Positions 1-35,553 of a stretch of 35,553 nucleotides of DNA are shown here, piece after piece. The number at the start of each line of letters is the position of its first letter. Within the stretch, counting starts at the first letter, position 1. Source of the stretch: Phycisphaerales bacterium (GTDB lineage Bacteria; Planctomycetota; Phycisphaerae; UBA1845); NCBI GenBank assembly GCA_020353195.1, contig CP070691.1, positions 2,481,175 to 2,516,727 on the forward strand, read 5' to 3'. The translations under genes and the position numbers were made by a program. Under the pieces are notes generated by a model. It searched no databases. It was not told the DNA's origin and saw nothing but the letters and a program-made list of their open reading frames with translations.

Positions 1-1
1 C

Positions 2-352
2 AGCACGCCGAGCTATGAAGTCCAGTACAACCGGCGGCTGCATCGCCAGAACGCGATCCTGGCGGCCATCCGGCAAGGCATGGTCGTGGACGAAGGGTCG
101 CTGACGATCGGCGTCTATCCCATCCACTACACGCTGGGCGGGATTCGCAAGAGTTTCGCGGGAGCCACGAGCCAGGCCGTCGCGGACGATTCGGCCAAGA
201 AGGTCTACATCGACTCGTCCAACACGCTGCAGATCCAGGACAGTTTCCCGGCCGCGCTCAGCAGTTACTTGCCACTGGCGACGGTGGTCACGTCGCAGGC
301 AGCCATGTCCATCGTAGACGAGCGGCCGAGCGTGCTGTTCACCGTGGCGTGA
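2..352 (+). CDS. Partial phage-tail-like hypothetical protein (5' end outside window)
   Basis: The reading frame is open from base 2 to the TGA at 350-352, so the visible 116 codons are the C-terminal part of a longer protein. An internal ATG at 80 exists, but coding-like sequence continues upstream of it, so I treat the gene as cut by the window edge. There is no signal peptide or membrane segment in the visible part. The C-terminal half alternates short beta-type stretches, with a YIDSSNTLQIQ segment followed by FPAALSSYLPLATVVTS. Such segments occur in phage virion or tail-associated proteins, which is a resemblance from memory only. Three more structural-looking genes follow on the same strand with short gaps (63, 108 and 81 bp), which supports a phage-tail or related contractile-particle module. 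Exact function is unknown. Confidence 0.6.
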   Translation, partial: STPSYEVQYNRRLHRQNAILAAIRQGMVVDEGSLTIGVYPIHYTLGGIRKSFAGATSQAVADDSAKKVYIDSSNTLQIQDSFPAALSSYLPLATVVTSQAAMSIVDERPSVLFTVA

Positions 353-415
353 GGCGAGTGACGAGGTCAGGCTGAACACGATGTCAGCCGTGGCGGTGAA
401 CGCAGCGAGGGACTG

Positions 416-1858
416 ATGTCAACGATTCATTCGGCCACAGCCTGGGAAGTGCGGACGACCGGCGCGGCGGACAACGGCGGTGGATTCAACGCCGAGCGCG
501 CCGGCGCGGGGACGGACTACTCGCAGCAGGACGCGCCGCAACTGTCACTGGCCGATCTGTGCTGTGACGGCGAACCTTGGGTGACGTCGGAGACCGGCGG
601 GTTCACGGCCGCGATGGTGGGCAACGTCGCGTACATTACGGGCAGCGGAGCCGTGGACGGTTTCTACGAGATCGTCAGCTTCGTGAGCGGCAACGAGGTG
701 CATCTGAATCATCCACCGGGCATGTTTGTCAATGCGCAGATGAAGGTCGGGGGCGCGCAGAGCGATCTTGGCAGGGTGCTTGCGGCGGCCAGGGCAGACG
801 CGTCGTATGGCAACGTGATCCATGTCAGACAGGGAACGTACGTCCTGACCACGGGGCTGGAGACCGGGAACGACGGCCACTACCTGCATCCGATCGTCGT
901 GCGGGGCTACGGCTCGACACGTGGTGATGCTGTGGTGCCGTGTGTTGTCATCGACGGCAACGACGGTGATTACAACGTCGTGGCCATAACGAGGACGTTC
1001 TGGCGGTTCGAATACATCGAGGTTTGGGGCCGCGATCCCTCCGCGGGAGCACCGACGTATGCGAAACACGGGTTCGGCATCGGCAACACGAGCGCGGGCG
1101 CCGAGCTGTGGCGCTGTCGCGTGCGGAACGTCGGTAAGCAAGGGATCTGGACCGCCGGGCCGAACACGCTGATCGCCGGGTGTGAAGTCAGCGGATGGGG
1201 CCAGGTGCAGAGTGGGACCGGCATCCGGCTGCTCTCCAGTGCGAGCGGCTCGCTGGTCGTCGCGTGCAACGTGCACGACAGCAATCAGGACCGGGCGAAC
1301 GACGGGTACTACACGGCGTGCGACTGCCCCGCCGGTTTCGATTACTGCCTGGCCTGCAACTGCACGGGCAAGGGGTTCGTGATTGACGGTGACGGTGTCG
1401 GGGGGCGTCAGCATTTCCGGCATTGCGTGGCCTGCGGCGGTGGCGAAGACGGGTTCTACCTCGGCGAGGGGACCGGGGCGGAAGACCACTCGCTGGTATT
1501 GCAGAACTGCCTGGCGGTCGGGAATGCCGGCCACGGAGTCTCGGCGCACGCTGCGTACAAAGGCCGGGTCATCCTGCTCGGGGCCGGTTTCCAGGGCAAC
1601 ACGAGCGGCGAGATCGAGGGCACTATGACGGTGGAAGAGCGAGTCGCCCGCGTGTCGCTGAGCGCCGACCCGTTTGTCGATGCCGCCGCCGGTGACTTCC
1701 GGTTGAAGGCGGCGGCGACGCAGTGCCTGGGCACCGGTGTCCCGGGCGCGTTTCTGTCCGGCGGGCAACTGACGAGCTGGTCCGGGCATCCCGACCTTGG
1801 GGCCGTGCATCAGCCGGTGCGTCCGGTGAGCAATCCGTTCGCGGCGGCGGGGGTGTGA
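416..1858 (+). CDS. Right-handed parallel beta-helix protein, possible tail spike or fibre
   Basis: The 480-residue product starts at an ATG preceded by a GAGGG ribosome site. The N-terminal 110 residues are a separate beta-rich part. From about residue 115 to 410 the sequence shows a repeating pattern of short beta strands with aligned Gly, Asn and Cys (for example GNVIHVRQGTYVL, AELWRCRVRNVG, HSLVLQNCLAVGNAGHG), typical of right-handed parallel beta-helix proteins such as phage tail spikes and polysaccharide lyases. The centre is rich in cysteine (about residues 285-350), unusual for a cytoplasmic protein. No signal peptide is seen, which argues for assembly into a particle rather than Sec export. 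No catalytic motif for a lyase could be picked out by eye. Its place between other structural-looking genes suggests a tail-spike role; this is inference. Confidence 0.7.
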   Translation: MSTIHSATAWEVRTTGAADNGGGFNAERAGAGTDYSQQDAPQLSLADLCCDGEPWVTSETGGFTAAMVGNVAYITGSGAVDGFYEIVSFVSGNEVHLNHPPGMFVNAQMKVGGAQSDLGRVLAAARADASYGNVIHVRQGTYVLTTGLETGNDGHYLHPIVVRGYGSTRGDAVVPCVVIDGNDGDYNVVAITRTFWRFEYIEVWGRDPSAGAPTYAKHGFGIGNTSAGAELWRCRVRNVGKQGIWTAGPNTLIAGCEVSGWGQVQSGTGIRLLSSASGSLVVACNVHDSNQDRANDGYYTACDCPAGFDYCLACNCTGKGFVIDGDGVGGRQHFRHCVACGGGEDGFYLGEGTGAEDHSLVLQNCLAVGNAGHGVSAHAAYKGRVILLGAGFQGNTSGEIEGTMTVEERVARVSLSADPFVDAAAGDFRLKAAATQCLGTGVPGAFLSGGQLTSWSGHPDLGAVHQPVRPVSNPFAAAGV

Positions 1859-1966
1859 AGCTCCGGAGACGAATGAAGCCAGGACGCGGCAGCGGGCGGA
1901 TCACTACCACGATTGTCTGCTCGGCGCCTTGCGTGTCGGCGTCGAGACCATGCTGAGGGCCCAGTC

Positions 1967-2485
1967 ATGCGATCGATCAAGAAAGGCAGCACCGATCAGT
2001 CGTTTTTCGTGTACGCGGTCGACGAAGTGTCGGGATTGCCTGCAACGGGGCTGGGGCACTCGGACATCACGGCCCGCTGCGTGCGGACCCGCTCGGCGGC
2101 GATCGCGATCACGATGGCATCGCTTGCGACGGTCGACGCAGAGCACAACGACGGCGGCTTCATCGAGATCGACGCTGCGAACTGCAATGGGTGGTACCGG
2201 TTTGACGTGCCGGATGCGGCGTTTGTGGCAGGGGCCGATGCGGTGGTCATCACGCTGCAGGCCGGCGGCGTCCTGCTGTCGGCGATTCGTGTGCAGCTTG
2301 TCGACAGCACGGCGGATGATGTCTATTCGGAGGTGCACCTCAGCAAGGCCATGCTGGCCAACAAACGAATCCACACAATTTCCACCGGCGTGGATGTGAT
2401 CAAGGACGATGACGGTACGACTACGCTTCGCACGATGACTCCGACGACGAGCGGAGACGACGAGATCACCGTCACGCCGTCGTAG
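1967..2485 (+). CDS. Small beta-rich protein, phage structural type
   Basis: I chose the ATG at 1967 (MRSIKKGSTDQS), 172 residues. The frame is open further upstream, but that part reads as arginine-rich low-quality sequence. A TGAGGG stretch lies about 8 bases upstream of the ATG. The protein has no signal peptide or membrane helix. Residues about 25-115 hold the pattern TGLGHSDITA ... GGFIEIDAANCNGWYRFDVPDAAFVAGAD ... (read as separate short motifs: GGFIEID, GWYRFDVPDAAF, GADAVVITL). This arrangement, with a GGF-EID strand and a G-YR-D-PDAAF strand, recurs in small structural proteins of phages and prophages as I remember them. It sits between the beta-helix protein and the FN3-like protein. 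Biochemical role unknown; baseplate or fibre component is the best guess. Confidence 0.6.
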   Translation: MRSIKKGSTDQSFFVYAVDEVSGLPATGLGHSDITARCVRTRSAAIAITMASLATVDAEHNDGGFIEIDAANCNGWYRFDVPDAAFVAGADAVVITLQAGGVLLSAIRVQLVDSTADDVYSEVHLSKAMLANKRIHTISTGVDVIKDDDGTTTLRTMTPTTSGDDEITVTPS

Positions 2486-2566
2486 CGGCGGATCGGGGCC
2501 GGGTGTTTCGTGCGGACTGGTCGAGGTTCGTGTTCTCGGGAAGCCGTTCGGCAGAAGGGGGCCATG

Positions 2567-3289
2567 ATGTCCGATCTGTTCGGCAAATGGCTGGATCATT
2601 ATGATCCGATCCACCTGGGGTACACGCCGCGGGGGATCGCCAACGGCGTGTGCGCAACCGGCGGCTGGTTCTTTCCGCGCATCACCGGTGGGTACAACCT
2701 GTACCGCGGCTCGCCGGGCGCCGGCGAGATTGACTACGGTCGCCCGGTCGGAGCGGCGGGTACGGCGGCGACGGAGATCCGGAACTTCCCCTGGTGCCTG
2801 CACGCGTCGAACACCACGTACGCGTATGTCGTTCGATCGATCGGCGGCGGAGGTGTGGAGAGTGATTCGTCGGCGCCGCCGGTGAGCGTGGAGATCGACG
2901 CGCTGGGGACCGTGATCGGCCCGCGTCCGAATGCTCCGTCGCAGTTGTCGGTGCGTCCGGCGGCCGACGGGGCGTTTGACCTGCGTTGGACGTACTCGAC
3001 GGCCGGTGAGGCGGCGCCTCCGATGATGTTCCGGATCTTCAGTGATCAGGGCACCGGCGCGATCGATTTCGATACGGTGGTGGGCAGCGTTGCCTATCGC
3101 GCGGGGCAAGTGCACTACGCGTTCACGACACCGACGCATGCGCACGGGACCCGGCGGCTGTGGGCGGTACGGGCCGTCTCGGTGGACGACGTCGATGACG
3201 GCAACAGCGTGGCCGTTTCCGCCTGGGCCGACGCTGAACCGCCGCCGGTCTGTGCGGGGCTGATCGCCCGGCGGGGCGGGGAGTACTGA
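2567..3289 (+). CDS. Fibronectin-III-like protein, phage-tail type
   Basis: Two adjacent ATG codons (2564 and 2567) follow the ribosome site AGAAGGGGG at 2553-2561; spacing favours 2567, giving 240 residues (MSDLFGKWLDHYDP). The N-terminal 90 residues are aromatic and glycine-rich. Residues about 115-215 read as a fibronectin-III-like sandwich: it begins RPNAPSQLSV, has the central DLRWTYS strand with its conserved Trp, and ends with a WAVRAVS strand. FN3-like domains are common in tail fibre and host-binding proteins of phages. No signal peptide or membrane span is visible. The gene is the last of four same-strand structural-looking genes and ends about 200 bp before tRNA-Leu, a usual place for integrated elements. 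Function is inferred from context only. Confidence 0.6.
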   Translation: MSDLFGKWLDHYDPIHLGYTPRGIANGVCATGGWFFPRITGGYNLYRGSPGAGEIDYGRPVGAAGTAATEIRNFPWCLHASNTTYAYVVRSIGGGGVESDSSAPPVSVEIDALGTVIGPRPNAPSQLSVRPAADGAFDLRWTYSTAGEAAPPMMFRIFSDQGTGAIDFDTVVGSVAYRAGQVHYAFTTPTHAHGTRRLWAVRAVSVDDVDDGNSVAVSAWADAEPPPVCAGLIARRGGEY

Positions 3290-3311
3290 ACGGCCGAGCC
3301 CGGGGTCTTAG

Positions 3312-3329
3312 GGCGGCGGGCTGGCCGCC
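3312..3329 (+). terminator. Possible short GC hairpin after the phage-like genes
   Basis: A GGCGGC and GCCGCC pair with a six-base loop lies 22 bases after the FN3-like gene. There is no T-run after it, so this is a weak terminator candidate. Confidence 0.25.
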
Positions 3330-3340
3330 GGCGAGACGCG

Positions 3341-3369
3341 TTGACATCGGCCGGGCCGTGGATGACAAT
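3341..3369 (+). promoter_or_regulatory. Sigma-70-type promoter for tRNA-Leu(CAG)
   Basis: A perfect TTGACA at 3341-3346 is followed after exactly 17 bases by GACAAT at 3364-3369 (4 of 6 matches to TATAAT). It points at the tRNA, with a predicted leader of about 115 bases. It lies just after the last phage-like gene, so it marks the border between that module and chromosomal genes. Confidence 0.55.
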
Positions 3370-3491
3370 AGGTCGCGTGCTCGGCGTGCCTGCTGTGGGC
3401 GGGTGACAGCCGGGCGCGGCAGTTTGCGGGGCGGGCATGTTCCGGGTGCCGGGCGGTGGTCTCGGCGTCGGGGGTGTCAAGCCCGAAGCTC

Positions 3492-3575
3492 GCGGATGTG
3501 GCGGAACTGGCAGACGCGCAGGCTTCAGGTGCCTGTGGGGGCAACCCCGTGGAGGTTCGACTCCTCTCATCCGCA
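3492..3575 (+). tRNA. tRNA-Leu (anticodon CAG)
   Basis: A class II tRNA of 84 bases. The acceptor arms GCGGATG and CATCCGC pair perfectly, the discriminator base is A, and CCA is not encoded. The anticodon stem CAGGC/GCCTG encloses the loop TTCAGGT, giving anticodon CAG (reads CUG). The long variable arm GGGGGCAACCCC and the T-arm GGAGG-TTCGACT-CCTCT are normal for leucine tRNAs. A good promoter lies upstream. It could serve as an integration site for the phage-like genes to its left; no repeated tRNA 3' end is visible within the window, and the other end of such an element would lie outside. Confidence 0.95.
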
Positions 3576-3701
3576 CGTTCCACATGCGCTTTCGTTAATC
3601 GTCGAATCAGGCACATCCAGCCTTTGTTGGGGGAGATGCGCAATGGCCCTCAGCGGAAGTCCGGTGTAACTGCGGCTCGAGAGGGGAATTGGCGTGGAGC
3701 C

Positions 3702-4103
3702 ATGTTGATCGCGGCGGGCGGGCACTTACCGGCGGGGCACTTCTATCTCACATGGTTGGTCGCGATCTTGTGTGTGCCGGGCGTACTTGTGGCGCGTCGC
3801 CTGCCTCGCATAGGGTTGGGCTTTGGCGAGGCGGGGTTGGTGGTTGGTGCTATCATCTTCGCGCATGCTATCGTGAACTATCCGAGGTGGATGGAGTCCG
3901 TATCTGAGGGTCTTTTTACGGTGGGCTTGTTTTGGGGTCCACTCCTGGGGCTCAGCGTTGTGGCGATCGTGCGCGCGCGCAGGGCCATTCGAGCGAGGGC
4001 CGACGGCGTCCCCAGGTGTCGGAACTGCGGCTACATTTTGACAGGTTTGTCTCGGCCGCGGTGTCCCGAATGCGGAACGCCGTTTCTCAGGGGAGATGCC
4101 TAG
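3702..4103 (+). CDS. Three-helix membrane protein with C-terminal zinc ribbon (copy 1)
   Basis: The start ATG at 3702 gives 133 residues and matches the start of the second copy. The frame is open upstream through the tRNA-Leu, but that part is only translated tRNA. A longer start at 3636, behind GGGGGAG, is possible. Three hydrophobic segments are visible at about residues 13-32, 40-60 and 72-92. A short basic stretch (RARRAIRARAD) follows, then a CxxC-x11-CxxC zinc ribbon with Cys 106, 109, 121 and 124 (CRNCGYILTGL ... CPECG). Membrane proteins with this GYxLxGL ribbon are frequent in planctomycete genomes as I recall, and none has a known function to my knowledge. The ribbon should face the cytoplasm under the positive-inside rule. 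The gene is unit 1 of a tandem duplication. Confidence 0.7.
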   Translation: MLIAAGGHLPAGHFYLTWLVAILCVPGVLVARRLPRIGLGFGEAGLVVGAIIFAHAIVNYPRWMESVSEGLFTVGLFWGPLLGLSVVAIVRARRAIRARADGVPRCRNCGYILTGLSRPRCPECGTPFLRGDA

Positions 4104-4164
4104 TGCGGCTTCCAGAAACGTCGTGTGACTTCTATAGGTCAGGTGCGGTGCCCACGCAAGCCGA

Positions 4165-4224
4165 GGGTGGCACGCACTTGTGTGGGCATCGACATGCCCA
4201 TGCAAGCGGTGGGGCATGCCACCC
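4165..4224. repeat. Inverted-repeat element at the end of duplication unit 1
   Basis: GGGTGGCA at 4165-4172 pairs with TGCCACCC at 4217-4224. Inside lies a perfect hairpin TGGGCAT-CGAC-ATGCCCA at 4183-4200. The whole could fold into a branched structure after the first zinc-ribbon gene and act as a transcription end or a REP-like mobile repeat. A related GGGTGGCACGC sequence is found again at about 8230. Confidence 0.5.
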
Positions 4225-4292
4225 ATCCGGGAAATGGCCCTGAGCGGAAGTCCGGTGTAACTGCAGCTCGAGAGAGGAATTGGCGTGGAGCC

Positions 4293-4697
4293 ATGTTGAC
4301 CGCACAGACGGCGCACATGCCGGTGGGAGACTTTCTTCTTGCATGGGCTGGCGCGATCTTCTTGGGTGTGCCGGGCGTACTCGTGGCGCGTCGTCTGCCT
4401 CACACGGCGGCAGTTTTTGGCGGGGTGGGCCTGGTGCTTGGTGCTGTCACCTTCGCGCATTCTGTCGTGGGCTATCCGAGGTGGATGGAGTCGGTATCTC
4501 ATGGTCTTTGTGGCGTGGCTTGTTTCTGGGGTCCGCTCCTGGGGCTCAGCGTTGTGGCGATCGTGCGCGCGCGCAGGGCAATTCGAGCGAGCGCCGACGG
4601 CGTCCCCAGGTGTCGGAACTGCGGCTACATTTTGACAGGTCTGTCTCGGCCGCGGTGCCCCGAATGCGGAACGCCGTTTCTCAGGGGAGATGCCTAG
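4293..4697 (+). CDS. Three-helix membrane protein with C-terminal zinc ribbon (copy 2)
   Basis: This 134-residue protein is the paralogue of the gene at 3702. From FWGPLL to the C-terminus (about 60 residues) it differs at a single position (Arg to Ser in the basic stretch), so the zinc ribbon is unchanged. The N-terminal two membrane helices differ at roughly half of the positions, including one inserted residue. The ribosome context (GTGGAGCC directly before the ATG) is the same in both copies. The strong conservation of the ribbon with a divergent membrane part suggests that the cytoplasmic end binds a common partner while the membrane part varies. Function is unknown; a signalling or assembly role is only a guess. 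Confidence 0.7.
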   Translation: MLTAQTAHMPVGDFLLAWAGAIFLGVPGVLVARRLPHTAAVFGGVGLVLGAVTFAHSVVGYPRWMESVSHGLCGVACFWGPLLGLSVVAIVRARRAIRASADGVPRCRNCGYILTGLSRPRCPECGTPFLRGDA

Positions 4698-4787
4698 TGC
4701 GGCTTCCAGAAACGTCGTGTGACCTCCGTACGTCAGGTGCGCTGCCCTCGCAAGCCGGGGGCGGCACACACTTGTGTGGCCATCGAC

Positions 4788-4817
4788 ATGCCCACGCAAG
4801 CGTGGGGCATGCCACCC
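4788..4817. repeat. Inverted-repeat element at the end of duplication unit 2
   Basis: ATGCCCACGC and GCGTGGGGCAT at 4788-4810 form a 10-bp hairpin with an AA loop and one bulged G, followed by the same GCCACCC end as in unit 1. It corresponds to the element at 4165-4224, but the inner pairing differs, so the hairpin shape is kept while the sequence drifts. Confidence 0.5.
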
Positions 4818-4939
4818 ATCCGGATGTGTGCTTTGAAGGACGGTTGGGATCATCCCGGCTGTCCTTTTTCTCTCGGGCAAGGTGCGGGACGGGGGATTGC
4901 GGGTTGAGGACCGCGGACTGAGAATCGAAGCGTCGAGCG

Positions 4940-5218
4940 ATGGATGTTGACGGTGTCATTCGATGCGGGTTGTGCGGGCGGCGGACGCCTCGGTGGCAGC
5001 TGTCGAAGCATCATGTGTTGCCCAAGTCGCGTGGGGGCCGGCGGTCCGAGCTTCTGTGCAAGACCTGTCACGGGCATATCCACGCGTTGTTTTCGGTGAA
5101 GGAGCTGGAGCGCAGCTATCGCACGCTGGATGCGCTGCGCGCCGCGTCGCCGTTGCAGGGATACTTGCGGTGGATCCGCAAACAGAAGCCGACGCGCCAG
5201 TTCCGCCGCCGTCGGTGA
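4940..5218 (+). CDS. Small HNH-type protein
   Basis: A 92-residue protein with a compact HNH motif: Cys9-x2-Cys12, then KHHVLPKSRGG with His24-His25, then Cys40-x2-Cys43 (LLCKTCHGHIHALFS), with His44 and His48. The two CxxC pairs would hold a structural zinc ion, and the His residues form the beta-beta-alpha-metal nuclease site. Stand-alone HNH proteins of this size act in DNA repair, restriction or phage packaging, or are of unknown use; nothing here selects one. The C-terminal 40 residues are basic and end in RRRR, which fits nucleic acid binding. The gene stands alone, convergent with dnaA and followed by a strong palindrome. The start ATG has no clear ribosome site. Confidence 0.75.
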   Translation: MDVDGVIRCGLCGRRTPRWQLSKHHVLPKSRGGRRSELLCKTCHGHIHALFSVKELERSYRTLDALRAASPLQGYLRWIRKQKPTRQFRRRR

Positions 5219-5274
5219 CTTGCGGTTGACGGCGGTGCCCGCGCGGAGGTGTGCGTCAGCTCGGTATAACGTGG

Positions 5275-5304
5275 AACGCGGAAGCCGGCGCCGGCTTCCG
5301 CGTT
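5275..5304. terminator. 13-bp palindromic hairpin between convergent HNH and dnaA genes
   Basis: AACGCGGAAGCCG and CGGCTTCCGCGTT pair perfectly around a GCGC loop. It lies 57 bases after the HNH gene and 74 bases from the end of dnaA. A short TT-TC stretch follows on the plus strand. Its position between converging genes suggests a terminator that serves at least the HNH gene. Confidence 0.7.
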
Positions 5305-5377
5305 TCATACGACCGCGCCTTGGCCCGTGCAGACGGGGCCGCGTGTTCGCCACGGCTTCAGAAGGTTTCGCAGCGCC

Positions 5378-6865
5378 TTACGGGGGCGCGGGTTGCGTGC
5401 ATGGTGACTCCACCTGCGGTGCCGGTTGGAGTGCCGGCTGCGGTACGGCACCTGGTTTTCCCAACTGTGATTCCAGCTGCGTGAGCACGGCGGCGATTTT
5501 CATTTGCTTTTCGCCGGCGGGTGCCATCCACCGGGCGACGGCATCTTCCTCGAGCATGCGTTTGACCCGGCGGGCGGCGAGGATGACCGTGGTGTGGTTC
5601 TTGTTGCCCATGTGCCGGGCGATTTCCGGGAAGCTCATGTTCGTGTGCTTGCGGGCGAGGAACATGGCCACGCTGCGTGCCAGGGCGATGGTTCGTGTCT
5701 TGCGCGAGGTATGCAGGTCGGCCGGCGTCAGTCCGAAGAAGATTGCGCTGATGCTCTCGATGTCCGAGAGGCGGACGACGGGGACGGTGTGCTGGACCAG
5801 GTCTCGTATTCCCCGTTCCGCCAGCTGGAGGGTCAGCGGCTGGTTGCCGAGTCGGGCGAGCGCGACGAGCTTGAGCAGTGCGCCTTCGAGTTCTCGGATG
5901 TTGGCCTGGAACACTTCGGCCACGTATCGGATCACGGGTTCCGGCACGTGGACGTTCATGGCCTGGGCGCGCTGCTGGAGGAAGTTGGTTCGGATCTGCA
6001 GGTCCGGCGGTCCCACCTTGACAACCATGCCGGCGACGAAGCGGTTGACCAGCGACTCGGACAGGTGGCCGACCATCATCGGCGGCGCGTCGGAGGCCAT
6101 CACCACCTGTTTGCCGGCGGCGTCGATGGCGTTGAACGTGTGCAGGAACTCGTCCTGTGTAGCTCGTTTGTTGGCGAAGAAGTGGATGTCGTCGACGACG
6201 AGGACGTCGACGCTTCGGTAGCGATGGCGGAAGGCGTCGAGGGCGCCGGTTTTGACTGCATAGACGAACTGGTTGGTGAAGTCCTCGCCGGACACGTAGA
6301 CCCAGTTGAGGTCCGGGTGGGCGTCTTTGACGGCGTTGCAGACGGACTGGAGCAGGTGTGTCTTGCCCACGCCGCAGCCGCCGTGGATGAAGAGGGGGTT
6401 GTACTGGGATGCCGGTTGGTCCGCGACGGTTCTGGCGGCGTGGTAGGCGAGTCGGTTGGACTCGCCGACGACGAAGTTGTCGAATCGTGCGCGGAGGGGC
6501 GGGCCCGGCGGGGGGCCGCCTTTTCGGCGGTGTATGCGTGCCAGCCGCTCCGGGTTGGCGGCGGCGTAATCCACCTGCGAGTCGGGCTGCTTCTTGCGAA
6601 GGGTCCGGGCCAGCGACGGATCGATCGAGAAGGACAGTGAGACCGGCTGTCCCGTCACCTCTTCGGCGGCTTGCCGGATGATCTCTGAGAAGTGGTTTTC
6701 GATCCATCCGCCGACGAACTGGTTCGGAACGTCCACTTTGAGGAAGCCGTCGGCCAGTGTCAGACGGGTAGCGTTCTTGAACCAGACTTTGAAGCGCTGA
6801 GGCCCGACCTTCTCGGCGATCCGGCTCTCCAGCAGGCACACCATATCGGTAGCGCAGACTGTCAC
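5378..6865 (-). CDS. dnaA: Chromosomal replication initiator DnaA
   Basis: DnaA binds origin boxes and opens the origin so that DnaB can be loaded. The GTG at 6865 is chosen because GGGGAGGAG lies 6 bases upstream; the frame is open for 71 more codons but lacks family similarity there. The 495 residues show domain I (1-85, with LLESRIAEKVGPQRFKVWF), a Pro- and basic-rich linker, and the AAA+ core with Walker A GGCGVGKT (162-169), Walker B VLVVDD (221-226) and the arginine-finger box LVNRFVAG (Arg275). Domain IV carries the box-binding signature. That signature reads GNKNHTTV instead of the usual GRDHTTV, so the Asp is Asn. A tail of about 30 residues rich in Pro and Gln extends past domain IV. 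Candidate boxes lie directly upstream of the promoter. Confidence 0.96.
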   Translation of the reverse strand: MTVCATDMVCLLESRIAEKVGPQRFKVWFKNATRLTLADGFLKVDVPNQFVGGWIENHFSEIIRQAAEEVTGQPVSLSFSIDPSLARTLRKKQPDSQVDYAAANPERLARIHRRKGGPPPGPPLRARFDNFVVGESNRLAYHAARTVADQPASQYNPLFIHGGCGVGKTHLLQSVCNAVKDAHPDLNWVYVSGEDFTNQFVYAVKTGALDAFRHRYRSVDVLVVDDIHFFANKRATQDEFLHTFNAIDAAGKQVVMASDAPPMMVGHLSESLVNRFVAGMVVKVGPPDLQIRTNFLQQRAQAMNVHVPEPVIRYVAEVFQANIRELEGALLKLVALARLGNQPLTLQLAERGIRDLVQHTVPVVRLSDIESISAIFFGLTPADLHTSRKTRTIALARSVAMFLARKHTNMSFPEIARHMGNKNHTTVILAARRVKRMLEEDAVARWMAPAGEKQMKIAAVLTQLESQLGKPGAVPQPALQPAPQVESPCTQPAPP

Positions 6866-6985
6866 CGTGTACTCCTCCCCGTTGAAGCCAAGTACTGCGT
6901 TTTCAATCTTATGAGTGACGAGGGTCGGAATCGTGCGAGCTACCGTCCCTGACCGCATCGAACTGGATGTCTCAATCCAGTGTGG

Positions 6986-7014
6986 AGTGTAACACTGAGC
7001 TATAAGTACGTCAA
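6986..7014 (-). promoter_or_regulatory. Sigma-70-type promoter of dnaA
   Basis: On the minus strand TTGACG (7014-7009) is followed after 17 bases by TACACT (6991-6986), 4 of 6 matches to TATAAT. Transcription would start near 6979 and leave a leader of about 115 bases. A 6-bp hairpin (CTGGAT/ATCCAG, 6963-6980) lies at the predicted start point. DnaA-box-like sequences lie 20-130 bp upstream, which would allow autoregulation by DnaA. Confidence 0.5.
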
Positions 7015-7034
7015 CAGAAAACTCGGGCGGAATG

Positions 7035-7146
7035 TTATGCACAATCGCATAGGTCCAACGGTGCAAATGGTTAGGCACCGCAAATCGGTGAATTATTTTT
7101 TATTGACCACAAGCGGAGATTCTCGGCGTGGACAAACCGTGGACAA
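7035..7146. other. Candidate oriC: DnaA-box-like repeats and AT-rich stretch
   Basis: Between dnaA and the GNAT gene lie TTATGCACA (7035-7043, one mismatch to TTATCCACA), TTGACCACA (7103-7111, two mismatches) and two identical copies of TTGTCCACG in reverse orientation (7127-7135 and 7138-7146) spaced by 11 bp, one helical turn. The stretch 7088-7105 is almost pure A/T, which is striking in this GC-rich sequence and could be the unwinding element. The position directly upstream of dnaA is classical for oriC. The imperfect boxes leave doubt. Confidence 0.5.
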
Positions 7147-7159
7147 GATGAAGGCGTCG

Positions 7160-8107
7160 TCAATGTCTTGCCTTCGGCCCCGTTGCGATCCATGCTCTGC
7201 GTCGCGCCGTCTCGACGAATCCCCAGCGCTTGTACAAGCCCAGGGCGGGATGGTTGTCGCTGTCGACGGCCAAGGTCAGGAACGTCGCCCGGCGGCGAGC
7301 GCATTCATCGACGGCACGCGCGAGCAGTGCGTCGCCCATGCCTTGGCCCCGAACTTCGGGGGTCACACCCATATACACGACCTCCAGCACGGGACGGCGC
7401 AAGACTTGGGACAGTAGCAGAACGCCTGCGAGTTGCGAGCCGCATGAGGCGACGAGCCATAACGCCGGATCGTGCCGCCCGGTGGCGCGATGCATCGCCA
7501 GCACGTCTTCGGTGTCCCGCAGGCCCGTCAGGTCGGGGCAGTCCAGACTGCCCACATAGGTGAGATCCAGGGCTTGGATGAAAAGATGGTGAGTGTGTTG
7601 CGAATAGGGAACGAACGACAGGTCGGTCCGGATGCGAGTCCGGGCGGGGGGGGCGTCGGCGGGTCGCTCTTGGTAGGCCAACTCCGCCAGGAAGTGGAAG
7701 CCGGCGTCCGACAATGCCTCTTCCGTGTTCGAGGCCTCGGGCCAGACCAGCGCCTGGGCGATCGCCATCGCCTGCTCCCACGTCCGCTCCTGCAGCGCCC
7801 GGAGCATGGAGGTCATCTCGCGGCGGTAGCGTTTGGCCACTCGCTCCGGCGGGAGATAGACCAGCGTGATTCGGCCCGGCGTCGCGACGGACGCGCACGC
7901 GCAGACGAGACGGCTGCCGCGGAACACGCCCAGCACCGGTTCGATCGACAGCGATAAGCCCCGCACGAAGTTCGTCAGTTCGGCCACCCGGTGGTTGGTG
8001 GCGCGGTCGGGAACGGTCTGGCCGGAGACGACCATTCGCAGCGCCGCAGCGTGCTGGGCGTCGGTGGGTTCAAGAAGACGGATTCCGTCCGGTGTGTCGT
8101 GTTCCAT
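7160..8107 (-). CDS. Tandem GNAT-family N-acetyltransferase
   Basis: The ATG at 8107 gives 315 residues (MEHDTPDGIRLLEP); the frame is open upstream but that part is Pro/Arg-rich noise. The C-terminal half (about 165-315) is a complete GNAT domain. It has the strand VVYMGVTPEVRGQGMGDALL, with the acetyl-CoA loop R-G-Q-G-M-G, and the closing motif NHPALGLYKRWGFVE. The N-terminal half has the length and strand pattern of a second, degenerate GNAT fold without a clear pyrophosphate loop, as in mycothiol-synthase-like double GNAT proteins. The substrate is unknown. It lies upstream of the candidate origin and dnaA on the same strand. It is divergent from the HEAT-lipoprotein operon, with about 275 bp between them. 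Confidence 0.8.
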   Translation of the reverse strand: MEHDTPDGIRLLEPTDAQHAAALRMVVSGQTVPDRATNHRVAELTNFVRGLSLSIEPVLGVFRGSRLVCACASVATPGRITLVYLPPERVAKRYRREMTSMLRALQERTWEQAMAIAQALVWPEASNTEEALSDAGFHFLAELAYQERPADAPPARTRIRTDLSFVPYSQHTHHLFIQALDLTYVGSLDCPDLTGLRDTEDVLAMHRATGRHDPALWLVASCGSQLAGVLLLSQVLRRPVLEVVYMGVTPEVRGQGMGDALLARAVDECARRRATFLTLAVDSDNHPALGLYKRWGFVETARRRAWIATGPKARH

Positions 8108-8239
8108 CGGGAGGCCGTGGCGTTTCAGGCCCGGGTCGGACAGTCCGGGCGTTCGGTCATGGGCCGGGGCACGCTCCGAGGTGCGCCCTGGCGCGGTGTC
8201 CGGGTGGTGGTTTCGATGAAGCACCACCCGGGTGGCACG

Positions 8240-8263
8240 CCGGTCCCGCAACGCCGGGACCGG
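8240..8263. repeat. Perfect 9-bp hairpin in the divergent intergenic region
   Basis: CCGGTCCCG and CGGGACCGG pair around the loop CAACGC. Directly before it lies CCACCCGGGTGGCACGC, sharing GGGTGGCACGC with the repeat at 4165. No T-run follows and both flanking genes point away, so a terminator role is unlikely; a dispersed repeat or regulatory structure fits better. Confidence 0.45.
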
Positions 8264-8315
8264 GTCCGGGCGGATGCCATTGTAGTGCGGGATAGCGATG
8301 CGACAAAGACGCGGG

Positions 8316-8343
8316 TTGCAGGCCCACCGGCCGGGTCTATAAT
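8316..8343 (+). promoter_or_regulatory. Promoter of the HEAT lipoprotein-rsbW-STAS-mla operon
   Basis: A perfect TATAAT (8338-8343) is preceded after 16 bases by TTGCAG (8316-8321, three of six matches). Transcription would start near 8350, 34 bases before the GTG of the first gene. Confidence 0.6.
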
Positions 8344-8383
8344 CGCAACGATTGATTCTGGCGGGTGTTGTGGCGGATTTCGC

Positions 8384-8806
8384 GTGAGTGAGCGGTTGCG
8401 GTTTCCGTGGAGAATCCTGTGGCCCGTCCTGGTGACGGGGTGCTTGGGCGTGGTCGGCTGCGCGGGTAATCGGAGGGCGGCGGTGCGTCAGCTCGAGTCG
8501 CCGGACCCTTCGGAGCGTATCCTCGCCATTATCGAGTTGGCCGAGCGAGACGACGATGGGGTCAGCGGCGGCGGGCCGGTGGGTCGGGGATCGGTCGTTC
8601 CGCTTCTGGTGGATCGGCTGGAGGACGAGGACGAGGGCGTGCGTTTTTTCGCCATCGTGGCGCTGGAGAAGCTGACGGGTACGCGGAGGGGGTATCGTTA
8701 CAGTGATCCGGATCACCTGCGTCGTGAGGCGGTGCAGCGGTGGCGAGCGTCGGTGGCGGTCTCATCGCCGGGAGCGGTCGGGGGGGATGAGGGCGTCGAT
8801 TGGTAG
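8384..8806 (+). CDS. HEAT-repeat-like lipoprotein
   Basis: The GTG at 8384 gives 140 residues and follows the TATAAT promoter closely. The N-terminus is a lipoprotein signal: a basic start (SERLRFPWR), a hydrophobic core (ILWPVLVTGCLGVVG) and a lipobox LGVVGC with Cys26 as the modified residue; Cys20 (VTGC) is an alternative. The mature part has two helical HEAT-type units, RQLESPDPSERILAIIELAE and PLLVDRLEDEDEGVRFFAIV (the latter with the usual D-x-x-V-R turn). It ends with a short degraded third unit. HEAT proteins bind other proteins. As first gene before rsbW and the mla genes, it might link the envelope to that system, but this is inference. No specific family is recognised. Confidence 0.7.
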   Translation: MSERLRFPWRILWPVLVTGCLGVVGCAGNRRAAVRQLESPDPSERILAIIELAERDDDGVSGGGPVGRGSVVPLLVDRLEDEDEGVRFFAIVALEKLTGTRRGYRYSDPDHLRREAVQRWRASVAVSSPGAVGGDEGVDW

Positions 8807-8837
8807 CGGTGGGCGTGCTGCAGAGGATGGAGGTTTC

Positions 8838-9269
8838 GTGGCCCTGCCGAAGTGCGTGGAGATGCGAGTTCTCAGCGACCCCGCGAACCTGCGGGTGGTC
8901 CGCGAGGCGGTGCGCCGATCCGCGGGTGAGGTCGGGTTTTCGGAGGCCGACACCGAGCAGATCGCCCTGGCCGTTGACGAGGCCCTGGCCAATGTCATCA
9001 AGCACGGCTACGATCAGCAGTACGATCAGCCGATCGACATCCGCATCGAGCCGGTGGCTGAATCCGGTCGGAGCGGGTTGGGCCTTTTCATCCGGGATTT
9101 CGGGGCGACGGTGGATCCGGAGACGATTTGCGGGCGCGACCTGGCCGATGTCCGCCCCGGCGGGCTTGGGGTGCACATTATCACGAGTGTAATGGACGAA
9201 GTGCGGTACGAATCGGCCGAGGGTGGTGGCACGCGGCTGAGCATGGTGAAGTGGAGGGGACATGAGTAA
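8838..9269 (+). CDS. RsbW/SpoIIAB-type serine kinase (anti-sigma factor family)
   Basis: The GTG at 8838 follows GGAGG with 4-base spacing and gives 143 residues. The protein is a GHKL ATPase of the HATPase_c_2 type. It has the N-box VDEALANVIKHGY (Glu48, Asn52, His56), the G1 box IRDFG (Asp87), the G2 box GGLGVHII and a final GGGTRLSM strand, all intact, so kinase activity is expected. In Bacillus, such proteins hold a sigma factor and phosphorylate a STAS partner on serine. The next gene overlaps it by 8 bases and encodes just such a STAS protein. No sigma factor gene is near; instead the mla transport genes follow. Its real target may be a sigma factor elsewhere or the lipid transporter. 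Confidence 0.9.
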   Translation: MALPKCVEMRVLSDPANLRVVREAVRRSAGEVGFSEADTEQIALAVDEALANVIKHGYDQQYDQPIDIRIEPVAESGRSGLGLFIRDFGATVDPETICGRDLADVRPGGLGVHIITSVMDEVRYESAEGGGTRLSMVKWRGHE

Positions 9270-9600
9270 GGCGCTGCGGGATGTTCGGCAGGTTGGATCG
9301 ACGACGGTAGCGGTACCGGCGGGTGAGGTCGATCTTCAGCAGTCGCCGGGTCTATACCGGGAGATGATGGCGGTGTGCAAGGGCAAGCCGTCGAAGCTGA
9401 TCATCGACCTCCGCGAGGTGAGCTACATGGATTCATCGGGGGTGAGCACGCTGGTGGAGGTGTTCCGCATGGTCAACGGTTACGGCGGGTCGTTGATTCT
9501 GCTTGCGCCCACGGATCGCGTGCGCAGCATGTTCGAGATTGCCAAGCTCGATCAGTTCTTCACGATATTCGAGGATGAGCAAGAGGCGATGAAGGCATGA
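9262..9600 (+). CDS. STAS-domain protein, anti-sigma antagonist or MlaB-like
   Basis: A 112-residue single STAS domain. It overlaps the kinase gene by 8 bases (ribosome site GGAGGGG inside the kinase gene) and overlaps mlaE by 4 bases (ATGA). The strand LIIDLREVSYMDSSGVSTLVE contains the conserved D-S-S-G, with Ser58 at the position phosphorylated in SpoIIAA. It therefore fits a partner switch with the RsbW-like kinase. At the same time, a STAS subunit (MlaB) is part of the E. coli MlaFEDB complex, and here the gene is translationally coupled to the permease. Both roles may be combined; sequence alone cannot separate them. The C-terminal end FTIFEDEQEAMKA is as in anti-sigma antagonists. Confidence 0.9.
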   Translation: MSKALRDVRQVGSTTVAVPAGEVDLQQSPGLYREMMAVCKGKPSKLIIDLREVSYMDSSGVSTLVEVFRMVNGYGGSLILLAPTDRVRSMFEIAKLDQFFTIFEDEQEAMKA

Positions 9601-10478
9601 GTGATTCTCCCTCATCCGGACCGCCCGCCTCGGGTCCGTCGGCGGGTGCGGCGCGGTGGCGGCGGATGGTCGAGGGTGTCGGCGGCGCCGTGATCGGGTG
9701 GGTCGACCGGTGTGGCGAGACGGTTCGGTTCGTGGGGGACATGACCGACTTGCTGGGGCACACGCTGCGCTGGCTGTTTCGCAGCGTGTTCGTGCCCGGG
9801 GTCCGGCTGCGCCGGTCGGCGTTGGCGTACCAGATGGTGCGGGTCGGGGTCCGCAGCATCGGCATCGTGGTGCTGGTCCAGATTTTCATCGGGATCATTC
9901 TGGCGTTGCAGCTGGCTCCGACGCTTCGGGATTACGGGCAGTTGGAGCGGGTGGCGGATGTGGTGGCCATCGCGGTCGTCCGCGAGTTGGGGCCGCTGAT
10001 CTCGGCGATCGTCCTGAGCGGGTTCGCCGGGGCGTCGATCGCGGCCGAGATCGGAGCGATGAAGGAGGCGGAGGAGATCAAGGCACTGAAAGCGCACGCT
10101 TTGAACCCGTATCACTTTCTGGTGATGCCGCGGTTGCTGGCCACGGTCATGATGCTGACGGGTCTGACGGTCATTGCCGATGTGGTGGGGGTATTCGGTG
10201 GGTTCCTGACGAGTTGGCTGGTGCTCGAGGTTCCGCCGGCTACTTACGTCGATCTGACGCAGAGTGCGTTGGGTCTGAAGGATCTGTTCACGGGGCTGTT
10301 CAAAGCGGGTGTGTTCGGGATGCTGATTGCGCTGATCGCGTGCTGTGAGGGTTTGCGGGTCAGCGGAGGGGCGGAAGGGGTGGGGCGGGCGACGACGGCC
10401 ACCGTGGTCAAGTCCATCGTGGCGCTGATCGGCGTCGATGCTTTGTTCACGGCGGTGTTTTACGTGTTCGAGATATAG
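9597..10478 (+). CDS. mlaE: MlaE-family lipid ABC transporter permease
   Basis: The 293-residue protein starts with the ATG that overlaps the stop of the STAS gene. After about 60 residues, Pro- and Gly-rich and then amphipathic, it has the MlaE permease core. Hydrophobic segments are visible around 85-110 (GIVVLVQIFIGIILALQL), 125-150, 175-205 and 235-290. The family signature is present as SGFAGASIAAEIGAMKEAEEI, read here in two parts: GFAGASIAAEIGAMK and EEIKAL. In the Mla system the permease sits in the inner membrane and moves phospholipids between the inner membrane and the periplasmic MlaD ring. The ATPase and MCE subunits follow downstream, so the complex is complete apart from a possible periplasmic carrier MlaC and lipoprotein MlaA, which are not in the window. 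Confidence 0.93.
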   Translation: MSDSPSSGPPASGPSAGAARWRRMVEGVGGAVIGWVDRCGETVRFVGDMTDLLGHTLRWLFRSVFVPGVRLRRSALAYQMVRVGVRSIGIVVLVQIFIGIILALQLAPTLRDYGQLERVADVVAIAVVRELGPLISAIVLSGFAGASIAAEIGAMKEAEEIKALKAHALNPYHFLVMPRLLATVMMLTGLTVIADVVGVFGGFLTSWLVLEVPPATYVDLTQSALGLKDLFTGLFKAGVFGMLIALIACCEGLRVSGGAEGVGRATTATVVKSIVALIGVDALFTAVFYVFEI

Positions 10479-10593
10479 GGGGCACGGGGCCGGGAGATTT
10501 GCGGGGTGAAGGGGCTGGTGAGCGGCGAGCGGCGGATCCGGCGTTCATCGTCGGTGCTGGTGTTTTTTTGGATGCGGCGGTTGATCGTCTGCC

Positions 10594-11460
10594 ATGGACA
10601 GTGACGTCATCATATCGGTGCGCAACGTGGTCAAGACGTTTCGGAGCCCGGGGGGCGACGAGGTCCGGGTGCTCGACGGTGTGACGTTCGACATTCTGCG
10701 GGGCGAGACGATCGTCATCATGGGGGGTAGCGGGTGCGGTAAGAGCACGCTGCTGAACTGTCTGATCGGCGAGTACACGATCGACGGCGGGCAGATCATC
10801 TACTCGACCGAACGGATGCCCGAGCCGCGTGACATCGGCGAGCTGCCCGAAGCCGAGTTGAACGAGGTTCGAAAGCGGTTCGGGATTCTGTTCCAGAGCG
10901 GCGCTTTGTTCAATTCGATGTCGGTGGCCGAGAACATCGCCCTGCCCATCCGGGAGCATTCCGACGTTCCCGCGCGGCTGATCGACACGATCGTCACGCT
11001 GAAGCTCGAGCAGGTCAAGATGCTCGAGCACCGCGACAAGATGCCCGCGCAGCTTTCCGGCGGGCAGAAGAAACGGGTGGGTCTGGCGAGGGCGACGGCT
11101 CTGGATCCGGAGATCCTGTTTTACGACGAGCCGTCGGCGGGGTTGGATCCCGTGACGTCGGCCACGATCGACGAGTTGATGATCGATTTGTCGAAGAAGC
11201 TGTTGGTCACCAGCGTGGTGGTGACGCATGAGATGGACTCGGCGTTTCGGATCGCCGACCGCATGGTGATGCTGGAGAGGGGGCGGGTGCTGAAGCTCGG
11301 CGCGCGGAGCGAGTTCGAGGCTCTCCGCGACGCTCCCGCCGAATCGCTGACGGGCCGCGAGGAGAAGCTGATGAACCAGTTTCTGAACGGGTTCAGCGTC
11401 GGGCCCCTGACCGACGTGCACGGGATGAGCGAGTACGAGAAACTGATCATCGCCGGATGA
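10594..11460 (+). CDS. mlaF: MlaF-type ABC ATPase
   Basis: A 288-residue ABC ATPase with Walker A GGSGCGKS (residues 44-51), the signature LSGGQKKRVGLARA (from about 153), Walker B EILFYDEP and the D-loop SAGLDPVTS. The phrase DEPSAGLDPVTSATIDEL is characteristic of the Mla/Ttg2A group rather than of importers. The H-switch is in VVVTHEMDSAFRIADR. The C-terminal 40 residues extend beyond the core; in MlaF such a tail contacts the neighbouring subunit. The start ATG at 10594 has no clear ribosome site, and 115 bp separate it from mlaE, so expression may depend on read-through of the operon. It energises lipid movement by the permease encoded just upstream. Confidence 0.95.
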   Translation: MDSDVIISVRNVVKTFRSPGGDEVRVLDGVTFDILRGETIVIMGGSGCGKSTLLNCLIGEYTIDGGQIIYSTERMPEPRDIGELPEAELNEVRKRFGILFQSGALFNSMSVAENIALPIREHSDVPARLIDTIVTLKLEQVKMLEHRDKMPAQLSGGQKKRVGLARATALDPEILFYDEPSAGLDPVTSATIDELMIDLSKKLLVTSVVVTHEMDSAFRIADRMVMLERGRVLKLGARSEFEALRDAPAESLTGREEKLMNQFLNGFSVGPLTDVHGMSEYEKLIIAG

Positions 11461-11589
11461 GATCAGCCGGCGCAGGAGCGGGTGGTGCGGGCGGCTTGTC
11501 CGCCCGTGCCCGACGCCGGGCGATTATCGACGTGTGTGTCGAGGATCGGTGGCGCGTGTAGCCAGAGACAGCCAATCACGGACACGATC

Positions 11590-12945
11590 ATGGCGAAAGC
11601 AACGAATACGTTCGCACTGGGATTGACGGTGATCGTCATCCTGGTTCTGTTCTTCGCGGTCCTGTTATTCATCGGGGGTAGCGACGTGTTCGGCCCGTCG
11701 ATGACGGGGTATTCCGTGCGGTTTTCGGCGGCCGCGCCTCTTCCGGACGAGGTGAAGGCCGGGGCGGCTGTTTTCTGCGGGCTGCGTAAGGTCGGGAGCG
11801 TCGAGGGGGTCACGCACAGAAGTGCCGTGGACGAATCGACCGGGCGCAATCGGCTGTTCGTCTATCTCGATTTCACGGTCAGCGATGAAGTCGCGCTGCG
11901 CAAAGACTGCAAGATCGTCGCCCGGGGTCCGCTGCTCGGGGGCGGAGGCAAGCTGGTCATCACCGATCCCGGCGTCGTCGGTGAGCCGCTGCCGCCGGGC
12001 GCGACGATCGAGGGGATGCCCGGCGGCACGTTCGATTCGGCTCTGGAGGCGCTGGCCGGTGAGATCAACCCGAACAACCCGGCCGGGCTGATGGCGCTGG
12101 TCAAGATGGAGCTCGACGCCGGCAACGCGCGGTCGATGCTGGCCAAAGCGCACCGGTCGATTGACGATTTGAACGCGATTACGGCGGACATCAGCCGGCA
12201 GGTGGACCCGCGTCAGAAGGAGGCGCTGATTGCCAAGGTGGGTTCGGTCCTGGACAACGTCAACGCCGCGACCGGGTCGTTACGGGAGCAGCTGACGTCC
12301 GGCGTCGACGGGGTGGCGCTCGCCAAGGTGCACGAGGGGCTTGACACTCTCAACGCGAGTCTGTCGGCCGCGTTGGCGATGCTCGAATACAATCGCCCGG
12401 TCATCGACGAGACGATCGCCGGGGTCCAGCGGACGGTGGACACGCTGGATCGTCGTATCGTCACACCGGTCGGCGACGAGCTTGACGTGGCGGCTGATAC
12501 GAGTCTGCTGGCCAAGCTGCACGTTTCGTTCGATCGGCTGAACCGGTCGCTGGGGGACGTGAGTGTAGTCACTGACAAGACGCGCGAAGTCATCGTGCTG
12601 AATCAGGACCGGTTGGACAGCATCTTCGCGAACGTGAACGAGACCAGCGCCCACCTGAAGTCGGCGTCCAAGGAAATCCGGCGCAGTCCGTGGCGGCTGT
12701 TGTATCGGCCGTCGCTGCCGGAAATGAAGGAGCTGAACATCTTCGACGCGTCGCGGGAGTTCACCGAAGCGGCGGCCCACCTGGATGATTCGGCCACGCA
12801 GTTGCGTGCGTTGCTGGACGCGCACGGTGGCCGGCTTGCCGCCGACGACCCGGACCTGCAGAAGATCAGAGCCCGGTTGCAGGATACGTTCGAGAGGTTC
12901 ACGATCGCCGAGAAGGCGTTGTGGAAGGAGCTGTCGGGCCGGTAG
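11590..12945 (+). CDS. mlaD: MCE-domain protein, MlaD-like with long helical C-terminus
   Basis: The ATG at 11590 (MAKATNTFALGLTVIV) gives 451 residues; an open upstream stretch is probably not translated. One membrane helix (about 9-30) anchors it. The MCE domain follows (about 40-150), with the strand pattern YSVRFSAAAPLPDEVKAGAAV, cited here as YSVRFSAAAP, then VKAGAAVFCGLRKVGSV. From about 160 to the end the protein is almost entirely helical with heptad-like Leu/Ala/Val spacing. E. coli MlaD has only about 180 residues; this is more than twice as long. In related MCE proteins such helices form a needle or tube across the periplasm, so this one could bridge to the outer membrane. It is the last gene of the operon, followed by a strong hairpin. 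Confidence 0.88.
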   Translation: MAKATNTFALGLTVIVILVLFFAVLLFIGGSDVFGPSMTGYSVRFSAAAPLPDEVKAGAAVFCGLRKVGSVEGVTHRSAVDESTGRNRLFVYLDFTVSDEVALRKDCKIVARGPLLGGGGKLVITDPGVVGEPLPPGATIEGMPGGTFDSALEALAGEINPNNPAGLMALVKMELDAGNARSMLAKAHRSIDDLNAITADISRQVDPRQKEALIAKVGSVLDNVNAATGSLREQLTSGVDGVALAKVHEGLDTLNASLSAALAMLEYNRPVIDETIAGVQRTVDTLDRRIVTPVGDELDVAADTSLLAKLHVSFDRLNRSLGDVSVVTDKTREVIVLNQDRLDSIFANVNETSAHLKSASKEIRRSPWRLLYRPSLPEMKELNIFDASREFTEAAAHLDDSATQLRALLDAHGGRLAADDPDLQKIRARLQDTFERFTIAEKALWKELSGR

Positions 12946-12977
12946 GTGGGGCACGGATATCCGGGGTCCAACAATGC

Positions 12978-13006
12978 CGCGGCGGCCCCTCTGGGCCGCC
13001 GCGTTT
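12978..13006 (+). terminator. Terminator of the mla operon
   Basis: CGCGGCGGCCC and GGGCCGCCGCG form a perfect 11-bp stem around CTCT, followed by TTT. It lies 33 bases after the mlaD stop. Confidence 0.75.
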
Positions 13007-13233
13007 GGCAAGTCACGATCTTAACGGAAGGAGGAGGGAGTTTTCGCTTTCGTCTACTTTCTATCCCTACTACGCCGGGAAGCGTGCGGGGTTCGCAAAA
13101 AAGGGGAGATTCTGCGGGCGCGTGTCTCGTCCGGCGCGAGGGTGGGTGGGCCGTCCGGCCGGATATGCGCGTAACCTACTGTGGGCAATGGAATTGCTGT
13201 TGCTCCCGATACGGTGTTTGGCAGGTGATACAA

Positions 13234-13260
13234 CGGTCCCCGTGCTGGGGGCCGTTTGTC
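13234..13260 (+). terminator. Hairpin with T-rich end, possible end of a small transcript
   Basis: ACGGTCCCC and GGGGGCCGT form a 9-bp stem (one T-G pair) with loop GTGCT, followed by TTGT. It resembles an intrinsic terminator although no gene ends nearby, so it could mark the 3' end of a small RNA starting somewhere after 13010. Confidence 0.4.
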
Positions 13261-13762
13261 CCCGGCGTCCGGTGGGGGTTTCCTGACGTGCGCGGTAGGG
13301 GCCGGCAGTGTCCGTGGGGTATGTCGTTGGCGGTGTGTCCCGGTGCATGGTTGCTGAGCATGAGATGCGGCTTTCGGGGGTGGCGGTCCGGGGCCCTGTG
13401 CGCGTTCGGGTCGGGCGTGGGGTACGGCCGACGGCGGTGTCGGGGTTGACCGCCAGCGCCCGCGGAGCTACGCTACGTGCCGGGTCGGTCCGGACCCCAG
13501 AGCGTCGGTCCGAGTCGGCTGTCCGGAGCTGAGACGGGGCGGTTCGCGGGGACTCGACGGGGTCGGGTCCGTTGCGGACGGTGGGCTTTCCTCTTCGCGG
13601 CGGGAAGCGCAGGCCTCCGCGCCGGGTGGTGGCCGCGTCCACCTCATGCGGCGGATACGGTTCTTCCATAGTTCGTTCCGAGGCGACCGAGATTCGACCC
13701 CGGGTACCGCGATCCCAGGCGGGGCGCGCAGGAGCGCGATGGTGGAGGCCGGGGCGGCGATT

Positions 13763-13789
13763 GTCCGTTCCCTTGCCTTGAGAACGGAC
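13763..13789 (+). repeat. Inverted repeat directly upstream of tRNA-Gln
   Basis: GTCCGTTC (13763-13770) and GAACGGAC (13782-13789) pair perfectly with an 11-base loop, ending 5 bases before the tRNA. In the precursor RNA this would make a hairpin next to the RNase P cleavage site. Confidence 0.5.
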
Positions 13790-13794
13790 TCGGG

Positions 13795-13866
13795 TACCCG
13801 GTGGTGTAATCGGTAACACACCAGGTTTTGGTCCTGGCATTCCTGGTTCGAGTCCAGGCCGGGTAG
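13795..13866 (+). tRNA. tRNA-Gln (anticodon TTG)
   Basis: A 72-base tRNA. The acceptor arms TACCCGG and CCGGGTA pair perfectly, with discriminator G as usual for glutamine tRNAs. The anticodon stem CCAGG/CCTGG encloses TTTTGGT, giving anticodon TTG (reads CAA). The T-arm is CCTGG-TTCGAGT-CCAGG. CCA is not encoded. A hairpin lies 5 bases upstream. No neighbouring gene shares the transcript clearly; prs follows after 163 bp. Confidence 0.95.
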
Positions 13867-14029
13867 GTCCAGCGGCGGGCCGGAGAGGGTTCTGGGGCGA
13901 AGGCGGCGGTGATTTGGGAAGCGAGGCCCGGCGGTCTCGTGGTTGGGGCTGTTCCCGAAGGCGTGATGTGTATTCGCGCGGCGTAGGTCATTCCCTTGGA
14001 ATGGGCTGAGTCAGAGGAGTGGTTCGACC

Positions 14030-15013
14030 ATGAATTGGGCAAGCAGGCGCTGGCGGGCGGACGAGTTGCGTGATTTGAAGGTGTTCGCCGGGAGTGCATC
14101 GCACGAGCTTACTCGGATGATCCGTCAGTACCTGGGGATCGGGGCGGGTGAGGTGGCGGTTACGCCGTTTCCCGATGGGGAGACGTTCCTCAAGCTTCAG
14201 GACGATGTGCGGGGGAAGGACTGTTTCATCGTGCAGTCGACCTGTCCCCCGGTGAACGACAACCTGATGGAGTTGTTGATCTTCATCGACAGCCTGCGTC
14301 GGGCGTCGGCGTCGCGGATCACGGCCGTGATCCCGTATTTCGGGTATGCGCGGCAGGACCGCAAATCGGAAGGGCGGACGCCGATCACCGCGAAGCTGGT
14401 TGCCAACTTGATCTGTGCGGCGGGGGCCAACCGCGTGCTGGCCATGAACCTGCATGCGGAGCAGATTCAGGGGTTCTTCGACATCCCGGTGGACCACCTG
14501 ACGGCGGTTCCGGTGGTGGCGGAGCATTTCGAGCAGCTGAACCTGCCGAATCCGGTGGTCGTGTCGCCGGACGTCGGGAACCTGAAGACGGCCAACCAGT
14601 ACACGGCTCGTCTGCATGGGGATATCGCGATCATCGACAAGCGTCGGCGGGACGGGGACAGTATCGAGGCCGTCAACATCATCGGGGACGTCGCCGGCAA
14701 GACGGTGTTGCTGTTCGACGACATGATCACGACGGCGGGGACGGTGTGCGGGGCGGCGCATCTGGTCCGCGAGCACGGTGCGAAGAAGGTGTACGTGGGG
14801 GCCACGCACGCGGTGCTGGCCGGTCCGGCGTGCAAACGGCTGAAGGAGGCCGGCTTCGAGCAGATCTGCGTGACCAACACGATTCCGCTGCGCGATTCGT
14901 GCCGCAGTGAGTTGGGGAACATCCAAGTGCTGTCGGTGGCGGATCTGTTTGGCGAAGCCATCCGGCGTATTCATCGGCATGAATCGGTCAGCGCGTTGTT
15001 TGACGAAGCATAG
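14030..15013 (+). CDS. prs: Ribose-phosphate diphosphokinase (PRPP synthetase)
   Basis: Makes PRPP from ribose 5-phosphate and ATP for nucleotide, His and Trp synthesis in the cytoplasm. The 327 residues match the usual length, with about 12 extra at the N-terminus. GAGGAG lies about 11 bases upstream of the ATG. Visible motifs are FPDGE (48-52), the ATP-site stretch YFGYARQDRKSEGRTPITAK (about 103-122), IIDKRR of the flexible catalytic loop (201-206) and the PRPP loop FDDMITTAGT (229-238). In most bacterial enzymes this loop reads DDMIDT; the third Asp (Asp224 in E. coli) is Thr234 here. The VSPDVGNLKTAN stretch also differs from the usual SPDxGG form. It heads the run prs-rplY-pth-rpsF. Confidence 0.95.
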   Translation: MNWASRRWRADELRDLKVFAGSASHELTRMIRQYLGIGAGEVAVTPFPDGETFLKLQDDVRGKDCFIVQSTCPPVNDNLMELLIFIDSLRRASASRITAVIPYFGYARQDRKSEGRTPITAKLVANLICAAGANRVLAMNLHAEQIQGFFDIPVDHLTAVPVVAEHFEQLNLPNPVVVSPDVGNLKTANQYTARLHGDIAIIDKRRRDGDSIEAVNIIGDVAGKTVLLFDDMITTAGTVCGAAHLVREHGAKKVYVGATHAVLAGPACKRLKEAGFEQICVTNTIPLRDSCRSELGNIQVLSVADLFGEAIRRIHRHESVSALFDEA

Positions 15014-15077
15014 GGAAGCCACGGAACCGGCGGACGTGCGGGGTGTCCGGCCTTTTGAAACGGAGACGACGAAAGCG

Positions 15078-15722
15078 ATGGAGCCCAAGATCCTGAAGGC
15101 GATTCCACGACCGAACCGGGGCACCCGTCACGCCCGCCGCGAACGGGCGGAGGGGCGGATCCCCGCGATCGTGTACGGGCACAACGAGGCCCCGGAGCCG
15201 ATCTCGCTGGTCGCGCATGACGTCGAGGTCGAGTTGGCGCACGGTGCCCGCGTGCTGACGCTCGACGTCGGGGGCGAGGAAGGGCAGTACCTGATCAAGG
15301 AGATCCAGCACGACTACCGCAGTCCGGTGCCGGTTCATCTGGACCTGATGCGGGTGGCGTTGGACGAGCGGGTGGTCGTGACCGTGCCGATCGAGCTTCG
15401 GGGAACTCCCAAGGGGGTGCTGGACGGCGGCGTGCTCGACCACTTGCTCAGCGAGGTGGAGGTTGAGTGTGTGGTGACGGACATCCCCGACGCGTTTCGG
15501 CCGCTCGTGACCGAACTGACCGTGGAGAAGTCCCTGACCGTGGCGGACCTGGAGGTGCCGCCGGGGGTCACGATCAACCACGATCCGGATGACAAGATCG
15601 CGATGATCCGGGTGCTGGCAGAGGTCCCCGAAGCCGAGCCGGTTGCGGCAGAAGAAGAGGCGGCCCAGCCCGAGGTGATCGGGCGGGTCAAGGAAGAAGA
15701 AGAGGAGAAGTCCGGAGAATAG
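15078..15722 (+). CDS. rplY: Ribosomal protein bL25, long CTC form
   Basis: bL25 binds 5S rRNA in the large ribosomal subunit. The ATG at 15078 gives 214 residues (MEPKILKAIPRPNRGT). The N-terminal domain (1-95) has the 5S-binding pattern TRHARRERAEGRIPAIVYG and ends in HLDLMRV. The TL5/CTC C-terminal beta domain (about 96-185) includes VVVTVPIELRGTPKGV and LDHLLSEVEVEC. The last 30 residues are a Glu-rich tail (EEEEEKSGE). In E. coli bL25 is only 94 residues; the long form is the CTC/TL5 type known from Thermus and many phyla. The gene lies 64 bp after prs and is followed by pth, an order common in bacteria. Confidence 0.95.
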   Translation: MEPKILKAIPRPNRGTRHARRERAEGRIPAIVYGHNEAPEPISLVAHDVEVELAHGARVLTLDVGGEEGQYLIKEIQHDYRSPVPVHLDLMRVALDERVVVTVPIELRGTPKGVLDGGVLDHLLSEVEVECVVTDIPDAFRPLVTELTVEKSLTVADLEVPPGVTINHDPDDKIAMIRVLAEVPEAEPVAAEEEAAQPEVIGRVKEEEEEKSGE

Positions 15723-15905
15723 AGCTGCGTTTCGAGGCCGGTGAGCAGGATCGGCGGACGGCGTCTGGCCGGGTTTCGAGTGTCGTTTTTTCGTGAGGAT
15801 GGTCATGGCACCCGACGGCGCGGTGGCGAGCCGCTGAGCACGTGTTGTCCGGCAGGGTCCTTTGCCGATTTCGAGACGTCTTGCCCGTGCTCCGGTTCCC
15901 GTGTG

Positions 15906-16493
15906 GTGAAGCTCATCGTCGGACTCGGCAACCCCGGTCAGCGGTATGAAGCCACGCGGCATAACGTCGGCTTTCGCGTGGTGGATGAGCTTTCCTTGCG
16001 GTGGGGAATTGACACGAGCCGGGAGCGGTTTCACGCGTGGGCGGGGTCGGGGTTGGTGGATCAGGAGCGCGTGCTTCTGCTCAAGCCGACGACGTTCATG
16101 AACCGCAGCGGGCAGGCGGTGCAGTCGGCGGGCCGTTTCCACCGGCTCGATCTGGAGAGCCTGCTGGTGGTCAGCGACGATTTTGCGTTGCCGCTGGGGC
16201 GGCTGCGTGTTCGCGCCCGTGGATCGGCGGGCAGTCACAACGGGCTGGCGGACATCGTGAGCCGGCTGGGAACGGAGGAATTCGCGCGCCTGCGGGTCGG
16301 GATCGGCGAGGTGATCGGCGATCCGGCCGGGTACGTGCTGGAGACGTTCTCGCAAGCGGAAGAGGCGATCGTGCGTCAGGTGGTGTCACGTGCCGCCGAC
16401 GCGGTGGAATGTTGGCTGACGAGCGGCGCGGAAGCGGCGATGAATCGGTTCAACGGGATGGCCGACGTCGTGGGTCCGGACCAGGCCGGGTAG
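15906..16493 (+). CDS. pth: Peptidyl-tRNA hydrolase
   Basis: Pth frees tRNA from peptidyl-tRNA that drops off the ribosome. Start codons GTG at 15903 and 15906 are both possible; 15906 gives the classic beginning MKLIVGLGNPG and 195 residues. The active-site residues are present: Asn9 in LGNPG, His19 in TRHNVGF, the Asp in VSDDFALPLGRLRV and the Asn in GSAGSHNGL. No strong ribosome site is seen, so the real start could be one of the two. The frame is open upstream for 55 codons, but that part lacks family pattern. The gene lies between rplY and rpsF, as in many genomes. Confidence 0.94.
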   Translation: MKLIVGLGNPGQRYEATRHNVGFRVVDELSLRWGIDTSRERFHAWAGSGLVDQERVLLLKPTTFMNRSGQAVQSAGRFHRLDLESLLVVSDDFALPLGRLRVRARGSAGSHNGLADIVSRLGTEEFARLRVGIGEVIGDPAGYVLETFSQAEEAIVRQVVSRAADAVECWLTSGAEAAMNRFNGMADVVGPDQAG

Positions 16494-16530
16494 GGCCGGC
16501 GCTCGCAAGCGGTCCTGGAGGTGTTGCACG

Positions 16531-17067
16531 TTGAAGAGACAATACGAAGGGATGTTTCTGTTTGACCCCGCGTTTGCCGGGGACTTCAAGAACGCCGAGG
16601 ACGAGGTCCGGCGCATCATGGAGCGGGCCGAGGCCGATCTGCTCATGTGCCGCCGGTGGGATGAGCGGAAGCTGGCTTACGAGATCCGTGGTCGCAAGCG
16701 CGGCGTGTATGTGCTGACGTACTTCAGCGCCGATCCGTCGAAGATCAAGCCGATGGAGCGGGACGCGCAGCTTTCGGAGCGGATCTTGCGGCTGCTGGTC
16801 CTGCGGGCGGACGGCGTTACGCAGGAGCGGATGGACTTTTTCGCCCCGCCGCCGAAGGAGGCGGAGCCGGAGCCGGAGCCGACTGCCGAGGCGCCGCCGG
16901 AGACGGAGCTGAAGGCGGAACCGTCGGAGGAGGTGACACCGGCACCCGAACCGGAGCCCGCGCTGCAAGAGCAGCCCGACGCGCAGGGCGAGCGAGAACC
17001 GAAGACCGTGATCGGTGCGGTGGAGGCCGACGACGACCCGTCCGCCGACACGGAGGCGAATATCTGA
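16531..17067 (+). CDS. rpsF: Ribosomal protein bS6 with long acidic tail
   Basis: bS6 pairs with bS18 on the platform of the small ribosomal subunit. The start is a TTG at 16531 with GGAGGTG 7 bases upstream, giving MKRQYEGMFLFDP and 178 residues. The normal S6 fold covers about 1-105: YEGMFLFDP, the central RRWDERKLAYEIRGRKRGVYVL (cited as WDERKLAYEIRGRKRG) and ILRLLVLRADG. From about 106 on there is a tail of about 70 residues made of Glu, Pro and Ala repeats such as EPEPEP. Typical S6 has 95-135 residues. The tail contains no hydrophobic pattern and should be disordered. It is followed after 36 bp by ssb; rpsR, normally nearby, is missing. Confidence 0.93.
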   Translation: MKRQYEGMFLFDPAFAGDFKNAEDEVRRIMERAEADLLMCRRWDERKLAYEIRGRKRGVYVLTYFSADPSKIKPMERDAQLSERILRLLVLRADGVTQERMDFFAPPPKEAEPEPEPTAEAPPETELKAEPSEEVTPAPEPEPALQEQPDAQGEREPKTVIGAVEADDDPSADTEANI

Positions 17068-17103
17068 CCCGACAGCAGTCCCGAATTGTGGGGGAAACGT
17101 GCG

Positions 17104-17556
17104 ATGGCAAACTTGAACCGCGTTATTCTGGCGGGGAACCTGACCCGCGATCCGCAACTGTCGTATACGCCGAACAACACGGCCGTCTGCAAGTTCGGCA
17201 TGGCGATCAGCCGGAACTGGACAGACCGAAACAGCGGCGAGAAGCGGGAGGAGACCTGCTTCGTTGATCTCACGGCGTTCGGGCGGCCAGGGGAGATCAT
17301 CAACCAGTACATGAGCAAGGGGCGGGGCCTTCTCGTCGAGGGGCGGCTGCAGTTCAGCCAGTGGACGAACCCGGAGGGGCAGAAGAGGAGCAAGCTGGAA
17401 GTTGTCGTTGAGAATTTCCAGTTTCTCGACCGTCGGGGCGGCGACGGGGCTTCCGACGGTCGGCCCGCGCAGGATGCGACCGCTGCTGCCGGCGAACGGG
17501 GCGCATGGTCGGACGACGCGCCGCCGCCGACGGCGGATTCCGACATTCCGTTTTAG
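17104..17556 (+). CDS. ssb: Single-stranded DNA-binding protein
   Basis: SSB coats single-stranded DNA and recruits replication and repair enzymes. The ATG at 17104 (MANLNRVILAGNLTRDPQL) gives 150 residues; GGGGGA lies about 9 bases upstream. The OB fold covers 1-110, with NNTAVCKFGMAISRNW, TCFVDLTAFGRPGEIINQY and the strand KGRGLLVEGRLQFSQW. A short Gly/Ala linker leads to the acidic tip DSDIPF, the canonical protein-docking peptide. The gene lies between rpsF and rplI, in the position common in many bacteria, and this suggests it is the main replicative SSB. A 324-bp gap follows before rplI. Confidence 0.95.
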   Translation: MANLNRVILAGNLTRDPQLSYTPNNTAVCKFGMAISRNWTDRNSGEKREETCFVDLTAFGRPGEIINQYMSKGRGLLVEGRLQFSQWTNPEGQKRSKLEVVVENFQFLDRRGGDGASDGRPAQDATAAAGERGAWSDDAPPPTADSDIPF

Positions 17557-17880
17557 AGGCGGGTATGCGGTTGCGGTGCGGTTTCTCCGGCGGGTCGGCG
17601 ACGGGGGGAGAGAACGCGCCCGACGTTTTTGATCAAGGCGGCAGATTTTCCGGGGCTGTGAAATGGGTGTGGTCGGGAGGGCATTCACAGTTTCGGGTCC
17701 GGCCCAGGTGCCGCAGCGATGGGATGTTTTCCGTGGTGCGTCCATGCTCCGTTCGCCGGCGCGTGAGGCGCGCCACAGAGTCGGGAGCCGGGCGCGCGCG
17801 TTTTTGGGCTTGCGATTGCGCCGGAGCGATTATCATGAGGGCTCGGGGCCGGTATCTCCGGCCCGGCATCGGAGTACGAG
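17557..17880 (+). other. 324-bp gap with weak promoter and leader hairpin before rplI
   Basis: No gene fits here; rpsR, often found at this place, is not present in any frame. TTGCGA (17810-17815) and TATCAT (17831-17836), spaced 15 bases, may be a weak promoter. GGGCCGG and CCGGCCC (17846-17864) form a perfect 7-bp hairpin 16 bases before rplI, possibly a translational control element. Confidence 0.45.
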
Positions 17881-18420
17881 ATGAAGCTGCTGCTCAAGAA
17901 GGACATTGCCAAGCTGGGGATTGTGGGTGACATCGTCGACGTGTCCCCGGGCTACGCCCGCAACTATCTGCTTCCGAACCAGCTGGCCACGGAGCCGACT
18001 GAAGCGAACGTCAAAGCCATCGCGAAGGAGCGGGCACTGGCGGAGGAACGGCGGCGCCAGGCGGTCGAGGCGCTCAAGGCGAAGGCGGAGACGTTGTCCA
18101 CGGTGGAGGTGACGATCGCCGCCGCCGCCACCGAGGAAGGGCACCTGTACGGTTCAGTGGGCCCGCGTGAGATTGCGGCTGCGCTATGCGAGCTCGGCCA
18201 TGACGTCGAGCCGTCGAAGGTCAAGCTGCCCGAGCCGATCAAGCGCCTGGACAACGTTTCGGTTCCGGTGGTCCTGGCGGAATCGATTGAGGCGATGGTG
18301 AAGGTCTGGGTGGTGCGCACCGGCGGCAGGGAAGGGGATGTGTTGGAGGGCGATTCGGTCGAGCGATCGGAGCAAGCTGACGGCACGGAGGCCCGCGCTG
18401 ATGACAACGGCGGCACATAG
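17881..18420 (+). CDS. rplI: Ribosomal protein bL9
   Basis: bL9 stabilises the base of the L1 stalk of the large subunit. The 179-residue protein starts at an ATG with GGAG 6 bases upstream. The N-terminal domain has the L9 signature GIVGDIVDVSPGYARNYLLP (residues about 13-32). A long connecting helix follows (about 40-75), then the C-terminal domain with LYGSVGPREIAAAL and KLPEPIKRL. Standard L9 has about 149 residues; the extra 30 at the C-terminus are acidic and polar without pattern. dnaB begins inside the last 20 bases, so the two are translationally coupled. Confidence 0.95.
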   Translation: MKLLLKKDIAKLGIVGDIVDVSPGYARNYLLPNQLATEPTEANVKAIAKERALAEERRRQAVEALKAKAETLSTVEVTIAAAATEEGHLYGSVGPREIAAALCELGHDVEPSKVKLPEPIKRLDNVSVPVVLAESIEAMVKVWVVRTGGREGDVLEGDSVERSEQADGTEARADDNGGT

Positions 18421-19825
18421 CAGTCCTGCGGTGCAGGAGGAACCGGTCCGGGTTCCGCCCCACGATCTCGAAGCCGAGCGGAGTCTGCTCGGGTCGATGA
18501 TGCTGAATCGCGACGCCATTGGGTGCGTGCTTTCGACCATCGCGCGGAACGAAAGCGCCTGGTTCTACCGTCCTGACCACCGCAAGCTGTTCGAGTTCCT
18601 GCTCGACATGTACGACGATGATCAGCCGATGGATCTGGTCGTCGTTCGCAACGAGCTTCAGCGTCGCAACCTGCTGGACGAGGTTGGGGGAGTTCCGTAC
18701 ATCATCCGTCTGGCGGAGAGCGTGGGCTCGTGGGTCAACGCGGAGTACTACGCGCGGATCGTCCGTGACAAGGGGTTGCTTCGTGACGTGATCCGCGCCG
18801 CCGGCCAGATTGCCGAAGACGCCTACGCTGAAGCCGAGAACACTGGAATCCTGCTGGACAAAGCCGAGCAGAGGCTCTTCGACGTCACCGAGCGGCGTGT
18901 GAGCGGACAGGCCGTCACCCTTTCCGATCTGGTTTGCCAGATCAACGAGCAGCTTCAGACCCGCGGTGATCAGTATCTGACGGGATTGCCGACCGGGTTC
19001 TACAAGCTGGACGAGCTGACCAGCGGGTTTCAGCCGGGTGATTTCATCGTGGTCGCGGGCCGCCCGTCGATGGGGAAGACGGCGTTCGGGCTGAGCGTTG
19101 CGGAGTACATGGCCGTCAACGATCACCGTCCGGTCGTGTTCTTTTCCATGGAGATGTCGAAGATGCAGGTCGGTCACCGTGTTTTGTGCAGCCGATCGCG
19201 TATCGATTCGCAGAAGGTGCGCCGGAACCGCCTCAACGACGAGGACGAGCGCCTGATCGCCGACACGTGTCACCAGTTGAAGGATGCGCCGCTGTACATC
19301 GACGATACGCCGGGGATGAGTATTCTGGAGTTGCGGGCGAAGGCTCGGCGGCTCAAGGTGCAGCATGACATCCAGGCCGTGTTTGTCGATTACCTTCAAC
19401 TGATGCATTGCCCCGGCATGGCGAAGGAAGGGCGCCAGCAGGAGATTTCGTTGATCAGCCGGGGTCTGAAGTCTCTGGGGCGTGAGTTGGACATCCCGAT
19501 CATCGCGATGGCCCAGCTCAACCGGGCGGTCGAGCAGCGTGAGGGGAACCGTCCCCGGATGAGCGATCTGCGGGAGTCCGGCGCGATCGAGCAGGATGCC
19601 GACCTGGTCCTGCTGCTCCATCGCGAGGAGTATTACCACAGTCCCGATCGTGTCGAGGAAGAGGTCAGAGGTAAGGCCGAGCTCATCGTGGCCAAGCAGC
19701 GTAACGGGCCGGTGGCCTCGATCAAGCTGGTCTTCGACAGGCACTGCACCCGGTTTGACAATCTATCGCCGGTTCCGGAGTCGGGATACATTCCGCCGAG
19801 CGGGCGGGACGACGCGCCGTTCTGA
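18401..19825 (+). CDS. dnaB: Replicative DNA helicase DnaB
   Basis: DnaB unwinds DNA ahead of the replication fork as a hexamer. The ATG at 18401 has GGAGG about 9 bases upstream, overlaps rplI by 20 bases and gives 474 residues. The N-terminal domain (about 20-125) begins PPHDLEAERSLLGSMML. The linker and RecA-type core follow, with Walker A GRPSMGKT (220-227), Walker B AVFVDYLQLM, the catalytic VVFFSMEMS region and the DNA-loop and arginine-finger motifs LRESGAIEQDADLV and KQRNGP. No intein interrupts the usual insertion site at Walker A. The order rplI-dnaB is common in bacteria. Length and motifs are standard. Confidence 0.97.
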   Translation: MTTAAHSSPAVQEEPVRVPPHDLEAERSLLGSMMLNRDAIGCVLSTIARNESAWFYRPDHRKLFEFLLDMYDDDQPMDLVVVRNELQRRNLLDEVGGVPYIIRLAESVGSWVNAEYYARIVRDKGLLRDVIRAAGQIAEDAYAEAENTGILLDKAEQRLFDVTERRVSGQAVTLSDLVCQINEQLQTRGDQYLTGLPTGFYKLDELTSGFQPGDFIVVAGRPSMGKTAFGLSVAEYMAVNDHRPVVFFSMEMSKMQVGHRVLCSRSRIDSQKVRRNRLNDEDERLIADTCHQLKDAPLYIDDTPGMSILELRAKARRLKVQHDIQAVFVDYLQLMHCPGMAKEGRQQEISLISRGLKSLGRELDIPIIAMAQLNRAVEQREGNRPRMSDLRESGAIEQDADLVLLLHREEYYHSPDRVEEEVRGKAELIVAKQRNGPVASIKLVFDRHCTRFDNLSPVPESGYIPPSGRDDAPF

Positions 19826-19959
19826 AGCGTCGAGGCGCCGCAGGATGGGAACGCCGGAAGCGGTAGCCTGCGGGCTGATTGGCCGGGGTGTGCGGGGGCG
19901 TGTCATCGCCCGGCCCGGCCGCCGCTCGGGCGTTGGGCCGGCGCGCCGTGATGGCCTTG

Positions 19960-19988
19960 TTGCCTTCGGCGCCGCGGGTCGCTATGAT
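19960..19988 (+). promoter_or_regulatory. Promoter of the bamA-lpx operon
   Basis: TTGCCT (19960-19965) is followed after 17 bases by TATGAT (19983-19988, five of six matches). Transcription would start near 19995 and leave a leader of about 80 bases before the bamA ATG. Confidence 0.55.
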
Positions 19989-20076
19989 GGCCGCCAATTG
20001 GCGCGGTGGACGCGGTCTTGTCACGTCACGTCCTGCCGCTGAGCGAGGGACATTTCAGAACCCGGGAAACGTAATC

Positions 20077-22401
20077 ATGCGTTTGTCGAAAGCAGCCGTC
20101 GGCCTGTTGTGGGTGTTCGTGCTTGTCGGAGATGCAGGTGGCCAGGCGCCCGCCGGGGAGGCATCGGAGCCGACCGTGTCGGCGGTGGAGTTCCCGGGGG
20201 CGCAGTACGTGAGTGAGACGACTCTTCGCGGCGTGGTGCGCACCGCGGTGGGCAGTCCGTTTGACCAGGCGGTAGCCGACGAAGACGTGGTCCGGTTGCT
20301 CAAGACCGGGAAGCTGCTGTCCGCCGTGGTCGAGACCGAGACCGGTCCCGACGGTGTCGTGGTCCGGTTTGTGGTGACCGAGCGCCCGGTGATTCAGGAG
20401 ATCCGATTCGCGGGCAACGTCGAGTTCAAAGAGAAGAAGCTGCTCGAAACGGTACCGGCGGCGGTGGGCGATCCGGTGGATTCCTTCGGCGTCCGCGAGG
20501 GGCGCGAAGCGATTCTGGCATTGTACCGCGAGAAGGGGTACGGCGAGGCGCGGGTGACAGTTGATGAGGCCTTGCTGAACGAGCAGGGCGTCTTGTTGTT
20601 CACGATCGAGGAGGGGCCTCGCATTCGGGTGCGCAAGATCCGCTTCGAGGGCAACGAGTCGATTGGTGACGCCAAGCTGAGAGGCGAGATCGAGACGCAG
20701 ACGTACCTCTGGATCTTTCGTGACGGCGTCTTCGACGCTGATCAGGTGGAGAGCGACGCTGCGGCGGTTCAGTCGTATTATCGCGACCAGGGTTTTGTGG
20801 ACGCGCGGGCGACCTATCGCGTCGAACGCAGCCTGGACGGCAAGGATCTGACCATCGTGTTCACGATCGTCGAGGGCGTCCGGTATGCGGTGGAGGCGGT
20901 CCGGTTCGAGGGCAACGCCGTGTTCACCGACGAGCAGTTGCTGGTCGATCTGTCCGTGCGTGTGGGCGGCCCGATTCTGCAGCACGAGCTTGACCGCGAC
21001 GTGAGGTCGATACGGACCCGGTACGGCGAGCTGGGGTACATCTACGCGGAGGTGCGGGCGGATCGTGTGTTTTCCGAGACGCCGGGCTTCGTGGTGGTCA
21101 CCATCCAGATCGACGAGGGCGAGCAGATTCGCGTGGGGCGGATCGTCATTCGGGGCAATGAGCGGACGCAGGACAAGGTGGTGCGGCGTCAGCTGCAACT
21201 GTTCCCCGGCGACCTGTTCAACCTGACCGAGGCCGGTGAAGCCGAGAAGCGCCTGGTGCAGACGCAGATTTTCAGCCAGGCCAGCGTCCGCCCGGTCGGG
21301 GACACGCCGGGCGTGCGCGACGTCATCGTGGACGTCGCGGAATCCGCCAAGGCCGGCGATTTCATCTTTGGTGTGGGCGTGACGAGTGACAGCGGTGTGG
21401 TCGGGTCCATCATGCTTGACATCAAGAATTTCGACCTGTTCGATTGGCCCCGCAGCTTCAGGGAGTTTGTCAAGCTCCGCTCGTTTCACGGGGCCGGGCA
21501 GCGCCTGAGAATCGAAGCCCAGCCCGGCACCGAGTTCAACCGGTTTCGCATCGATTTCGTCGAGCCGTTCCTGTTCGATCAGCCGGTTCAGTTCGGCACG
21601 AGCGCCTACTTTTTCGAGCGGGAGCGAGACTCGTATGACGAGCGCCGCATCGGCGGCAACGTGAGCTTCGGCAAGCGGCTGGATTGGGAGTTTCTCGAGG
21701 GTTGGTACGGTGAGGTTGCCTTCCGGGCGGAAAGCGTGAACATCGGTGGCGTGGAGCTGTTCGCCGCCCGTGACATTCAGGAGGACGAGGGCAGCAACTT
21801 CCTGACCAGCGTCAAGGGCTCGCTGGTGCGTGACCGCACGGACAGCCGGTTCGTTCCGACCCGCGGCGATCGTCTGAGTGTGGCGTACGAGCAGGTCGGC
21901 GCCCTGGGCGGCGATCACTTCTTCGGCAAGCTGACCGCCGGCTACGCCTGGCACAAGACGTTGTATACGGACGTCGAGGACCGCAAGTCCGTGCTGACGC
22001 TCCGGGCACGGGGCGGGGCGATTTTCGGTGAGGCCCCGGTCTTCGAACGGTTCTACGCCGGCGGGATCGGATCGCTACGGGGGTTCGAGTTCCGCGGGGT
22101 CAGCCCGCGGGACGGGCTGAGGGACGATCGCATCGGCGGGCATTACATGCTGTTGACCGGTGCGGAATACTCGTTCCCGCTGTACGCCGACGTCATTCGG
22201 GGGGTGCTCTTCACCGACCAGGGCACGGTGGAAGAGGACTTTGAGATCACGGGGTGGCGTGCGTCCGTCGGGTTCGGCGTTCGCATGCACGTGGATTTCT
22301 TCGGGCCGGTGCCGCTGGAGTTCGACTTTGCGGTTCCCGTCGTGTCCGAATCCGAGGACGACGAGCAGGTGTTCAGTTTCTTCATCGGCACCGTGTTCTA
22401 G
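20077..22401 (+). CDS. bamA: Outer membrane assembly protein BamA (Omp85)
   Basis: BamA inserts beta-barrel proteins into the outer membrane. The ATG at 20077 (MRLSKAAVGLLWVFVLVG) gives 774 residues with a Sec signal peptide (about 1-23). Five POTRA domains are visible: about 33-103, 104-181, 182-268, 269-349 and 350-425; the inner ones carry the pattern RFEGN or RIRGN-type (IRFEGNESI, VRFEGNAVF, IVIRGNERT). From about 430 the 16-stranded barrel follows, with the loop-6 motif GSLRGFEFRG, and the last residue is Phe (FFIGTVF), as required for barrel recognition. It is the first gene of an operon with skp and the lipid A genes, an arrangement also found in E. coli. It indicates a true outer membrane. 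Confidence 0.95.
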   Translation: MRLSKAAVGLLWVFVLVGDAGGQAPAGEASEPTVSAVEFPGAQYVSETTLRGVVRTAVGSPFDQAVADEDVVRLLKTGKLLSAVVETETGPDGVVVRFVVTERPVIQEIRFAGNVEFKEKKLLETVPAAVGDPVDSFGVREGREAILALYREKGYGEARVTVDEALLNEQGVLLFTIEEGPRIRVRKIRFEGNESIGDAKLRGEIETQTYLWIFRDGVFDADQVESDAAAVQSYYRDQGFVDARATYRVERSLDGKDLTIVFTIVEGVRYAVEAVRFEGNAVFTDEQLLVDLSVRVGGPILQHELDRDVRSIRTRYGELGYIYAEVRADRVFSETPGFVVVTIQIDEGEQIRVGRIVIRGNERTQDKVVRRQLQLFPGDLFNLTEAGEAEKRLVQTQIFSQASVRPVGDTPGVRDVIVDVAESAKAGDFIFGVGVTSDSGVVGSIMLDIKNFDLFDWPRSFREFVKLRSFHGAGQRLRIEAQPGTEFNRFRIDFVEPFLFDQPVQFGTSAYFFERERDSYDERRIGGNVSFGKRLDWEFLEGWYGEVAFRAESVNIGGVELFAARDIQEDEGSNFLTSVKGSLVRDRTDSRFVPTRGDRLSVAYEQVGALGGDHFFGKLTAGYAWHKTLYTDVEDRKSVLTLRARGGAIFGEAPVFERFYAGGIGSLRGFEFRGVSPRDGLRDDRIGGHYMLLTGAEYSFPLYADVIRGVLFTDQGTVEEDFEITGWRASVGFGVRMHVDFFGPVPLEFDFAVPVVSESEDDEQVFSFFIGTVF

Positions 22402-22432
22402 TGCCGTTTCCGGCTGCGTAGTCGCGCGTTTG

Positions 22433-22466
22433 GCCTGGCCGGGGGATCTTATCTCGGCGGCCAGGC
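22433..22466 (+). terminator. Hairpin between bamA and skp, possible attenuator
   Basis: GCCTGGCCG (22433-22441) and CGGCCAGGC (22458-22466) form a perfect 9-bp stem with a 16-base loop, 32 bases after bamA. No T-run follows, so it may trim or partly stop the transcript rather than end it. Confidence 0.35.
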
Positions 22467-22649
22467 GTACGGGGTGCGGATTCCGAATCCGGCGAGGCCC
22501 GGTTTTGTCACGCGGAAGCGTCGGTGCCGGTCGATCGTGGCGCGATCTTCCGGGGTTGCCCCGGGACAGACGATGGGGACAATGGTGGCCGCGGGACGGG
22601 CACGGTGGGGGGGCTGATTCAGCGCTTGGCAAGGAAAGGACGGTGATTC

Positions 22650-23318
22650 ATGAAACGGGCGTGTATCGTGTTGCTTTGCGGCGTCGTCGGGGTTGTCGGT
22701 GCGGGGGTGGCGTCGGCTTCGGATGCCGCCGATTCGACGAACGTGGCGGTGATCAATCTGTCGGTGGTGTTCGACCGATACCGGCTGACGAAGGACCTGG
22801 AAGCGAAGTTCACGACCAGGCAACGGCAGATGGAAGGCGAGGCCCAGAAGCAACGCGACGAGATCGAGGTGAAGCGCCAGGCGCTGGCGAGTTTCAAGCC
22901 CGGCACCGACGATTACGACACGCGCCGCGACGAGATCACGAAGATGGTGATCGAATACCAGATTCGCACGGAGGTGAAGAAGGAGCAACTGCGCGAATCG
23001 CACAAGCAGTGGCTGTTGAAGATCTATCAGGACGTCCGGGGCGCCGTGGCCGCCGTGGCCAAGGAGGACGGTGTCGATTTGGTGCTGACGTATGAGGAAG
23101 TCACCGCCGACGCGCCCGATTCGAAGGCGTTGCGGCAGCAGCTTCTGTTGGAGAAGGTGTTCTACTTCGGTGAGAAACTGGATCTGACGGAGAAGGTCAT
23201 CAGCCGGGTCAACGCGGACTATGCGGGCCCGGAGAGCATCCAGCTCGGCGCCGCCGGACCGGGCGCCCAGGGCGGGGCCGATCGGGTCCGGCCGGTTGCG
23301 GAGGCGAAGGCACCATGA
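22650..23318 (+). CDS. skp: Periplasmic chaperone Skp (OmpH family)
   Basis: Skp holds unfolded outer membrane proteins on their way to BamA. The ATG at 22650 follows AAGGAAAGGA (about 9-base spacing) and gives 222 residues. A Sec signal peptide of about 24 residues ends in ASA-S. The family pattern NVAVINLSVVFDRY begins the mature protein. A long charged coiled coil follows (about 50-125), with KMVIEYQIR and QLRESHKQWLLKIY. The terminal strand is DGVDLVLTYEEVTAD. The C-terminal 45 residues extend past the usual end and are Gly/Ala-rich. The gene overlaps lpxD by 4 bases (ATGA), so the two are translationally coupled. Confidence 0.92.
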   Translation: MKRACIVLLCGVVGVVGAGVASASDAADSTNVAVINLSVVFDRYRLTKDLEAKFTTRQRQMEGEAQKQRDEIEVKRQALASFKPGTDDYDTRRDEITKMVIEYQIRTEVKKEQLRESHKQWLLKIYQDVRGAVAAVAKEDGVDLVLTYEEVTADAPDSKALRQQLLLEKVFYFGEKLDLTEKVISRVNADYAGPESIQLGAAGPGAQGGADRVRPVAEAKAP

Positions 23319-24370
23319 CCGGGGGCTACACACTGTCGGAGCTGGCCAGGCGCGTTGACGCGTCCGTTCGCGGGAGCGGCGAGGTCGTCATCCGGGGTGT
23401 GAACACGGTGGCGGCCGCCGCGGCCGATCAGATCACGTGGGTAAGTGATGCCAAGTATCTGTCACAGCTCGGGCAGAGTCGAGCTGGCGCGGTGCTGGTG
23501 CCCGAGGCGTTCGGTGATGTGCCCATGCCGTCGCTGCGTGCGGTCTCGGTCGAGCGGGCGCTGTCGCGGCTTCTGTCGTTGTTCGCCCCGCCGGTGCCTC
23601 GACCCGAGCCCGGCGTGCATCCGAGCGCGGTCGTGGCCGAGAGCGCCGTGCTGGGGCGGGACGTGGCTGTCGGCCCGCACGTGGTGATCGGGGAGGGGGC
23701 GGTCATCGGTGATCGGAGCTGCCTGTGCGCCGGCGTGCACGTCGGTGCCGACTGCCGGATCGGGGTCGACTGCGTTTTCTGGGACCAGGCGGTGATTCGC
23801 GAGCGGTGCGAGATCGGCGACCGGGTGATCCTGCATCCGCACGTCGTGATCGGCAGCGACGGGTTCGGCTACTACTTTGCGGATGGCAAGCACAACAAGA
23901 TTCCTCACGGCGGTCGCGTCGTTGTGGGCGACGATGTGGAGATCGGGGCGGGCAGCACGCTGGACCGGTCCAAGGTCGGCGAGACCGTGGTGGGGGTCGG
24001 GACGAAGATTGATAATCTGGTCCAGGTCGGGCATAATGTGAAGATCGGGGCCCACTGCATCGTGGTCGCCCATTGCGGAATCGGCGGGAGCACGGTGTTG
24101 GGCGACGGCGTTGTACTCGGCGGTCAGGTGGGCCTGCGCGACAACATCACCCTGGGCGACGGCGTTGTGGTTTCGGCGTGCAGCTGCGTCAGCCGGGACG
24201 TGGCTCCGGGCAAGATGCTTGGCGGCATTCCGGCGTACGACCACGGACAGTATCTGCGAGTCCAGACGGTGATGCACAGGCTTCCCGACCTTGTCAGGCA
24301 GGTCAAGGAGCTCGCTAAGCGGGTGCAGAACCTTGAATCAGCAGACGATAAGCCAACCCGTGGAGCTTGA
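23315..24370 (+). CDS. lpxD: UDP-3-O-acylglucosamine N-acyltransferase LpxD
   Basis: LpxD adds the second acyl chain in lipid A synthesis. The 351-residue protein has the N-terminal uridine-binding domain (1-100, with the motif VRGVNTVAAAAADQITWVSD, cited as ADQITWVSDAKYL). From about 105 it has a left-handed beta helix of hexapeptide repeats such as IGDRVILHPHVVIGSDGFGY. The catalytic His is seen in NLVQVGHNVKIG. The GSDGFGY motif is specific for LpxD. The C-terminal helices (VMHRLPDLVRQVKELAKRV) are the acyl-carrier contact. It overlaps both neighbours: skp by 4 bases and lpxC-fabZ by 38 bases. Confidence 0.96.
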   Translation: MTGGYTLSELARRVDASVRGSGEVVIRGVNTVAAAAADQITWVSDAKYLSQLGQSRAGAVLVPEAFGDVPMPSLRAVSVERALSRLLSLFAPPVPRPEPGVHPSAVVAESAVLGRDVAVGPHVVIGEGAVIGDRSCLCAGVHVGADCRIGVDCVFWDQAVIRERCEIGDRVILHPHVVIGSDGFGYYFADGKHNKIPHGGRVVVGDDVEIGAGSTLDRSKVGETVVGVGTKIDNLVQVGHNVKIGAHCIVVAHCGIGGSTVLGDGVVLGGQVGLRDNITLGDGVVVSACSCVSRDVAPGKMLGGIPAYDHGQYLRVQTVMHRLPDLVRQVKELAKRVQNLESADDKPTRGA

Positions 24371-25649
24371 AGGGCGAGGTCTGTTCACGGGCGAGCACAC
24401 CACGCTCCGGTTCCACCCTGCCGAGCCGTACACCGGGCTGTATTTCGTGCGCACGGACCGGTCGCAGCCGGTCCGCATCGACGCCCGGGCGGAGAACATC
24501 GCCAAGCGGGCGCGCCGCACGTCACTGCGCAACGGTACGGTGTCCGTCGAGACGGTCGAGCACTGCCTGTCGGCGTGTGCGGGGCTGGGCATCGACAACC
24601 TCCGTATCGAGCTGACGGGCAGTGAGCTGCCTGCGCTGGACGGCAGTTGCCTGAGCTGGGTGGAGAAGCTGCAGGAGGCGGGGATCCGCGGGCAGGACGC
24701 CCCTCGCCAGCCGTTCGTCATTTCGCAGACGACCCGTGTGGTGGACGGCGACTGCGAACTGGTCGCGTTGCCGCCGCTGCGTTCGGACGCTGATCGGCTC
24801 GAGATCATCTACGATCTGGACTATGGTGAAGATAGTGTGATCGGCCGGCAGATTCACTCTCTCGTGCTGACGACTGAGTCGTTCGTCGAGCAGATTGCGC
24901 CGGCCCGCACGTTCGTGCTTCAGGAGGAGGCCGACCAACTGCTGGCCATGGGGCTGGGCACGCACCTGACGTACGCCGACATTCTCGTGTTCGGCGCGAA
25001 CGGCGTCATTGAGAACACGCTGCGGTTCCCCAACGAGTGTGTGCGTCACAAGATTCTCGACCTTGTCGGGGACCTGATGCTCGTGGGCCGGTTCGTGGTC
25101 GGCCGCATCTATGCCCGCAAGTCCGGTCACTCGTTGAATCTGGAGCTGGTCCGCCGCCTGGTGGAGCAGTCGCAGGAGCAACTGACGAGCAGCCTGCTGG
25201 TGTCGCCGCCGGCGTACGATATCCACCGTATCCAGCGGATCCTGCCGCACCGGTATCCGTTCCTGATGGTCGATCGGATTGTCGAGTTGGAGGGAAGCCA
25301 GCGGGCGGTGGGTATCAAGAACGTGACCGTCAACGAGGAGTTTTTCCAAGGGCACTACCCCGGTCAGCCGATCATGCCGGGGGTCTTGATCATCGAGGCC
25401 CTGGCCCAGATGGGCGGCATCTTGCTTTCGCAGGAGTTGGAGCACAAGGGTATGGTGGCGGTGCTGCTGAGTTTAGACAGGGTGAAGTTTCGCCGCCCGG
25501 TCGTGCCGGGCGACCAGTTGATCCTGACGGCGCAGGCCATCCGGATCGCGTCGCGACGAGGTCACGTTCGTTGCAGCGCCCGTGTGGGCAACGAGCCGGT
25601 ATGCGAGGCGGAGATCCGGTTTGCGCTGACGGACGCCGAACCGGTTTGA
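24333..25649 (+). CDS. lpxC: LpxC-FabZ fusion: deacetylase plus hydroxyacyl-ACP dehydratase
   Basis: One polypeptide with two enzymes. The likely start is TTG at 24333 (MNQQTISQPVELEGRGLFTG), inside the end of lpxD, giving 438 residues. LpxC, the committed step of lipid A synthesis, covers about 1-285: SVETVEHCLSACAGLGIDN with zinc ligand His77, ELPALDGS with the catalytic Glu, RHKILDLVGDLML with the other zinc ligands, and SGHSLNLEL with the catalytic His. FabZ, the dehydratase of fatty acid synthesis, covers about 295-438: LPHRYPFLMVDRIVELE with the catalytic His and HYPGQPIMPGVLIIEALAQ with the catalytic Glu. Both active sites look intact. The fusion is well known in Bacteroidota and occurs in some planctomycetes. 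No ribosome site is obvious, so translation may depend on lpxD. Confidence 0.95.
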   Translation: MNQQTISQPVELEGRGLFTGEHTTLRFHPAEPYTGLYFVRTDRSQPVRIDARAENIAKRARRTSLRNGTVSVETVEHCLSACAGLGIDNLRIELTGSELPALDGSCLSWVEKLQEAGIRGQDAPRQPFVISQTTRVVDGDCELVALPPLRSDADRLEIIYDLDYGEDSVIGRQIHSLVLTTESFVEQIAPARTFVLQEEADQLLAMGLGTHLTYADILVFGANGVIENTLRFPNECVRHKILDLVGDLMLVGRFVVGRIYARKSGHSLNLELVRRLVEQSQEQLTSSLLVSPPAYDIHRIQRILPHRYPFLMVDRIVELEGSQRAVGIKNVTVNEEFFQGHYPGQPIMPGVLIIEALAQMGGILLSQELEHKGMVAVLLSLDRVKFRRPVVPGDQLILTAQAIRIASRRGHVRCSARVGNEPVCEAEIRFALTDAEPV

Positions 25650-25679
25650 CCTGGAAGCCGTTTGAGAACCGTGGAACAG

Positions 25680-26525
25680 ATGCTAACTGAACAATCCACC
25701 GAGATCCACCCCACCGCGGTTGTGGAAGACGGGGCGGTGATCGGGCGCGGCGTCCGCATCGGACCTTACTGTGTTATCGGGCCGAGGGTCGTCATCGGTG
25801 ACGGGTGCCGGCTGCAGAACCATGTGACTGTTGTCGGGCAGACCGTTCTCGGAGAGAACTGTGAAGTTTTCCAGCAAGCGGTGCTGGGGGCGATACCGCA
25901 AGACCTGAAGTACCGCGGGACGGCCACGCGCCTGGAGATCGGCGACCGCAACGTCTTTCGCGAGCAGTGCACGGTGCACCCGGGCACGGAGCACGGCGGC
26001 GGCGTGACGCGCATCGGCAACGACAACCTGTTTCTGGTCGGCGTGCACATCGCGCACGACTGCGCTATTGGCCACGGGTGCATCCTGGCCAACTACGTCC
26101 AACTGGGCGGGCACGTGATTCTGGAGGACTGTGTCAATTTCGGCGGGCACTGCGGTGTGCATCATTTCGTGACCGCCGGCAAGTACTCCATGGTGGGCGG
26201 TCTGTCACCGATCACGCAGGATGTCCCGCCGTTCATGATCGTCGTGGGCGCTCGGGGATCGAGTCCGCGGGTCCGCTATATCAACCGCGTGGGAATGAAG
26301 CGGAACGGATTCACCGAGGAGCAGATGCAGGCGGTCAAGGTCGCCCAGATGAAGCTGTTCTCGCTGGCGGCCCGGCGGTCGGGGCGGCCGATGTTGCAGG
26401 CCGTTGCGGACATGAGGGAATCCGGTCCGCTCGATCCGAACGTGGAATACCTCCTCGACTTTCTCGTCCGGTCGTTCGAGCACGGGCGAAACGGGCGGTA
26501 CCTCGAATCGTTACGACAGGCGTGA
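25680..26525 (+). CDS. lpxA: UDP-GlcNAc O-acyltransferase LpxA
   Basis: LpxA catalyses the first acylation of lipid A synthesis. The ATG at 25680 (MLTEQSTEIHPTAVVEDGAVIG) gives 281 residues; TTG 25662 and GTG 25671 are alternatives. The left-handed beta helix of hexapeptide repeats covers about 8-190. The active-site His is in VGVHIAHDCAIG. The C-terminal helical part has the VRYINRVGMKRNGF motif typical of LpxA. The gene lies 30 bp after lpxC-fabZ and is followed by a Gfo/Idh/MocA oxidoreductase. In organisms with GnnA and GnnB, LpxA accepts a 3-amino sugar; whether this one does cannot be read from the sequence by eye. Confidence 0.95.
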   Translation: MLTEQSTEIHPTAVVEDGAVIGRGVRIGPYCVIGPRVVIGDGCRLQNHVTVVGQTVLGENCEVFQQAVLGAIPQDLKYRGTATRLEIGDRNVFREQCTVHPGTEHGGGVTRIGNDNLFLVGVHIAHDCAIGHGCILANYVQLGGHVILEDCVNFGGHCGVHHFVTAGKYSMVGGLSPITQDVPPFMIVVGARGSSPRVRYINRVGMKRNGFTEEQMQAVKVAQMKLFSLAARRSGRPMLQAVADMRESGPLDPNVEYLLDFLVRSFEHGRNGRYLESLRQA

Positions 26526-26593
26526 TCGAAGAGCGGTGAAGCGGCGAAGTGACGCAGGGGAACTGGCCGCGACCGCCGGGATGCGAGTACGAA

Positions 26594-27601
26594 ATGAGCG
26601 GTGCGTTACGGGCGGCGGTGATCGGCGTGGGGCGCATGGGGTGCCACCACGCGCGGCTTTATCACGAGATGCCCAGCGCCGAGCTGGTGGCCGTGGTCGA
26701 CATCGACGCCGAGAAGGCCGCCCGTGTCGCTGCTGAACACCAGTGTCGCGCCTTTACTCGCCTGAGCGACGTGATCGACCGGATCGACGTCGCCAGCGTT
26801 GCCGTTCCCACCGTGTATCACGAGGAGGTGGCCACCCCGTTGATTGATCGCGGTGTGGCCGTGCTCATCGAGAAGCCGATGGCCCCCGACGGTGCCGCCG
26901 CCCGCCGGATGCTCGACCGGGCTGACCAGCGCGGCGTGCCCATCCAGGTCGGGCACTCCGAGCGGTTCAACCCGGTGGTGGTCACGCTTCAGCGGATGGA
27001 GGTGTCGCCGCAGTTCATCGAAGCGCACCGCATCAGCCCGTTCACGTTCCGCAGCGCGGATATCGGCGTCGTGTTCGACATGATGATTCACGACATCGAC
27101 ATCGTCCTGCACCTGGTGCGGGACCGCGACTACCGGGTCAGCGCGGTGGGTGTCGCGGTGCTCGGGGCGCACGAGGACATCGCCAACGCGCGGGTCGAGT
27201 TCTCCAACGGGGCGGTGGCGAACCTGACCGCCTCGCGCCTGGCGCTCAAGACCGAACGCAAGATCCGCGTGTTCTGCTCGGACGCCTACCTGTCCATGGA
27301 CTACGGCAAGAAGTCGGGCATCGCGATCAAGAAGGACGCGAACCTCGACCTGCTGAAGATGGCCCGCGAGAGGGATTTTACCGACCTGTCGCAGATGCAG
27401 AACGTCGACTTCGGCTCGATGGTCAACGTCGAGCCGCTGGTGATCGACGACGTGGAGCCGCTGCGGGCCGAGATCAGCGCCTTTCTCTCTGCCGTCGGCG
27501 AGGGCACGCCGCCGCCGGTCTCCGGTGCCGACGGTCTGGCCGCCGTCGAGATGGCCGAAGCCGTCGTCAACGCCGTTCAAGCCCACGGATGGAAAACATA
27601 A
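26594..27601 (+). CDS. Gfo/Idh/MocA oxidoreductase, possibly GnnA-like
   Basis: An NAD(P)-dependent sugar dehydrogenase family protein. The ATG at 26594 gives 335 residues beginning MSGALRAAVIGVGRMGCHHA; a GTG at 26549 is possible but adds no family sequence. The Rossmann glycine motif is GVGRMG, the conserved lysine is in the motif IEKPMA, and the C-terminal domain has FDMMIHDIDIVLHL with the catalytic His/Asp pair. In Acidithiobacillus and others, a member of this family, GnnA, lies next to lpxA and oxidises UDP-GlcNAc at C3 so that GnnB can add an amino group. The position 68 bp after lpxA makes that role plausible. GnnB is not in the window. It could also be a different sugar oxidoreductase. 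Confidence 0.8.
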   Translation: MSGALRAAVIGVGRMGCHHARLYHEMPSAELVAVVDIDAEKAARVAAEHQCRAFTRLSDVIDRIDVASVAVPTVYHEEVATPLIDRGVAVLIEKPMAPDGAAARRMLDRADQRGVPIQVGHSERFNPVVVTLQRMEVSPQFIEAHRISPFTFRSADIGVVFDMMIHDIDIVLHLVRDRDYRVSAVGVAVLGAHEDIANARVEFSNGAVANLTASRLALKTERKIRVFCSDAYLSMDYGKKSGIAIKKDANLDLLKMARERDFTDLSQMQNVDFGSMVNVEPLVIDDVEPLRAEISAFLSAVGEGTPPPVSGADGLAAVEMAEAVVNAVQAHGWKT

Positions 27602-27654
27602 CGCGCGGCGCGCCGACGGCGGGGAAACATCGGAGGAGAGTGCCCCTTTCAGGA

Positions 27655-28500
27655 TTAGGGGTTCCGTTGCTGATGCCCGCCATTCTGAGCAGGTTCGTCG
27701 TGTTCACGTGTCTTCGGCGGCCACGTCGGGAATCGATCCTTGTTCGCCTCGAACCACGCCTTCCACCGATCTCGAAACAGGCGCTCGGATTCCTCCAGGT
27801 TATCCTTGCCGAGTGCCTTCATGGCCTCGCGGACTTCTTCTTCGGGGAAGCCCCATCCCTTCCTTCGATTCAGACCCTGCAAACAAATGGCCGCTTCGTC
27901 TGAGAGAGTTCGAGGAGGACGTTTGCCGGGTTGCGTTGTGTTGTCCGGTTCTAAGAGCTTGATAAGCTCCTTTACGCCAAGGCGGACATTCCAGTCGGCC
28001 AGTTCGCCGGCAGCAAGGAGTCTGACGAAAGGAGACGTCTCCTCGTCCAGGACTGCGTGGAATAGCTCGAGGCCGCGCGCGTCGCCCGAGCGCCCAACAC
28101 AACGGAGGATCTCTGCTTTCAGGGGCAGCTCCTGTGTACGACGGTAAAGAGCCTTGAGGTCGTCGATGTACGCTTCGTCTCGCAATTGTGGGGCAAACCG
28201 CGACAGCGTTTGAATGGCACCGATCCTCCGCTCTGTGCCAGCTTCCTTATCGCGTACGACACCCATCAGGATCTTGATCCCATCGTCAACGGGATATTCT
28301 GTCCCTTCAAACTCAACCGATGTTGGCGGTGCCGGTCGGCTCGCGGTTCCGCAGACGTATGCCGGCGACAGGGGAAGCACATCGGGGGGCGGTCCCTCGG
28401 CACGCTGCACGTCGCCGGCGTCGCCAGCCGATTCCGATACGGACGGAAGAATGCTCGCTGCAAGAGTGGCCAGTGTAACCATCGTCAGGCTACGAATCAT
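27655..28500 (-). CDS. Exported HEAT-type repeat protein, unknown function
   Basis: A 281-residue protein with a Sec signal peptide (MIRSLTMVTLATLAASILPSVSESA). AGGGA lies about 9 bases upstream of the ATG. After a Pro-rich linker (about 35-75) there are at least four helical pairs of HEAT type: ERRIGAIQTLSRFAPQ, YIDDLKALYRRTQELP with KAEILRCVGRSGD, ARGLELFHAVLDEET with FVRLLAAGELADW, and a final SDEAAICLQGL. The C-terminus is charged and Trp-rich (RDRWKAWFEANKDRFPTW), then low complexity. Such proteins bind partners; none can be named. It ends 53 bp from the end of the converging oxidoreductase gene. It is the last gene of the minus-strand redox group, but may have its own promoter. Confidence 0.72.
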   Translation of the reverse strand: MIRSLTMVTLATLAASILPSVSESAGDAGDVQRAEGPPPDVLPLSPAYVCGTASRPAPPTSVEFEGTEYPVDDGIKILMGVVRDKEAGTERRIGAIQTLSRFAPQLRDEAYIDDLKALYRRTQELPLKAEILRCVGRSGDARGLELFHAVLDEETSPFVRLLAAGELADWNVRLGVKELIKLLEPDNTTQPGKRPPRTLSDEAAICLQGLNRRKGWGFPEEEVREAMKALGKDNLEESERLFRDRWKAWFEANKDRFPTWPPKTREHDEPAQNGGHQQRNP

Positions 28501-28645
28501 GATAACGTGTCCCTGTCCCAGTCTGGGCAGATCTCCTCCCGCTTTTACGGCGCATCCGCAAGGTGATCTTCATCCTCGCTGACGCTTTGACCGGTCATTT
28601 CGACAGCGTCGGCGGCAGCAGGTCCGTCATATCTTGCGCGTGCGG

Positions 28646-29221
28646 CTACGGCCGGACGGCGTCCCACAACCACTGGATGTTATCTGCAAGGTCGTCGAGG
28701 GTCGCCATCGCCTCGGTGTCCTGGCTGACTTCACCCTCCTTGCGGCCGTGGCCGACGTTCCAGTAGCTGCTGCCCGGTACGACCATGCCGTTGATCAGGA
28801 ACCACATGTTCAGCTCGGCGAACGTCAGCAGTTCGCCCGCCCGCCGGGCGACGACGACGGCCGCACCGATCTTGCGCCGCAGGAATCCATCGTTCACCCG
28901 GCTGACGAAGCCGATGCGGTCCATGTAGGCCTTGATCTGCCCCGTCACCGATCCGAAATACACCGGGGAGCCCAGGAGGATCACGTCGGCCGCTCGGGTC
29001 CGCTCGATCAACGCGTTGCCGTCGTCCGGGTAACCGTGGCACTTGCCGTCCTTTTTCCGCATGCAGGTCATGCATCCGCTGCATGGGGACAGGTCCATGC
29101 CGTGCAGGTGGGCCTCGTCGACGGTGGCACCTCCTCTTGTCAGCGGCGCACATACGCGCCGGAGCATTACGCTGGTGTTGCCGTCCTTGCGGGGACTTCC
29201 GTTGACGCTGAGAACCTTCAT
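28646..29221 (-). CDS. Iron-sulfur flavoprotein / flavodoxin-fold NADPH-dependent FMN reductase
   Basis: A 191-residue flavodoxin-fold protein with a strong ribosome site (GGAGGAGG) just before the ATG. The FMN phosphate loop is GSPRKDGNTS (8-17), and GSPVYFGSVTGQIKAYMDR (84-102) is the flavin-contact region. Between them lies a compact cysteine motif, Cys47-x2-Cys50-x2-Cys53-x7-Cys61, matching the CX2CX2CX4-7C pattern of archaeal Isf proteins that hold a 4Fe-4S cluster. Isf-type proteins pass electrons from ferredoxin to oxygen, peroxide or other acceptors. With Ni-SOD and azoreductase in the same group, a role in removing oxygen species is plausible; the real acceptor is unknown. Confidence 0.88.
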   Translation of the reverse strand: MKVLSVNGSPRKDGNTSVMLRRVCAPLTRGGATVDEAHLHGMDLSPCSGCMTCMRKKDGKCHGYPDDGNALIERTRAADVILLGSPVYFGSVTGQIKAYMDRIGFVSRVNDGFLRRKIGAAVVVARRAGELLTFAELNMWFLINGMVVPGSSYWNVGHGRKEGEVSQDTEAMATLDDLADNIQWLWDAVRP

Positions 29222-29367
29222 GAGCCTCCTCCATCTGCGCGGAGTGTGTGAGGTATCGTAGCGAGATCATACTCGCCCGCCGGGACTCCGCCAGGTGCGT
29301 TATCACGCGGGCTGTTCTCGCCGGAGCCCGGCCCGTTCCTCGGACAGCGTTGCAGAGGCTCGGCCGG

Positions 29368-30357
29368 TCACGCATAGGCGTTCAGGGCCTTCATGTATTG
29401 ACCGCGCTCGAAGGCGGCTGGATCAGGGCAGGACCGCTGGTTCATGATGCCCTGCAGTTGTTGTACGCTCTCGTATTCGTGGTCCGCCATCCACGTGCCC
29501 ATCTCGTCGAGAATGCGGGCGGTCGTGCATACGCCGTCGCGCAACAGCGCGGCACAAAGCTGGGTCGCGTCCGCGCCGGCCATCAGCAGCTTGAGCACGT
29601 CGAGTGACGTGTAGACCCCGGTCGTCGCGGCCAGGCTGGCTTTGACCAACGGATCGAGGATGGCAATCCAGCGGAGCGGCATCCGCATCTCGTGCGGGGC
29701 GCTGAGTACGACCTGCGGAACGACCTCCAATGCGTCCAGGTCGATATCGGGCTGGTGGAAGCGGTTGAACAGTACGAGTCCGTCGGCTCCCTCATCGTCG
29801 AGGCGCTTCGCGAAGTTCGCGAAGGAGCTGAAGTAGGGCGTCAGCTTGACTGAGACCGGCAGCCTCACGGTCCGCTTCACCCCGCGGAGGATCTCGACAT
29901 AGCGGTGCTCGATCGCGGCGGCGTCGATCGTCGGGTCGGTGGCGATGCTGTAGATGTTCAGTTCGAGCGCGTCCGCCCCGGCATCCTGCATCTTTTTCGC
30001 GTACTCGGTCCATCCGCCGGTGCTCGTACAGTTCAGGCTGGCGATCACGGGGATTCCCACGGCCTTGGTGACGGCGGTCAGGTGGTCCAAATGCTGCTCT
30101 GGTCCGCGGCGGTAGTCAGCCTGGGCGGGGAAGTACGACAGTGCCTCGGCGAAGCTTTCAGTGCCGAGCTGCATGAAGTGGTCATGCGCCGCGTCTTCGT
30201 GCTCTATCTGTTCCTGGAACAGCGAGTGAATCACGACCGCACCGACGCCCGCATCCTCCAACTGGCGGACGGAGCTTACCTCCCGACTGAGCGGCGACGC
30301 CGCCGCAACCAGGGGATTCTTCAAGTCCAGGCCGAGATACTTCGTGGACATGTCCAT
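29368..30357 (-). CDS. Dihydroorotate-dehydrogenase-like FMN protein
   Basis: A 329-residue TIM-barrel flavoprotein of the PyrD superfamily. The start is the ATG at 30357 with GAGGA about 9 bases upstream. It keeps GIPVIASLNC, the FMN-binding lysine in LPVSVKLTPYF (Lys171) and GADGLVLFNRF. However, the catalytic stretch that reads N-x-S-C-P-N in true class 1 enzymes is ELNIYSIATD here, and the lysine of the AxVTKS-type motif is His44 (VVIHSLF). It is therefore unlikely to oxidise dihydroorotate. Such DHOD-like proteins are often found apart from pyrimidine genes, and no other pyr gene lies here. It sits between Ni-SOD and the iron-sulfur flavoprotein on one strand. Confidence 0.85.
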   Translation of the reverse strand: MDMSTKYLGLDLKNPLVAAASPLSREVSSVRQLEDAGVGAVVIHSLFQEQIEHEDAAHDHFMQLGTESFAEALSYFPAQADYRRGPEQHLDHLTAVTKAVGIPVIASLNCTSTGGWTEYAKKMQDAGADALELNIYSIATDPTIDAAAIEHRYVEILRGVKRTVRLPVSVKLTPYFSSFANFAKRLDDEGADGLVLFNRFHQPDIDLDALEVVPQVVLSAPHEMRMPLRWIAILDPLVKASLAATTGVYTSLDVLKLLMAGADATQLCAALLRDGVCTTARILDEMGTWMADHEYESVQQLQGIMNQRSCPDPAAFERGQYMKALNAYA

Positions 30358-30441
30358 GGTGCACTATCCTCTCGCTTGCGGTTTGGCCGGGTTGTGCGGT
30401 ATCGCGATACGCGCCGGCTCAGACAATCTGCTGATCATCCG

Positions 30442-30921
30442 CTAATAGTGTGTTGCCAGCTTGTCGATCGCCTTGTCCAGCGCCGCTGCGGTCGCCGGGT
30501 CGGCGGATTGCTTGGCTTTCATCGCGGCCACCATCACCGCATGATGATCGGCCAGCTTTTTGAGATACGCGTCGTAACCGTCGGCCCCCGGCGCAACGGG
30601 TTTTACCTTCTGCGTCAGGAAGTACTCTGAAACCGTGCTGATGATGTCAGACGCGTGGGCCTCTTTCGTGGCGACCCACCGTGCGGCCTGATTGAAGGCC
30701 TGGGCATCCTGTTTGCCGGCCAGCTCGGTGATGCTGGCGATCGCCTTGGCGACTGTGGCGGCATCCTCCTTCAGGTGTTTGATGCGTGCGGCATCATCGT
30801 AGATTCCGCACGGCACCTGACAGTGGGCCTCGGCTTTGCCCTGGTGAATCGCGAGGAATCCGGCCGCCACCAGGAGCGTGCTTCCAATCATCGACAGACT
30901 GATCATACCGTACCGATTCAT
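30442..30921 (-). CDS. sodN: Nickel superoxide dismutase, exported form
   Basis: Ni-SOD turns superoxide into oxygen and peroxide. The ATG at 30921 has AGGAG about 8 bases upstream, giving 159 residues. Residues 1-32 form a Sec signal peptide: a basic start, the hydrophobic core ISLSMIGSTLLVAAGFLAI and the end KAEA, a perfect AxA site. The next residues are HCQVPCGIYDD, the nickel hook: His1, Cys2, Pro5, Cys6 and Tyr9 of mature Ni-SOD. The usual Asp3 is Gln. The mature part of 127 residues, close to the normal 117, has the expected four-helix pattern, with IKHLKEDAATVAKAI and WVATKEAHASDII. Signal peptidase alone would create the required N-terminal His. No separate maturation protease gene is near. 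Confidence 0.92.
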   Translation of the reverse strand: MNRYGMISLSMIGSTLLVAAGFLAIHQGKAEAHCQVPCGIYDDAARIKHLKEDAATVAKAIASITELAGKQDAQAFNQAARWVATKEAHASDIISTVSEYFLTQKVKPVAPGADGYDAYLKKLADHHAVMVAAMKAKQSADPATAAALDKAIDKLATHY

Positions 30922-31033
30922 TCTCGTTCTCCTGTGGACCACAAACATCGCGGATCAGAAACCACCTAGGCACGCCCGCGCCGGCGTGGGTCTTCAACAG
31001 CGCGTGGATGACGGCAGAAAGTGTGCCTCTTCT

Positions 31034-31663
31034 CTAGAAAGCCTCCGCAACCCGTTTCGCCTCTTCTGCTGCGGCGGACTTGGCATTCTCGACGGTTTTC
31101 GGATCGCCCAAGGTCGGCTCGACAACAATCGAGCGAATATCGGCAAATCCAACGAATCGGAGTAGCGTCTCCAGATAGGGCTTCTGGAAGTCCAGGCCTC
31201 TGGCTTGCTCGTTGCTGGAGTATTCTCCGCCGCGCGTGTAGATGACGGCAACCGGCTTGCCGGTCACCAGCCCGGTGTAGCCGGTATCCGGCGAGAAGCT
31301 GAACGCCAGGCCAGGCTGTGTGATGATGTCGAGCAGGTGTTTGAGCTTGTAGGGAATGCCGAAGTTCCACATCGGCACGCTGAATAGGTATTTATCTGCT
31401 GCATTGAACCGGTTGAAGCTGTCCGTGACCGCCCGCCACGCGGAGGCCTGTTCCGGCGAGTGCTCCAGGCCGTGCAGTATCTGGTACTTTGCGTGCACGG
31501 TCTGTCCGTCGAACTCCGGCAGCGACCCGGTCCATACGTCCCAGGTTTCCACTTCATCACCGGGATGCGAAGCCCGGTACGAGCCAAGGAACACTTTGGC
31601 GACGACGATCGACGTCGACCGCTCCTTTCGCGGCGATGCTTCCAGGTGCAGTAACTTGCTCAT
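31034..31663 (-). CDS. azoR: FMN-dependent NADH-azoreductase
   Basis: AzoR-family enzymes reduce quinones and azo compounds with NADH and protect against thiol stress. The ATG at 31663 (MSKLLHLEASPRKERSTS) is preceded by GGAGGG with 6-base spacing and gives 209 residues, the normal length. The FMN phosphate loop is EASPRKERSTS; the flavin-ring contact is PMWNFGIPYKLKHLLD, and the third loop is YTRGGEYS. It is the first gene of the minus-strand redox group, 112 bp upstream of sodN. No regulator gene is adjacent, so control of the group cannot be read from the window. Confidence 0.93.
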   Translation of the reverse strand: MSKLLHLEASPRKERSTSIVVAKVFLGSYRASHPGDEVETWDVWTGSLPEFDGQTVHAKYQILHGLEHSPEQASAWRAVTDSFNRFNAADKYLFSVPMWNFGIPYKLKHLLDIITQPGLAFSFSPDTGYTGLVTGKPVAVIYTRGGEYSSNEQARGLDFQKPYLETLLRFVGFADIRSIVVEPTLGDPKTVENAKSAAAEEAKRVAEAF

Positions 31664-32057
31664 GTGCGACCCTCCCATCTTGTCGCCAGTCACTTTCAGC
31701 CAGGCACTGTTGGCCACGCCAACGAGCGCGGTCGTCCAGGCGAGGCCGGCCGGCGCTGCCCCACCGGCTCGGACCTTGCACCGGATATGGTCCGTTTACC
31801 GGTCCAATGCCGAGTACGCTAGCGAAAGCAACTCCCAGAATCCAGCGAGCTTCGTGCGTCTCTGTGGGATGCCAGGCCGCTCGCTCTTTCGTCGTCCGCC
31901 AGTCGCGCCAGGACCGCAATGGGCGGTCGGGCGCGTTGTCGTACGCGCTGGTGAGTGATATGTCGCCGCCCAGGTGTTCCGGCGCCCGGGAAGTTCAACT
32001 TCGCCCTATCTCTAGTGAGAAGCGACGGAAGCGAATTGGCGGATCATCACAGGTCAT
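31664..32057. other. 394-bp gap without a recognisable gene
   Basis: Frames here give only Arg/Pro-rich sequence without pattern. The region should hold the promoter of the azoR-sodN group on the minus strand, but no pair of boxes was convincing. Confidence 0.4.
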
Positions 32058-32142
32058 TGGGCGAGGCGGGAGTCGAACCCGCACCCGGGTAAACCCGGAG
32101 GGGATTTTAAGTCCCCAGCGTCTGCCATTCCGCCACTCGCCC
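32058..32142 (-). tRNA. tRNA-Leu (anticodon TAA)
   Basis: An 85-base class II tRNA on the minus strand. The acceptor arms GGGCGAG and CTCGCCC pair perfectly, and the discriminator is A. The anticodon stem GGGGA/TCCCC encloses CTTAAAA, giving anticodon TAA (reads UUA). The long variable arm CCGGGTTTACCCGG and the T-arm GCGGG-TTCGACT-CCCGC are typical of leucine tRNAs. CCA is not encoded. Together with the CAG tRNA at 3492 it is one of two leucine tRNAs in the window; they differ clearly in the variable arm. Confidence 0.95.
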
Positions 32143-32776
32143 TGGGGCTGCGGGCCGGGCCTGCCGACCACGTGCGGCCAGTGGCCGCCACGTGCAACGC
32201 TACAAGCTTCCAAAGCGGGACTTGGCCTTCATCGCTGAGGCGGCCGGTCCGCCGGCCGGCATCGGTGCGTCGAACGCTCAAGCACCGCTTGAACCCGGCT
32301 GGTGCAGAGTCTCTTGGCTGCGCGGATTGTACTGGATTCGCCGGGGTCGTTCACGGCCCGTGTGCCTGCTGCCGCCCGTGCGGTCGCATTGGCCCCGGGC
32401 TGGTCGGCGGTTGCCGTGGGCGGTGGCGAGGCAGCGGTTCGGACGGCTGGGGGCGGGGCATCTGTGACGGCGGAACGTACGCCCTGAGGCCGTGACAGGG
32501 CTTATCTCCCGGCTGAGTAACGGGTTACAAAATGGAGATTTCCGTGTGACCGCAGAGGTGGTCGGCGGTATAAACGGTTAGCGGGTGAAGTGCGCCCTCA
32601 GGGCGTGCCGTTATAGTACACGGGTCGGCCTGGAGCCGGCGGCTCGGCGCGCCGACATTCGGGGCTAGCGGCGGCGATGGGTGTCCTGTTCGTCGACGTT
32701 GCCGGCAGCGGTTGGGGATGCAGGTGCAGGAGGCCTCCGGGGCCGGTCGGTGCCGGGTGGTCAGGGATTCAACGCG
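32143..32776. other. 634-bp gap before the PilB/GspE gene
   Basis: No gene is recognised. The frame of the ATPase gene is open back to a GTG at 32681, but that part lacks family pattern. A small hairpin CGCCC-TCA-GGGCG lies at about 32593-32605. A weak promoter candidate lies within the gap. Confidence 0.45.
32546..32574 (+). promoter_or_regulatory. Possible promoter of the PilB/GspE gene
   Basis: GTGACC (32546-32551, 4 of 6 matches) and TATAAA (32569-32574, 5 of 6) are spaced 17 bases. A leader of about 195 bases would follow. Confidence 0.4.
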
Positions 32777-34453
32777 GTGGGCATTGGCAAGACGCTAGTT
32801 GCGCGGAAGAAGATCACGCAGGAGCAGCTCGATTCGGCGCTGGCGGCCCGGCGGAATCCGGGCGAGCGCGTCGAGAAGCTGCTCGTGCAGATGGGATTCG
32901 TCACCGAGCGCGACGTGCTCGAGATCATCGGCGAGCAGTTGCACATTCCGGTCGTCGACCTGAACGAGGTGGAGATCGACAAGGAGCTGCTCAAGCAGAT
33001 CCCGGAGACGATCGTTCATCGCTATAACCTGCTGCCCATCGACAGGACCGACGGCACGATCCGGGTGGCCACCTCCAACGCCTTCAATCTGTACGCCTTC
33101 GACGAGCTGCGGATGATCACCGGCAGCAAGATCGAGCCGGTGCTGGCCGCTGAAGCCGACATCGTGCGCGTCATCAAGCAGTATTTCGGGGTGGGAGGGG
33201 GAACGATCCGGCGGATGATCGGTGACGACGAGGTCGAGGTTGTCTCGGACCATGCCGAGGAGAACGGCGACCTGATCGAAGCCGCCCAGGAAGCCACCGT
33301 GGTCAAGCTGGTCAACGAGATTCTGATCGAGGCCATTCGCGACCGGGCGAGCGACGTGCACATCGAGCCCTACGAGCACAACCTCAGGATCCGCTACCGC
33401 ATCGACGGGGTATTGCACACGACGAACGTACCGCCGGAGATCCGTCGCTTTCAGAACGCGATCATCTCGCGCATCAAGATCCTGTCGAACCTGAACATCG
33501 CCGAGCGCCGCCTGCCCCAGGACGGCGGATTCAAGATCAAGACCGGCAACCGCGAGATCGACCTCCGCGTGAGCATCATCCCGACCGCGTTCGGCGAAGC
33601 GGTGGTCATGCGTATCCTCGACAAGGCCTCGGTGCTGCTGTCGCTGAATGACCTGGGCATGGTGGACCAGGTGTTTGAGGATTTCGAACGGCTGATTCGG
33701 CAGCCGCACGGCATCGTCCTGGTCACGGGCCCCACCGGGTCGGGCAAGACGACCACGCTGTATGCCGCGTTGAACAGCATCAAGAGCGACAAGATCAAGG
33801 TTCTGACCGTCGAGGATCCGATCGAGTATTACCTTGACGGCATTCAGCAGGTGGGTGTGCAGCGAAAGATCGGGCTGACGTTCGCGTTCGGTCTGCGGTC
33901 GTTCCTGCGGCACGACCCGGACGTCATCCTGGTCGGCGAGATTCGTGACCTCGAGACGGCCGAGGTCGCGGTCAACGCGTCGCTGACCGGTCACCTCGTG
34001 TTCAGCACCCTGCACACCAACGACGCCCCCACGGCCAACACGCGGCTGCTTGATATGGGAGTGGAGCCGTTCCTCGTCAGCAGTTCGATCGAGGGTGTGC
34101 TGGCCCAGCGCCTGGTCCGCCGGGTTTGCGAGTTCTGCAAGGAGCCGTACGAGCCCGACGCTGCAAGCATCCCGCCCGACTTCGACCGCGAGCCGGGCGA
34201 GCCGTTGTACCACGGCGCCGGCTGCCGCGAGTGCCGCCACACCGGCTACAAGGGACGGATGGGCATCTTCGAGCTGCTCGTCATGAACGATGAGATCCGC
34301 AACCTCATTGTGAATCGCGGCACCGCCACCGACGTGATGACCCTGGCCCGCAAGAAATACGGCATGAGGCTGCTTCGCGAAGACGGCTGGGACAAGGTCC
34401 GTGCCGGCCTGACCACCATCGACGAAGTCATGCGGGTGAGCAAGATCGTGTAA
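32777..34453 (+). CDS. pilB: Type IV pilus / type II secretion assembly ATPase (PilB/GspE family)
   Basis: This hexameric ATPase drives pilus or pseudopilus extension at the inner membrane. I chose the GTG at 32777 (MGIGKTLVARKKITQEQLD), 558 residues; a GTG at 32681 is possible. The N-terminal MshEN-type domain (about 1-115) shows KITQEQLDSAL and MGFVTERDVLEIIGEQL. The core has the Asp box (ASDVHIEPYEHNLRIRYRIDG, cited as SDVHIEPYE), Walker A GPTGSGKT (318-325), Walker B HDPDVILVGEIRD and the His box. A zinc site is formed by Cys451, 454, 483 and 486. No other pilus or secretion gene follows in the window, so PilB and GspE cannot be told apart. The gene on the opposite strand converges on it. 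Confidence 0.92.
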   Translation: MGIGKTLVARKKITQEQLDSALAARRNPGERVEKLLVQMGFVTERDVLEIIGEQLHIPVVDLNEVEIDKELLKQIPETIVHRYNLLPIDRTDGTIRVATSNAFNLYAFDELRMITGSKIEPVLAAEADIVRVIKQYFGVGGGTIRRMIGDDEVEVVSDHAEENGDLIEAAQEATVVKLVNEILIEAIRDRASDVHIEPYEHNLRIRYRIDGVLHTTNVPPEIRRFQNAIISRIKILSNLNIAERRLPQDGGFKIKTGNREIDLRVSIIPTAFGEAVVMRILDKASVLLSLNDLGMVDQVFEDFERLIRQPHGIVLVTGPTGSGKTTTLYAALNSIKSDKIKVLTVEDPIEYYLDGIQQVGVQRKIGLTFAFGLRSFLRHDPDVILVGEIRDLETAEVAVNASLTGHLVFSTLHTNDAPTANTRLLDMGVEPFLVSSSIEGVLAQRLVRRVCEFCKEPYEPDAASIPPDFDREPGEPLYHGAGCRECRHTGYKGRMGIFELLVMNDEIRNLIVNRGTATDVMTLARKKYGMRLLREDGWDKVRAGLTTIDEVMRVSKIV

Positions 34454-34491
34454 CCGCGCACATCCGTTTGTCAGTTTCCACACCCGTAACC

Positions 34492-34518
34492 GACTTGATC
34501 CGGCGACTCGGATCAGTC
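34492..34518. terminator. Hairpin between converging genes
   Basis: GAC-T-TGATCCG and CGGATCA-GTC form a 10-bp stem with one bulged T around GCGACT. It overlaps the stop codon of the minus-strand gene and lies 39 bases after the ATPase gene. No T-run is present. Confidence 0.35.
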
Positions 34519-35553
34519 GCGCCACTGCGGTGGCCAGAAGACGTAATCGTCGGAGCCGGCGTCGTTGGTGATTTCCGAGTCCCAGCGGAACGAATGGACG
34601 CCGCCGTCGTCGAGGCCGTTCTCCGACAGGGAGTAGATCGTCGGCCCGTCGTCCGAGAGGCGGTATCCGAAGTCCCGTCCGGTGAACGGATCGGTCCGCA
34701 CGGGGTGGCGATGGCGGGCGGGCAGTTCATCGAGCGATTCGGGCCAACGCCCGTGGCGGGCCTTGAACAGGTGCGTGGCGTAGGAAAGCTGCGTGGCCCG
34801 GCGGGACGCTTCAGCCCGGGCGCGGATCTGGTGCGCCTTACTGATCGAGCACGTCAGCAACTCGGTCACGGCATTGGTGTGCCTGTACCTTTCGTGCGTG
34901 GCATCGATGTCGTCGGCGCGGACGTCCGGGTAGCCGATGCGCATCTGCGCGGCCACTTCGCGGTAGTGGCCGTCGAAGGCATCCACGGTGGCCCAGATGT
35001 CGTCCGGGCCCATGGCACTCATGGCGTCAATCGTGTCTTGCGATAGCATCTCGCCGAGGACACTTTCGGTCAGGTAATCGAGTCGGTCCCGGTTGAGTGC
35101 CGGCTCACTGCTGCCGTCTTCGGGGAAGAACAGGAACTGGGTGAGGTCCATGCACATGGCGTACTCCCCGCGTGAGCCCAGGCCCGGATCGGAGGTGTCC
35201 CGGTCGTACTCCATGAGGACGTCAAGGGCCGTTTCCAGCTCCTGGTCTGAAAACACGTTCTGTTCCAGCGCCCGTCGGGCACTCTGCTGGACCAGCGCCC
35301 GTTGGGCGGTGCTGACCAGTTGTTCGATCAAGGTCGCCCCTTGACCGACGTGGGCTGCGCTGCGCGAGACAGTCTCCCAGGCATCCAGCATGCGCTCCGA
35401 AGAGACACGGCCGTCTTCAAGCCGCCAGGCGTCGGCGAGAGTGGCCTTAGCCAACTGGCGATGGGCCGACAGCGCGGGCAACCGCAGTTCGATCAGCAGA
35501 GGCTCATGCTGGCGCTCCTGCTCGCCATGGGGTGGCTGGAAGTACGGTGGAGC
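34513..35553 (-). CDS. Partial hypothetical protein of planctomycete type (5' end outside window)
   Basis: The frame is open from the TGA at 34513-34515 to the window edge, 346 visible residues; no ribosome site or convincing start is seen, so the N-terminus is missing. The first 200 visible residues are mainly helical and charged. The C-terminal part reads SYATHLFKARHGRWPESLDEL, cited as HGRWPESLDELP, then TDPFTGRDFGYRLSDDG and YSLSENGLDDGG. This ending resembles the C-terminal part of many planctomycete proteins and some pseudopilin-like proteins, where a strand-rich tip follows RWP-S-L-EL. No enzyme motif is visible. It converges on the PilB/GspE gene; shared function is possible but not shown. 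The protein is probably exported or membrane-bound if the missing part has a signal. Confidence 0.65.
   Translation of the reverse strand, partial: APPYFQPPHGEQERQHEPLLIELRLPALSAHRQLAKATLADAWRLEDGRVSSERMLDAWETVSRSAAHVGQGATLIEQLVSTAQRALVQQSARRALEQNVFSDQELETALDVLMEYDRDTSDPGLGSRGEYAMCMDLTQFLFFPEDGSSEPALNRDRLDYLTESVLGEMLSQDTIDAMSAMGPDDIWATVDAFDGHYREVAAQMRIGYPDVRADDIDATHERYRHTNAVTELLTCSISKAHQIRARAEASRRATQLSYATHLFKARHGRWPESLDELPARHRHPVRTDPFTGRDFGYRLSDDGPTIYSLSENGLDDGGVHSFRWDSEITNDAGSDDYVFWPPQWRD

Follow-up and report, generated by a model that had tools for sequence, protein, structure and literature searches.

A candidate kinase-controlled STAS subunit in an Mla-type lipid transporter operon of a Phycisphaerales bacterium

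Among described systems, the E. coli lipid transporter MlaFEDB and the RsbV-RsbW and SpoIIAA-SpoIIAB pairs of B. subtilis are the closest to the locus analyzed in this study. In E. coli, the C-terminal tail of MlaF contacts the STAS protein MlaB. Thr52 of MlaB is important for MlaF activity and has no known kinase (PMC5016091); the change of Thr52 to glutamic acid weakens MlaF binding and its change to alanine abolishes ATPase activity. Papers of 2016 and 2020 suggested that MlaB may be phosphorylated; neither demonstrated the modification in vivo or identified a kinase (PMC5016091, PMC7367683), and post-translational Mla regulation is a stated open question in the field. In B. subtilis, Asp23 and Arg84 of RsbV bond RsbW (PMC7340262). 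Serine kinases acting on STAS proteins are also represented by Vibrio fischeri SypE-SypA and Bordetella BtrW-BtrV, whose outputs can be something other than a sigma factor (PMC8256260).

The window analyzed in this study is a stretch of 35,553 nucleotides from a Phycisphaerales bacterium (contig CP070691.1), and all positions are counted from its first letter. The operon lies on the + strand and opens, 5' of the kinase gene, with a HEAT-repeat lipoprotein gene (8384..8806), identified by HEAT_2 over the cut-off (32.8 bits) and a lipobox-like N-terminus read from the sequence. The genes that follow encode an RsbW/SpoIIAB-type serine kinase (8787..9269; PF13581, HATPase_c_2, 92 bits, cut-off 27), an RsbV/SpoIIAA-type STAS protein (9262..9600; PF01740, 73 bits; TIGR00377 over the cut-off), the MlaE permease (9597..10478; PF02405, 233 bits), an MlaF ATPase with a C-terminal extension, QFLNGFSVGPLTDVHGMSEYEKLIIAG (10594..11460; ABC_tran, 105 bits), and MlaD, a long MCE protein of 451 amino acids (11590..12945). 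The kinase gene has two in-frame start candidates, ATG at 8787 and GTG at 8838. Its overlap with the STAS gene is 8 bases, that between the STAS gene and mlaE 4 bases; a gap of 115 bases separates mlaE from mlaF, and mlaF and mlaD do not overlap. Re-checking of the coordinates bore out the gene order, both overlaps and the downstream mlaF and mlaD given by the first-pass annotation, which did not mention the HEAT-repeat lipoprotein gene although it lies in the region described.

On sequence, the MlaE permease, MlaF and the MCE protein are assigned to an Mla/MCE-type lipid ABC transporter. The best NCBIfam model for the mlaF product is PRK11831/NF008809 MlaF, at 176 bits and under the cut-off of 441. 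The sole family match of MlaD is the MCE model TIGR00996, a weak match under the cut-off (31.9 bits), and its gene order is conserved; a paralogous MlaD matches PF02470 over the cut-off. As in E. coli MlaFEDB, MlaE, MlaF and an MCE protein are accompanied by a free-standing cytoplasmic STAS protein, MlaF has a C-terminal extension and a phosphorylatable residue is present at the same STAS position. Unlike in E. coli, the STAS protein is of RsbV type, the operon contains a kinase gene and a HEAT lipoprotein gene but no mlaC, and MlaD is long. The MlaF extension is common to STAS-linked mlaF and missing from the STAS-less paralogue, a contrast that could stem from paralogue ancestry. Its aromatic and hydrophobic residues are similar to Tyr261/Leu265/Leu266 of the E. 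coli protein. In Veillonella, a shorter MlaF tail is present although there is no MlaB (PMC10665443).

Sequence comparison places the kinase in the RsbW/SpoIIAB superfamily and outside the RsbW and SpoIIAB equivalogs, as it scored below the curated cut-offs of PRK04069 (58 of 145 bits) and spIIAB (48 of 135). Its nearest solved structure is B. subtilis RsbW (6m36_A, E 1.1e-8). The ATP-site Glu, Asn, His and Asp and the GG-LG motif are kept in 90-91 of the 91 operon kinases; E42 (catalytic Glu), N46 (Mg-binding), D81 (adenine-binding) and G102-G104 (Gly-rich lid) are present in 91/91. The arginine equivalent to RsbW Arg23, which contacts the STAS aspartic acid, was mapped through the alignment to 6m36_A and the contacts in PMC7340262 and is present in 90/91. 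At the position aligned with RsbW Asp42, the partner of RsbV Arg84, the operon kinases vary and have no conserved aspartic acid.

The STAS protein scored over the cut-off of TIGR00377 for anti-sigma antagonists (70.4 bits, cut-off 53.5) and under that of NF033618 mlaB_1 (22 bits, cut-off 90). Its AF2 model (pLDDT 92) is nearest to RsbV/SpoIIAA structures (Z 17-18.5, against 13 for MlaB). Based on these scores it was rejected as an MlaB orthologue; an RsbV-type STAS protein occupies the place of MlaB in the transporter operon. The D-S-S-G motif read from the sequence spans residues 57-60, as the earlier numbering of Ser58 had it, and Thr52 of E. coli MlaB is at the position of Ser58 (PMC5016091). 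The predicted kinase-contact residues are Asp24, Arg86 and Ile93. Overall, the kinase and STAS folds, the ATP-site residues, the D-S-S-G motif, the Arg-Asp docking contact and a SpoIIE-type PP2C counterpart are shared with RsbV-RsbW and SpoIIAA-SpoIIAB, whereas the operon partner here is a lipid ABC transporter.

Analysis of other genomes revealed that the kinase-STAS-mlaE order is conserved, a point that the first-pass annotation had left for checking. The order was found for 73 of the 80 top-ranking kinase homologues from public genomes and in 27/31 kinase-bearing relatives, and in a phylum-wide sample STAS and mlaE are located beside the kinase in 12/12 other kinase-bearing genomes. The linkage usually survives where mlaF-mlaD have relocated elsewhere, and its recurrence in dozens of genomes is far beyond chance. 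Only 2 of the 31 kinase-bearing relatives have the kinase without an adjacent STAS gene. Orphan kinases without STAS at L145, L170, L189 and L190 were left as exceptions. The STAS gene occurs with mlaE in 113 distinct loci. The MlaB-MlaE fusions of some bacteria (PMC5016091) likewise tie STAS to MlaE; unlike those fusions, which have no known kinase, the genes here are separate, and no kinase-STAS or STAS-MlaE natural fusions were found among the sampled loci.

Loci that lack the kinase constitute a natural experiment. At 22 such loci, the HEAT lipoprotein gene is followed directly by STAS-mlaE. Asp24 was found in 91/91 STAS proteins with the kinase versus 7/22 without it (p 9e-14, Fisher) and a basic residue 86 in 90/91 versus 8/22 (p 1.6e-11, Fisher); these p-values overstate independence, because losses of the kinase cluster on the best mlaE tree, where 8 changes are counted and supported branches force only 3, and a pairwise phylogeny-aware sign test of Asp24 against the kinase, which ran in the expected direction, is underpowered. 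The two residues, which map to RsbV Asp23 and Arg84, ranked first and second among 97 STAS columns when these were scanned with like residues pooled. Seven kinase-less STAS proteins still carry Asp24, and residue 86 is non-basic in most deep phylum loci. Presumably, E. coli MlaB also has an aspartic acid at the Asp24 position. Ser58 is kept in 22/22 kinase-less loci; its retention was therefore rejected as evidence of phosphorylation, and Ser58 has a role apart from the operon kinase.

A SpoIIE-type phosphatase is located within the operon in two deep lineages of distant relatives. In one (L295) the order is PP2C-kinase-STAS-mlaE-mlaF-mlaD, and in the other (L296) a kinase-GAF-SpoIIE fusion is located after mlaE-mlaD-mlaF-STAS. 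The genome of the window encodes a SpoIIE-type PP2C phosphatase away from the operon.

Our analysis suggests that at this locus a kinase from the operon probably regulates, by phosphorylation, the STAS subunit of an Mla-type lipid ABC transporter. Like E. coli MlaB, unphosphorylated STAS would bind MlaF and support MlaFE assembly or activity. The kinase would dock on the same STAS face, its equivalent of RsbW Arg23 meeting STAS Asp24 (RsbV Asp23), and would phosphorylate Ser58 in the middle of this surface; STAS would then leave MlaF and lipid transport would be lowered, until a SpoIIE-type PP2C phosphatase reversed the modification. We conclude that the RsbV-type STAS protein is probably an MlaB-like subunit governed by a dedicated kinase/phosphatase pair, and we infer STAS-MlaF binding, phosphorylation, competition between the kinase and MlaF, and an 'off' sign for phosphorylation. 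The observed basis comprises the genes and overlaps, the conserved linkage, the co-occurrence, the residue pattern, the phosphatase recruitment and the MlaF tail. Control of the Mla transporter by a serine kinase through STAS, as the first-pass annotation had proposed, is well supported by comparative evidence, namely synteny, co-occurrence, loss of contact residues without the kinase and in-operon phosphatases; the parts that did not stand are MlaB orthology of the STAS protein and Ser58 retention as an informative sign. The reading we lean towards is that an ABC lipid transporter has incorporated an entire partner-switching module of kinase and phosphatase, of a kind familiar from the control of sigma factors; STAS would be both subunit and phospho-switch, and inter-membrane lipid traffic would be set by phosphorylation rather than transcription.

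The view that no such circuit had been described needs correction for MlaB phosphorylation, an idea already published (PMC5016091, PMC7367683), and holds for the dedicated kinase, which is new: among open-licence papers, none was found on MlaE with STAS and RsbW and none describing the kinase. Unlike for SypA, whose target is unknown, a target can be proposed here from the conserved transporter linkage. The locus offers a candidate kinase, substrate, site and contact residues, and in two relatives a phosphatase, all within the transporter operon, and makes the question of post-translational Mla regulation directly testable. The kinase kept by this planctomycete group beside its probable target subunit gives the regulatory step, proposed and never found, a concrete candidate; if the reading is true, RsbW/RsbV switching extends from transcription to membrane lipid transport.

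By score, the kinase is of SpoIIAB/RsbW type and the STAS protein of SpoIIAA/RsbV type, and many sigma-70 family proteins are present in every genome examined, as would suit an ordinary anti-sigma/anti-anti-sigma pair, in which the kinase would hold a sigma factor, STAS would free it and the mla genes would be mere neighbours, perhaps part of the regulon. Three loci of the sample (L112, L114 and L126) also have a FliA-like sigma gene no more than a few kb away. A SigB/F/G-type partner was rejected, since none scored over the cut-off of a strict model in 60 genomes, and a conserved neighbouring sigma gene was rejected, since such genes occur at few loci; weak sigma-like matches are also found near kinase-less loci. 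An anti-sigma pair is unlikely, as STAS remains with mlaE after kinase loss, which is unexplained for an anti-anti-sigma factor without its anti-sigma, and the MlaB-contacting tail of E. coli type is found on STAS-linked MlaF alone.

The same contacts are predicted if the flow is reversed and the transporter is the sensor, with idle or busy MlaFE binding or freeing STAS, STAS engaging the kinase and the kinase controlling a sigma factor or other target as an envelope stress output; the STAS face would serve both MlaF and the kinase (PMC7367683, PMC7340262), and sigma-70 family factors are available. Such a flow is improbable, given that no conserved output gene is present beside the operon, that the PP2C encoded in the operon or fused to the kinase, with a GAF domain for input, suggests entry of signals via the kinase/phosphatase pair, and that with a lone output the kinase should be retained at all loci that still have STAS and mlaE, whereas it was repeatedly lost. 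Contact residues, and not Ser58, track kinase presence, which would agree with a kinase acting by binding STAS only, with Ser58 phosphorylation minor or absent. We regard this as very unlikely in view of the fully conserved ATP site, whose catalytic Glu is present in 91/91 kinases, and of the in-operon phosphatases in two lineages, which make sense only with phosphorylation.

Apart from the kinase, the STAS protein and the transporter, the HEAT lipoprotein gene is a regular part of the locus. It is upstream of the kinase gene in 79 of the 80 public loci with the best kinase homologues and adjoins the STAS gene in all 22 kinase-less loci. Judged from gene position, its product is possibly an envelope-side component or sensor.

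The gene positions reported in the first-pass annotation were borne out by the coordinate check. The window belongs to a single-contig genome of 3.79 Mb. On its plus strand, the kinase gene (ending at 9269) overlaps the STAS gene (9262-9600) by 8 bases and STAS overlaps mlaE (starting at 9597) by 4 bases; next come mlaF (10594-11460) and mlaD (11590-12945), likewise on the plus strand and free of overlaps. Pfam and NCBIfam scores upheld the kinase, STAS, MlaE and ABC ATPase (MlaF) identities; MlaD gave only a weak MCE match. A HEAT-repeat lipoprotein gene (8384-8806, plus strand), missing from that annotation, precedes the kinase gene; the two overlap should the kinase start at the possible ATG at 8787. 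This gene is the constant first gene of the operon, kinase present or not, and its product may be an envelope-side partner of a transporter system without mlaC in the operon. A dnaA-like gene (5378-7078) and a GNAT acetyltransferase-like gene (about 7160-8100), both on the minus strand, lie directly left of the operon.

The kinase-STAS-mlaE order is conserved beyond the window. Scanning public genomes with a kinase alignment revealed this order in 73 of the best 80 loci (several exceptions being contig ends) and the lipoprotein gene in 79; judged by its kinase sequence, the window has its nearest public relative in a Phycisphaerae MAG and so comes from a planctomycete. In a phylum-wide sample, the kinase was found in 13 of 119 genomes, and STAS and mlaE adjoin it in all 12 besides the window genome. 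Analysis of mlaE neighbourhoods in 60 genomes revealed two mla systems in most, one without STAS; the full lipoprotein-kinase-STAS set lies upstream of the STAS-bearing system in 27 loci, and in 11 more the kinase is absent, leaving lipoprotein and STAS. In some families mlaF-mlaD has relocated with kinase-STAS-mlaE still together, and in genome G050 the lipoprotein-kinase-STAS trio has relocated as one unit. Two of 31 kinase-bearing relatives (G047 and G058, both listed at 6% contamination) are exceptions, having no STAS beside the kinase.

With wider sampling, the set grew to 91 distinct kinase-adjacent STAS proteins and 22 that adjoin mlaE but have no kinase next to them; at these 22 loci STAS comes directly after the lipoprotein gene, and the locus yielded no kinase domain. 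In the RsbV-RsbW crystal structure, RsbW Arg23, Asp42, Glu49 and Tyr118 bond RsbV Asp23, Arg84/Arg87, phosphorylated Ser56 and Ile91, respectively (PMC7340262). The RsbV contacts, mapped by alignment and counted by hand, correspond to window STAS Asp24, Arg86, Ser58 and Ile93. Asp24 occurs in 91/91 kinase-linked versus 7/22 kinase-less proteins (p 9e-14) and a basic residue at 86 in 90/91 versus 8/22 (p 1.6e-11). When similar residues were grouped, these came out as the two most discriminating of 97 columns, and a permutation test showed the six columns of RsbV contacts to be over-represented among the discriminating ones (p 0.003; 0.01 when restricted to conserved columns). Because shared ancestry acts on every column, it affects this ranking less than it affects the raw p-values. 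On the mlaE tree, kinase state needs eight changes, three forced by supported branches, and Asp24 is lost in no kinase-bearing locus, the independent-pairs test being underpowered. The equivalent of RsbW Arg23 is present in 90/91 operon kinases and the catalytic Glu in 91/91. The Ser58 position does not track the kinase (90 serines and one threonine among 91 kinase-linked proteins versus 22/22 kinase-less), which fits a kinase-independent requirement for the residue, as is the case with Thr52 in E. coli MlaB (PMC5016091).

The structure model of the window STAS (pLDDT 92) is nearest RsbV/SpoIIAA (Z 17-18.5), with MlaB further away (Z 13), and the protein fails the MlaB family model; hence it is an RsbV-type protein, which would perform an MlaB-like job. 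All STAS-linked MlaF proteins readable to the end, including those whose gene has relocated to another locus, carry a conserved C-terminal extension, QFLNG..GPLTD..G..E[FY]EK[LI], which is absent from the MlaF of the STAS-less system. In E. coli, Tyr261, Leu265 and Leu266 of the MlaF extension lie between MlaB and MlaF, Thr52 is at the centre of the interface, and Thr52Glu lowers MlaF binding (PMC7367683); Veillonella MlaF, by comparison, has a shorter extension and no MlaB is present. Paralogue ancestry could also account for the tail difference between the two systems. The window genome also has a second mlaE-mlaF-mlaD operon (L044, G000:C1:690000-702000) with no STAS and an MlaF lacking the extension.

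Two distant lineages place the opposing enzyme in the operon. In locus L296 (genome G184), mlaE, mlaD, mlaF and STAS are followed by a 573-residue frame (4978-6699), a natural fusion of kinase, GAF and SpoIIE-type PP2C phosphatase that is possibly a bifunctional switch. Locus L295 (genome G133) reads PP2C, kinase, STAS, mlaE, mlaF, mlaD, on one strand throughout. Outside the operon, the window genome carries seven genes with a SpoIIE domain, none linked to it in the neighbourhoods examined.

The first-pass annotation had proposed that the kinase switches lipid transport through the STAS subunit. The STAS face around Ser58 is the expected docking site of MlaF as well as of the kinase, so exclusive binding is the simplest scheme: unphosphorylated STAS would support MlaFE, the kinase would bind STAS and phosphorylate Ser58, taking it off MlaF, and PP2C would restore it. 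What the sequences show is the gene linkage, the kinase losses, the residue pattern, the recruitment of phosphatases and the MlaF tail; we infer all of the binding and phosphorylation steps and the sign of regulation. MlaB phosphorylation has already been proposed (PMC5016091, PMC7367683). No paper joining MlaE, STAS and RsbW was found in the open-licence literature, and a review of STAS-only proteins (PMC8256260) mentions neither MlaB nor lipid transport. The proposed circuit is of high interest because it is testable at once.

A second STAS-kinase pair of the window genome (L045, G000:C1:572000-584000, at 5170-6091) has FSSAALG in its STAS in place of D-S-S-G, so this STAS is probably not a normal phospho-acceptor. 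Divergent orphan kinases of the same clade, with no adjacent STAS, occur at loci L145, L170, L189 and L190; those of L145 and L170 sit upstream of an FAD-type oxidoreductase-like gene. At L170, a dnaA-like gene and another neighbour occupy the same places as at the window operon, which suggests that this kinase still occupies the ancestral position and that the remainder of the operon has relocated.

Follow-up and report, generated by a model that had tools for sequence, protein, structure and literature searches.

A Ni-SOD-family protein with a predicted signal peptide ending at the nickel hook belongs to a widespread exported branch

Introduction

The closest described systems are the SodN/SodX pairs of Streptomyces and of marine cyanobacteria, with which the protein presented here shares the Sod_Ni family, the HCxxPCGxY hook, a small-x-small motif before His1 and, as the probable cutting enzyme, a peptidase of the S26 family. 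Classical SodN is a cytoplasmic protein with a short, non-hydrophobic leader, an Asp at position 3 and an adjacent sodX gene, whereas the protein studied here has a Sec signal peptide, Gln3 and no SodX. Planctomycete, verrucomicrobial and other sodN genes were listed by Boden et al. 2021, who suggested that cyanobacteria without sodX are possibly unable to use Ni-SOD (PMC8346466).

The same variant is present in another planctomycete, Roseiconus lacunae, whose Ni-SOD (WP_230780104.1) carries a signal peptide that stops immediately ahead of His1. In the available part of Franco Cairo et al. 2025 (PMC12537917), the signal peptide and His of this protein were used as bait, by which many Ni-SODs were recovered, and a Ni-SOD signal peptide ending at His1 is thus already in print. 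The protein served there purely as bait: that part covers neither SodX loss, clade history, compartment pattern nor second shell, and does not discuss SodX or Ni-SOD maturation. The named fusobacterial strain Ilyobacter polytropus has a similar protein (WP_013389192.1), in which the signal peptide MNKLVLILSLLILIPNYLFA stands directly before HCEVPCGIY; it differs in having Glu3 instead of Gln3, and shows 46% identity across 68% of the query. The ubiquitin-NiSOD fusions of marine algae (PMC6332867) likewise have a different N-terminal module before the Ni-SOD domain, but they are eukaryotic, carry ubiquitin in place of a signal peptide, and His1 would presumably be released from them. Compared with this literature, outside which the diversity survey of Dupont et al. 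2008 falls, what is new is the clean split into two branches, the pattern of compartments, the rebuilding of the second shell and the occurrence of six relatives that have no signal-peptidase site.

Results

The window, meaning the whole stretch of DNA that was analysed, comprises 35,553 nucleotides from a Phycisphaerales bacterium (assembly GCA_020353195.1, contig CP070691.1, positions 2,481,175 to 2,516,727). Its minus strand codes at 30442..30921 for a predicted exported Ni-SOD-family precursor of 159 amino acids plus stop, with a Shine-Dalgarno-like AGGAGA 6 nt 5' of the ATG (30928..30933, minus strand). Translated from 30921 to 30442, the frame reads MNRYGMISLSMIGSTLLVAAGFLAIHQGKAEA followed by HCQVPCGIYDD. 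The Pfam Sod_Ni profile PF09055 matches the protein with 111.4 bits (curated cut-off 25, E 5.8e-32), and its hook carries the H1, C2, P5, C6, G7 and Y9 of the superfamily. The score against the NCBIfam sodN equivalog TIGR02753 is 36.6 bits, under the cut-off of 90, and the best E in a single-sequence search against the Streptomyces crystal-structure sequences is 0.063. The protein is therefore only distantly related to the characterised enzyme, and since it stays below the TIGR02753 cut-off it was filed as a member of a sister branch and not as classical SodN. A promoter and terminator scan at the locus gave no signal exceeding that of shuffles.

The gene lies in a same-strand run of flavin-linked genes (28646-31717, minus strand) with azoreductase-like, dihydroorotate dehydrogenase-like and FMN reductase-like members. 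On one side is an FMN-dependent NADH-azoreductase-like flavodoxin-fold protein (31034..31717, minus strand; PF02525, E 2.1e-43), and 84 bp downstream is a dihydroorotate dehydrogenase-like protein of the PRK07565 type (29368..30357, minus strand; NF005741, 465.8 bits, cut-off 303). Beyond antisense reading frames and close relatives, no conserved neighbours of the Ni-SOD gene were found; as the arrangement is not kept in relatives, the flanking flavoprotein genes were rejected as partners. Elsewhere in the window, a fused LpxC-FabZ-like frame (24291-25649, plus strand) lies beside LpxD-, LpxA- and BamA-like genes; these identities, assigned by eye, suggest an outer membrane and therefore a periplasm. 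Two tandem frames at 3456-4697 (plus strand), with near-identical stretches and a common C-terminal zinc-ribbon-like motif CRNCGYILTGLSRPRCPECGTPF, are a recent duplication.

Ni-SOD genes were gathered from 392 Planctomycetota genomes (55 carriers), from 26 loci of a wide genome collection and from extra stretches, other phyla being sampled through the related-loci collection and one plasmid match. This gave 83 distinct sequences, 81 of which (67 exported, 14 classical) entered the alignment and the tree. The exported branch, with a hydrophobic leader and the hook HCQ or HCE, accounts for 69 of the 83. The remaining 14 are of the classical (leader) type, with the hook HCD and a short leader devoid of a hydrophobic core (9 to 20 residues, apart from one longer start call, L013). 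In the maximum-likelihood tree the two types fall on opposite sides of one branch (support 100/96), and none of 500 shuffles was as clustered as the observed split. Outside Planctomycetota, exported members occur in Verrucomicrobiota, Hirschia maritima (Pseudomonadota), a Bacteroidales bacterium, Desulfobacula and a Myxococcales bacterium; because metagenome bins are among them, an individual placement could result from mis-binning. Ilyobacter polytropus (Fusobacteriota), which stands outside the tree, is also of the exported type, and three genomes hold both types (G100, G169 and G191). The exported Ni-SOD of the window is thus not a one-off; it belongs to a widespread branch.

The initial annotation had described an exported Ni-SOD whose Sec-type signal peptide ends in AEA at the hook, and this description agrees with what was found. 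The leader MNRYGMISLSMIGSTLLVAAGFLAIHQGKAEA spans 32 codons (30826..30921, minus strand) and has an n-region with a charge of +1, an uncharged core of 22 residues and a c-region of 7 residues ending in AEA. A positive n-region, a hydrophobic core and small residues at -3/-1 are the features of a Sec substrate of signal peptidase I. The Tat twin-arginine motif is absent from the protein, the n-region MNRYGM having one Arg only. The next nine residues, HCQVPCGIY (30799..30825, minus strand), would begin a mature protein of 127 amino acids plus stop (30442..30825, minus strand), as deduced from two alignments.

The position of the site is kept among relatives. A strict small-x-small site lies directly before His1 in 53 of the 69 exported sequences and in all 14 classical ones, and under a relaxed definition a compatible site stands exactly there in 62/69 and 14/14, respectively. 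At any one of nine other offsets, the strict site was found in at most 13 of the 69. The arrangement of AxA followed by His is therefore far above chance, and it makes cleavage to His1 by signal peptidase I, as the initial annotation supposed, a reasonable expectation. Small residues at -3/-1 in both groups are as expected if an S26-family peptidase cuts both; from the known specificities, SodX would cut the short leader in the cytoplasm and signal peptidase I the signal peptide at the membrane. Six relatives (L104, L107, L108, L112, L114 and L115) have a hydrophobic leader but PAF, SPR, AMW, PPL, RAW and RAR before His, and all six fall in one seven-member clade of the tree. The residue next to His1 is bulky or carries a charge in each of them (F, R, W, L, W and R), a context in which signal peptidase I is not expected to cut, so that ordinary cleavage could not make the hook in these proteins. 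Two further sequences have unusual frames: in L113 (G380) the leader is 52 residues long and includes an extended polar segment ahead of His, and the exported-type frame of L118 (G006) continues past the hook to 452 residues, which points to a fusion or read-through.

In a profile search of the flanks, an S26 (SodX-like) protease frame adjoins 13 of the 14 leader-type genes, the remaining one (L003) being cut by a contig end. The same search found none next to the 69 exported genes, whose flanks measure about 1.5 to 5 kb and in some cases end at contig ends. Among the 392 genomes, SodX scores above its cut-off in nine, always directly beside a leader-type gene, and in no genome with the exported type alone. 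The genome of the window is a single-contig assembly of 3.79 Mb with an estimated completeness of about 78% and one Ni-SOD gene. Its place in Planctomycetota agrees with G013, a genome listed in its phylum, whose Ni-SOD sequence is identical to that of L050, a contig named as Planctomycetota. The search for sodX in this genome that the initial annotation had proposed found none at the curated cut-off; the sole weak SodX-like match (21.7 bits, C1:714429-714524) falls within the gene for signal peptidase I (C1:713955-714542, 157.8 bits). A second signal-peptidase-like gene is located at about C1:3033146-3034825.

The hook residues H1, C2, P5, C6 and G7 are shared without exception by the 81 aligned relatives, which suggests that a free His1 is under selection in both branches. 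Residue 3 is Asp in 14/14 classical sequences and either Gln (39/67) or Glu (28/67) in the exported ones. The window protein had been credited with an altered hook, a claim that was abandoned because Gln or Glu, with Gln the commoner, occupies this position throughout the exported branch; Gln3 is ruled out as an individual alteration. Relative to the Streptomyces sequence, the 67 exported members keep Arg39, Lys44 and Tyr62, and position 9 is Tyr in 60 and Phe in 7. They all have His at the position of Arg47 and Leu or Met at that of Lys64; in the window protein, Gln3, His57 and Leu70 stand for Asp3, Arg47 and Lys64. Arg47 is missing from the leader type too, where Gln is found in 13/14. The altered positions correspond to what we take to be second-shell or channel residues of the Streptomyces enzyme, and since the changes are fixed in the exported branch, homology by itself is not sufficient ground for assuming catalysis there. 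At least three His are found in the last 20 residues of 31/67 exported members (e.g. L018, L021, L029 and L110) and of 0/14 classical ones (p 0.0006, in a statistic that ignores relatedness). Such tails are possible metal-capturing candidates; the window protein is without one.

Should the leader type work in the cytoplasm, genomes that carry it would be expected to do without Fe/Mn-SOD, which would not be expected of those with the exported type. From presence lists compiled by hand from the search tables, Fe/Mn-SOD was found in 1 of 14 leader-type genomes of Planctomycetota, in 28 of 41 with the exported type only and in 254 of 337 with neither (leader versus others, p 3e-7; exported versus others, p 0.34). 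When genomes were collapsed by family, the counts were 0/9 for the leader type versus 16/23 for the exported type (Fisher p 0.0008). In Planctomycetota, then, the classical type replaces the cytoplasmic Fe/Mn-SOD and the exported type does not, which gives independent support to the view that the exported branch resides elsewhere in the cell. Four same-class exported-type genomes that lack Fe/Mn-SOD (G127, G287, G311 and G331) each have a superoxide reductase. Cu/Zn-SOD, which is usually periplasmic in Gram-negative bacteria, is found in 3 of 41 exported-type genomes, 5 of 14 leader-type genomes and 70 of 337 others (exported versus others p 0.037, again ignoring relatedness); its rare co-occurrence with the exported type fits a periplasmic enzyme. 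In the genome of the window, about 78% complete, neither Fe/Mn-SOD, Cu/Zn-SOD nor superoxide reductase was detected, which would leave the cytoplasm without a known superoxide scavenger. The nickel importers NicO and CbiM were likewise not detected in this assembly.

Discussion

The predicted signal peptide, the position of its cleavage site, the missing SodX and the history of two branches can be read from the sequences themselves. Together they make it quite probable that the window gene codes for a periplasmic enzyme of the Ni-SOD type whose maturation is built into its export. Sec would take the precursor through the inner membrane, and signal peptidase I would cut it after AEA, freeing His1 as the N-terminus; the HCxxPC hook would then bind nickel outside the cytoplasm, where the mature protein would remove superoxide. 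As such a cut leaves His1 free, no SodX would be needed. We infer from the comparison that signal peptidase I makes the cut, that the protein resides in the periplasm, that it takes up nickel outside the cytoplasm and that it acts as a dismutase; the literature search found no protein chemistry on the exported branch. The signal peptide ending at the hook, on which the initial annotation had based a coupling of export with maturation, is real and conserved; the novelty of the coupling is limited, because the available part of Franco Cairo et al. 2025 already uses a signal peptide plus His as bait (PMC12537917).

Against this explanation we counted the second-shell changes that run through the whole branch (Asp3 replaced by Gln/Glu, Arg47 by His and Lys64 by Leu/Met), the score below the TIGR02753 cut-off, the six relatives without a signal peptidase site and the apparent lack of another superoxide scavenger in the genome of the window at its estimated 78% completeness. 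The first two of these would also be expected of a protein that, although exported and cut to His1, has ceased to be a nickel SOD: its second shell would be rebuilt, and it would bind copper or some other metal or serve a different purpose, for instance metal binding. Exported binders of Cu or Ni with an N-terminal His that are not SODs do exist (DUF4198 and CopC, according to the available part of PMC12537917), and the His-rich C-termini confined to the exported side, together with the failure to find NicO and CbiM in the incomplete genome of the window, point the same way. We nevertheless consider this unlikely, since every primary hook residue is invariant, the Tyr positions are kept (Tyr or Phe at 9, Tyr at 62), and the rarity of Cu/Zn-SOD in exported-type genomes fits a SOD role.

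The six exceptional relatives bear on two other readings, both of which we regard as very improbable. Their leaders could suggest an uncleaved membrane anchor, from which His1 is never freed and in which the hook does not do what it does in classical Ni-SOD; yet in the great majority of the branch small -3/-1 residues stand exactly before His and not at other offsets, and the hook is invariant. The same six would need something else than signal peptidase I, if they are matured at all, and a dedicated protease encoded elsewhere, on which maturation still depends, could lie in the part of the window's genome that its completeness of about 78% leaves out. Such an unlinked protease is hard to reconcile with the finding that no exported-only genome has a SodX above the cut-off and that signal peptidase I is present. 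The feature seen in the window is real and conserved. It is most likely a Ni-SOD that acts in the periplasm after maturation by signal peptidase I, and it represents a variation within a familiar enzyme family, not a system of a new type. Going beyond this, we tentatively raise the rather doubtful idea that the exported branch is a distinct periplasmic metalloenzyme, loaded with metal outside the cytoplasm without a dedicated maturation factor, in which the fixed second-shell changes would alter metal preference or mechanism with respect to classical Ni-SOD.

Nickel enzymes are mostly thought to be loaded in the cytoplasm by dedicated helpers. If the proposed maturation is correct, a metal site gained by the removal of a signal peptide alone would be a helper-free route for a Sec-exported nickel enzyme. 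A missing sodX should then not be read as a missing active Ni-SOD, as has been suggested for cyanobacteria (PMC8346466). Location would also become a testable part of superoxide defence, in which the classical type stands in for Fe/Mn-SOD in the cytoplasm and the exported type behaves more like a substitute for periplasmic Cu/Zn-SOD.
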